From Sciscionella marina DSM 45152 (GTDB lineage: Bacteria; Actinomycetota; Actinomycetes; Mycobacteriales; Pseudonocardiaceae): a stretch of DNA of 45,740 nt. Location of the stretch: positions 1 through 45,740 of the forward strand of contig NZ_KB905406.1 of assembly GCF_000379465.1 (NCBI RefSeq), in the 5' to 3' direction. The stretch's first letter is position 1, and each line of letters begins with the position of its first letter. This document shows, piece by piece, positions 1 to 45,740 of this stretch. The translations under genes and the position numbers were made by a program. The notes beneath the pieces are model-generated. The model saw only the letters and a list, made by a program, of their open reading frames with translations, made no database searches and had not been told where the DNA came from.

Positions 1-215
1 TGCGACGCTTGAGCTCCCGAAGCTCTTGCGCCGCGTTCGTCGTGACGCCAGGCTTAACCTCGTCCCCGACGTCAGCCTGACGCAGCCACTTCTCCCAACG
101 TCATCGGATGGACCCCAAAGTCACTGGCGACCTGCTCGATCGTCACGCCCGACTCGCGGTTGCGGGCGACCCGGACAACATCCTCACGAAACTCGCGCGG
201 GTAGGGCTTGGGCAC
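1..215 (-). pseudogene. IS3-family transposase OrfA, frameshifted and cut by window edge
   Basis: Read on the minus strand from a GTG at 215, the peptide begins VPKPYPREFREDVVRVARNR and continues into a helix-turn-helix of the IS3 OrfA type (GVTIEQVASDFGVHPMTL). After MTL one extra base shifts the frame and a stop follows within seven codons. The adjacent frame restores the expected continuation EKWLRQADVGDEV and stays open to the window edge. OrfA normally binds the element's ends and is read with OrfB by programmed frameshifting. This shift lies inside the DNA-binding domain, so decay is likelier than recoding. The rest of the element lies outside the window. Confidence 0.75.
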
Positions 216-475
216 AGCAACATCCTTTCAGCCTGCACATCAGCAAGCAATCTCAGATGTCACAGATCCCTTCAGCAGCCCCATCTACGTAATGACCGTT
301 CCCGGAAGCCGTCCGCGATCAAGCCAGGCAACCAGGGGTGAGCAACCAGCACCGATCACCATGGCCTCCGATAACCGGCTCTGGCCGCCGTCGACGATGC
401 CTACGCCGAAGTGCAGTGCCCCGCACGTACACCCGACAACACCCAGCCGAACGCCAGAACAAGATCAACTCCGGC

Positions 476-519
476 GGGTCTGTCCAGATAACGGCTCTGG
501 CCCGAATCCGGTGGTGACG
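476..519 (+). repeat. left terminal inverted repeat of the ISL3 element
   Basis: Begins GGGTCTGTCC. Positions 493-519 are the exact reverse complement of 2129-2155. Positions 478-501 recur identically at 15550-15573. Confidence 0.8.
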
Positions 520-528
520 CCGTGTAGT

Positions 529-2053
529 TCAGCCGAGCAGGATGCGGTGGCGTAGGAGTGGGAAAGCTGCGCGTCCGTGTAACTGCCGCTTGATCGCCTT
601 CGTCTTGGTGTTCACACCTTCGGTTCGTCCATTGTGGAATGGACAAGTGAGGGTGGCATTGACGGCGTCGCGGTCGAGCTCGAGCCCGCGAGTGAACGCG
701 TGCAGATGGGGCAGATCCTCGCCCCGGGCCTGGTCGATCCAGCCGGTGAGGCGCAATTCGTTGCCGGCTGTGGGGGCCAAAAGGGCAGCGAAGTCGCCGA
801 CGAGACCGGCCAGCGCTGTCATCTCGGGGCAGGCGGGCACCGCGGCGTTGAGCCGTTCTCGCTGGTGGGCTTTGAGCCGGTCTGGTCGTGTGAGCAGGTA
901 GCGGGCCAGGCGCCGTGGGGAGATGGCCGGCCGGTCGGATTCGACGCGGCCTTAGGTGATGTAGCGGTAGAGTAGGTTGAGGCTGTCGGGGTAGCCGAGC
1001 TGTGTGATCTCGGCGAACAGCGTCTGTACCGGAACGGCGGGTCGACTTCACGGCGGGGTCGATTTCACGGTGGGGTCGCAGATGCTCCCGGTAAGGGTCG
1101 ACCAACGTGGGGCGCTACTTCGGCGCCCGGACCAGCCGCTCGGGTGCGCTGATCCGGGCGTAGCGCTTGACCGTGTTGAGTGCAAGATTCAGCCGGCGGG
1201 CGCATTCCAGCAGGCCGACATCGGCATCGAGCAGGTCATGGACCTGCCGCCAGCGCTGCCGTGTGGTCTGGGCTTGGATGCCCTCTCGCGGCGGTGGTCC
1301 GGTCTTGCCCCAGCAGCTGCTGTGCGCGGCGACCTCTTTGATGACGGCCTCGGCGAGGTTATGCCAGAGGTGCCACCGGTCGGCGACCTGCACCGCGTCG
1401 GGCAGGGCACGACGGATCGCTTCGGCGTAGGCGGCCGAGCCATCCCGGCAGACCACCTCGACATCGGGGTGCTCCCGTAACCAGGCTTCGAGCACCTCGG
1501 TCTTGCGCTCCGGCAGCACGTCGACCCGCTCGCCGGTCTCCGCATTGATGATCACAGTGGCGTAGCGCTTTCGCTTACACAGCGCGAAATCGTCCACCCC
1601 GATCACGCGCGGCGTCGCCGAGGCCGGTAACGGCAGCTTCAGCAGCGGCCGCAGCGCAGTCTGCCGCGACAGCACGACTCCAAGCCCGCCCAGCACTCGC
1701 GCGCCGGCACGCCCAGCCAACTCCCGGACCACGCCGCCCACCTGCCTTGTCAACCGCACGGTGCGCCGCTGATACCGCTCGATTACGCCGGCCACCTGCT
1801 CACGGAAAGTCTGCCTTGGACACTCAAGGCTGGGCCAACGCATCCGGCGTGCCCGGAGTCGTATCAACACGCGCCGCCCACCGACCGGCATGTCGGCGAT
1901 CTGCCTACGGAAGTAGCCATGCACACGGCCCGTCCGGGCCGCGCATCCCGGGCATACCACCGGGCCAGGCGGCGTTGATGCCCACACCACGAGACACCCC
2001 GCGTCCTCCTCTACACCGTCGATGACCAGGGACGACAGCCCCGCGAACACCAA
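529..2053 (-). pseudogene. ISL3-family transposase with stops and a frameshift
   Basis: A DDE transposase of the ISL3 family that would have moved the surrounding element. From the TTG at 2053 the N-terminal half is intact (about 312 aa): zinc-finger region CPGCAARTGRVHGY, then GVDDFALCKRKRYATV and CRDGSAAYAEA, which carry family acidic residues, and ADRWHLWHN. At 1115-1117 a TAG replaces the codon after RAPK. The reading then resumes as RPTLVDPYREHL, shifts frame between about 1090 and 1040, and meets a TAA at 952-954. It then runs openly through CPEMTALAGLVGDF to the family's usual ending LLRHRILLG (stop 529-531). All domains are present in order, so two nonsense changes plus one indel inactivated a full-length copy. 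Confidence 0.88.
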
Positions 2054-2128
2054 CTTCAGAAGTCGATCAACATTGCACTGGCCTCACACTGGCCCGAGCC
2101 ACCGCATCCGACAGACACCGACACGCAC

Positions 2129-2172
2129 CGTCACCACCGGATTCGGGCCAGAGCCAGTCGTCGGACAGTCCC
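2129..2172 (-). repeat. right terminal inverted repeat of the ISL3 element
   Basis: Positions 2129-2155 are the exact inverted copy of 493-519. The outer 17 bp diverge in the middle but end in GGACAGTCCC, matching the left tip apart from one base. Confidence 0.8.
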
Positions 2173-2245
2173 CGCGCTCGCGGTCGAGGTGGAACGGTTT
2201 CGGGTGCTGTACAACACGATTCGACCGCACCAGGCCCTTGGTGTC
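2171..2245 (+). pseudogene. C-terminal scrap of an integrase-core (IS3/IS481-type) transposase
   Basis: Twenty-five codons read PALAVEVERFRVLYNTIRPH followed by QALG. This is the conserved tail of rve-domain transposases, where the YNTIRPHQALG motif lies near the catalytic glutamate region. It begins exactly at the outer edge of the ISL3 right repeat, so the ISL3 element probably inserted into or recombined with this older element. The frame continues to 2392 but shows no further similarity that I recognise. Confidence 0.6.
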
Positions 2246-2353
2246 GTGTTCCGGTCAGGGTATATCTCGACTCCGACAAAGACCATCGACGCGGTCGGCG
2301 CTTTTGCGATTGATCCGGCACTCGGCCCGGACGGTGCGGCCGAACCGAATGGG

Positions 2354-2980
2354 TCATGGCGTGTGCCGGAGTGTTCCGGGGGCCAGGTGTAGTTCGGTTT
2401 CGGCGAGGTCAACGGCCATCTGCTGGACCGTGGTAGGGAATCGGGGGTCGGCGTTGAGGTCGGCGCTGAGGCCGTCGATGACGACGAGGATTTTCAGTGC
2501 GACCGCTTCGGCGTCGGTGGTGTGGAATTCGTCGGTGTCGATGCCACTCTGGATGAGGCTGGTGAGTCGTTCGCGCCAGTGGTCGCCTTGCCGGATGACA
2601 CGTTCGCGCAGGGTTGGGCGGTAGCGGGCGAGGTGGCGCGCGTTGAGCCAGAGTCGGTTGACGTCGTGGAACTCGGCCGACAGCGCCAGCGAGAGAAAGT
2701 GCGCCAGCCGCTGGGTTGGCGTGGCTTCGTTGTCGGCGCTGATCAGGGTGGAGAGTTCGGTTTCGGCGACGTGGCCGAAGGTTTCGGCGACGAGGTCCTC
2801 GGTGGCCGGGAAGTAGTGTCCGACGGTGCTGTTGCGGATGGCGAGCATGTCGGCGACACGGCGCAGCGTGATGCATTCCAGGCCCTCGGTCAGCGCGAGC
2901 CGTGCGGCGGCCTCGACGATTTCGGCGCGTCGTTCGGCGGGTGCTTTCCGCACTCGATTGCCGGTGACTCTTGACGACAT
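2354..2980 (-). CDS. TetR/AcrR-family transcriptional regulator
   Basis: A 208-residue one-domain regulator. The N-terminal 60 residues form the TetR helix-turn-helix (AERRAEIVEAAARLALTEGL, then LRRVADMLAIRNSTVGHYF), with the typical GHYF end of the recognition helix. The remaining ~145 residues would be the helical ligand and dimer domain. I chose the ATG at 2980 (MSSRVTGNRV), because the upstream frame to 3169 reads through the intergenic region and the first gene of the divergent operon. The gene faces away from the ABC transporter at 3133. A 20-bp inverted repeat lies between them at 3016-3035, so it probably represses that transporter and itself. The ligand is unknown but may be the transported substrate. 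Confidence 0.88.
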   Translation of the reverse strand: MSSRVTGNRVRKAPAERRAEIVEAAARLALTEGLECITLRRVADMLAIRNSTVGHYFPATEDLVAETFGHVAETELSTLISADNEATPTQRLAHFLSLALSAEFHDVNRLWLNARHLARYRPTLRERVIRQGDHWRERLTSLIQSGIDTDEFHTTDAEAVALKILVVIDGLSADLNADPRFPTTVQQMAVDLAETELHLAPGTLRHTP

Positions 2981-3015
2981 GCTCCGAATGCTATTAGATC
3001 TGCCCCCATCAGTTC

Positions 3016-3035
3016 TATCGGTCACTTGCCCGATA
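3016..3035. promoter_or_regulatory. candidate TetR operator between divergent genes
   Basis: A dyad TATCGG-N8-CCGATA lies in the 152-bp gap between the tetR start (2980) and the transporter start (3133). Its 20-bp span fits TetR-type operators. No second copy was found in the window, so the assignment rests on position and symmetry. Confidence 0.4.
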
Positions 3036-3132
3036 AGCGGGTGGGTGGAGCTCAACGGGAGGCAGCGATGGCATCGTTCGAGCCGGAGTACGAGCAGGGC
3101 GTGCCGCGAATGTGCCCGCGAGGGTCGTGCTG

Positions 3133-4800
3133 ATGTCGTTGAGTCGACGGCAGTTCCTGAAACCGGCATTGGCTTTTGGCGTGTCCGCGGTGGCCGTTCC
3201 CGGGCTCGCGGCGTGTTCGAGCCCGGCTGCCGGTACTCGGTATGCGTCTGCTTCCGCTCCGCCTCCGGCTGCGAAGCAGGGTGGGCGGCTCATGGTCGGT
3301 CCGCTGGGCGATGGGGGAAACTACGACACGGTCACGAATCTGTTCGATTACCCGCAGATGCCGTTGAGCTCGATCTACGAGGGGCTCATGGCTTATCCGA
3401 GCGGTCAGTCGCGCTGGGCGGCCCGGAATCTGCTGGCTCGCTCGATCGAGAAGAGCCCGGACGGTCTCGCCTATCGGTTCGTGCTGCGTGCGGGTGTGCA
3501 GTTCCACCGTGGTTTCGGGGAGCTGACCGCCGAGGATGTGAAGTACTCGTTCGAACGCGCCGCCGGGCTTGTCCCGCTCTACCCCGGTGCGGCGAAGGAC
3601 AATACCTCGTTCTATGCCGCGGATTTCTCCGATCTGACCGGTGTCACGGTCACCGGTCGGTATTCGGGTGAGATCCGGTTCCGCAAGCCCTTCGTTCCGT
3701 TCGAGACCATCACGCTACCGTTCGCCAGCAGCGGTTGGATCGTGTCCCGGAAGGCGATCGAGAAATACGGTGCGAGTGCTTCGCAGAATCCGGTCGGTAC
3801 CGGTCCGTATGAGCTGGTGAGTTATTCGCCGAACTCGCACATGAAACTGCGCCGGTTCGCCCACTATCACGGCGGCAACCAGGAATTGGGCGCGCACAAC
3901 GCTTTTGATGAGATCGATCTGGTGCTGGCACCGAACAGTGCCCGTTCTTCGGGGCAGGCGCTGACCGTGCCGATCGAAAGCGGCGAGGTGGATTTTGCTG
4001 ACACCCTCGGCGCCCTGGATGTGCAGTTGTTGGCCGATGATCCGCGGTTCACCGCGTACCGGCCGAAGCAGGCACTGAATTCCTACTTCCTCGCCATCGA
4101 CGCCCAGCATCCGGTGTTACGCGATATCCGGGTCCGGCAGGCGATCCGGTGCGCGGTCGATATCGAGGAGATCAACCTCGCGAATCGGGTTCCGCCCTCG
4201 AGCAGGCTGAAGGCGGCGGTCGCCCGCGAGCTCGACGTGGGATACTGGCCCGAAGCACCGAGCTACGAGCGGGATGTCGGGAAGGCCAGGCGGCTGCTCG
4301 CGCAGGCGGGAGTGCGGGATCTGTCGCTTCCCATCGCGACGCCGAACATTTCGATCACCACGGGCGATCCGAATGCGGTGATGCAGGTGATCCAGTCCAA
4401 TCTCAAAGATGTCGGTATCGCGGTGGAGATCATCGCCACGGCGCCGGACAGTTTCGTCAGCCAGCCAGGAGCCGCCGGACTGCTGTGGGGAAACTTCGCC
4501 GGCGCACCGGACCCCTATTTCCAGCTGGAGTGGTTCACCCACGACCAGCTCGGGGTGTGGAACTACGCGTCCTGGAGCGAACCGGAGTACGATCACCTGC
4601 ACGATCAGCTCGGCACGACCACCGATCCGCGGCAGCGCAAGGAAATCGCCGTTCGCATGCAGCGGCTCATGGACTCCGGATCGGCGTACGTGTTCGCCTC
4701 GCAGGCGGTGAACTTCGGCCTGAGCAAATCCGGTGTCCGCGCCGTGTTCGACGGCAACGGAAACCCCCAGCTGCACTACTTCTACCGGGTCGCCTCATGA
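3133..4800 (+). CDS. ABC transporter substrate-binding protein (family 5, peptide type), Tat lipoprotein
   Basis: A 555-residue extracytoplasmic binding protein. The N-terminus carries a twin-arginine signal (SRRQFLK, residues 4-10), a hydrophobic stretch and a lipobox VPGLAAC, with Cys28 as the lipidated residue. The mature part matches family 5 solute-binding proteins (DppA/OppA fold): QGGRLMVGPLGDGG at the mature start, the YEGLMAY and ENPVGTGPYEL-type segments, and a C-terminal RMQRLMDSG helix. I prefer the ATG at 3133 to the upstream GTG at 3112, since GAGGG sits about 8 bases before it. It overlaps the first permease by ATGA. Substrate is probably a peptide or similar small compound. 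The adjacent hydrolase hints at an amide or ester substrate, but this is inference. Confidence 0.9.
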   Translation: MSLSRRQFLKPALAFGVSAVAVPGLAACSSPAAGTRYASASAPPPAAKQGGRLMVGPLGDGGNYDTVTNLFDYPQMPLSSIYEGLMAYPSGQSRWAARNLLARSIEKSPDGLAYRFVLRAGVQFHRGFGELTAEDVKYSFERAAGLVPLYPGAAKDNTSFYAADFSDLTGVTVTGRYSGEIRFRKPFVPFETITLPFASSGWIVSRKAIEKYGASASQNPVGTGPYELVSYSPNSHMKLRRFAHYHGGNQELGAHNAFDEIDLVLAPNSARSSGQALTVPIESGEVDFADTLGALDVQLLADDPRFTAYRPKQALNSYFLAIDAQHPVLRDIRVRQAIRCAVDIEEINLANRVPPSSRLKAAVARELDVGYWPEAPSYERDVGKARRLLAQAGVRDLSLPIATPNISITTGDPNAVMQVIQSNLKDVGIAVEIIATAPDSFVSQPGAAGLLWGNFAGAPDPYFQLEWFTHDQLGVWNYASWSEPEYDHLHDQLGTTTDPRQRKEIAVRMQRLMDSGSAYVFASQAVNFGLSKSGVRAVFDGNGNPQLHYFYRVAS

Positions 4801-5759
4801 TCGGCTACCTGGTGAAGCGGCTGAGCCTGGCGATACTGGTGCTGCTGCTGGTCATGATCCTTCTGGTGCTGCTTATCCAGTTCATCCCCGGGGATCCGGC
4901 CCGCACCATCCTGGGCAACCACGCCACACCCGAGCTGATGGCCCAGGTTCGGCGCAACCTCGGCCTCGACGACTCGGTGCCGCAGCAGGTGCTGACATTC
5001 GTCGGCGACGCACTGCGCGGGGATCTCGGCCAGGACTACATTTCCGGGCAGCCGGTGACCAGTGAGATCGGCACCGCGCTGGCGAACACCGCGCTGCTGA
5101 GCCTGGCCAGTATCGTGCTGGCGCTGATAGTCGGGATCCCGATGGGGCTGATCGCCGCGGTCCGCAAGGGCGGGATCATCGACCGGTGCATCCGCGCGTT
5201 CTCGGTGCTGCTGTTGAGCATGCCACCCTATGTGGTCGCGCTGTTGCTGCTGCTGTGGTTCGCGGTGGACAACCATCTACTTCCCGCGCTCGGTGCGGGG
5301 AACCTGGCGGATCCGGGTGACTATCTAGCGCACCTGCTGCTGCCCGCGCTCGCCCTTGCGGTGTTCTGGTGGGCTTATCTGGCCCGGCTGGTGCGCGGCA
5401 GTCTGCTGGAGGTGCTCGGCCAGCCGTATGTGCGCACGGCCCGCGCCTACGGCCTGTCCAAGCAGACGACGCTGTATCGGGTCGCGTTGAAGAACGCGCT
5501 GGTGCCGATCACCGCCCTGACCGGGCTGCTGTTGGGCTATGTCCTGACCGGCACGGTCTACACGGAGGTGATCTTCAACCGGCCGGGCATCGGCAGCCTC
5601 GCCGTCTCCGCGGTCGGCAACCGGGACTGGCCGATAGTCCGCGCGATCGTGCTGATCTACGCCGCGGCGTTCATCCTCGGCAATTTGCTGGCCGACCTCG
5701 CTTATCAGTTCCTCGATCCGCGGCTGCGCCTGGACAACCGGACGGAGGCGTTCCTCTGA
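4797..5759 (+). CDS. ABC transporter permease, DppB type
   Basis: A 320-residue inner-membrane permease of the binding-protein-dependent (MetI-like) superfamily. It starts MIGYLVKRLSLAILVLLLVM, the usual single N-terminal helix of DppB proteins, followed by FIPGDPARTILG. Five further helices surround the EAA loop, YVRTARAYGLSKQTTLYRVA followed by LKNALVPI (about residues 215-245), which contacts the ATPase. Length is normal for the family (about 310-340). The ATG at 4797 overlaps the stop of the binding protein (ATGA) and its own stop overlaps the next start, so the genes are translationally coupled. Confidence 0.92.
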   Translation: MIGYLVKRLSLAILVLLLVMILLVLLIQFIPGDPARTILGNHATPELMAQVRRNLGLDDSVPQQVLTFVGDALRGDLGQDYISGQPVTSEIGTALANTALLSLASIVLALIVGIPMGLIAAVRKGGIIDRCIRAFSVLLLSMPPYVVALLLLLWFAVDNHLLPALGAGNLADPGDYLAHLLLPALALAVFWWAYLARLVRGSLLEVLGQPYVRTARAYGLSKQTTLYRVALKNALVPITALTGLLLGYVLTGTVYTEVIFNRPGIGSLAVSAVGNRDWPIVRAIVLIYAAAFILGNLLADLAYQFLDPRLRLDNRTEAFL

Positions 5760-6694
5760 TGGCGGTCATCAAACCCTCCGTGGCCCGCGACCTACCGGCA
5801 GGACCTGGTGCACAGAGCCGGGTCCGGGAACTGCTGTCCAAGCTCAGCAGCCGCCCCAGCGCGGCGATCTCGACGGCGGTGATCCTCGCGCTGATCCTGC
5901 TGGCGCTACTCGCTCCGGTCATCGCGCCGTATGACCCCACCCACATCGACGTGTACACCCGACTGAGCGCGCCCTCGGTGCAGCACTGGCTGGGAACCGA
6001 CTCGCTCGGCCGGGACAACCTGTCCCGCACCATCTACGGCAGCAGAGTCGCCCTGGAGATCGCGCTGCCTGCGGTGTTCGGCGCGTTCGTGGTCGGCGCG
6101 GTGCTGGGGATGCTCGCCGGCTATCTGCGCGGCTGGCTCGACCGGGTGCTGGTCGTGGTGTTCGACACGCTGATCTCGTTTCCCGCCGTCATCCTCGGAC
6201 TCGCGCTGCTGACCCTGCTCGGCCCTTCGGTCGGCAGCGTGATCTTCGTGATCGGCATCGCACTCGTCCCCTACTACGGACGCCTGGTGCGCGCCCAGAC
6301 ACTCGCCCAGCGTGAGGTCGGGTACGCCAAGACCGAGCGGGCGCTCGGCGCGAGCAGGCGCCGGGTACTGGGCAGGCACCTGTTCCCGAACGTCGTACCC
6401 GAGCTGCTGACCGTCGTGGCGATGGACGTCCCCGGCGCGATCGTCGACGAGGCTGGCCTGGCCTTCCTCGGTCTCGGCGTGCAGCCGCCGACATCCGACT
6501 GGGGTGTAATGCTGGGCGACGGATTCACCAACATCGCCGCGTCCCCCTGGGGTGTCGTCGGCCCGATCCTCGCGCTGATCGTGCTGACTGCCGCGTTCCT
6601 GGTGCTCGGCGAGTCACTGCGGGACACGCTCGACCCCGGCCGCCAGGGCAAGCGCCGAGGGCTGCTGTCCCGGTTGAGGAGGAATCACCGTTGA
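5759..6694 (+). CDS. ABC transporter permease, DppC type
   Basis: A 311-residue partner permease. After a cytoplasmic N-terminal tail it has the DppC hallmarks LLAPVIAPYDPTHIDVYTRL and HWLGTDSLGRDNLSRTIYGS, then five helices and the EAA loop YAKTERALGASRRRVLGRHL followed by FPNVVPEL (about residues 195-225). The heterodimer with the preceding permease would form the translocation pore. The ATG at 5759 shares one base with the upstream stop, and the TGA at 6692-6694 overlaps the TTG start of the ATPase gene. Confidence 0.92.
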   Translation: MAVIKPSVARDLPAGPGAQSRVRELLSKLSSRPSAAISTAVILALILLALLAPVIAPYDPTHIDVYTRLSAPSVQHWLGTDSLGRDNLSRTIYGSRVALEIALPAVFGAFVVGAVLGMLAGYLRGWLDRVLVVVFDTLISFPAVILGLALLTLLGPSVGSVIFVIGIALVPYYGRLVRAQTLAQREVGYAKTERALGASRRRVLGRHLFPNVVPELLTVVAMDVPGAIVDEAGLAFLGLGVQPPTSDWGVMLGDGFTNIAASPWGVVGPILALIVLTAAFLVLGESLRDTLDPGRQGKRRGLLSRLRRNHR

Positions 6695-8781
6695 CTACCG
6701 AAGCCACACTGAGCGTGCAGGACCTCTCGGTCGGCTATACCAGCGCAGGCAGCCACCGGCTCGCCCTGGACCGGGTAAACCTGGAGATCGGGGAGCAAGA
6801 GATCCTCGGGGTGGTCGGCGAGTCCGGCTGCGGCAAATCGACACTGAGCACCGCCATCATGGGTCTGCTGCCACCCAACGGCCGCATCCTCGGTGGCCGC
6901 ATCGAGCTGCGCGGCCGGGGTGATCTCACCGAGCTCTCCGACGAGGCGATGCGCGGCGTGCGGGGCAGCGAGATCGCGGTGATCTTCCAGGACCCATCCA
7001 CCAGCCTCAACCCCCGCATGCCGGTCGGCGCACAACTGACCCAAGTGCTGGGCGCCCATCCGGGCAAACACGGCTCGGCGCGAGACAACCGCGAACAGGT
7101 AATCTCCGGGCTGACCGAGGTCGGCATCCCGAACCCGCAGCGGGCACTGGGCCGCTACCCGCACGAACTCTCCGGCGGGATGCGCCAGCGGGTGATGATC
7201 GCGATGGCGCTGCTGCTCGACCCCAAACTGATCATCGCCGACGAAGCCACCTCGGCGCTCGATCTCACTCTCGAGGCGCAGATTCTCGAGTTGTTGTTGC
7301 GTGTGCGCGACAATCACGGCACCTCGTTGCTGTTCATCTCGCACGACCTTGGTGTGGTGTCCCAGTTCTGTGACCGTGTCGCGGTCCTGTACGCGGGCCG
7401 GGTCATCGAGGAAACCACCGCAACCGCCGTGCTCGCCCAACCGGCACACCCCTACACCCAGGCCCTCAACGCCGCGGTCCCCACCCCGGCCACTCGCGGC
7501 AGGCGACTGGCCACTGTGGACGGCCGCATGCCCGACGTCGAGCAGCCGCTGGCCGCGTGTGGTTTCGCGCCCCGCTGCCTGCACGCCACCGAACTGTGCA
7601 CCAGCGCCGCCCCCGAGCTGCACCCCACCGACGGGGGCACCGCACGGTGTTTCGCCCTCGCCCCGGAGAACGCCGAGATCTGGCCGGATCCGCCCTCGGT
7701 GGAGGATTGGCGTACCGCGGACACCGATACCGGTCAAGGTTCCGAAACACCACCTGAGAAGGCCCCACTGATGCTCGCCGAGGACGTGGCGGTGCATTTC
7801 GGTGGCAGCCGGTCCCGGTTCGTGCCCGCCACGCGCCGCAGGGCACCGGTGCGGGCCGTGGACGGGGTCTCGCTGACGCTGCGCCGTGGCACGGTCGTGG
7901 GCATCGTTGGTGAGTCGGGCTCGGGCAAGACCACGCTCGGCGAGGTCTTCGTGAAGCTGCTCGACCCCACCCACGGTGCGATGACTTTCGACCAGACCGA
8001 CACCACACGGCTGTCCACCGCCGCGACCCGCCGGTTCCGCCGCCGGGTGCAGATGATCTTCCAGAATCCGTACTCCAGCCTCTCCCCGCGCGTGCGCATC
8101 GGTGAACAGGTGACCGAGCCCTACCGGATCCACCGCATCGAACCGGAAAACCGCCGCACGACCGCGCAACTACTCGCCGCGGTGAACCTGCCCGCTTCGC
8201 TGGCCCGCGCCTATCCCGCCCAGCTCTCCGGTGGACAGGCCCGCAGGGTCGGGATCGCCCGCGCCCTGGCCTGTGAACCGGATCTCGTCGTTGCCGACGA
8301 ACCCACCTCCGGACTGGACCAGTCCGCCGCAGCCTCGACCATCAACCTCCTCGCGGATCTGCGGACCAACCGCGGCCTGACCGTGGTACTGATCAGCCAC
8401 AGCCTGCCGCAAGTCATCGCCGTGGCCGACGAAATCTGCGTGATGTACTTCGGGCAGATCGTGGAACGCGGCACCGTCGATGACCTCATCACCCGCCCAG
8501 CGCACCCCTACACGAAGGCACTGCTGGACCTCGTTCCCGATCCCGAACCGGGAGCACGGCTGCGCAGGCGCCGACTACTCGTCGCGGGCGAGGTGCCCTC
8601 CCCGGACGCCCCGCCACAGGGGTGCCGGTTCCACCCCCGATGTTCCTTCGCCCGCGACCTGTGCCGCACCACCGCCCCCGTTCCCACACCGCTCGACGAG
8701 CCGAACGGGGCCGGGCACCTGTCGGCCTGTCACTTCGCCCACGACATGGCGGCCGGAACACTCGAACCGGCCACCAACTGA
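6691..8781 (+). CDS. fused double ATPase subunit of a peptide-type ABC transporter (DppD-DppF fusion)
   Basis: A 696-residue protein with two complete nucleotide-binding domains in tandem. Domain 1 (about residues 1-310) has Walker A GESGCGKST, signature LSGGMRQR, Walker B LLDPKLIIADEATSALD and a cysteine-rich C-terminal extension CGFAPRCLHATELC. Domain 2 (about 350-690) has GESGSGKTT, LSGGQARR, DLVVADEPTSGLD and CRFHPRCSFARDLC. The extensions are typical of OppD/OppF. Many peptide transporters use two separate genes, while actinobacteria often carry this fusion. It starts with TTG at 6691, preceded by a good ribosome site (GAGGAGGA) at 6676-6683, and overlaps the permease stop. It energises import through the two preceding permeases. 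Confidence 0.93.
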   Translation: MTTEATLSVQDLSVGYTSAGSHRLALDRVNLEIGEQEILGVVGESGCGKSTLSTAIMGLLPPNGRILGGRIELRGRGDLTELSDEAMRGVRGSEIAVIFQDPSTSLNPRMPVGAQLTQVLGAHPGKHGSARDNREQVISGLTEVGIPNPQRALGRYPHELSGGMRQRVMIAMALLLDPKLIIADEATSALDLTLEAQILELLLRVRDNHGTSLLFISHDLGVVSQFCDRVAVLYAGRVIEETTATAVLAQPAHPYTQALNAAVPTPATRGRRLATVDGRMPDVEQPLAACGFAPRCLHATELCTSAAPELHPTDGGTARCFALAPENAEIWPDPPSVEDWRTADTDTGQGSETPPEKAPLMLAEDVAVHFGGSRSRFVPATRRRAPVRAVDGVSLTLRRGTVVGIVGESGSGKTTLGEVFVKLLDPTHGAMTFDQTDTTRLSTAATRRFRRRVQMIFQNPYSSLSPRVRIGEQVTEPYRIHRIEPENRRTTAQLLAAVNLPASLARAYPAQLSGGQARRVGIARALACEPDLVVADEPTSGLDQSAAASTINLLADLRTNRGLTVVLISHSLPQVIAVADEICVMYFGQIVERGTVDDLITRPAHPYTKALLDLVPDPEPGARLRRRRLLVAGEVPSPDAPPQGCRFHPRCSFARDLCRTTAPVPTPLDEPNGAGHLSACHFAHDMAAGTLEPATN

Positions 8782-8816
8782 CCCCTCAACGATTCCCTTC
8801 GACCAAGGAGCTTCGA

Positions 8817-10811
8817 ATGTCGACAAGCCACGTCTGGCAAGGCGTGATCCAGCGCGGTGTGCGCATCCCGATGCGCGACGGCGTGCACCTGTCCGCGGAC
8901 CTCTACCTGCCCGGGGAAGGCACCGGGCCCTGGCCTCTGGTGCTCGAATTCCAGCCCTACCGCAAAGACGAGATCGACTCCGAAAAACGCTTCTACACCG
9001 AACTACCCAAAAACGGATACATCGTCGCCCGCCTCGACGTACGCGGAACCGGCGCCTCCGCCGGAACCGTTGTCGACGAATACGTGCCCCAGGAACAACA
9101 GGACGGCTACGACGCCATCGAATGGCTCGCGCGGCAACCCTTCTGCGACGGCAACGTCAACATGATGGGCATCTCCTACGGCGGATTCACCGCACTCCAG
9201 GTCGCCGCCACCCAACCACCACACCTGCGTTCGATCATCCCGATGTACTTCACCGACGACCGCTACCGCGACGACTGCCACCACGTCGGCGGACATCCCC
9301 GCCTGTACTACGACATCGGCTTCTACGGCACCTTCATGGTCGCCTACAACGCCCTGCCGTCCGAACCTGAATGGTCCCAGGACTGGGCCGAGGTATGGCG
9401 GAAACACCTGGCAGATAACGAACCCTACCTACTGCCGTGGCTGAGCAACCAGACCGATGGCCCCTACTGGCGACACGGTTCCGTCGGCGACATCGCCGAA
9501 CAGATCCAGTGCCCGGTGTTCATGATCGGCGGCTGGGCCGACGGCTACAAGAACGCACTCCCGCGCCTGTACGAGAAACTGACCGTACCCAAACGCGTAC
9601 TCGCCGGACCCTGGAACCACGCCGTGCCCGACTCGGCAACCCCCGGCCCCCGCATCGACCACCTCCACGAAGTCCTACGCTGGCTCGATCACTGGTGCCG
9701 CAACGCCCCCGACCCCGATGCGGCACCCGTCTTGGTCTACGAACAACACTACGAACCACCCGTCGACCCCGACCGCACCCACCAACCGGGCCGCTGGCGA
9801 GCCGAACGATCCTGGACACCAGAAGGGTGCAGTGAAACCACCTACCACCTCGGCAACCAGGGCACCCTCCAAACCGGGACCAGCGCGCACGGAACCGACA
9901 CCCTCGTCTACGACGCCACCGTCGGAACCTGCGGCGGCCTCTGGTCCGGCGGAGTCCCCTTCGGCCTGCCCAGCGACCAACGCCCCGACGAAGCCCTCGG
10001 CCTCACCTACACCTCCCCGGCACTCACCGAGGACCTACACATCCTCGGCCGCCCCAGCGTGCAACTACACATCTCCACCACCGCGACCGTGCTCGGCTTC
10101 ACCACCAACCTCTCCGATGTCGCCCCCGACGGATCCTCCCAACTCGTCGCGAAAGGCATCCTCAACGCCACCCGCCGGAACTCGCTCACCAAACCGGAAC
10201 CACTCGAACCCGGCCAGGAATACGCGCTCACCATCCAGATCGACACCACCGCATGGCGATTCCAAAAAGGCCACCGGCTACGCCTGACCATCGCCAACAC
10301 CGACTGGCCCAACGTCTGGCCAACCCCCGAACCCGCCACCAGCACCATCCACCGCGGCACCGGCCACCCGTCACGGCTGACCCTGCCCACCGCCCCAGCC
10401 ACACCCGCACTCACCACCCCCGAATTCCAGCCCGCACCCGAGCAACCCGAACCACTCCGGCACGAACCCAACCCACCGGCATGGCGCATCGAACGCGATG
10501 CCCTCACCCGCCAAGCACGAGTCAGCTACCACTTCGACTACACCGACCGCGTCAACGCCCACACCACCGTCGAACGCCACTACGACTTCCACACCCACAC
10601 CGACCCCGACAAACCCGCCCAAACCAGCGCACGCGGAAAACACACCTCCATCATCCGCCGACCATCCGGCACCATCCAAGCCGTCTCGGCCACCTCCATA
10701 CGCGGCACCGACACCCACTTCCACATCACCATCGACCTCACCCTCACCATCGACGACCACCCCCACCACACCCGAAGCTGGGCAACCACCATCCCCCGAA
10801 ACCTCTGCTAA
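8817..10811 (+). CDS. CocE/NonD-type serine hydrolase (peptidase S15, X-Pro dipeptidyl-peptidase family)
   Basis: A 664-residue cytoplasmic hydrolase; no signal peptide is visible. The N-terminal alpha/beta-hydrolase domain has the S15 start RGVRIPMRDGVHLSADLYLP, oxyanion-region RLDVRGTGAS, and nucleophile GISYGG (Ser120). Likely triad partners are Asp242 in GGWADG and His268 in GPWNH, the order known for the CocE cocaine esterase. The C-terminal ~250 residues fit the family's beta-sandwich (RRNSLTKPEPLEPGQEYALT, FQKGHRLRLTIANTDWP). AAGGAG at 8805-8810 supports the ATG at 8817. It starts 35 bp after the ATPase gene and is probably co-transcribed, suggesting that it hydrolyses the imported compound. 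Amide versus ester substrate cannot be told from sequence. The 3' third of the coding strand is strikingly rich in C and poor in G. Confidence 0.88.
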   Translation: MSTSHVWQGVIQRGVRIPMRDGVHLSADLYLPGEGTGPWPLVLEFQPYRKDEIDSEKRFYTELPKNGYIVARLDVRGTGASAGTVVDEYVPQEQQDGYDAIEWLARQPFCDGNVNMMGISYGGFTALQVAATQPPHLRSIIPMYFTDDRYRDDCHHVGGHPRLYYDIGFYGTFMVAYNALPSEPEWSQDWAEVWRKHLADNEPYLLPWLSNQTDGPYWRHGSVGDIAEQIQCPVFMIGGWADGYKNALPRLYEKLTVPKRVLAGPWNHAVPDSATPGPRIDHLHEVLRWLDHWCRNAPDPDAAPVLVYEQHYEPPVDPDRTHQPGRWRAERSWTPEGCSETTYHLGNQGTLQTGTSAHGTDTLVYDATVGTCGGLWSGGVPFGLPSDQRPDEALGLTYTSPALTEDLHILGRPSVQLHISTTATVLGFTTNLSDVAPDGSSQLVAKGILNATRRNSLTKPEPLEPGQEYALTIQIDTTAWRFQKGHRLRLTIANTDWPNVWPTPEPATSTIHRGTGHPSRLTLPTAPATPALTTPEFQPAPEQPEPLRHEPNPPAWRIERDALTRQARVSYHFDYTDRVNAHTTVERHYDFHTHTDPDKPAQTSARGKHTSIIRRPSGTIQAVSATSIRGTDTHFHITIDLTLTIDDHPHHTRSWATTIPRNLC

Positions 10812-10928
10812 CCCCACCGTGCCAACGGGTTCAGAAACAAGCAGCATGCCATAGAACCCAGTTCTCACCGAACACAACGCCCCCGCAACAAACGGCGTCC
10901 ACATCGACTTCAAGGAGGCCCGCCTACA

Positions 10929-10976
10929 CGTTCGTGCTCTTCCTCGACCACCAGCCACCGGAGAAGAGCACGAACG
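10929..10976. repeat. 14-bp perfect inverted repeat
   Basis: CGTTCGTGCTCTTC (10929-10942) and its exact reverse complement (10963-10976) are separated by 20 nt. The dyad lies 118 bp after the hydrolase stop and about 60 bp before a decayed recombinase. There is no T-run after it, so it is not a classical terminator. It could be a terminator-like hairpin, a recombinase crossover-region remnant or an element end. Confidence 0.6.
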
Positions 10977-11036
10977 GCAATCTATCCCGCGCCCAACCGA
11001 ACAACGGATCAAGATCAAACCCGGCCAGATCCTTGA

Positions 11037-11598
11037 AACAAGACACGGGTCCGGCCCAAGTTCGAGCCCGCCCTCGAAACGTGCCGGGAGATCAAGGCCC
11101 ACGCCCCGCACTGCCGGGTCATCTTCACCGTCCACGAGCTCAAGCGCCTGGGGCGCTACTCCTCCGAGTTGACCGCACTGGCCGACCACCTCACCGCGCA
11201 TGGGATCGTGCTGGAGATGCTCGCTAAGCCGCTGGCCGGAATCTACGATCCGTCCCGCTTCGGGTGGATTCCTTGCTCCTTCTTCGGCGCGATGGCCGAA
11301 ACCGACCGCGAAAACACATTGGAGGGTCTGAACACCGCTGTTCGTAAGGAAAATCATGGGGGCAGGCTGCCGGTCATCATCGACGACATGATTCATACTG
11401 CTGGGCCGCCGCGCGAACGGCGAGTCGGTGGACGACAACCGACCGGATCTGATCCTCCCCGCCGACGAACGCAAAGGCCAGAGCCCGAGCCTCGCCAACA
11501 TCTAACGCGCGCTGGCCGAACACGCAAAACGCGCGGCGTACCCCGAGGCCGTCGAACAGGCCCGCACCGACTTCACCGCACTCCGAACTCGCAGCTGA
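11037..11598 (+). pseudogene. serine recombinase (resolvase family), decayed
   Basis: The reading starts just after a stop, with RPKFEPALETCREIKAHAPH and then VHELKRLGRYSSELTALADH and GIVLEMLAKPLAGIYDPS. These match the second half of the catalytic domain of Tn3-type resolvases. FFGAMAETDRENTLEGLNTA has lost three to four residues relative to the usual FAAMAETERENIREKTLEGL. After DDMIHTA the frame shifts; the next frame reads LLGRRANGESVDDNRPDLIL, then a stop inside SLANI*RALAEHAKRAAYPE, ending at 11598. The N-terminal nucleophilic-serine region is missing. This is a truncated, multiply broken mobile-element gene. Confidence 0.8.
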
Positions 11599-11701
11599 CC
11601 CGCACGGGGAACGGAGCGATGTCGTCCATGCAAACCGGTCAAGTCTCCATCTGGACACCCATCGCGGTCGGCGTGATCGCCTTCTGTCGGGCGACTCGCT
11701 G

Positions 11702-12853
11702 TCAGTGTCGAAGTTGCCGGAAGAAGGCGCGGACGTCGTCGACGAACAGGTCGGGAACTTCGAACGCAGGGAAATGCCCGCCTTCGGCGTGCTCGCGGAA
11801 GAAGGCGACGCTGTCGGTGGCGCCGAGGACCTTGGCCACGAGTGGGTCGCTGTAGAACAGGGACTGGCCGTAGGGTACCGGAGAAGATCCGCCCCAGCCG
11901 GTGTTCTCGGCGTGGGCCAGTTCCCAGTAGAAATCGGCCGCCGCGGGTCCGGTGCGAGTGAACCAGTAGAGACTGGTGGTGATCAGGACGTTCTCGTGGC
12001 TGATCGGTGTCGCGGGATTAGCCCACTCGACGAACTTCTCGGCGATCCAGGCCAGCTGCAGGATCGGGGAATCGGTCAGACCCGCCGACAAGGCATTGGG
12101 CTCGGTCGAATGCAGCACCCGGTAGCCCTTCATCTGCGACCAGCGTCGTTGCGCCGCCTCGAGTTCGCTGCGTTCGTCAGCACTCAGACCGTCTGGGACC
12201 GGGAGATCCTCACCGACCATACCAAGCTGGAGCCGGTCACCGTGGGTGTGGGCACCGATCACTCGGTCGGGCAGTAGCGCCGCTACCCGGCCGGTCACAC
12301 CGGCGCCGATGTCGCCTCCCTCGACGCCGAAGCGCTCGTAGCCCAGGCGGGCCATCAGCTCCCCGAACGCCAGCGCGGTCCGCTCGAAGTTCCAGCCGCG
12401 CGCCGAGAGCGGGCTCGAGAAGACGAAGCCGGGCAGCGAGGGGATGACCACATGGAACGCGTCGGCCGGGTCACCGCCGTGGGCGCGTGGATCGGTCAGT
12501 GGCCCGCTCGCTGCGAGGAACTCTACGAACGAGGTTGGGTAGCTGTGGTTGAGCAACAGCGGCGTGGCGTTCGGCTCAGGCGAACGCAGATGCAGGAAAT
12601 GAATAGTTTGCCCGTCGATCTCGGTGACGAACTGCTCGAAGGTGTTCAGCTCGGCCTCATGGGCGCGCCAATCGAACCCGTTGGCCCAGTAGGTGGCCAG
12701 CTTATGGAGGTAATCGGATGGGATGCCCCGGTCCCACGATGATTCGGTGCTCGGCACCGGGTACGGCGATCGGGTACGGGCTAGGCGCTCACGCAGATCA
12801 TCGAGGTCAGCCTGCGGAATATGGATGCGGAAGGGATCGATGTCAGTGTTCAT
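11702..12853 (-). CDS. epoxide hydrolase-like alpha/beta hydrolase
   Basis: A 383-residue protein. The N-terminal EHN (epoxide hydrolase N-terminal) region is clear: FRIHIPQADLDDLRERLART through WRAHEAELNTFEQFVTEIDG and IHFLHLRSPEP. The hydrolase core has the nucleophile motif GGDIGAG (aspartate nucleophile, usually GGDWGAG) and a late GGHFPAFE that would supply the catalytic histidine. The oxyanion loop, normally HGWPGS, reads HSYPTS, an unusual substitution. The microsomal-type family opens epoxides to diols; this member's substrate is unknown. I chose the ATG at 12853 because the open frame further upstream (to 12928) has no family similarity. It stands alone between decayed mobile elements. 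Confidence 0.85.
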   Translation of the reverse strand: MNTDIDPFRIHIPQADLDDLRERLARTRSPYPVPSTESSWDRGIPSDYLHKLATYWANGFDWRAHEAELNTFEQFVTEIDGQTIHFLHLRSPEPNATPLLLNHSYPTSFVEFLAASGPLTDPRAHGGDPADAFHVVIPSLPGFVFSSPLSARGWNFERTALAFGELMARLGYERFGVEGGDIGAGVTGRVAALLPDRVIGAHTHGDRLQLGMVGEDLPVPDGLSADERSELEAAQRRWSQMKGYRVLHSTEPNALSAGLTDSPILQLAWIAEKFVEWANPATPISHENVLITTSLYWFTRTGPAAADFYWELAHAENTGWGGSSPVPYGQSLFYSDPLVAKVLGATDSVAFFREHAEGGHFPAFEVPDLFVDDVRAFFRQLRH

Positions 12854-12862
12854 GAAGATTAA

Positions 12863-12868
12863 TCTATA
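12863..12868 (-). promoter_or_regulatory. possible -10 box of the epoxide hydrolase gene
   Basis: On the minus strand TATAGA lies 9 nt before the ATG at 12853, in a local AT-rich patch. A start site about seven bases downstream would make the message nearly leaderless, which is common in actinobacteria, and no Shine-Dalgarno sequence is seen. The -35 region is not convincing. Confidence 0.3.
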
Positions 12869-13054
12869 GTTCGCACAGGTCAGAAACTGTTCTCTATCAC
12901 CCGATCGGAACGGTGTCGGTCGCCACAACCTCCCCGCGAGGTGACGATCAGTGGGTCAGGACAGGGCGGCGGGGGAACAGCACGCGGGGGACGAGGCGGG
13001 TGTTGTGGTTTTGTCATGATTTTCGTGTAAGCCGCGGATGCTTACTTTGTTATT

Positions 13055-13399
13055 CTAGTGGATGGTGAGTCGGTCTGGAAAGAGCGCGACAAGAGTGTTG
13101 AGTGCGTTTTTCCATCCCCGTGTCCCGGTTCTTGACTCGCCTCCTTGTTTGGCTGTTGATGTTTCGGAGTCCGAGGCAGACTAGTTTTGTAGCGGCTGCG
13201 TCACTGTCGAAGTGTCCACGGTTTTTGGTGAGTTTCCGCAGCTGGAAGTTGATGTTTTCAATGAGGTTCGTCGTGTAAATGACACGACGGAGTTCGGGTG
13301 GATATTCGAGGAACGGCGTGAAGTCGTCCCAGGCGCGTTGCCACAACGGGGCTGAGTTCCAGTGGCGTTGACGACCCCGAACAGTCACAACCACACAAC
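13055..13399 (-). pseudogene. IS256-family (mutator) transposase, C-terminal fragment
   Basis: Minus-strand translation gives RQRHWNSAPLWQRAWDDFTP, FLEYPPELRRVIYTTNLIEN and FQLRKLTKNRGHFDSDAAAT. These are the conserved C-terminal block of IS256 transposases, with the catalytic glutamate in NLIEN. Near 13105 a one-base change shifts the frame, and the alternative frame restores WKNALNTLVALFPDRLTIH with a stop at 13055-13057. The first ~250 residues are absent. Confidence 0.8.
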
Positions 13400-13949
13400 T
13401 TCGTCGACGACGTGAATGGACGCCGTCGACGGTGTCCTCACCCAATGGCACAATCCGGCCCCACGGCGTTGCTCAGCGAACCCGCACCGGCAGAGGTGCC
13501 AGCGGCCTCCCCCTCTCCGCGGTGGCGTTTCGAGTATTTCTCAACCTCATCCAACTGGTCTCGCTCCACAACCTCATAGTGCTGCGACTGCATCAGTCCA
13601 CCTTCGGCACCTCAACGATCCTGGAGAACCGAGACCTATGGCGCCACCGTGGCGTCGGCACTGTGGTGTCGGCGACCGGACGTTTACCAACCGCTCGGTC
13701 GCCGGATCGTTTCCCCGCGTAACAGCGCCGACAACTCGTGTCGCCAGACAACGTCGAGGCCCTGGTCCAGGGTCGCCGGCGCAGCAGCGCGCGTCCTCGC
13801 AGACGTCTGCGAGGCCATCGAACCTGCCCGAGCCTGTTACACGCTGACATGGATTTCCACGGGGATTTCGGTCTGGCGGTGGAGCAGTTCCTCGGCTGGC
13901 CACGGTCTGCCCGCGAGCACCGCCGGTCTTCCTATCCACCCGGTGACAA
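13400..13949. other. no recognisable gene
   Basis: This stretch separates two IS256 fragments in opposite orientation. Several short frames are open on both strands but none shows a family motif or a convincing start. It is probably rearranged mobile-element DNA. Confidence 0.5.
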
Positions 13950-14179
13950 GATGCCCCCGCATGTTCGCCGCTCAGGCCTTGGCCGAGGTGGACTATGGGT
14001 ATCTGTGGGTTGACGGGGTCCACTTCGAGGTCCGTCTGGAACGGGGTCGAGTGTGCCTGCTGGTGATGTTCGGGGTCCATGCCGATGGCGTCAAGGAGCT
14101 GGTCATGCTCGCCGAGGGGGTTCCGTGAGTTTTCCGAGGCGTGGGCCGATTTGCTCCGAGGCTGCAGCACTGCGGTATG
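13950..14179 (+). pseudogene. IS256-family transposase, internal fragment
   Basis: From 13961 the frame reads MFAAQALAEVDYGYLWVDGV then HFEVRLERGRVCLLVMFGVH and ADGVKELVMLAEG. This is the catalytic core around the first DDE aspartate (YLWVDG) of IS256 transposases. At about 14120 the frame shifts and continues as REFSEAWADLLRGCSTAV before a stop at 14177-14179. It points opposite to the C-terminal fragment at 13055-13399, so they are either two different copies or one copy split by inversion. Confidence 0.75.
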
Positions 14180-14211
14180 ACCGCGCTGGGTGCGGCGGTG
14201 CCGGTCACCAT

Positions 14212-14435
14212 GGGGTGGTGGTATCCACGGTTCTCGGGGAGCTCGACGCGGGCACTATCAGCTGCTCCAGCAGGCGTTCGACCAGTTCGGGATCACGAAG
14301 CAGGTATGTTCGGCCGTGCTCGATCTTTCCCGAGTACAGTTCCTGTCAATTGTCGGGGCGTCACTGCTTCGGCACGCGGCCAGCAGCTCGGCCATGGACG
14401 GCCGCGAAACCAGAACGCCTCGACGATGGAGCGAC
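14212..14435 (+). pseudogene. STAS-domain (anti-sigma factor antagonist-like) remnant
   Basis: GVVVSTVLGELDAGT in one frame continues, after a one-base shift near 14255, as HYQLLQQAFDQFG and AVLDLSRVQFLSIVGASLLR in the frame of the downstream gene. The pattern (beta strand, GELDAGT, helix, LDLSRVQFLSIVG) is that of STAS domains, in which a serine or threonine near the second strand is normally phosphorylated. That position here reads LSIVG. The 5' end abuts the IS256 fragment, so the element probably cut it off. It is followed directly by the GAF-ANTAR gene, which often sits beside such regulators in actinobacteria. Confidence 0.5.
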
Positions 14436-15269
14436 ATGAGCGACTCCCCGCTTGAGCCGGTGGCAACGCCATTGGCTGACCTGCTGCACACGGTCCTGAA
14501 GGGCCTACGAAACGACCTGCCTGGGGACTTAGGCGCTGCGGTAAGTGTTACTCATCCAGCCCCGAACCGGGGAGGAGGTCAGTTGTATGTGTTGGCGGCG
14601 ACCGGTGTCGGCGCCACACTGACCCCGGAGACCACCGGCGAACTATGGGGGCCGTCCTTGTTGGCGGCGGGGTGGGAAGGCCCGCTGGCCACGGACGATA
14701 TCTGGCATGACTCACGATGGCCGCATCTGCAGCTGGCCAGGCTTCTCGAACGGGTTGATGCCAGCCAACACGAGCAGATCAGGCGGGTCAGCGGTGCCGC
14801 GGCGATGCCTTCGATCTGGGACGACGACGGGCTCGTGATCCTGTCAGTCTATCTCGACCGCCCCGCCGACGACGACACGATCGCCATCCTGGCCAGACAT
14901 GAACCATTGGTGACCAGTGCGGTCACGATCGCAGGAATCGCCGAACGGAGCCACCAGAAATCCGAACAAGTACTCGACGCACTTGCCTCACGTGCCACGA
15001 TCGAGCAGGCAAAAGGCGCGATCATGGCGTTACGGCGCTGTGCTCCCGCGGACGCCTGGAGCATGCTGCGCGCAGTCAGCCAGGATGCCAACATCAAGGT
15101 TCGGGAACTGGCGACCGCGTTTGTCGAACACGTCGAACAACTGCCTGCCCAACAGGCCAACGATCAGCGCCGCATCGAAACGCGAGCCCGAGCGCGGGAA
15201 CTGGCGATCGGCTTGTGGGACGGTCTCCACCGCATCGACCCGTACGACGACGGCCAGGGCCTCAATTAA
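14436..15269 (+). CDS. GAF-ANTAR RNA-binding antitermination regulator
   Basis: A 277-residue regulator. Residues ~10-165 form a GAF-like sensor (LADLLHTVLKGLRNDLPGDL through ILSVYLDRPADDDTIAILAR). Residues ~185-240 are an ANTAR domain (LASRATIEQAKGAIMALRRC then APADAWSMLRAVSQDANIKV), including the AKG and the conserved alanine/leucine heptads that bind hairpins in nascent RNA. I chose the ATG at 14436 (MSDSPLEPV). The frame is open further upstream only because it joins a frameshifted STAS remnant. Such proteins control downstream genes by antitermination; the target and signal are unknown. Confidence 0.85.
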   Translation: MSDSPLEPVATPLADLLHTVLKGLRNDLPGDLGAAVSVTHPAPNRGGGQLYVLAATGVGATLTPETTGELWGPSLLAAGWEGPLATDDIWHDSRWPHLQLARLLERVDASQHEQIRRVSGAAAMPSIWDDDGLVILSVYLDRPADDDTIAILARHEPLVTSAVTIAGIAERSHQKSEQVLDALASRATIEQAKGAIMALRRCAPADAWSMLRAVSQDANIKVRELATAFVEHVEQLPAQQANDQRRIETRARARELAIGLWDGLHRIDPYDDGQGLN

Positions 15270-15549
15270 CCGGGCTCATCACCGGACGACCAATTCGGCA
15301 CAATCGATGTTCGCTTTGCCTAGCCGGCGGGCTCGACCTCGGCGATTGAACCCCCGCGAGACACGATACGTATCCCAGGGCACGCAACGCAGCCATGTCG
15401 CTATCATCGCAATCTGCCGGTCGACCAGGACACCGACAGAACGGCCTCTGACCCTGTCGCCGACCACAGTCGGATGACCGCAGGCGCCGACACCGCGCAA
15501 TCATGCAACCATCCACCTCTCCGACGTCCCGCCGATCGAATGACAGGGA

Positions 15550-15573
15550 GTCTGTCCAGATAACGGCTCTGGC
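15550..15573 (+). repeat. orphan ISL3 terminal repeat
   Basis: These 24 nt are identical to 478-501, the outer left end of the ISL3 element 15 kb away, and no other part of that element follows. It marks the exact left border of the truncated YhgE/Pip gene. Between 15270 and this point (280 bp) I see no gene. Confidence 0.75.
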
Positions 15574-15972
15574 GCATTCTCGGTTTGCGCACACGCCGGA
15601 CTGACCATGCTGCTGCTGGCCGTCGGCGCGGCGAGTTTCGTCGCGATCGACCACTTCCTGCGTACTGCCCTCGGTGTGCCCGGCGACATCCTCTCGCTGG
15701 TCCTGCTCATCCTGCAGCTCACCTCATCCGGTGGCCTCTATCCCATGCCCACCACACCCGGTATTTTCCAGACACTCAACCCGATCCTGCCGATGACCTA
15801 TCTGATCGACGGCCTGCGGGTGACCATCTCGGGCGGCCTCATGTCACACCTGGTCCGCGATCTCGGTGTACTCGCCGGGTTCGCCGCCCTGTTCCTCGCA
15901 CTCACCTCCCTCACCATCCGACGACAACGTGTGTGGACCATCTCCCGACTCCACCCCGAGGTCGAACTCTGA
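15574..15972 (+). pseudogene. YhgE/Pip-type membrane protein, C-terminal fragment
   Basis: About 133 codons read in frame from the orphan IS end: SVCAHAGLTMLLLAVGAASF, then LVLLILQLTSSGGLYPMPTT and FQTLNPILPMTYLIDGLRVT. This is the C-terminal membrane region of YhgE/Pip (ABC-2-like) proteins, whose full length is usually over 600 residues. A C-terminal tail TSLTIRRQRVWTISRLHPEV follows the last helix. The first four-fifths of the gene are missing and no ribosome site precedes any start, so it is probably not expressed. Internal ATGs such as 15607 would give only two or three helices. Confidence 0.75.
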
Positions 15973-16124
15973 GCAACCGACAAGGCGGCGTGAAACCTGT
16001 CGCTGCGCACCGAAGCCACCCAGGCCGGGCTGGAGCGACAGTTCTCCTTCGTCCAACGCGAAAATACCCACCCATCCTCCACCGCCCATCGGACAGTCCT
16101 GTCCGGGGCGCTGTGCCGGTGCGG

Positions 16125-17429
16125 CTAGTCCGAAGGATCATCGCTTCGCCGCTCGCCTGGGGAATCCCGATTCCGATCGTCGTATCCGAGCGTGTCGAGC
16201 AGTTGCTGCTTGGTCATCTGGGATCGGCCGCGAATATCGTGGCGTTGCGCATCGGCGTAGAGCTCGTCCTTGGTTCGCGTGCCCTCGTGGTCTCGTCGGG
16301 CATTGTCACCATCCGGTGCCGGTACGGCTTGTTCTTCCCGTTGCTCTCGTTCGGCGCGGCGCTGCTGTTCTCGGTAGCCGTACGCGGCTTGGCGTACGGC
16401 CTGATCGCTTTCCAGGCTGGACCCCAACGCCCCAGCGATCACACCCATCGTGGTGAATCCCCACGCCAGTGCGACGTACATGCCGACGCTGGCCGAACCC
16501 ACCGTGCTGGTCAGCAACGAGGTGGGCACCAGGAAAGCCGCGATGGCGAGGTTCACCACAAAGAGCCCGAGGTACAGACACGCGACACCGATGATCAACG
16601 TAGCAACGGTAGAGATGTTGTAGAGCCTGGTCAGCTCCTTGTCATGACCGCTGTCAGTGGCAGCAGGTCGTTCCCAGAGTCCGTGCGCGGCGATCAGCCA
16701 CCCGACGAGCAGCACGATCGACGCCAGCGCGGCACCGACCTCGCGTACCGGGTCCAATTGGGTGGCCAGTTGCCAAATGGTGCTCGACGAGAGCCCGAAG
16801 GCACTGGTGGCGATCGCCGCGGCGAGAGCGCTGGTCATGCCGAAAATCAGCCGCCACGGGCGGTTCGTGCGCACCATGCCGGTCACCAGCCGGAAACGGC
16901 CACGGCGGCGGGTGGACTGGTAACGAATGCCGGTACCACCCTGGCCAGTGGTGGTTTCGTACCGGTGGACCGGCGCGAGAAACCCGGTGAGCCCGCTCTG
17001 CGATCCTCGCCGCGTCGCCTGAGTGTCCCCCTCGACGTCCCCGCTCGAAGTACTCAGCTCACCGACGATCTGCGCCACGAGCAGGCGCGCCCGGCGGCGG
17101 GTCTGGAGACCACCGAGTGATGGTAACGCGACGACCGCGACACCCTCGTCGTGATCGACCTCGGCCACTATCGGGCGGCGGTCGCGGCGCAGCGGCAGGT
17201 CGGTCAGGCAGATCGCGTAATCCCAGTCGTGCTGCGCGGTCCGGCGGGAGAGATGACCGAGGATATCCACCACATCGTGTTGGCCGGCCGCGACCGGATC
17301 GGTCTCGACCTCGATGGCCCAATCCTGCTGATCGCCGAGTAGCTTCGGCAAAGCTTCGAGCAAATACTCGGCTACTTGCCGCGGGACATCAGGGTCAGCG
17401 ACCAATCCGATAGTGCTCCGGTGTGTCAC
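16125..17429 (-). CDS. actinobacterial membrane protein of unknown function
   Basis: A 434-residue protein. Residues 1-~190 are soluble and mixed alpha/beta (TIGLVADPDVPRQVAEYLLE, WDYAICLTDLPLRRDRRPIV). Residues ~200-345 contain about five membrane helices (LIFGMTSALAAAIATSAFGL, IVLLVGWLIAAHGLW, VATLIIGVACLYLGLFVV, LTSTVGSASVGMYVALAWGF). The last ~80 residues are very charged and end in ADAQRHDIRGRSQMTKQQLL, resembling the Rho N-terminal/SAP-like nucleic-acid-binding fold. I know no function. The combination of a cytosolic sensor-like head and a possible nucleic-acid-binding tail is unusual. The GTG start at 17429 fits the first conserved-looking residues. Confidence 0.75.
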   Translation of the reverse strand: MTHRSTIGLVADPDVPRQVAEYLLEALPKLLGDQQDWAIEVETDPVAAGQHDVVDILGHLSRRTAQHDWDYAICLTDLPLRRDRRPIVAEVDHDEGVAVVALPSLGGLQTRRRARLLVAQIVGELSTSSGDVEGDTQATRRGSQSGLTGFLAPVHRYETTTGQGGTGIRYQSTRRRGRFRLVTGMVRTNRPWRLIFGMTSALAAAIATSAFGLSSSTIWQLATQLDPVREVGAALASIVLLVGWLIAAHGLWERPAATDSGHDKELTRLYNISTVATLIIGVACLYLGLFVVNLAIAAFLVPTSLLTSTVGSASVGMYVALAWGFTTMGVIAGALGSSLESDQAVRQAAYGYREQQRRAEREQREEQAVPAPDGDNARRDHEGTRTKDELYADAQRHDIRGRSQMTKQQLLDTLGYDDRNRDSPGERRSDDPSD

Positions 17430-17674
17430 GGTACTGGCTCCTCACACCTACGGGACGCGGTTCACTGATCCTGCTCTGGCACGGGAACGTACCGGGGCAG
17501 CTGAGCGCGAAGGCCGATCGGCCGCGACTTGTGGTGCCACAGGTACCTGTGCCGCTCGCCGGACGGCTGCCCGACGGGATCGGCTGGTTCGCGATCGAAA
17601 GTCCGCCGCCGAAGTGGCCCCTGTTGCGCTACCACAGCATGTGTGCACTCGAGCAGGCCTGCGCGTCGTCCTGA
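17423..17674 (+). CDS. small hypothetical protein
   Basis: An 83-codon frame starting GTG (MSRYWLLTPTGRGSLILLWH) with third positions about 78% G or C through the first 73 codons, close to real genes here. It overlaps the start of the divergent membrane-protein gene by 7 bp, and no ribosome site is evident. It may be a short real gene or a gene fragment. The next 200 bp (17675-17877) hold nothing that I recognise. Confidence 0.35.
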   Translation: MSRYWLLTPTGRGSLILLWHGNVPGQLSAKADRPRLVVPQVPVPLAGRLPDGIGWFAIESPPPKWPLLRYHSMCALEQACASS

Positions 17675-17877
17675 AAGGCCGGAAGAACCGTTCTCCGTAC
17701 CCCGAGGCGCTCGTCTCATCCGAAAGTCTTGTCATGGCCCCATATCCCATGCAAGCACCCTCCTTTCCCTGCGGGACGCCGATCACCGAGCCGTATTCGT
17801 GGACTACGCGAGTTCGCCGCGAGCCTGTCAAAGATTCGGACGGTGCGAACATCTGCTTCTTGCTCGCCCTCGCATGG

Positions 17878-19227
17878 TCACTGTTGGATCAGGCTGGTCG
17901 ATTCTTTGCCGCTGGAGTGTTTGGGGAGTTCGGGCGAAGCGGAATCCAGGGGAACCGCGGGACCACGGATCAGGCCGAGTTCGACGTTATGGCGCTGGTT
18001 GCGGGTGCGCAGCATGGCATGCAGCAGCCAGTCGATGGCGACGTACAGGCGGTTACCGGGCAGCGCCAGCAGGTGGTAGGCGCGGGTGATCAGCTTGGCC
18101 AGGGCTCCGGAAAGCGGAATGTGCAGCGGGTTTGCCGCAGCCTCACCGGTGCCGAGGTCGACCACGAAGCCGAGATCGTGGTGCCGGTACTCACGCGCGA
18201 TGCCATGGCCCAGTGACGCGGCGACGTTGACGCCTGCCAGGGTGCCCTGCCGCTGGGCGTGCTGCGCGGTCATCGCCGTCGGCCGGCCACCGCGAGTCCG
18301 GTCGGGCACCGCGGCGGCATCACCGCAGGCGAACACCTCCGGCTGCCCGGGCACCTGAAGCCGTCCATCGACCGTGACCCGGCCCTGCCGGGTGGGCACA
18401 CCCATCTCCTCGATGAGTGGGTCAGGACGTACGCCCACACACCACACCACCGTGTGCGTGCCGATCCGCTCACCGGTGTCCAGGGTGACTTCGTGTTGCC
18501 CGGCTTCGTGGACAGAGGCGCCGGTACGCACCTCGACACCACGGCGGCGCAACACGGTGTCCGCGGTGCGGGACAGCCGCTCGTCCAGCGAAGGAAGCAC
18601 CCGGTCGGCAACCTCGAGCAAAAGCCAACGGATCCGCTGCCCATCCAGCTCCCGGTGCCGCGCCGCCAGCTCGGCGGCGAACGCGGGCCCCTGAGCGGCG
18701 ACCTCGGTTCCGGTATAACCAGCGCCCACCACGACGAACGTGCACCGCGCCACGCGCTCGGCAGGATCCTCGGCCGCGGCGGCCAGTTCGATCTGCCGCA
18801 CCACGTGGTCACGCAGATACAGCGCCTCCGGCACACCACGGAAACCGTGCGCATGTTCGGCGACACCGGGAATCGGCAGCAGTTTGTTGACACTGCCCGC
18901 GGCGAGCACCAGCCTGTCATAGCCCAGTACACGGTCCCGCCCTTCGGCATCGGTGTACCGGATCTCGCGCTCCCGCAGGGAAAACGAGCACACCTCACCC
19001 AACGCCAACCGCACCCCGGGCAACGCCGCCGGTAACGACACGCACACCCGTCGCGGGTCCAGAATCCCCACGGCGACTTCGGGCAGCAACGGTAGATAGA
19101 GGAAATAATCCGTGGGATTGACCACGACGATCTCCACCTCGTCCATGGACAAACGCCGACACAGTTCCCTGGCAGCATGGAAACCAGCGAAACCGCCGCC
19201 CACGACCACCACACGACTCGATGCCAT
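17878..19227 (-). CDS. ndh: type II NADH dehydrogenase (NDH-2), NAD(P)/FAD-dependent oxidoreductase
   Basis: A 449-residue flavoprotein. The N-terminus has the FAD Rossmann motif RVVVVGGGFAGFHAARELCR, and a second nucleotide motif FVVVGAGYTGTEVA (about residue 165) binds NADH. The C-terminal FAD contact VFACGDAAAVPD is followed by MTAQHAQRQGTLAGVNVAAS and a C-terminal amphipathic region (LAKLITRAYHLLALPGNRLY) typical of membrane-bound NDH-2. It would transfer electrons from NADH to menaquinone without pumping protons. A weak GGTAGG ribosome site precedes the ATG at 19227. It stands alone, convergent with nothing recognisable. Confidence 0.88.
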   Translation of the reverse strand: MASSRVVVVGGGFAGFHAARELCRRLSMDEVEIVVVNPTDYFLYLPLLPEVAVGILDPRRVCVSLPAALPGVRLALGEVCSFSLREREIRYTDAEGRDRVLGYDRLVLAAGSVNKLLPIPGVAEHAHGFRGVPEALYLRDHVVRQIELAAAAEDPAERVARCTFVVVGAGYTGTEVAAQGPAFAAELAARHRELDGQRIRWLLLEVADRVLPSLDERLSRTADTVLRRRGVEVRTGASVHEAGQHEVTLDTGERIGTHTVVWCVGVRPDPLIEEMGVPTRQGRVTVDGRLQVPGQPEVFACGDAAAVPDRTRGGRPTAMTAQHAQRQGTLAGVNVAASLGHGIAREYRHHDLGFVVDLGTGEAAANPLHIPLSGALAKLITRAYHLLALPGNRLYVAIDWLLHAMLRTRNQRHNVELGLIRGPAVPLDSASPELPKHSSGKESTSLIQQ

Positions 19228-19724
19228 GACGATGACCTACCCGAACACGACCAATCCGAAACTACAATATCGGTCGGGCGACACAGCTGCTCTTCCAACG
19301 CGGGGACACGGCCGGCTGGCCGACGGTCGGGTTGGTGCACCGCATCGGGTCGTACTGCACGCGCACCACGACGGCCACCCAACTTCCCGTTTTCCCACCT
19401 GGCTCGGCGGGAGGAACAATAGTCCGGACTGACAGTTCAGACCGCGGTGCCGTTGTTCAGGTCGATGCGCGTCTGGCGTTCCGAGCTGATCCACAACATC
19501 ACCTGTTGGCTCCGGAGTATATTCCCGCCGCTTCCGCGGTGACGACGTCGGATAGGAGCTGTTTCGGGCCAGCCTGCTCAGTCAGCAACGTGTACCCGTA
19601 ACGCTTGAATGGCCGTTCCGGTGCTGCGACCCGGTGAAATGGCTTTTCTGCCACTGTGAGGCTTGTTTCGGTTCGGCGGAAAGCGGGTACTTCCTGGGCA
19701 GAGCATTGATACGGGAGGCCGCCG
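19228..19724. other. intergenic region
   Basis: This region holds the divergent promoters of ndh and the LigD operon; GGGAGG just before 19725 serves the latter. Apart from a short minus-strand fragment resembling an F420-dependent enzyme (19499-19603), I see nothing in it. Confidence 0.5.
19499..19603 (-). pseudogene. possible N-terminal scrap of an F420-dependent luciferase-like oxidoreductase
   Basis: On the minus strand the frame reads YGYTLLTEQAGPKQLLSDVV then TAEAAG before a stop at 19499-19501. The pattern matches the first 30 residues of the F420-dependent glucose-6-phosphate-dehydrogenase-like family (GYTLMTEQAGP, VAAEAAGFD). Nothing after this matches. The similarity is short, so the call is tentative. 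Confidence 0.4.
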
Positions 19725-20285
19725 TTGAAGGAACGATTGGCGAGTTATCGCGCGAAGCGGGACTCCTCGCGAACGCCGGAACCTGCCGGGGACAGCGGGC
19801 GGCGCCCAGGTGGCCCGGTGTTCGTGGTCCAGCGGCACGAGGCAAGCAGCACACACTTCGACTTCCGTCTGGAGATCGATGGTGTGTTGGTGTCCTGGGC
19901 GGTACCCAAGGGACCGTCTGTGGATCCGGACGATCGTCGGCTTGCCATACGCACCGAGGACCATCCGCTGGGCTATGCGGACTTCGAAGGACGAATACCG
20001 CAAGGCGAATACGGTGCCGGGACCGTCATCGTATGGGACACCGGCCATTTCGACGTGCTGACCACCGGGTCCGCGCGGCAGGCGCTTGCCGATGGCCATC
20101 TCACCGTATCCCTGCACGGTACTAAACTGGCCGGGGGCTTCTCGCTCATCCGCAGGCCCTCGGGTCCTCGGGAACAATGGCTGTTGCTCAAGAAGAACGA
20201 CGAAGGAGCCGACCGGCGCCGCAAGCCGGCCGAGACACAACCCGAGTCGGTCGTCAGCGACCGCACCAACAAGGACTTCGCATGA
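19725..20285 (+). CDS. LigD 3'-phosphoesterase domain protein
   Basis: A 186-residue stand-alone version of the phosphoesterase module of bacterial LigD, which trims 3' phosphates and ribonucleotides at DNA breaks. The metal and phosphate ligands known from LigD are all visible: His38, His44, Asp46 and Arg48 in RHEASSTHFDFRLEIDG, Lys62 in WAVPKGPS, and Arg76, His80 and Tyr84 in RTEDHPLGYADFEG. The IPQGEYGAGTVIVWD motif follows. It starts with TTG at 19725 after a GGGAGG site. Its stop overlaps the ligase ATG (ATGA), making it the first gene of a three-gene split-LigD operon. Confidence 0.9.
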   Translation: MKERLASYRAKRDSSRTPEPAGDSGRRPGGPVFVVQRHEASSTHFDFRLEIDGVLVSWAVPKGPSVDPDDRRLAIRTEDHPLGYADFEGRIPQGEYGAGTVIVWDTGHFDVLTTGSARQALADGHLTVSLHGTKLAGGFSLIRRPSGPREQWLLLKKNDEGADRRRKPAETQPESVVSDRTNKDFA

Positions 20286-21253
20286 GCGGCCCCGCATGGC
20301 ATGAACCCACGCTCGCCACTCTCACCGGTCGACGGTTCTCGGATGAGCATTGGCTGTTCGAACCAAAATTCGACGGCGTCCGAGCTGTCGGTGTCCGCGA
20401 TACCGGTACGCCGAAGCTGTACTCGCGCAACCGGAAAGAGATGAACGACTCCTTCCCCGAGCTCGTCGAGGCACTGACCACATGCGGCAGGCAGCGATTC
20501 GTGGTCGACGGCGAGATCGTGGCTTTCGACGGGAGGAACACCAGCTTCGCGGCCCTGCAACCCCGCATCCACCTCACCGACCCGCGCCGAGCACGCGCGA
20601 CCGGGATGACAGTGTACTACTACCTGTTCGACCTGCTCTACCTCGACGAGCGGGACACTACCGAACTGCCACTACGGCAGCGCAAAACCATGCTTCGGGA
20701 CGCGTTCGAATTCACCGATCCGGTGCGGTACACCACCCACCGCAACACCGATGGCGAGCGATACTTCAGGCAGGCATGCGGGCGTGGATGGGAAGGGGTG
20801 ATCGCCAAGCGGGCCGATGCCGCCTATCACTCGGGCCGCTCGTCTGACTGGCTGAAATTCAAATGTTCACAGGGGCAGGAATTCGTCATCGCAGGCTTCA
20901 CCGACCCACAAGGAGCCCGGCTTGGCTTCGGCGCTCTCCTGCTCGGCTATTATGAGAACGGGCGGTTGCGCTATGCGGGCAAAGTGGGCACCGGCTTCGA
21001 CGAGAGCCTTCTCGGCTCGCTGCACGCCCAACTGCGTGACGGCGAAATGCCGAGCTCACCGTTCACCGATCAGGTGCGCGAGCCGGGCGCGCATTGGGTG
21101 TCTCCGTCGTTGATCGGGCAGATCGAGTTCACCGAGTGGACCCGCGACGGCAGGCTTCGCCATCCCAGGTTCTCCGGCTTGCGCGAAGACAAGAATCCCA
21201 CCGAGGTCGTACGCGAAACACCGGGAAACGAGGACGTGACCGAAAACCGATGA
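20282..21253 (+). CDS. ATP-dependent DNA ligase (LigD ligase domain)
   Basis: A 323-residue ligase. Motif I EPKFDGVRA supplies the adenylated Lys29. Motif III is VVDGEIVAFD and FDLLYLD is nearby. Motif IV is WEGVIAKRADAAYHSGRSSD, and motif V DWLKFKCSQGQEFVIAGF ends the nucleotidyltransferase domain. The C-terminal OB domain has LLLGYYENGRLRYAGKVGTG and FTEWTRDGRLRHPRFSGLRE. It lacks phosphoesterase and polymerase modules, which are encoded by the flanking genes. The ATGA overlaps on both sides imply one mRNA and equal synthesis. It would seal double-strand breaks in non-homologous end joining. Confidence 0.92.
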   Translation: MSGPAWHEPTLATLTGRRFSDEHWLFEPKFDGVRAVGVRDTGTPKLYSRNRKEMNDSFPELVEALTTCGRQRFVVDGEIVAFDGRNTSFAALQPRIHLTDPRRARATGMTVYYYLFDLLYLDERDTTELPLRQRKTMLRDAFEFTDPVRYTTHRNTDGERYFRQACGRGWEGVIAKRADAAYHSGRSSDWLKFKCSQGQEFVIAGFTDPQGARLGFGALLLGYYENGRLRYAGKVGTGFDESLLGSLHAQLRDGEMPSSPFTDQVREPGAHWVSPSLIGQIEFTEWTRDGRLRHPRFSGLREDKNPTEVVRETPGNEDVTENR

Positions 21254-22161
21254 GCAAGGAAACCGTCAAGGCTGGCGCCAGGAGAATCCCGATCTCCAAA
21301 GCGGACAAGGTCCTGTTTCCCGAAGATAGTATTACCAAAGCGGACCTCGTCGGCTACTACCGCGACATCGCATCCACTTTCCTCCGGCACGCACGGGGTC
21401 GCCCGGTCGCAGCCGAACGCTATCCTGATGGCATCGACCAGCCGCGCATCTTCCAGAAGAACGTCCCCGAGCACTATCCGGAATGGGTGCCTCGCGTCGA
21501 GGTGGGAAAGAAAGAGGGTGGTGTCACCGTGCACGCCGTATGTGACGACACACAGACGCTCGTGTACCTCGCCGATCAGGCATGTGTCACCCCACACTTG
21601 TGGCTGTCACGCACCGACGAGCTCGACAGACCGGACCGGCTGATCTTCGACCTCGATCCGCCGGGGACCGACCTTCCCATGCTCCGGTCTGCCGCACGCA
21701 GCGTGCGCACCATCCTCGATGAGATCGGTCTGCCTGCCTTTCTCATGGCCACCGGATCCCGCGGCTTCCACGTACTGACGCCACTACGCAGGACACAAAC
21801 CTTCGACCAGGCCCGCGAATTCGCCCGCCGACTGGCCACCTTGCTCGCCGAGCGACACCCGGACATGCTCACAGTCCAGCAGCGCAAACAAGACCGGGGC
21901 GACCGCATCCTCGTCGACTACCTGCGCAACTCCTACGCACAGACCGCCGTGGCGCCCTACGCCGTACGCGCCCGACCGAACGCTCCCGTCGCGACTCCAC
22001 TGGACTGGAACGAGTTCGACACCACCACACCATGGCAGTACACCATTCATACTCTCCCGGACCGACTCAAGGACCGCGGCGACCCGTGGTCCTCACTCAG
22101 GAACCGTGCACGGACTCTGACCGAGCCACGTCGCGAACTCGAGCAGCTCATCGGCCAATGA
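21250..22161 (+). CDS. LigD polymerase-domain protein (primase-like DNA/RNA polymerase)
   Basis: A 303-residue protein of the archaeo-eukaryotic primase superfamily, which fills gaps at broken ends with ribonucleotides or deoxynucleotides. It begins ISKADKVLFPEDSITKADLV, typical of the LigD polymerase domain. DLDP (Asp134 and Asp136 in LIFDLDPPGT) gives the catalytic acids, TGSRGFHVLTPL is the family's conserved strand-turn, and RGDRILVDYLRNSYAQTAVA carries the third acid. It ends at the normal domain length. Its ATG overlaps the ligase stop. No Ku gene is in the window. Confidence 0.92.
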   Translation: MSKETVKAGARRIPISKADKVLFPEDSITKADLVGYYRDIASTFLRHARGRPVAAERYPDGIDQPRIFQKNVPEHYPEWVPRVEVGKKEGGVTVHAVCDDTQTLVYLADQACVTPHLWLSRTDELDRPDRLIFDLDPPGTDLPMLRSAARSVRTILDEIGLPAFLMATGSRGFHVLTPLRRTQTFDQAREFARRLATLLAERHPDMLTVQQRKQDRGDRILVDYLRNSYAQTAVAPYAVRARPNAPVATPLDWNEFDTTTPWQYTIHTLPDRLKDRGDPWSSLRNRARTLTEPRRELEQLIGQ

Positions 22162-22611
22162 TCTATTCGAAGACGAAGGCAGTCGAACCGTAATCGAATT
22201 CGAACTCACACATGACAGAATCAGGACAGAGCAATTGTCACCGCGCTTCGACAGCTGCCGACACATGCGATCCAGCATCGAAAGTTCGTGGCAGGGGATT
22301 GATTCGTCGGAATCAGCTTTCGGATCGCATATGGTCATGCCGTCCGGAATCAAGACCAGTCTCTATCGACGGTCACCACTGCGAACGCGTCGGGACAGCA
22401 CAAGGGCGGTGCCGGGGCCCCGGGCCAGTGAGCTCCGGTCCGTTCGGCGCTCGGTCACCGGACACACTGTGCTCCCCGCATGCTCTGCGATACTCGCGAC
22501 ACATGCATTCGACGGTGTCGTCGAGGGTTTTTCGGCACCGCACACGGTTGTTCGAAATGGATGGTCCGACGCGACGGTGGCCACTGGTAGTCTCACCGGG
22601 CGTCGCGATGG
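22162..22611. other. intergenic region before the selenocysteine locus
   Basis: About 450 bp of lower G+C without a recognisable gene. A plus-strand frame around 22165-22430 is open but has no motif or good start. This region probably carries the promoter of tRNA-Sec. Confidence 0.45.
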
Positions 22612-22703
22612 GGAGGGGCACGCGTCCTGGTGGGCGCCGCGGTCTTCAAAACCGACGAGGCCGAGTATCTCGGTCTGGCGGGTTCGATTCCCGTTCCCCT
22701 CCG
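22612..22703 (+). tRNA. selC: tRNA-Sec (anticodon TCA)
   Basis: The 92-nt sequence folds as selenocysteine tRNA. A seven-pair acceptor stem GGAGGGG/CCCCTCC is extended by an eighth C·U opposition, as Sec tRNAs have an 8-bp acceptor. A 6-bp D stem (GCGTCC/GGGCGC) closes a four-base loop. The anticodon loop CTTCAAA carries TCA, a 7-bp extra arm (GGCCGAG/CTCGGTC) follows, and the T loop is TTCGATT. The discriminator is G. The CCA tail is not encoded in full (G-CC-G). It reads UGA as selenocysteine and lies 96 bp before selD, in the same orientation as the whole cassette. Confidence 0.93.
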
Positions 22704-22799
22704 CCGACGGGTCCGACCGCGTTTCCAACCTCGTGCGGCCGGGTATGCCCTACGCTTGCGTGTGTGCCCTGACCTGACCGCGTGCAGGAGGTTGCCAGG

Positions 22800-23795
22800 A
22801 TGCCCCGTTCGATCCGGATGACCCAGTACGCCCACGGCGGCGGGTGCGCGTGCAAGATCCCGCCTGGCGAGCTGGAGCAGGCGGTCGCCGGGCTGGTCGG
22901 CGCCGGAGCAGGCGAGCACGAACTGCTCGTGGGGCTCGATGACGGGGACGACGCCGCGGCAGTGCGCCTCGAAGGCGACACCGCGATCATCGCGACCACC
23001 GACTTCTTCACCCCTGTGGTCGACGACCCGTACGACTGGGGCCGGATCGCCGCGGCGAACGCGCTCTCCGACGTGTACGCGATGGGTGGCAGGCCGGTGC
23101 TCGCGGTGAACTTGCTCGGTTGGCCTCGGGAGAGGTTGCCGACCGAGTTGCTGACCGAGGTGCTGCGCGGTGGAGCGACCGTCGCGTCCACGGCGGCTTG
23201 CCATCTCGCGGGCGGGCACAGCATTGATGACCCGGAGCCCAAGTACGGGCTGGCGGTGACCGGGACCGGCAGTGCGCAGCGACTGCTGCGATTGGGGAGC
23301 GGCGAACCCGGCACCCCGTTGTCGTTGACCAAGCCGCTGGGGATCGGCGTGCTGAACACTCGCCACAAGGCGACCGGCGAACGATTCGAGCAGGCGATCC
23401 AGGCGATGACCGCCCTCAACCGCGAGAGCTCCGAGGCCGCGGTGCGGGCGGGGCTGCGGTGCGCCACGGACGTGACCGGATTCGGCCTGCTCGGGCATCT
23501 GTACAAACTTGCCCGCGCCAGCGGGGTGACCGCGCGCGTCGACCCTGCCGCGGTGCCCTATCTCGAAGGGGCGCGCGAGGCCGCTGAGCAGGGGTTCGTC
23601 AGCGGGGGTACCCGCCGCAACCTCGACTGGGTATGGCCGCACACACGCTGGGGCGCGAGTGTCGGTGAGCTGGACCAGCTACTGCTCGCGGACGCGCAGA
23701 CATCCGGTGGACTGCTTGTCGCCGGGGAATTGCCCGGCGCGCCGGTGGTCGGGGAACTCACCGAAGCCAGTGACAGCCCACTGGTGGTGGGCTGA
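22800..23795 (+). CDS. selD: selenide, water dikinase (selenophosphate synthetase)
   Basis: A 331-residue enzyme that makes selenophosphate, the selenium donor, from selenide and ATP. The flexible N-terminal active-site loop reads QYAHGGGCACKI, with Cys16 and Lys19 at the positions known to be catalytic (Cys17 and Lys20 in E. coli). Cysteine rather than selenocysteine is used. Further family motifs are TTDFFTPVVDDPYDWGRIAA and ANALSDVYAMGG (metal-binding aspartates) and CATDVTGFGLLGH. AGGAGG at 22786-22791 fixes the ATG at 22800. Its TGA shares one base with the selA ATG, so the genes are coupled. Confidence 0.95.
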   Translation: MPRSIRMTQYAHGGGCACKIPPGELEQAVAGLVGAGAGEHELLVGLDDGDDAAAVRLEGDTAIIATTDFFTPVVDDPYDWGRIAAANALSDVYAMGGRPVLAVNLLGWPRERLPTELLTEVLRGGATVASTAACHLAGGHSIDDPEPKYGLAVTGTGSAQRLLRLGSGEPGTPLSLTKPLGIGVLNTRHKATGERFEQAIQAMTALNRESSEAAVRAGLRCATDVTGFGLLGHLYKLARASGVTARVDPAAVPYLEGAREAAEQGFVSGGTRRNLDWVWPHTRWGASVGELDQLLLADAQTSGGLLVAGELPGAPVVGELTEASDSPLVVG

Positions 23796-25111
23796 TGCCG
23801 GACAGCGATCCGCGGCGGACCGTGCCACGAACCGATGTGGTGCTCGCCGATCCACGGCTTGCGAGCGTGCGCGAGCGGGTCGGCAGAGACGTGCTCAAAC
23901 GCGCGGTGCACGCGGCGCAGGAAGCAGTGCGCGGCGAGATGCTCCTCCCGGAAGGGGTCGTGGAGGCCGTGTTGGCCGCGTTCCCGGCCCGGCCGTGCTC
24001 ACTGCGGCCGGTCGTCAACGCGACCGGGGTCGTGCTGCACACGAACCTGGGCCGCGCGCCGCTGTCCGAGCGAGCCGTCGAAGCGCTCAGCGGCGCAGCC
24101 GGGTACACCGATGTGGAGTACGACGTGCGCACCGGCACGCGGGCGCGGCGTGGCGCGGCGGCTGCCGACGCGTTGCGCGATGCGGTCCCCGCGGCCGCGG
24201 ATGCGCTCGTGGTCAACAACGGTGCCGCCGCGCTGGCGTTGGCCGCTACCGCGCTGGCCGCGGGCCGTGAGATCGTCGTCAGCCGCGGCGAGATGGTCGA
24301 GATCGGCGACGGGTTCCGCATCCCCGAGCTCGTGGCCAGTACCGGCGCCCGGCTGCGCGAGGTCGGCACCACGAACCGCACGAGCCTTTCCGATTATGCG
24401 CAGGCGCTCGGCCCGGACACGGGGTTCGTACTCAAGGTCCATCCGTCGAACTTCACCATCGGCGGGTTCACTTCCTCGGTGCCGGTACGTGAGCTCGCCG
24501 GGCTTGGAGTGCCCGTGGTCGCCGACATCGGTTCCGGCCTGCTGCACCCCGATCCGCTGCTTCCGGACGAACCCGACGCGCAGGGCTGGCTCGCGCAAGG
24601 CGCTGCTGTTGTCACCGCGAGCGGCGACAAGCTGCTCGGCGGCCCGCAAGCCGGATTCGTACTCGGCGAGCGGGAGACGGTGCGACGGCTGCGCAAGCAC
24701 CCGCTCGCGCGCGCGATGCGGGTGGACAAGCTCGTCCTGGCCGCGTTCGAGGCCACACTGCTCGGTGCGGGAGACACGCCGGTGCTGCGCGCGCTGCACG
24801 CCGATGAGGGCTCGTTGCGCGTCCGTGCGGAGGCATTGGCGGCCGAACTCGCGCGCGGCGGTGTCGACGCGGATACCGTGCCTTCGGAGGGGATGGTCGG
24901 TGGCGGCGGCGCGCCACAAGTCCGGTTGCCCGGCTGGGCCGTCGCCCTGCCTGAAGCGTTCGCCGCATCACTGCGCTTGGGCCGGCCGTGTGTCGTCGGC
25001 AGGCTCGAAGCGGGCCAATGCCTGCTCGACCTGCGCTGCGTTCCCGCAAGCGACGACGAGCGGTTGGCCGCGGCGGTGCGCACGGCGGCGCGGGAGCGGG
25101 CATGCACGTGA
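23795..25111 (+). CDS. selA: L-seryl-tRNA(Sec) selenium transferase
   Basis: A 438-residue PLP enzyme that converts Ser-tRNA-Sec to Sec-tRNA-Sec using selenophosphate. Motifs include [48 protein letters not shown] and [10 protein letters not shown]. The PLP lysine is Lys279 in [14 protein letters not shown]. Length is close to the usual ~460. It starts on the last base of the selD stop and overlaps selB by 10 bp. The selD-selA-selB order with overlaps implies one transcript. Confidence 0.95.
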
Positions 25112-26922
25112 TCGCGACCGCAGGCCACGTCGACCATGGCAAGTCGACGTTGCTGCGCTCGCTGACCGGAATGGACCCCGACCGGTGGGCCGAGGAACAC
25201 CGGCGCGGCATGACGATCGACCTCGGCTATGTGTGGACGACCTTGCCCGTACACGGCGATCTGGTGTTCGTGGACGTACCAGGACACGAACGGTTCATCA
25301 CCAACATGCTCGCCGGGATCGGCCCGGTCCCCGCGGCGCTACTGGTGATCGCCGCCGATGAAGGGTGGTGCAAGCAGACCGAGGAGCACGCGGCCGCGCT
25401 CGAGGCGCTCGGCGTCCGGCACGGATTGCTCGCGGTGACCCGCTGCGATCTTGCCCCGGCCGGTCCTGCGATCAATGCGGCAAAACGACGGCTGGCGGGT
25501 ACGTGTCTGGATGCGTTCGAGGCGGTCGCGGTCAGCGGCGCGACCGGCGAGGGCCTTGGCGAACTGCGCGAGGCGCTTGAGCGATTGGTGGCGACCATGC
25601 CCGCGCCCGCGTCCTCGGCCACCCGGCTGTGGGTGGACCGCGTGTTCACGGTGCGTGGCGCGGGCACCGTCGTGACGGGGACGCTCACCGGAGGGTCGAT
25701 CAGCATCGGAGATGAACTGCTGGTCTCCCCCTCGGGCGAATCCGTGCGCGTCAAGGGCGTGGAGAGTCTCAAGCAGCGGATTGGATCGGTCTCGGCTGTG
25801 GCCAGGGTGGCGGTGAATCTGCGCGGGCTGGATCGCAACCGCCTGCGCCGAGGAGATGCTCTGCTCGCGCGCGGCCGGTGGAGCGAGGCATACACCATGG
25901 ATGTCCGTGTGGAAACCGAACGATTGCCCACTGCCCCGATGCTGCACCTTGGTTCGGCCGCGGCCTCGGCGCACGTGCGCCCCCTCGGCGCACACACCGC
26001 GCGACTAGCGGTGCGTCGTCCGCTGCCGGTGCACGTAGGCGAACGGCTCATCCTGCGCGATCCGGGCACGCGGCACGTGACCGGTGCGGTCGTCCTGGAC
26101 ACCGATCCGCCGCCGCTGGACCGCCGGGGCGCGGCCGCGCGCCGCGACGCCGAACTCGCCGCGGTCACCGGCGAACCCGATCCGGCAGGCGAGGTACGCA
26201 GGCGCGGCACGGTGCGGCGGGATCTGCTGGTCACTGCGGGGGTGCTCGCCCCGGATGCGCCCACACCGGAAGGTGCCGTTTCCGCGGGCGCATGGCTCGC
26301 CGACGCGGACCGCTGGCGAGACTGGCAACGCGAGTTGACCAGGCTGGTGGACCGGCACGCGCGGGAGCGACCACTGGCCCCCGGCCTCATCCCTGCCACA
26401 GCCGCCCGGGTGCTGGGCCTGCCGGAATCGGCTGTGCTGGAACCGCTTGTCGCGGCATGTGCCGAGCTGGTCGTCGATGCGCACGGGATACACCGTCGCG
26501 GCACGACACCGACACTGCCCGACCAGCCCGCCGCGGCGCTGCACCGGTTGCGAGAGCGGCTGCAGCGCGAACCGTTCGCCGCGCCCGAGCTTCCCGAGCT
26601 CGCCGAGGCCGGGCTGACCGCCGCGCATCTGGCCGTCGCCGTACAGCAGGAACAGCTGCTGCGGGTCGCCGACGGGGTGTACTTGCTTCCCGATGCGCCA
26701 GCGCAGGCGCACCGTGCGCTGGCCGGGCTCACCGAACCGTTCACCATCAGCGAAGCCCGCCGTGTGCTGGGCACCAGCAGGCGTGTGGCGGTGCCGTTGC
26801 TCGAACTCCTCGACGGGTACGGGGTGACGGTGCGTGTCGATGGCAACCGCCGCAAGTTGACCGGTGAACGGTGCTCAGGACAAGTACCGGGACAAGCGCC
26901 CGAAGACACCGGGCTGCGTTAG
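25102..26922 (+). CDS. selB: selenocysteine-specific translation elongation factor
   Basis: A 606-residue GTPase that brings Sec-tRNA-Sec to the ribosome at UGA codons marked by a SECIS hairpin. The N-terminal EF-Tu-like part has P-loop GHVDHGKST (residues 8-16), [21 protein letters not shown]3 DVPGHERFI and a G4-equivalent VTRCDL. Beta-barrel domains follow ([20 protein letters not shown]). The C-terminal ~270 residues would form the four winged helices that bind the SECIS, ending [20 protein letters not shown]. It starts inside the selA end (ATG 25102). Only 78 bp separate it from fdhA, its likely client. Confidence 0.95.
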
Positions 26923-26925
26923 GGC

Positions 26926-26964
26926 CCGGGTACGTGCATAATCCGCGGGAAGACGGGTACCCGG
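26926..26964. promoter_or_regulatory. inverted repeat upstream of fdhA
   Basis: CCGGGTAC (26926-26933) and GTACCCGG (26957-26964) form an 8-bp dyad with 23 nt between them, starting just after the selB stop and ending 36 bp before the fdhA start. A CATAAT sequence inside (26937-26942) could be a -10 box. It may be an operator, an attenuating hairpin or a weak terminator between the sel and fdh genes. Confidence 0.35.
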
Positions 26965-27000
26965 AAATGCGACGGCAGGCGAGCGGGACGGGGAACGGCG

Positions 27001-30000
27001 TTGGGCGTGAAGCGGTGGCTGAACTGGCCGGTACTGCGCCAGTTCGCGAGCACCGACCCGAGCGGGCGTGGTGCGGCGGCCAAGAGTCGTACCAGTGCGA
27101 ACCTCTCCCCGCGCACCGCCGACGCGGACCGGATCGTGAAGTCGGTGTGCCCGTACTGCGCGGTCGGCTGCGGGCAGAACGTCTACGTGCGTGGCGAGCG
27201 TGTCACACACATCGAGGGCGACCCGGATTCGCCCGTCAGCCGCGGCAGGCTGTGCCCGAAAGGGTCGGCATCACTGCAGTTGACCACCGGTCCGGGTCGC
27301 GAGCATCGGGTGCTCTACCGCAGGCCTTATGGCACCGACTGGGAGCAACTGGACCTGGACACGGCGCTGGACATGATCGCCGACCGGGTGATCAAGGCGC
27401 GCGGTGAGTACTGGCAGTGGCAGCAGGACGACGTCCGCACGCGCCGCACGATGGGGTTCGCGAGCCTCGGCGGCGCCACACTGGACAACGAGGAGAACTA
27501 CCTGATCAAGAAACTGTTCACCGCGCTCGGGGCGGTGCAGATCGAGAATCAGGCACGTGTTTGACACTCCTCGACAGTGCCCGGTCTGGGTACTTCCTTC
27601 GGTCGCGGCGGCGCCACGACATTCCAGCAGGATCTGCAGCACTCGGACTGCATCCTCATCGAGGGTTCCAACATGGCCGAATGCCATCCGGTCGGTTTCC
27701 AGTGGGTGATGGAAGCCAAAGCACGCGGCGCCACGGTCATCCACGTGGACCCGCGGTTCACCAGGACCAGTGCGCTCGCTGATCTGCACGTGCCGCTGCG
27801 TGCGGGCACCGACATCGCCTTCCTCGGCGGCATCGTCAACTACGTGCTGGCGAACGAGAAGTACTTCCACGACTACGTGGTGCACTACACCAACGCGGCC
27901 TCGATCGTGACCGAGGACTACGCCGGACCGGCGGACATGGACGGGTTCTTCTCCGGGTTCGACGCCGAGAAGCGCCACTACGACTTCCACACCTGGCAGT
28001 ACGAGGGTGCCGAAGTGCAGGCGGCATCGGGCGAGCGCGATCTGGAGTACCCGGACCGCGCGGGCGGCGACCCGCCGTCCGGCTCCGGCGTGCGCCAGGC
28101 GGGGCGCGGCGAGGCACACGGTTCCGGCGGGGCCAGTTCGGGGCAGGCACGCACCGATCCGACGCTGCGCCACCAGCGCACCGTGTTCCAGATCCTCAAA
28201 CGGCACTTCGCGGATTACACCCCCGAGATGGTCGAGCAGGTGTGCGGGGTACCGCCGGAGAAGTTCCTGCGCGTGTGCGAGTACCTGACCGAGAACTCCG
28301 GGCGCGAGCGCACCAGCGCGTTCGTGTACTCGGTCGGCTGGACCCAGCACACCGTCGGCGTGCAGTACATCCGCACCGCGTCCATCCTGCAGACCCTGCT
28401 GGGCAACATCGGCAGGCCCGGCGGCGGGATCCTGGCCTTACGCGGCCACGCCTCCATCCAGGGGTCGACGGACATCCCCACGTTGTTCAACTTGCTGCCC
28501 GGCTACATCCCGATGCCCCACGCACACGCCAACCAGGACCGGGCGGCCTTCCTCGCGGCCGAAGGCACGGACAAAGGGTACTGGGCGAACATGGGCGCAT
28601 ACCTGACCAGCTTGCTCAAGGCCTGGTGGGGTCCGGCGGCGACACCGGAGAACGATTTCTGCTTCGACTACCTGCCACGGTTGACCGGCAGTCACAGCAC
28701 CTACGAGACGGTCATGGCCCAGACCAGGCGCGAGTGCGTCGGCTATTTCCTGTATGGGGAGAATCCGGCTGTCGGTTCGGCGAACGCGAAGCTGCAGCGG
28801 CTCGGTATGGCCGCGCTGGACTGGCTCGTGGTCCGCGACTTCTCGCTCATCGAGAGCGCCACATGGTGGAAGGACGGCCCGGAGATCGAGAGCGGGGAAC
28901 TGTCCACACGCGAGATCGCCACCGAGGTGTTTTTCCTGCCCGCTGCCGCACATACCGAGAAAGACGGCAGTTTCACCAACACCCAGCGGATGCTGCAGTG
29001 GCACCATGCGGCCGTGGAACCGGAAGGTGACGCGCGCAGCGACCTGTGGTTCACCTACTACCTCGGCAAACGCATCCGGGAGAAACTCACGGGCAGTACC
29101 GACGACAGGGACCGGCCGCTTCTCGACCTGACATGGGACTACCCGGTGCACGGGCCGCTGGACGAACCGGACGCCGACGCGGTGCTCGCCGAGATCAACG
29201 GCGCCGATGCGCAGGGGAATCCGCTGTCCAGCTACGAGCAACTCACCGACGACGGCAGCACGACGTGCGGTTGCTGGATCTACTGCGGCGTACGCGCCGG
29301 CGGGGCCAACCAGGCCGCCCGCCGGGAACCGGGCGATCGGCAGAACTGGGTCGCCAACCAGTGGGGGTGGGCGTGGCCGGCCAACCGGAGGATCCTCTAC
29401 AACCGCGCCTCCGCCGACCCGGACGGCCGCCCCTGGAGCGCGCGCAAGGCACTCGTGTGGTGGGACTCCGATGAGCAGCGCTGGACCGGTCACGACGTCG
29501 CCGACTTCGCCGCCACGAAACCGCCGGACTATCAGCCGCCATCTGATGCGCACGGGCCCGCCGCCCTGGCGGGCACCGAACCGTTCGTGATGCAAGACGA
29601 TGGCAAGGCGTGGCTGTTCGCCCCGGCCGGGCTCGTGGACGGCCCGCTGCCCGCCCACTACGAACCGCAGGACTCGCCGTTCGAGAACCGGCTCTACCCG
29701 CAACAGCGCAACCCCGTGCGGCAGGTACTGCCGTTCAAGGGCAAGCACAACCGGATGCAGCCAAGCGGAGCGCAACCGGGTACGGAAGTGTTCCCCTACG
29801 TCGCGACGACCTACCGGCTCACCGAGCATCACACTGCCGGCGGGATGAGCCGCTGGCAGCCCTACCTCGCGGAGCTGCAACCGGAGATGTTCTGCGAGAT
29901 CTCCCCGGAACTCGCCGCGCAGCGCGGCCTGACCCACCTTGGCTGGGCCACGATCGTCACCGCGCGTGCCGCGATCGAGGCCCGCGTGCTGGTCACCGAA

Positions 30001-30267
30001 CGGATGAGCCCGATCGCCGTGCAGGGCCGCACGCTGCACCAGGTCGGGCTGCCCTACCACTGGGGCCACAACGGCTATAGCACCGGCGACGCGGCCAACG
30101 AACTGGCCGCGCTCTCGCTCGACCCGAACGTGCACATCCAGGAGGTGAAGGCGTTCGCCTGCGACATCCGCCCCGGCAGGCGCCCGGATGCCGCGGGCAC
30201 AGCCGAACTGGTGCGCGAATACCAGCGCAGAGCGGGAATCACCGACGAGACCGGAACGGAGATCTGA
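27001..30267 (+). CDS. fdhA: formate dehydrogenase major subunit, selenoprotein (Sec188)
   Basis: A 1088-residue catalytic subunit of a membrane-associated formate dehydrogenase (FDH-N/O class), binding molybdenum or tungsten bis-MGD and one 4Fe-4S cluster. The cluster ligands are Cys50, Cys53 and Cys57 (CPYCAVGCGQ) and Cys85 (GRLCPKGSA). The reading frame has one in-frame TGA at 27562-27564, in NQARV-U-HSSTVPGLGT, exactly where FdnG/FdoG have selenocysteine. Both flanks match the family closely and a SECIS hairpin follows, so it is recoded and not a mutation. Downstream are FGRGGATTFQQDL, ALRGHASIQGSTDIPTLFNL and the C-terminal VHQVGLPYHWGHNGYSTGDA cap. A glycine-rich linker sits near residues 340-385. 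TTG at 27001 was chosen (GGGGA just upstream); GTG at 27007 is possible. No Tat signal is evident. Confidence 0.95.
27562..27593 (+). promoter_or_regulatory. UGA selenocysteine codon and bacterial SECIS hairpin
   Basis: After TGA (27562-27564), GTGCCC (27577-27582) pairs with GGGTAC (27588-27593) around the loop GGTCT (27583-27587). The first loop G is 19 nt after the UGA, the same spacing as GGUCU in E. coli fdhF. A G in this loop is what SelB recognises in known bacterial SECIS elements. The lower stem was not worked out here. Confidence 0.8.
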
Positions 30268-30268
30268 C

Positions 30269-31222
30269 ATGACCGACACGGCATCGAGCACGGGTAGCGG
30301 GCACGATCCCGCGGCGGCGAGTGGCTACCCGGACCACCCTCCGCGGATGGGCTTCTTCACCGACACCTCGGTGTGCATCGGTTGCAAGGCCTGCGAGGTC
30401 GCCTGCAAGGAATGGAACCTGATCCCCGAAGACGGCCTCGACCTGACCGGCATGTCCTATGACAACACCGGCGGGCTCAGTGCCGACACGTGGCGGCATG
30501 TGGCGTTCATCGAGCAACGCAAACCGATCGGCGTGCAAGACCCTGGATTGCAGCACACCGGGGATGTGCTGGCGATGGCCGAGCAGGGTGCGGCCACCCC
30601 TCCCGCGGACGCCGCGATGAATCCCACCACACCGGGCCAAGCAGGTGAGTTCCGCTGGCTGATGTCCAGTGATGTGTGCAAGCACTGCACCCACGCCGCA
30701 TGCCTGGATGTTTGCCCGACCGGTTCGCTGTTCCGTACCGAATTCGGCACCGTGGTCGTGCAGGAGGACATCTGCAACGGCTGCGGCTACTGCATTCCCG
30801 CCTGCCCATACGGCGTGATCGACCGCCGCGAGGGCGATGGCAGAGCGTGGAAATGCACGCTGTGCTACGACCGGATCGGCGCGGGCGGTGAACCGGCGTG
30901 TGCCAAGGCGTGTCCGACCGAGTCCATCCAGTTCGGCCCCCTCGACCAGCTGCGCGAGCGGGCGCGGCAACGTGTCGAGCAGCTGCACGGCGAGGGAGTC
31001 GCCGATGCCCGGCTCTACGGCGCGGACCCGGACGACGGTGTCGGCGGGGACGGGGCGTTCTTCCTGCTGCTCGACGAACCCGAGGTCTACGGTCTGCCAC
31101 CTGACCCTGTCGTCACCACGCGCGATCTGCCGTCCATGTGGCGTCATGTCGCCGCCGCGGCGGGCACGCTGGTCGGTATGGCCGCCGCCGCGTTTACCGC
31201 CGCCGCGTTCGGCAAGCGCTGA
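30269..31222 (+). CDS. formate dehydrogenase iron-sulfur (beta) subunit
   Basis: A 317-residue electron-transfer subunit carrying four 4Fe-4S clusters. The four cysteine motifs are CIGCKACEVACKEW (residues ~35-48), CKHCTHAACLDVCP, CNGCGYCIPACPYG, and CTLCYDRIGAGGEPACAKAC. A single C-terminal hydrophobic helix (AAAAGTLVGMAAAAFTAAAF) would anchor it and contact the membrane subunit. It starts one base after the fdhA stop (ATG 30269, with GGAG about 7 bases before). It relays electrons from the selenocysteine active site of FdhA toward the quinone-binding subunit. Confidence 0.93.
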   Translation: MTDTASSTGSGHDPAAASGYPDHPPRMGFFTDTSVCIGCKACEVACKEWNLIPEDGLDLTGMSYDNTGGLSADTWRHVAFIEQRKPIGVQDPGLQHTGDVLAMAEQGAATPPADAAMNPTTPGQAGEFRWLMSSDVCKHCTHAACLDVCPTGSLFRTEFGTVVVQEDICNGCGYCIPACPYGVIDRREGDGRAWKCTLCYDRIGAGGEPACAKACPTESIQFGPLDQLRERARQRVEQLHGEGVADARLYGADPDDGVGGDGAFFLLLDEPEVYGLPPDPVVTTRDLPSMWRHVAAAAGTLVGMAAAAFTAAAFGKR

Positions 31223-31243
31223 ACCGTCCCTGAGGAGGCCGAC

Positions 31244-32290
31244 ATGAGCCACACCGACGCCGCAGGCAACCGCGCGCGCACCGGCCGCAACGCGGTCACC
31301 GGAGGACGCAGGCACCGGCGCAAACACGGTGAGCAGCCCATGGTGCCCGATGCCGAATTCGGCTCCTACTACGGACTTCCGGTGCTCAACGCGCCGGTAT
31401 GGAAGACACCCGACGTGCCCGGCTATCTGTTCTTGGGGGGCCTCGCGGGAGCGGGTTCGCTGCTCGGCGCTGGAGCCGCGCTCACCCGCAGGCCCACACT
31501 CCAGCGGATCACGACGACGGGCTCGATCGGAAGTGCGCTCGTGTCCCTCGCGGCACTCGTACACGACCTTGGCAGGCCAGCGCGGTTCCTGAACATGCTG
31601 CGTGTGTTCAAACCGAGTTCGCCGATGAGCGTGGGTTCCTGGCTGTTGTCGGCGTATGCGCCTGCCGCCGGGGTCGCCGCGGTGTGGGCACATCGCGAGG
31701 GGCTCGTCAGAGTGGCGGCCGTATCAAGCGTGCTCGAGCGGTTTCCCACCATCACAAGGATCGCAGGCACAGGCGCCACCGCGGCAGCCGCGGTCACCGG
31801 GCCCGCCGTGGCCGCATACACCGCCGCCCTGCTCAGCGACACCGCCGTACCCGCATGGCACGACGGCTACCGTGAACTGCCGTTCGTGTTCATCGGGTCG
31901 GGCGCGGCAGCAGCCGGTGGGCTGGGGCTGTTCGCACCGACAACGGAGAGCGTGCCTGCGCGCGTGTTCGCCGTGCTGGGGGCAGGCTGTGAGCTCTTCG
32001 CGTTCGAGCGCATGCGTAGCAGGCTCGGCATGGTCGGGGAACCCTACGACACCGGCCCCGGCGGCATGTACCTCAAGGCCAGCAAGGCACTCGCGGTCTG
32101 CGGTGCCGCCGGAGCCGTGCTTGGCCGGCGAAGCCGGGTGATCAGTGCGCTCTCCGGTGCGGCGCTGTTCGCGGCTTCTGCCGCCACCCGCTGGGGCGTG
32201 TTCCACGCAGGACTGACCTCAGCCAAAGATCCGAAATACACCGTCGTGCCACAACGAGAACGGCTCAACCAGCGGCGCACGCGGCAGTAG
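31244..32290 (+). CDS. NrfD-type membrane subunit of formate dehydrogenase
   Basis: A 348-residue polytopic protein with about eight hydrophobic segments, beginning after a basic N-terminal tail (PDVPGYLFLGGLAGAGSLLG; GSIGSALVSLAALVHDLG; MSVGSWLLSAYAPAAGVAAV). The VHDLGRPARFLNMLRVFKPS loop is typical of NrfD/PsrC proteins, which take the place of the cytochrome b gamma subunit and react with menaquinone. GAGGAGG at 31232-31238 precedes the ATG. It is the last gene of the fdh operon; the acetate kinase gene ends convergently 234 bp away. Confidence 0.88.
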   Translation: MSHTDAAGNRARTGRNAVTGGRRHRRKHGEQPMVPDAEFGSYYGLPVLNAPVWKTPDVPGYLFLGGLAGAGSLLGAGAALTRRPTLQRITTTGSIGSALVSLAALVHDLGRPARFLNMLRVFKPSSPMSVGSWLLSAYAPAAGVAAVWAHREGLVRVAAVSSVLERFPTITRIAGTGATAAAAVTGPAVAAYTAALLSDTAVPAWHDGYRELPFVFIGSGAAAAGGLGLFAPTTESVPARVFAVLGAGCELFAFERMRSRLGMVGEPYDTGPGGMYLKASKALAVCGAAGAVLGRRSRVISALSGAALFAASAATRWGVFHAGLTSAKDPKYTVVPQRERLNQRRTRQ

Positions 32291-32524
32291 GCCCTCGGCG
32301 GCCACCGACTCGGTTGGCTCGCCTCGTACGGCCATATGGACAGTGACAGGAATAGCCCTTTCTCGGCAGCTTCACGAGCAGCCAAGTACGGCCGCGGCTA
32401 CTGCGCCGCAGTGCTCGCACCACCGCAGGACCAGAGACCGATGTGGCCCCGACGGTTCCGCGCCGAGAGCGGAGCCGCGGCAGCACCACGACGTGTCCGC
32501 CCGCCCCGGTGAACGGCCGAATCC

Positions 32525-33610
32525 TCAGGAACCCCCAAGCAGCATGCGGGCGTCCCTGGCCATCGGCACATCCTCACGAGCCGCGATCACCAGCGTGCGG
32601 ACGGCCGCGTCCGGGGTGCTGATATCGGTGTCGGGCTCTGCGCCGACGTTGTGCGGCTCATCCACCGTGACACCGAGATAGCCGAGCGCGGTGGCCACGT
32701 GTGTCCGTACGAATGACTCGTTCTCACCTACTCCGCCGGTGAACACCAGAGCGTCCAATCCGCCGAGAGCCGCGGTCATGGCCGCGATCGCGGCGCAGAG
32801 CTCGTGCAGGTAGACATCCACCGCACGGCGAGCGTCTCGATCCGCGCGCCCGCGCAGCTCGCCGATGTTGGGATTGCCTGCCATGCCGAGCAGACCGGAG
32901 TGGTACTGCAGGGTATCGGCGAGTTCCTCGACACCGATGCCCGCATGTTGTTGCAGCCACAGCAGAATCGACGGGTCCACGCGACCGCTGCGGGTGCTCA
33001 TCACCAGGCCTTCTAGTGGGGTGAACCCCATGGTGGTATCAAGGCTGTGGCCGTGTCGCACCGCGGCCAGCGAGGCGCCCGCACCGAGATGGCAGACGAC
33101 GATGCGAATATCCTTGTCCGCAAGCAGTCCCACCGCTCGCGTCGAGGCGTACTCGTGGGACAGCCCGTGGAACCCGTACTTCCGGATGCCGAACCGATCC
33201 CGCCATTGCCTTGGTAATGCGTAGTCCCTTGCCGCATCGGGCATCCGTGAGTGGAACGCGGTGTCGAAACAAGCCACCACGGGCAGACCGGGCAGCTGAT
33301 CGGCGACGATGTCGATGGCGGCCAGAGCCATTGGCTGGTGCGCCGGAGCCAGCGGTATCAGCTCCATCAGTTCTGAGCGCACATCCCTGTCCACCAGGAC
33401 GCTGCCGGTGAACCGGTCGCCTCCGTGCACGATCCGGTGCGCAACCGCGTCAACCCGGCCAAGTCGTTCGGTGAATCGCGACAGGCGCTCGCGGTCGATC
33501 TGCCCCTTGTGGACGGCGATGTCCTCGCTGTCCAGCACTGTGTCGGACTCGTCCACCAACCGTAGTTTCAGGCTGCTGGAACCGCAGTTGACCGTCATCA
33601 CCGTGGTCAC
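32525..33610 (-). CDS. ackA: acetate kinase
   Basis: A 361-residue ASKHA-fold kinase converting acetyl phosphate and ADP to acetate and ATP. Motifs are [16 protein letters not shown] at the N-terminus, [91 protein letters not shown] and [15 protein letters not shown]. It is shorter than the ~400 residues of E. coli AckA, as is common next to phosphoketolase. I chose the GTG at 33610, which overlaps the phosphoketolase stop as GTGA; ATG 33598 would also work. The frame stays open far upstream only as a shadow of the phosphoketolase gene. Confidence 0.92.
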
Positions 33611-35994
33611 GATGGCCACGACCAGTCGCGAACCTCGGGCGGATCTTCTCCGTACTGTCGGGTATAAAGCCGGGCGCGCAGCCGGGTGTCGACCATCTGT
33701 TGTCGTAGTTGGGCTCTGCGCACGCCGAGACCGGGGACACGATCGATCACGTCCATCACGAGGTGGTAGCGGTCGAGTTCGTTGAGCATCACCATGTCGA
33801 AGGGGGTGGTCGTGGTGCCCTCCTCGATGTATCCGCGAACGTGCAGGTTCGCGTGGTTGCTCCGCCGGTAGGTCAACCGGTGGATCAGCCACGGATAACC
33901 GTGGTAGGCGAAGATGACCGGCCTGTCTTCGGTGAACAGCGCGTCGAACTCGGCATCGGGCAGGCCGTGCGGATGCTGGTGCTCGTCTTGCAGCCGCATC
34001 AGGTCGACCACGTTGACCACACGCACGTTCAGCTCCGGGATGTGGCGATGCAGCAGGTCCGTGGCGGCGAGGGTCTCCAGCGTCGGCACATCGCCCGCGC
34101 AGGCGAGCACCACATCCGGTTCCGCGTCGGTGCTGCTCGCCCAGTCCCAGATCCCGAGGCCGCGGGTGCAGTGTTCGATGGCGGCGTCCGGTCCGAGCCA
34201 TACCGGTTCCGGGTGTTTCCCGGCTATGACGACGTTGACCAGATTCTCGCTGCGCAGGCAGTGGTCCATCACCGAGAGCAGCGTGTTCGCGTCCGGTGGC
34301 AGGTATACCCGGACGAAGTCCGCCTTCTTGTTCACCACGTGGTCGATGAACCCTGGGTCCTGATGAGAGAAACCGTTGTGGTCCTGTCTCCACACATGCG
34401 AGGAAAGCAGGTAGTTCAGCGATGCGATCGACGCGCGCCAAGGGATTTCCTTGCTGACCTTCAGCCACTTGGCGTGCTGATTGAACATCGAGTCGATGAT
34501 GTGGGTGAACGCCTCGTAGCAGTTGAAGACACCGTGCCTTCCGCTGAGCAGGTAGCCCTCCAGCCAGCCCTGGCACAGATGCTCGGAGAGCACCTCCAGC
34601 ACGCGGCCGTCCGGCGCCAGGTGGTCGTCGCCGGCTCGCAGTTCAGCGGTCCACGCCCGGTTGGTGACGTCGAAGACGGACTCCAACTTGTTCGAAGTCG
34701 TCTCGTCCGGCCCGAACAGCCGAAAGTTCGCCGCCTCTTGATTGGCGGTGAACACCGAACGCAGGAAACCGCCCAGTGCCGCCATACCGCTCTGGTTCAC
34801 CGCGCCCGGAGCCGGAAGTGCAGTCAGATAGTCCCGGAAATTCGGCAGTCGCAATGGTCTGCGCAGCAGACCGCCGTTCGCGTGCTCGTTTGCGCTCATC
34901 CGCGCGTTGCCGTACGGAGCGAGATCGGCGAGTTCGGATCGCAGCGTCCCGTTACCGTCGAAGAGTTCCTCCGGACGGTAGGAGCGCAGCCAGCTCTCCA
35001 GTTGCCGTCGATGCTCGGTGTTGGTGCGCACTTCCGCGAGCGGGACCTGGTGCGCGCGGAAGGTTCCTTCCACAGCCATCCCATCCACCTCGGCCGGTCC
35101 GGTCCATCCCTTCAGGGTGCGCAACACGATCATCGGCCAGATCGGTCGTATCGATTCGCCGTCTTCACGGGCGGTACGCTGGATCGCGCCGATTTCGGCG
35201 ACCACGGTGTCCAGCGCCGCTGCCATCTGCTCGTGCATCGTTTGCGGATCCGTCCCGCTGACCAGGTAGGGCCGGTAGCCGTAGCCTTCCAGCAGGCTCA
35301 CCAACTCGGGCTCGGGAATCCTGGCAAGCACCGTGGGGTTGGCGATCTTGTACCCGTTGAGATGCAACACCGGCAGCACGGCTCCATCGGCACGCGGGTC
35401 GAGGAATTTGTTCGAGTGCCAGCTCGCGGCGAGCGGCCCCGTCTCCGCCTCCCCGTCGCCGATCACGCAGCAGGCCAGCAAATCGGGATTGTCGAACACG
35501 GCGCCGAACGCGTGCAGCAGCGAATAGCCGAGCTCCCCGCCCTCGTTGATCGAACCCGGTGTCTCCGGAGCGGCATGGCTGGGGATTCCTCCGGGGAAGG
35601 AGAACTGCCGAACCAACTTGGCCAACCCCGCTTCATCCTGGGTCACATCGGGGAACCGCTGGCTGTAGGTACCTTCCAGGTAGGCGTTCGCCACCACACC
35701 TGGGCCACCGTGACCGGGCCCGGCAACGAAGATGGCATTCAGCTTCTCCTGTCGGATCACCCGGTTGAGGTGGGCATACACGAAATTCAGACCAGGCGTG
35801 GTGCCCCAGTGACCGAGCAGTCTCGGTTTCAGATGTTCGGCTTGGAGCGGCTCCCGCAACAACGGGTTGTCCAACAGATAGAGTTGCGCGGCGGATAGGT
35901 AGTTGGCCGCGCGCCAGTACCGATCGAGCCGCTCGAGCACTGTCGCGGTGCTTTTCGGTGCCGTATCGATCGGTTGCTCTGCGACGTGTCCCAT
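33607..35994 (-). CDS. xfp: phosphoketolase (xylulose-5-phosphate/fructose-6-phosphate)
   Basis: A 795-residue thiamine-diphosphate enzyme that splits xylulose 5-phosphate (and often fructose 6-phosphate) with phosphate to acetyl phosphate. Family motifs are [10 protein letters not shown]-type start [80 protein letters not shown], and the TPP/metal motif [25 protein letters not shown] is near the C-terminus. Length is normal. The stop overlaps the ackA start, coupling acetyl phosphate production to ATP formation. The ribosome site before ATG 35994 is weak. Confidence 0.94.
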
Positions 35995-36260
35995 GAACGG
36001 TCAAGTACCCATTCGAGTCCTCGCGGAAACAGCGGCTGGGCGTCCGCCGGGTCAGCTGAGAGCCGACCGTCTTATTGGGACTGCTTCAGGACCGCATCCC
36101 GCAACCTTTCCAATCTGCGCGACCGGACCCGTTACCGCCCGTGTCCTGCCGCTGGATCTGTGGCGAGCTCGGCTCCGACACCGCCGCGGGGGTTCAGTGG
36201 TGATACGGACACCGCCGCAGCGCGGCTGCCCGTGAGACATGGTCGCGGGTACTCACTTCC

Positions 36261-36289
36261 TTGACACCTGGCGACATCATTCATACATT
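36261..36289 (+). promoter_or_regulatory. sigma-70-type promoter of the monooxygenase operon
   Basis: A perfect -35 TTGACA (36261-36266), 17-bp spacer and -10 TACATT (36284-36289) place a start site near 36296. GGGAGG (36316-36321) then serves the ATG at 36331. The spacer and -10 are covered by the left arm of the palindrome at 36272-36316. The 266 bp between this and the xfp start hold no gene. Confidence 0.75.
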
Positions 36290-36316
36290 TCTCGTAATTC
36301 TGTATGAATGATGTCG
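36272..36316. promoter_or_regulatory. 45-bp palindromic operator over the promoter
   Basis: CGACATCATTCATACA (36272-36287) and TGTATGAATGATGTCG (36301-36316) are perfect 16-bp inverted arms around 13 nt. The left arm covers the promoter spacer and most of the -10; the right arm covers the early transcript up to the ribosome site. The TetR gene at 38970, last in the operon, is the obvious candidate binder. The site might also act on the divergent phosphoketolase gene. Confidence 0.8.
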
Positions 36317-36330
36317 GGAGGTTGGTCCGC

Positions 36331-37827
36331 ATGACGCTTGGTAAGACCGCCGTCGTCCTCGGTGGCAGTGTCGCTGGTCTGTGCACCGCGGGGGCGCTCG
36401 CGCCGCACTTCGAGCAGGTCGTCGTGCTGGAACGCGATGAGCTTCCAGCAGAGGCCGAGCACCGGCGTGGTGTGCCGCAGAGCAAACACCCGCATTTCCT
36501 GCTGAACTCGGGCCGGCGCGCGATCGGGGAATTGTTCCCCGGCTTCGAAGACGAACTCATCGCCGCGGGCGGGCTGCACCTGATGCCGTCGATGGACGCG
36601 GCCTATCTCGACGGGGAGGGCTGGTCGGCGCGTAAGAGCAGCTCGATGACGATGGTCTACAGCTCGCGAGTCCTCATCGAGCGCGTGTTGCGCGACAAGG
36701 TGCGGGGCATGGCCAACGTGGGTATCCGCGAGGGGGTCGCAGTGAGCGGCCTGACCGTACGCGGTGGCGGCACCCGCGATGGCGCGGTCACCGGGGTGTA
36801 TGTCACCACATCCACCGGTGACGAGCACATTGACGCGGACTTCGTCGTGGACGCGATGGGCCGTGGCTCCTCGGTCGGCGCCTGGTTGGTGGCGGCGGGG
36901 TGGCCAGAGCCGCAGGTGCAGACTCTCGATGCCAAGGTCACCTACACCTCGCGCTGGTACGACCTGCCCACAGCCGACCAGCGACCCGTGTCCTGGTGGT
37001 GGCGACACCTGGTGATCATGCCGACCCCGGACAAGGGGCAACACCCCGCTGAGCACGAGTTCCTGGTGAACTTCTTCCCGATCGAGGGGAACCGCGTCAT
37101 CGCCTGCATGGGCTCATGGGGGATCCAGATGCCGCGCACCGCCGACGCGTTCATCGAATCGGCACGCCGGGTGCGGACACCGTTGTTCGCGGCAGCGATG
37201 GACAAGTGCGCCCCTACCTCGGAAGTACACCTGACCCGGTCGACCGGCAACAAGTGGCGACGCTACGACCGTTGGTCGAGGCCTCCGCAGGGGCTGGCAT
37301 TCATCGGCGATTCGATCTGCGCGTTCAATCCGTTCTATGCGCAGGGAATCAGTTCCGCTTCGGGTTCGGCCTTGCTGTTGCGTGAACACCTCTCCCGCGC
37401 CGGGCGTCTCGACGCGGAGTTCTGTGCGCGGTTCCTCGCCGGGCAGCGCAAGGTACTCGGCGTGCCGTGGCGCCTGGCGATGGTCAGGGACCAGGGCTAC
37501 GAATGTGCGGTGGGTACGGAGAAGCCACCCGAGTGGAGGCGCCGGGTCCTGGCATCCGTATCCAGTCCCGCGTTCAGCCTCATCGTCGGCGCCGCCCGCG
37601 AGGATGCTGTGGTCGATGAGCACTTCGCCAAGGTGTTCAATCTCGACGAATCGCTGGGGGAGATGATGCGAAACCCGCGGGTTATCGCAGGGCTTATGCG
37701 ATACCGGATCCGCGCGGCTTTAGGCCGAAACCGGATTCCCTTCGCGTTCGACCCGCAGGCCGAACCGCCGGACACCGACTACTCACCTGGCGGCGCCGCC
37801 GATACCGCGACACGAACGGCCGCATAA
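36331..37827 (+). CDS. FAD-dependent monooxygenase-like oxidoreductase
   Basis: A 498-residue flavoprotein. The N-terminal dinucleotide motif is VVLGGSVAGLCTAGALAPHF, followed by VVVLERDELP and RGVPQSKHPHFLLNSGRRAI. The second FAD motif FIGDSICAFNPFYAQGISSA (GD...NPxxxQG) is that of the PHBH-type monooxygenase and halogenase superfamily. A halogenase WxWxIP motif was not seen. The start ATG 36331 (MTLGKTAVVLGG) is preferred because GGGAGG lies 9 bases before it, and the alternative ATG at 36304 falls inside the operator. The stop overlaps the next gene (TAATG). The substrate is unknown; the operon's TetR control suggests an inducible pathway or detoxification. Confidence 0.85.
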   Translation: MTLGKTAVVLGGSVAGLCTAGALAPHFEQVVVLERDELPAEAEHRRGVPQSKHPHFLLNSGRRAIGELFPGFEDELIAAGGLHLMPSMDAAYLDGEGWSARKSSSMTMVYSSRVLIERVLRDKVRGMANVGIREGVAVSGLTVRGGGTRDGAVTGVYVTTSTGDEHIDADFVVDAMGRGSSVGAWLVAAGWPEPQVQTLDAKVTYTSRWYDLPTADQRPVSWWWRHLVIMPTPDKGQHPAEHEFLVNFFPIEGNRVIACMGSWGIQMPRTADAFIESARRVRTPLFAAAMDKCAPTSEVHLTRSTGNKWRRYDRWSRPPQGLAFIGDSICAFNPFYAQGISSASGSALLLREHLSRAGRLDAEFCARFLAGQRKVLGVPWRLAMVRDQGYECAVGTEKPPEWRRRVLASVSSPAFSLIVGAAREDAVVDEHFAKVFNLDESLGEMMRNPRVIAGLMRYRIRAALGRNRIPFAFDPQAEPPDTDYSPGGAADTATRTAA

Positions 37828-38951
37828 TGAGCGCCGTGTGCGGACCGGGGGTGGAGGCAGTCACCCGCGGTCTCGGCTTCGACTGCCACGACGTCTCCCC
37901 GGTGGCCTCGATCCGCTCCCCCTGGGATCTCGCGAACTGGACCATGCCACTACTTGAGCTGCTCGTCGTCGGTGGTGCGATCTTCGCCCTGGTGCACGCC
38001 GTTCGCCGCTACCGCGCAGGCGATCCGGTCAACCTGGCACTCTGGTGTGCCTCGCTGGTCTACCTTTTCGTGACCGAGCCGCCGCTGTATTTCCCGGAGT
38101 GGTTCGGTCTCGACACGTTGTACGGTTTCATCTTCGCCCACAACCAGTTCACCGTGCAGTTCATGGCGGATCGGTTGCCGCTCTACATCGTGGCCTTCTA
38201 CCCGATGATCAGCCAGGTCGCCTACGAGCTCGTGCGCTCGCTCGGGATCTTCCAGCGCCGTAGCGTACTGGCCGGGTCGGTGACCGTGGCCTTCGCTTGC
38301 CAAGTGTTCTACGAGGTCTTCGATCAGCTCGGTCCGCAGCTGAAGTGGTGGGCCTGGAACACGGACAACCACATAGTCAACCACCCTGCGATGGCCTCGG
38401 TGCCGATGACCAGCATGCTGCTGTTCGCCTCGGTCTCGATGGCGGCCATGACCTTTCTGGTTGTGCGTCTGACCGGCGGTCCGGCCGCCGATGGCGGTCC
38501 GCGCCGGGGGTGGTCGCTGGTGCTGCGCGTCCTGGTGGCCGGTGTCCTGACGCCGCCGACCATGGCCATCGCCGGCATCCCGTCGAGCTTATTCGGCGGG
38601 AACAGCCCCAACATCACCGGGCAAGCCTGGAGCCTCGGCATCGAACTCGCCCTGGTCTGGCTGGCCGGTGGCTGGATCGTCGTCTCGCAGCTGCGGGCTC
38701 GGGATCGCGGACCGGACGAACCGCTGCCCGCCTTCGTCCGGTTCTACCCCGTGCTCTACCTGGGTGGGATGGCGGTGTTCTGGATCAGTGCCCTGCCGGC
38801 GTACCTCACCGCGCACGACGGCATCACCACCGACCGAACCCCGATCGGAAGCGGACCGTACGCGCTCGCCTGCTTCATCGGGTCCGGCCTGCTGCTGGCC
38901 GCGTTGTATCGGCGGGACCGAACACGCCGCATGGCACCCGCCGGCATCTGA
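37827..38951 (+). CDS. multi-pass membrane protein of unknown function
   Basis: A 374-residue protein with about nine hydrophobic segments, including MPLLELLVVGGAIFALVHAV, LALWCASLVYLFVTEPPLYF, LPLYIVAFYPMISQVAYELV, MTSMLLFASVSMAAMTFLVV and FYPVLYLGGMAVFWISALPA. Charged or aromatic residues between helices (EPPLYFPEWFGLDTLYGFIF; DQLGPQLKWWAWNTDNHIVN) look conserved enough to bind a ligand, but I recognise no family function. It starts on the last base of the monooxygenase stop, so the two proteins are made together, and the membrane protein may hold or transport the enzyme's lipid-like substrate (inference). Confidence 0.75.
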   Translation: MSAVCGPGVEAVTRGLGFDCHDVSPVASIRSPWDLANWTMPLLELLVVGGAIFALVHAVRRYRAGDPVNLALWCASLVYLFVTEPPLYFPEWFGLDTLYGFIFAHNQFTVQFMADRLPLYIVAFYPMISQVAYELVRSLGIFQRRSVLAGSVTVAFACQVFYEVFDQLGPQLKWWAWNTDNHIVNHPAMASVPMTSMLLFASVSMAAMTFLVVRLTGGPAADGGPRRGWSLVLRVLVAGVLTPPTMAIAGIPSSLFGGNSPNITGQAWSLGIELALVWLAGGWIVVSQLRARDRGPDEPLPAFVRFYPVLYLGGMAVFWISALPAYLTAHDGITTDRTPIGSGPYALACFIGSGLLLAALYRRDRTRRMAPAGI

Positions 38952-38969
38952 GGTACTCCATCCGGGAAG

Positions 38970-39578
38970 ATGGACCGCATGGGCCACCACGGATGGCAGG
39001 GCAACCCCCCGGGAACCGAGGACGAGGCACGCCGCCGGCTCGTCGAGGCGGCGACGGCGTGTATCGATCGTGCCGGGCTGGCCAAGACCAGCTTCTCCGA
39101 TGTCGCCACGGAGGCCGGAGTGACCCGGCAGACCGTGTACCGCTACTTCCCGCGTCTGGCGGACATCCTCAGCGCCGTCGCCCAGGCTGGCGCCGACGAA
39201 TTCGCGCAACGCATGCAACACCACCTGGCCGCATTCGGCAGCGCCGCCGAGGCTGCGATCGAATCCGTCGTTTTCGCTGTCCGAACCATCCCCGACGAAC
39301 CCTACATGGGCCTGTTGCTGCAGGCAGGTGAAGCTGACTTCTTCACCGCCGGATCCACCTCTCCCCTGGCTTTCTCGCTTGGCGCGCGGATCCTCCGCGA
39401 CCTTCCGGTCGACTGGCCGGCTGCCGGCGTCACCACCGACGAGGACCTCCAGGGGCTCGCCGAGATCCTGATGCGGCTTTTCATCTCGTTTCTGCAGTAC
39501 CCGTCGATACCGGCTCTCACCGATGACCAGTTACGTGCCCTCGTTCGCCGCTGGCTGGGTCCGGCCCTCGGCGGATGA
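38970..39578 (+). CDS. TetR-family regulator of the monooxygenase operon
   Basis: A 202-residue TetR protein. The DNA-binding domain reads ARRRLVEAATACIDRAGLAK and TSFSDVATEAGVTRQTVYRY, ending YRYF. The ligand domain has helices around EPYMGLLLQAGEADFFTAGS and LAEILMRLFISFLQYPSIPA. The ATG at 38970 is 18 bp after the membrane-protein stop; ATG 38979 is an alternative. As the third gene of the operon it would repress its own synthesis at the 36272-36316 palindrome, giving negative autoregulation. After the gene, 39579-39734 holds nothing but a weak 5-bp hairpin. Confidence 0.87.
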   Translation: MDRMGHHGWQGNPPGTEDEARRRLVEAATACIDRAGLAKTSFSDVATEAGVTRQTVYRYFPRLADILSAVAQAGADEFAQRMQHHLAAFGSAAEAAIESVVFAVRTIPDEPYMGLLLQAGEADFFTAGSTSPLAFSLGARILRDLPVDWPAAGVTTDEDLQGLAEILMRLFISFLQYPSIPALTDDQLRALVRRWLGPALGG

Positions 39579-39734
39579 CGGCAGCGACAAGAGCGGGTTT
39601 CCGCTTCTGGAAAGGAGAGCGAACAGACGAGGTACCGTCGTCGCCCCAACTCCGGTCCAATCCATATGCGGTATCGGGGCGCTCGAACCTCCCGTGGGCG
39701 GCGTGGTGAACGGCCCTGGCGGCGCTCGAGATGT

Positions 39735-40180
39735 GTGGGGCCAATGCCGGTCACGCCAGTGGCAGCTCACCTGCGGGTGGTCGGCCGTCGGCCGCGCCAC
39801 GCGGGAGCGACAATCATAGTGAACGTTCCATGGCGAAAGTGCCCGCGCGCGTTGGTCTTCCGAGCTCCAGCAGCAAGCGTAGAGGAGCTCTTCGGCAAGG
39901 ATTCGGTTGCAGCTCTGCTCTTCCGTTGTCGCCGGGGGCGAGCTTGGTCCGCTTGTGCCTGGCGCCGAGCAGGGATCGGGCGAACGCGTCCGCACGATAG
40001 CGGGCCCGCTGCAGGAAACGGATCGCCGTGGCGGTCTGCTCATCAGGCAGTGGCTCGGTGAAGGCCAGGCCGGTGTGCCCGTCCGCCATATCGCGCACCA
40101 GGACGTGTCCCTCCTCGACGACGCCCGTGGCCACGTCCGGGATGCGATAATGCTGCCGTTGACGGCGTATCACTGAGGAC
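39735..40180 (-). pseudogene. IS481-family transposase, deleted and frameshifted
   Basis: Minus-strand frames give GHTGLAFTEPLPDEQTATAI then RFLQRARYRADAFARSLLGA and RHKRTKLAPG. These are IS481 integrase-core segments but with about 25 residues missing between RFLQRA and YRADAF, including the second catalytic aspartate (TDNGS). A shift leads to CNRILAEELLYACCWSSEDQ and RARALSPWNVHYD, then a further shift to RRPTTRR*AATGVTGIGPTH, the usual C-terminal end. At least three indels and a stop make it dead. Confidence 0.72.
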
Positions 40181-40279
40181 GATCATGCGGAGTTCCCCTA
40201 GTGCGTAGGCGCAGCGTTCCTGGACCGCGTGCAAGAGTTGTTCTGCAGGTGTCCGTTACTGAAATTCCAGCCGAGCGGT

Positions 40280-40600
40280 GGCCCGGCGGTGATTCCCCTG
40301 ATCCGCGTGTCCCAGCAGTACCTGGCCGACCCCGGCTGTTCCCACGGCAATACGCACCCGGTCTCCGCCTACGTCCACGTGTCACACGGCTCCCCCGACG
40401 ATGCCGCCGACGCGACGCTGGACCAGTTCGAACGCTACGCCCGGGAACCCGCGATCGCGTCGTCGACCTGTGCGCGAGCTCGACAGCTGAACTCGAACGG
40501 GCCAACCCGACCACATCGGCGGCGACACCATCACCGGGGCCAATTCTCTCCGCCAACCGCTCGCCCCACGGCGATCGCGAGTTCGGCCTCAATGTGTCAT
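40280..40600 (+). pseudogene. phytoene-desaturase-like FAD oxidoreductase, C-terminal remnant
   Basis: Three frames piece together one protein. YLADPGCSHGNTHPVSAYVH and VSHGSPDDAADATLDQFERY are read in the first (to about 40440), PGTRDRVVDLCASSTAELER then ANP in the second (to about 40505), and DHIGGDTITGANSLRQ in the third. The order matches the C-terminal half of the CrtI-like NAD(P)/FAD-dependent oxidoreductases (HVPxGS, FERxAPGxRDxV, AELExxNPxxxGGDxxxGA). The N-terminal FAD-binding region is absent. The motif-by-motif match over three frames argues for decay rather than chance. Confidence 0.6.
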
Positions 40601-40689
40601 GGGTTCTTCAACAATGAATCTTGGACACGAACGCGGGCGTGCCGCCACCCGCCGAGCTTCGACAACCGGCGACCGACACGAGCTGTTGG

Positions 40690-41190
40690 AGGCCCCGCCT
40701 GGCCAGCGCTTCCCGACTGTCCCGACGTGGCGTGTTCAAGTCGGTCTCGCGACCTCGCCCGCCGTGCTCACCTGTGCCCCGGTACCGGCGGCACCGGTTC
40801 ACCGACTCGCGATACCGAGCGTGGGTTGCGGGAACCGGACCAGAAGTACGCGGCGCGCCTCGACGTGTATGCCCGAAACATCCGCACTGGCACAGCCATG
40901 GCGCACCGTGCCGAGCAACGATTCGCGCTGTGCTCGACCTTCAAGACGCTGATCGCCGACCCGGTGGGCGCTCTCAAGGCCACCCGCACGCCGGATGAGC
41001 GAGTTCCCGGACTTTCGGAGACCACAGGTGTCCCGAATCGTTGGGTCCGCCGGCTTCCGACCGCGGTCGCGAGGCGATGGACACGACTGTGCCCCGCCAC
41101 GCGCCACTGGCGGCAGCAACGCTGCGGCAGTTGGCCGGATGCGTGCGGATCACTCGACGGTCGGAGTCCACGACCAATGCGCATGATCGG
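40690..41190 (+). pseudogene. class A beta-lactamase remnant (Tat lipoprotein type)
   Basis: LSRRGVFK, resembling a twin-arginine signal, continues after a frame shift as VGLATSPAVLTCAPVPAAP, resembling a lipobox. Another frame then reads LREPDQKYAARLDVYARNIR, TAMAHRAEQRFALCSTFKTL, with STFK at the place of the SxxK active-site motif of class A beta-lactamases. The SDN-containing region is missing. A later frame gives REAMDTTVPRHAPLAAATLR, like the DTTTPRAMAxxLR segment of the family. The KTG motif was not found. It is frameshifted and internally deleted, so it gives no resistance. Confidence 0.6.
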
Positions 41191-41259
41191 CACTCCCAGG
41201 ACAGCCTCGGCACGGCTGGCGAACCGACCCAGTCGGCGGGTGTGTGACACGATAGCTTG

Positions 41260-41652
41260 ATGGCCATTTCTTCTCGTGCCACTCGCCGGGCTGTAGGCCT
41301 GGCTGGGTTGCTGGGCACGGCGGGTGCCGTGCACTTCATTCGGTCATCGGTGTTCGAGCCGTTGATTCCCGGCCCGCTGCGCCGGGTCGCGAGCGCGCGG
41401 GCGTGGGTGCTCGGTTCGGGCGCGGTAGAATTGGCTTGTGCAGCGGCAGTTGCCCATCCGCGCACGCGCCGGTCGGGCGCGGGGGCGAGTGCGGCGCTGT
41501 TCGCGGTCGTGTTGCCCGGCAACGTGCAGATGGCCCTGAACTATCGTCGGTCGCACAGGCCTGCTTGGCAACGAGCCCTCGCCTACCTCCGGCTGCCGCT
41601 GCAGTGGCCGCTGGTGGCCCTGGCGCTGCGGGTGCGCAGAGACAGCGCGTAG
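41260..41652 (+). CDS. small DoxX-like membrane protein
   Basis: A 130-residue protein with three or four hydrophobic segments (AVGLAGLLGTAGAVHFIRSS; ARAWVLGSGAVELACAAAVA; AGASAALFAVVLPGNVQMAL). The GAVHF...FEPLIPGPL and RAWVLGSGAVELACA motifs are those of DoxX-like actinobacterial proteins. The function of this subgroup is not established. ATG 41260 is preferred over a TTG one codon upstream. It is convergent with the methyltransferase gene, whose stop is 18 bp away. Confidence 0.72.
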   Translation: MAISSRATRRAVGLAGLLGTAGAVHFIRSSVFEPLIPGPLRRVASARAWVLGSGAVELACAAAVAHPRTRRSGAGASAALFAVVLPGNVQMALNYRRSHRPAWQRALAYLRLPLQWPLVALALRVRRDSA

Positions 41653-41670
41653 CAGCAAGACTTGCCCGGG

Positions 41671-42321
41671 TTACTCAACGGGTTTGGCGCCTGCGAGGTC
41701 TGTATGTGGTTCGGTGACCAGCAGGTGGAAGGTCTCGCTCCGGTGGTTGAGCTGCTGGTGATCGGTCAGTCTCAGTCCTGCGGGCGCCAGCATGTCGGTG
41801 ATGTCGCTGATCGCTCGGAGCCGCAGGCCGTGTTGGGCGAACGATCGTGCGGCCATGGCGTCGGGGTCAGCCAGGCCCAGGATCGCGCGGCCGGTACTGG
41901 ATAACACCCGTCGCAACTCGGAAAGGGCATGGTCGAGGTCGGCGAGGTAGTAGACGGTGTTGAACGTGAGGGCACCGTCGAGTACGTCATCCGGCAAAGG
42001 TAGCTGAGTCATCGAGGCGGTGTGCAGCTGCAGCTGTCCGTTGTCCAGCTGGTTGCGGTAACGGCGGGCGGCACGGTCCAGCATGGTGGTTGACACGTCG
42101 ACGCCGTGTACCCGTCCGGTCGGGCCTACGTGCTTCAACAGTAGGCCCAGGCCTGTCCCGCCGCCGAATCCGAGATCGGCGGCCGTGGCACCGGGCGAGA
42201 GCGCCAGTTCGGCCGCGGCGGTGGCCATACTGGGATGGTTATACCGATTCAGCACCGCACCCACGAGGCGACCGCCAAGCCCATGAGGCTCAGCAAGTTG
42301 GCGTGCCAGCGCTTTCCGCAT
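41671..42321 (-). CDS. SAM-dependent class I methyltransferase
   Basis: A 216-residue methyltransferase. Motif I is ATAADLGFGGGTGLGLLLKH, motif II GRVHGVDVSTTMLDRAARRY, with LQLHTASMTQLPLPDDVLDG and VYYLADLDHALSELRRVLSS beyond. This is the UbiE/Methyltransf_11 pattern. The N-terminal KALARQLAEPHGLGGRLVGA and LNRYNHPSM precede motif I. I chose ATG 42321. The frame is open to 42543, but that part lies over the promoter region and start of the divergent gene at 42532. The substrate is unknown. Confidence 0.8.
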   Translation of the reverse strand: MRKALARQLAEPHGLGGRLVGAVLNRYNHPSMATAAAELALSPGATAADLGFGGGTGLGLLLKHVGPTGRVHGVDVSTTMLDRAARRYRNQLDNGQLQLHTASMTQLPLPDDVLDGALTFNTVYYLADLDHALSELRRVLSSTGRAILGLADPDAMAARSFAQHGLRLRAISDITDMLAPAGLRLTDHQQLNHRSETFHLLVTEPHTDLAGAKPVE

Positions 42322-42531
42322 CGTCCACGGCTCCGTCCAGTAGAAGTGTGGCTTTCGACGGCGGGCTTCGGTACGCGTGCCTGAGTTCGTCGCCGGTGCG
42401 CGTTCCCGCATACCTACCGCACATACCATCCGACGATACGGCCCGCCGCCCACATCCGCGATCGGCTGCACCCACTGGTGGGGCGCGGTGGATTCGTCGA
42501 CCAGCCATACAGGCACGAAACGGAGGATCGC

Positions 42532-42912
42532 ATGGATGTCCATGCGATGGCCGACGAGCTCGGCTGGGGCCGGGAACCGGGCCGGTATTTCCCGAAAGCC
42601 CAGGATGCGCAGGCCACAATGGTCGTCGATGAGCTTGCCGAGCGGAAAGCGACCTGGCTCGGTGCGGCACTGTGCGGAATCGGATCGGTGTTCCTGGGCC
42701 TATTGATCGTGTTGGCGGTGCTCACGGCGATCACAACGCAGGTCGATTCGGACACAGCCGCGACCTACCGACTGGGCCTGCTCATCGGGGTCGCCGCAGC
42801 CGTCTGGGCGGTGCTGTTGATGGGCGTGTGGATCCTGCCCTGCCAATGTCCGCGCCCGGGCATGTTTCTTCTCCAGCACGTACTGGAGAAGAAGCACTCC
42901 GATCGTCTCTGA
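42532..42912 (+). CDS. small two-helix membrane protein
   Basis: A 126-residue protein with a soluble N-terminal half (MDVHAMADELGWGREPGRYF) and two membrane helices (LCGIGSVFLGLLIVLAVLTA; LGLLIGVAAAVWAVLLMGVW). It ends in a charged tail FLLQHVLEKKHSDRL. GGAGG at 42522-42526 fixes the ATG. The function is unknown. The tail codons form an 11-bp perfect hairpin in the mRNA. Confidence 0.65.
   Translation: MDVHAMADELGWGREPGRYFPKAQDAQATMVVDELAERKATWLGAALCGIGSVFLGLLIVLAVLTAITTQVDSDTAATYRLGLLIGVAAAVWAVLLMGVWILPCQCPRPGMFLLQHVLEKKHSDRL
42866..42893. repeat. 11-bp perfect inverted repeat within a gene end
   Basis: TTCTTCTCCAG and its exact complement CTGGAGAAGAA flank 6 nt, 19 nt before the stop of the small membrane protein gene. 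There is no T-run after it. Confidence 0.6.
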
Positions 42913-43150
42913 CGCGCTCGGCGACCACCAGGTCACCACCGCAAGCTCGCCGGGCCGGCCGGTGCGAGATGGAGCCGATACGCCCCGGAGGAGCACACAC
43001 AGCCAGTTTCATGACGAGCTCGCGATAGGTGAATACGCGACCTCACCAGTCCCGGATCGTGACAAGGAGGGCTCGATCGGGTTTGTCCGCGCCGGCGCCG
43101 GGGTAACCAGTTGCCTGGACTGGGCAACGCGGAGGATGCGGAGGGGCTGG

Positions 43151-44383
43151 ATGGCGTCAGCAGCACAGGATATGTCTGTCTCGGCGTTGGCTGGGATACG
43201 GGTGATCGACATGGCTGCGGTGGTGATGGGCCCGTACGCATGTCAGATCCTCGGTGATCTCGGTGCCGACGTGGTGAAGGTGGAGCCGCCGCCGGGGGAC
43301 ATGACCCGGCGCAGCCAGCCGCAGGGCCGCGGTGGGATGGGGGCGTTGGCGTTGAACGTCAACCGCAACAAGCGAAGCGTGGCGCTGGATTTGAAGTCCA
43401 ATCAGGGGCATCGGGCGATGCTGGAGCTGCTCCGTGGCGCGGACGTGTTGATCACCAACAACCGGCCCGGCGCGTTGCGGCGTCTTGGCTTGGACTACGA
43501 GGCCGTCGCCAAGGTGAATTCGCGTTTGGTCTACTGCAGTGCGCAGGGTTTCCGCAGTGATTCCCCGCGAGCCGACCGGGCGGCCTACGACGAGATCGTG
43601 CAGTCGGCTTCGGGGTTGACGGACCTGATGCGGCGGGCCACCGGGCAGCCGACCTACGTGCCCACGATCCTGGCCGACAAGGTCTGTGCGCTGACGATCG
43701 TGTACTCGGTGCTGGCGGCGGTGATTCATCAGCGCGCTACGGGGCGGGGCCAGCACATCGAGGTGCCGATGGCGGACACGATGCTGGCGTTCAACCTCGT
43801 CGAGCATCTGGCTGGGCAGACCTTCGAGCCCCCGGCCGGCCCGGTCGGGTTCCCGCGGTCGCTCTCGCCAGGCCACGCCGCGATGCCGACCGCGGACGGG
43901 TGGGCCTGCATCATTCCCTACACCCCGCGCAACATTCGCGATTTCTTCACCGCCATCGGTCGGCGCGATGTGGCCGAAGATCCCCGGTTCGCCGACGCGG
44001 AGAGCATGGCAGCTCATCACGGCGAGCTCTACGACCTGATCGCCGAGGTCGCGCCTGGGCGCACCACCGCCGAGTGGGAGAGTCTGTGCGCCGAGCACAG
44101 CATCCCGTTCTCCCCGGTGCTCAATCTCGACGAAGCCCCTGTCGATGACTACACGACCGGCGGAGGTCTGTTGCACGTCGCCGAGCACCCCACCGAGGGA
44201 GCCTACCGGGTGATCGGGAACCCGTTGCGGTTCTCGGACACCCCGACCACGGTGCGCACCCACCCTCCGAGATTGGGGCAACACTCCGCCGAGGTACTGG
44301 CCGAGCTGGGCTATGCGACCGCCGAGGTGGCGGCCATGGCCGAGCAGGGCGTGATCGTGGTCGACGAGACGACGGGGAGGTGA
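43151..44383 (+). CDS. CaiB/BaiF-type (class III) CoA-transferase
   Basis: A 410-residue enzyme of the formyl-CoA transferase/CaiB family, which moves CoA between carboxylic acids. It begins ALAGIRVIDMAAVVMGPYAC and continues ILGDLGADVVKVEPPPGDMT and NRNKRSVALDLKSNQGHRAM. The likely catalytic aspartate is in AAYDEIVQSASGL. ATGRGQHIEVPMADTMLAFN and a C-terminal GLLHVAEHPTEGAYRVIGNP complete the fold. I chose ATG 43151 (GAGGGG just before it); other in-frame starts lie upstream from 42962. It is followed 215 bp later by an acyl-CoA dehydrogenase, so a glutarate- or dicarboxylate-type CoA pathway is possible. Confidence 0.88.
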   Translation: MASAAQDMSVSALAGIRVIDMAAVVMGPYACQILGDLGADVVKVEPPPGDMTRRSQPQGRGGMGALALNVNRNKRSVALDLKSNQGHRAMLELLRGADVLITNNRPGALRRLGLDYEAVAKVNSRLVYCSAQGFRSDSPRADRAAYDEIVQSASGLTDLMRRATGQPTYVPTILADKVCALTIVYSVLAAVIHQRATGRGQHIEVPMADTMLAFNLVEHLAGQTFEPPAGPVGFPRSLSPGHAAMPTADGWACIIPYTPRNIRDFFTAIGRRDVAEDPRFADAESMAAHHGELYDLIAEVAPGRTTAEWESLCAEHSIPFSPVLNLDEAPVDDYTTGGGLLHVAEHPTEGAYRVIGNPLRFSDTPTTVRTHPPRLGQHSAEVLAELGYATAEVAAMAEQGVIVVDETTGR

Positions 44384-44598
44384 GGACCTGACTATGCGCA
44401 AGGCGAACCCGGCACGGGGTTCTGGTGATGCCGATCGATCCACCACAGGTGCGCAATGCGGTTGTCCCGGCCGGTGAGTATCCCACGGCCGCTCAAGATG
44501 CCTCGACGCAGCCGACGAGCTACGGGCGGAGGTACTCGCATCCGAACCCTTAACCCGTCCGCCGCACCGGTACCGCGACACAGCAAGGAGCCAACGCC

Positions 44599-45740
44599 AT
44601 GACCTCCGCCTCATCATCGAGCCCCCCGGAAGAGCCCGCTCAGTTCGCGCCGCTGCCGGGAGACTTCTTCGGTTTCGCGGACCTGTTGGCCGAGCACGAG
44701 CAGGCCCTTCTGCAGCGGGTACGCGTCTTTCTGCGCCAGCAGGTCGCCCCCATCGCCAACGACTACTGGTCCCGAGGCGAGTTCCCCTTCCAACTCATCG
44801 ACGGATTCCGTCAGCTCGACATCGCCGGGGTGATGTACGAAGGACTGTCGCAGCACCGCGGAAGCCGCCTGCTGAGCGGATTCCTCGCCCTGGAAATCTG
44901 CCACACCGACCCGTCGACCAATACCTTCTACGGAGTCCACAGCGGACTGGCCATGGGCAGCATCGATCGCTGCGGCTCGGGCGAACAGAAACAGCTCTGG
45001 ATGCCCGCCATGGCACGCATGGACAAGATCGGGGCCTTCGCCCTGACCGAACCACACGGCGGGTCCGACGTCGCCGGGGGTCTAGAGACCACTGCTCGCC
45101 GAGAGGGCGACGAATGGGTCCTCACCGGCGAGAAAAAATGGATCGGCAACGCGACGTTCGCGGACCTGACCGTCGTCTGGGCCCGCGATATCGAGGACCA
45201 CCACGTCAAAGGCTTCATCATCGAGAAGGACACACCCGGCTTTTACCCCACCAAGATCGAGGGAAAGATCGCCCTGCGCGCGGTGGAAAACGCCGACATT
45301 AATCTCGACGAGTGCCGCGTACCCGAGGCAAACCGGCTGCAACGCGCCAACACCTTCCGCGATACCAGCGACGTGCTACGCCAAACTCGCGGCGGAGTGG
45401 CCTGGGGCTCGGTCGGCTGCATGATGGCCGCCTACGAACTTGCCCGCGACTACACCATCACCCGCGAACAGTTCGGCCAGCCGATCGCGAAGTTCCAACT
45501 CATTCAGGATCACCTGGCCACCATGCTCGGTAACATCACCGCCTCGCTGTCGATGGTGGTGCGTCTGGCCCAGCTGCAAGACCAGGGCGTCAACAAGGAC
45601 GAGCACTCCGCCCTGGCCAAATCCGTCGTCACCACAAAAATGCGTGACACCGTGGCCCGAGCCCGGGAAGTCCTCGGCGGCAACGGAATCTTGCTCGGCC
45701 ACAACGTGGCCCGCTACTTCGCCGACGCCGAAGCGCTCTA
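44599..45740 (+). CDS. acyl-CoA dehydrogenase (glutaryl-CoA dehydrogenase-like), 3' end beyond window
   Basis: The first 380 codons of a FAD-dependent acyl-CoA dehydrogenase. The N-terminal helical domain (LLAEHEQALLQRVRVFLRQQ) is followed by the FAD/substrate motif FALTEPHGGSDVAGGLETTA and GEKKWIGNATFADLTVVWAR. The C-terminal helical domain has QFGQPIAKFQLIQDHLATML and AREVLGGNGILLGHNVARYF. The catalytic glutamate that follows in glutaryl-CoA-type enzymes would lie just past the edge. AAGGAG at 44585-44590 precedes the ATG. The 215 bp before it, after the CoA-transferase gene, contain no gene that I can support. Activation by the CoA-transferase followed by oxidation is a plausible route. 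Confidence 0.9.
   Translation, partial: MTSASSSSPPEEPAQFAPLPGDFFGFADLLAEHEQALLQRVRVFLRQQVAPIANDYWSRGEFPFQLIDGFRQLDIAGVMYEGLSQHRGSRLLSGFLALEICHTDPSTNTFYGVHSGLAMGSIDRCGSGEQKQLWMPAMARMDKIGAFALTEPHGGSDVAGGLETTARREGDEWVLTGEKKWIGNATFADLTVVWARDIEDHHVKGFIIEKDTPGFYPTKIEGKIALRAVENADINLDECRVPEANRLQRANTFRDTSDVLRQTRGGVAWGSVGCMMAAYELARDYTITREQFGQPIAKFQLIQDHLATMLGNITASLSMVVRLAQLQDQGVNKDEHSALAKSVVTTKMRDTVARAREVLGGNGILLGHNVARYFADAEAL

Follow-up and report, generated by a model that had tools for sequence, protein, structure and literature searches.

A 45,740-nucleotide stretch of the Sciscionella marina DSM 45152 genome (the whole of which is called the window here) very probably carries a gene set for decoding selenocysteine (Sec) joined to its client, most likely a membrane-associated molybdenum formate dehydrogenase, in a cassette that appears to be at least partly of lateral origin; a probability of about 0.93 was assigned to this reading. 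The Sec block spans positions 22612-32290 and contains tRNA-Sec, selD, selA, selB, fdhA and genes for Fe-S and NrfD-like partners, all on the + strand:

22612..22702, +, tRNA-Sec (selC), anticodon UCA; ARAGORN, and Infernal with Rfam RF01852 (75.9 bits, gathering threshold 47)
22800..23795 (alternative GTG start 22782), +, selD, selenophosphate synthetase, Cys form; TIGR00476, 384.7 bits (cut-off 125)
23795..25111, +, selA, L-seryl-tRNA(Sec) selenium transferase; TIGR00474, 418.2 bits (cut-off 267.9)
25102 (ATG) or 25108 (GTG)..26922, +, selB, Sec-specific elongation factor; TIGR00475, 274 bits (cut-off 242.25)
27007..30267 (alternative TTG start 27001), +, fdhA, formate dehydrogenase alpha subunit; NF041513 formate_DH_Act, 1966.1 bits (cut-off 1400)
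27577..27593, +, putative bSECIS stem-loop inside fdhA; fold, covariation and SECIS-model match
30269..31222, +, fdhB, 4Fe-4S electron-transfer subunit; Fer4_11, 82.3 bits
31244..32290, +, fdhC, NrfD-like membrane subunit; PF03916 NrfD, 56 bits (cut-off 25.8)

Gene content and layout of the block

A locus of tRNA-Sec, selD, selA and selB with a UGA-containing fdhA had been claimed by the first-pass annotation, and it proved to be real: family models were matched above their cut-offs, one in-frame TGA was present, and chance as the source of the locus can be excluded. The Sec-decoding trait, taken as a tRNA-Sec with a UCA anticodon together with SelA, SelB and SelD, all above curated cut-offs, is established here at the level of gene content. 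SelB additionally matched Pfam SelB-wing_3 (50.8 bits). SelD is the cysteine form, as had been stated, with a TGC codon (local sequence GGGCACKI) at the site held by Sec in Sec-type SelD, the class with the UxxK motif (PMC13188914). For FdhB the best NCBIfam model was TIGR01582 FDH-beta at 183.4 bits, under its cut-off of 334.7, while FdhC had no match among the NCBIfam models. A hydrophobic stretch, judged by eye, was seen at the FdhB C terminus.

The genes had been described as running head to tail with overlaps, which holds for selD and selA (1 base in common) and for selA and selB (4 or 10 bases, set by the selB start chosen) but not for the tRNA-Sec gene, which overlaps nothing and lies 79 or 97 bases from selD. 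The spacing of 78 bases given for selB and fdhA corresponds to the TTG start at 27001; it becomes 84 with the GTG at 27007, which seems the likelier start.

On the basis of homology, and in part of experiments in another actinomycete, a route can be proposed in which SelD would supply selenophosphate, SelA would convert Ser-tRNA-Sec to Sec-tRNA-Sec, and SelB would bring the latter to the ribosome and bind a hairpin just past the UGA at 27562, which would be decoded as Sec within the FdhA active site. FdhABC would then oxidize formate to CO2, with electrons predicted to pass from FdhB to the NrfD-like FdhC and probably on to the quinone pool. Serine-tRNA synthetase and molybdopterin synthesis must be supplied from outside the Sec block. 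FdhD is present both in this genome and in the sister species, and here it lies on a different contig from the block, which makes the earlier description 'self-contained' a loose one.

The other actinomycete is Actinomycetospora chiangmaiensis, which we take to be a member of the Pseudonocardiaceae. Its removal of formate needs selenite, and SelA, SelB, SelD and FDH subunits were detected by proteomics, according to the portion of PMC7176365 drawn on here. The FDH1 cluster of strain DSM 45062 is like the window in holding Sec-FdhA, FdhB, FdhC, SelA and SelB together, but that portion does not place SelD in the cluster and describes three Sec-FDH systems (PMC7176365).

The in-frame UGA and its hairpin

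The fdhA frame at 27007-30267 (1086 codons) contains exactly one internal stop, the TGA at 27562-27564, in an FdhA active-site context, and with this codon read as Sec the product gave a full-length match to NF041513 above the cut-off. In relatives, TGA was found at this site in 74/74 loci readable by the motif pattern and Cys in none; the survey returned 81 rows from 77 loci, of which 74 showing TGA next to QAR context were retained and seven, judged spurious, were left out. Two further loci, L156 and L158, have FdhA proteins of 37-38% identity that the motif pattern failed to capture.

The hairpin, which presumably resembles that of E. coli fdhF, pairs 27577-27582 with 27588-27593 around the loop GGUCU, its first paired base being the 13th past the UGA. 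Of 75 rows, 73 have GGTCT or AGTCT as the loop and the other two AGTTT, the apical G and U being conserved. Folding energy did not indicate greater stability than shuffled sequence (z -0.03 to -0.55), a criterion not considered defining for bSECIS, and because it was not significant covariation was chosen as the test. Among 34 distinct sequences 99.0% of 204 cells were paired, against 91.3% after shuffling, and the covariation score was 0.291 against 0.116, with none of 500 shuffles as high. The wobble-to-wobble pair was standard in 75/75 rows (shuffle mean 55.6), and pairing was lost when the register was slid. Covariation at synonymous sites supports, independently of expression, the assignment of this hairpin as a SECIS element.

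It could be that fdhA is a pseudogene, with a TGA that is a genuine stop or arose through faulty sequencing. However, the frame is intact on either side of the TGA, the codon and the hairpin are preserved in 74 relatives' loci, and the covariation falls at synonymous sites, so that such an explanation is exceedingly improbable.

Selenoproteins and gene order across relatives

The claim of a complete Sec gene set with one visible client was upheld by the genome-wide searches. Six tRNA-Sec matches were obtained, only that at 22612-22702 being over the cut-off, and the fdhA hairpin was the only convincing match in a SECIS-model scan of the genome. This genome and the sister species each hold one tRNA-Sec, one Sec-FdhA and one FdhA-type SECIS. 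A search of both for UGSC selenoproteins found none; its positive control was recovered in 7/24 once other genomes were included, while a run on the genus alone gave no signal anywhere. The scan for other UGA-interrupted families and SECIS elements proposed by the first-pass annotation was thereby covered for FdhA, UGSC and the FdhA-type SECIS. In a separate scan for UGA-containing genes, the fdhA of the window was lost under a strict filter on codon composition and recovered under a relaxed one, along with six further window rows that seem to be non-coding frames or normal stop codons. A six-frame pairwise comparison of loci for common in-frame TGA codons was swamped by overlapping frames and set aside.

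The Sec trait is patchy in the family, a tRNA-Sec over the cut-off being present in 63/100 sampled genomes. This tally was preferred as a measure of presence to a search for SelB (E <= 1e-20), in which 279 of 297 family genomes gave a match; many of the best matches, near 1e-21, are judged to be ordinary elongation factors, so that the figure is no count of presence. The annotation had also treated the clustering as notable, which was not borne out: tRNA-Sec, selD, selA, selB and fdhA occur together in 69/121 relatives' loci, in 68 of them within 12 kb, and more generally the sel genes are usually close together and often close to fdhA. For this count, gene matches under 44% identity were dropped first (fdhC excepted), L016 and L165, which are one contig, were both included, and the codon count of L007, apparently off frame, was left out of use; the 40 family loci had been hand-picked across genera from the better SelB matches. 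The literature agrees, since sel genes adjoining fdhA in single-selenoprotein genomes are reported in the part of PMC1794560 used here.

What is unusual at this locus is the single-strand order and the ancestry, not the clustering. The single-strand order was found elsewhere only in the sister species, with identical order and strand and an FdhA of 88% identity; the remaining 120 loci lack it. A comparison of the whole block among relatives had been suggested as a check on the cassette idea; the block recurred in the sister species and the trait is patchy, but five-gene clustering is common elsewhere. In Corynebacterium aurimucosum, as far as the section of PMC2830990 cited here shows, selD, selA and selB likewise have consecutive locus numbers and cluster with a UGA-containing FDH (fdnG-fdxH), but the fdh genes (0962, 0964) precede the sel genes (0966-0968), whereas in the window they follow selB (PMC2830990). 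The Streptomyces/Actinomadura region has the same genes, usually within 12 kb, with the same SECIS and an FdhA mostly 74-77% identical, but there tRNA-Sec and fdhA typically lie on the strand opposite selA, selB and selD.

Ancestry of the sel genes and fdhA

The sel genes of the window group with a minority lineage, its FdhA with most Streptomyces and Actinomadura. Preliminary trees retained 94 (selD), 118 (selA), 114 (selB) and 77 (fdhA) rows, the window included, after Streptomyces had been thinned to every fifth or sixth row and matches covering <60% of the query had been dropped; each of the careful trees was built from a selection of 28 to 53 rows out of all the loci. The SelB clade (100/99) unites the window with L155 and with L030 and L041, from Actinomadura sp. 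K4S16 and A. darangshiensis. A SelD set of six including these three and L198 had support of 97/93, within which the sister species groups with L198 and not with the window (99/88), and the six-row SelA lineage was weak as a clade (72/42). In the fdhB tree no starred set contained the window.

Vertical inheritance alone from a family ancestor, with selD rearranged locally, would suit a trait so widespread in the family (63/100) and sel genes that are usually mutual neighbours, often near fdhA. However, in AU tests whose groups were named after the trees had been seen, joining SelA of the genus to the family subgroup was rejected (p-AU 3.3e-6; the subgroup alone is a clade and the test is clean), and so was the union of FdhA with a main family group (p-AU 8.4e-6). 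Purely vertical descent is quite improbable, an old duplication with differential loss being the version of it that still stands. The SelB test is not clean, as its control subgroup was itself rejected (p-AU 0.005), probably through inclusion of L198. Tests joining the genus to 25 family rows (SelB p 4.4e-5, SelA p 5.7e-9) were left unused, as no genus-free control existed for the 25.

In the gene trees neither half belongs to the main family groups, and the closest kin of the two are in part different. On this ground at least part of the cassette is taken to have a lateral origin, and the whole may well have been put together from two pieces of differing ancestry, the sel genes and fdhA. Transfer 'as a unit', as the first-pass annotation had proposed, draws mixed support. 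Against it stand these partly different relatives and the two Actinomadura genomes, in which the matching sel set lies away from fdhA: at L030 and L041 selD, selA and selB lie in the window's order on one strand, but tRNA-Sec is inverted, the 21 kb loci contain no fdhA, and fdhA adjoins a different sel set (L202, L203).

Even so, the whole tRNA-Sec-selDAB-fdhABC block could have entered the genus as one unit from an unsampled donor. Consistent with this, neither half is placed among the main family groups, and both species share the block while the sister species has no lig genes on its left flank and no phosphoketolase match at E <= 1e-30; co-transfer of this sort has been argued for Pseudomonadales (Zhang et al., in the part of PMC1794560 used here). 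A common donor is possible because one genome, G269 (listed with 7% contamination), has kin of both halves: SelD and SelA in L198, SelB in L155 and FdhA in L204, the last sharing a 99/98 clade with the window FdhA. However, these kin are split over separate contigs, and the arrangement of the Actinomadura loci and the absence of the single-strand block beyond the genus also count against entry as one unit, which is rather unlikely.

Within the two-piece reading, one interpretation, offered tentatively at somewhat less than even odds, is that the family Sec machinery was replaced in the genus by a second, separately evolving actinobacterial lineage, which was then joined to a laterally gained fdhABC. 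The second machinery would be the SelD-SelA-SelB lineage of L030, L041 and L155, with L198 for SelD and SelA. G269 and the two Actinomadura genomes each hold this lineage alongside a classical sel set, so that two Sec machineries may be at work within one cell in some actinomycetes; in G269 one set adjoins a UGSC selenoprotein gene and not a formate dehydrogenase. If the replacement holds, the novelty would lie in the exchange of machinery and client; two-operon genomes are already published, as for Photobacterium profundum, with two complete Sec operons according to the part of PMC5330540 cited here.

The cassette, present in both examined species of a genus with little sampling, is one more case of a known pattern: a lone selenoprotein is in general FdhA, with the sel genes close by. 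Lineages may have recombined their Sec machinery and clients, and more than one sel set is present in some actinomycetes. If true, this would allow one to ask whether the SelB-SECIS pairs within a cell can replace one another or work separately.

Layout of the Sec block

The window makes up the entire contig C27 of a genome of 8.54 Mb (98% complete), and the first-pass annotation had given both the coordinates and the gene content of its selenocysteine (Sec) block correctly:

22612-32290, + strand: tRNA-Sec, selD, selA, selB, fdhA, fdhB and fdhC, in that order

The Sec genes had been described as joined by one-base or short overlaps. For tRNA-Sec and selD this does not hold, as a gap of 79 or 97 bases separates them, while selA and selB do overlap, by an extent that depends on the start used (the possible start ATG 25102 would give a 10-base overlap). 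The 78 bp reported between selB and fdhA could similarly become 84 bases if fdhA started at the alternative GTG 27007. Immediately upstream of the block, the ligase and polymerase domains of LigD are encoded by two separate, slightly overlapping genes (20177-22161), and adjacent acetate kinase and phosphoketolase genes (32525-35994, - strand) are oriented towards it from the other side. No lig genes were found within 10 kb on the left side of the sister species' block, and phosphoketolase had no match in that species' assembly at E <= 1e-30. A candidate ISL3-type transposase ORF, judged from its translation, lies near the contig end (1115-2053, - strand).

The block was compared with 121 relatives' loci, comprising 80 named loci located through SelA, the sister species, and 40 from the same family (assigned to Pseudonocardiaceae through a shared contig) chosen across genera by their SelB. 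Clustering of these genes is common: tRNA-Sec, selD, selA, selB and fdhA were all present in 69 of the 121 loci, in 68 of them within 12 kb. An fdhA gene within 300 bases 3' of selB on the same strand was seen in 7/121 loci, selD immediately 5' of selA in three (the sister species and two Actinomadura), and all five genes on one strand in the sister species only, which has an identical gene order and proteins 68-88% identical to those of the window. The available text of PMC1273633 describes selD as seldom contiguous to selA-selB in species also having ybbB, whereas in the window the three are contiguous. Of 100 genomes sampled from the family, 63 had a tRNA-Sec gene scoring over the cut-off, and the Sec trait is therefore patchy; excerpts of PMC4048454 report it as present in Amycolatopsis mediterranei and absent from A. 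orientalis.

The Sec codon and the number of selenoproteins

The fdhA frame contains a single internal stop, TGA at 27562, and FdhA with this codon read as Sec scored 1966 bits against NF041513, the NCBI model for actinobacterial formate dehydrogenase. All 74 of the 121 loci with a readable active-site motif carried TGA at this position, and none carried Cys. The SECIS is a 6 bp hairpin with the loop (G/A)GU(C/U)U at a fixed distance 3' of the TGA, and one of its pairs links two wobble bases, one from a Val codon and the other from a Gly codon (in one row an Ala codon). This pair was standard in 75/75 rows including the window, with five pair types, against a shuffle mean of 55.6. Across 34 distinct sequences 99.0% of cells were paired, and the covariation score of 0.291 (0.116 when shuffled) was matched by 0/500 shuffles; two coarser covariation measures were matched by 12/500 and 3/500, and folding energy by itself was uninformative.

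The proposal of one visible selenoprotein stands, though short of proof, on searches that covered FdhA, UGSC proteins and the FdhA-type SECIS in the window's genome and the sister species. Each has one tRNA-Sec over the cut-off, one NF041513 match with one TGA, and one convincing match to the FdhA-SECIS model (next best E = 9), and a UGSC selenoprotein was found in neither by a search that was positive in 7/24 genomes. FdhD, which is required for formate dehydrogenase maturation, is encoded on a contig other than the window's. The selenoprotein family list was taken from the accessible part of a review (PMC13188914), and UGSC proteins in ocean samples are mentioned in extracts of PMC2398784.

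Other Sec loci among the relatives

Two Actinomadura genomes (G297, G298) each carry two selA-selB-selD sets on different contigs. One set adjoins fdhA (L203, L202), and in these sets tRNA-Sec was not found; the other (L030, L041) belongs to the window's sel lineage and has no convincing UGA gene nearby. Literature searches turned up no mention of Actinomadura, and its double sets may already have been described. Two complete Sec operons are mentioned for Photobacterium profundum 3TCK in the available part of PMC5330540. Assembly G269 holds three sel sets and a Sec-FdhA on separate contigs (L155, L198, L199, L204), with a TGA-containing UGSC gene between selA and selB in L198 (11317, - strand); since 7% contamination is listed for it, this assembly is possibly mixed.

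In genus g32 (L160, L161, L188-L190, L192-L195 and L197, on G131:C2 and G147:C43/C68), tRNA-Sec directly abuts selB, a selA lies ~50 kb off and UGSC-family genes occur in the surroundings. One in-frame TGA was present in 5/6 NF041046 matches in G131 and 6/8 in G147, both listed with 6% contamination, and G147 had no NF041513 FdhA at E <= 1e-100. The formate dehydrogenase encoded upstream of tRNA-Sec and the sel genes in L154, L156 and L158 (G233, G092 and G029) is a distant one, with 37-38% identity to the window FdhA; its gene contains an in-frame TGA in two of these genomes, G233 and G092. G092 and G004 each have two tRNA-Sec genes over the cut-off. In genus g5 (L136, L137, L138), a divergent SelD-like gene (52-55% identity) neighbours selA and is transcribed away from it, lying ~1 kb off in L137, whose protein sits on a very long branch of the SelD tree.

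Ancestry of the two halves

In careful trees built from chosen rows, SelA, SelB and SelD of the genus fall apart from the main family groups. The genus SelB forms a clade (100/99) with L155 of G269 and the window-lineage sets of the two Actinomadura genomes. The window SelA and SelD are nearest to L198, another G269 set (76% and 83%), the SelB of which is just 48% identical to that of the window, and the sister's SelD pairs with L198 rather than with the window (99/88). FdhA groups with L147 (G125) and L204 (G269) at 99/98, within a wider clade (100/100) that includes 5/8 Streptomyces-group rows and 4/4 Actinomadura rows. In AU tests, with groups defined after the trees had been seen, joining the genus to a family subgroup was rejected for SelA (p-AU 3.3e-6; the subgroup alone forms a clade), and joining FdhA to a main family group was likewise rejected (p-AU 8.4e-6). 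The SelB test pointed in the same direction as SelA, but its control was itself rejected.

One reading of these data is that the block is a mosaic, in which Sec machinery of a second lineage was joined to a laterally acquired fdhABC. It could be that both halves instead came from one common donor as a unit, and because G269 holds kin of both, the odds shift slightly from the mosaic towards such a transfer. Joint transfer of sel genes and fdhA is argued in the available text of Zhang et al. 2006 (PMC1794560), where the Sec-decoding genes and fdhA are said often to form one operon, especially in genomes with just one gene for a selenoprotein. From sources likewise available in part, Peng et al. 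2016 (PMC5029168) list transfers of the Sec trait among Actinobacteria, PMC2830990 describes a C. aurimucosum cluster, and PMC7176365 reports that formate removal in Actinomycetospora depends on selenium. The block of the window is a locus of a known kind, with a mild twist in its gene order and ancestry.
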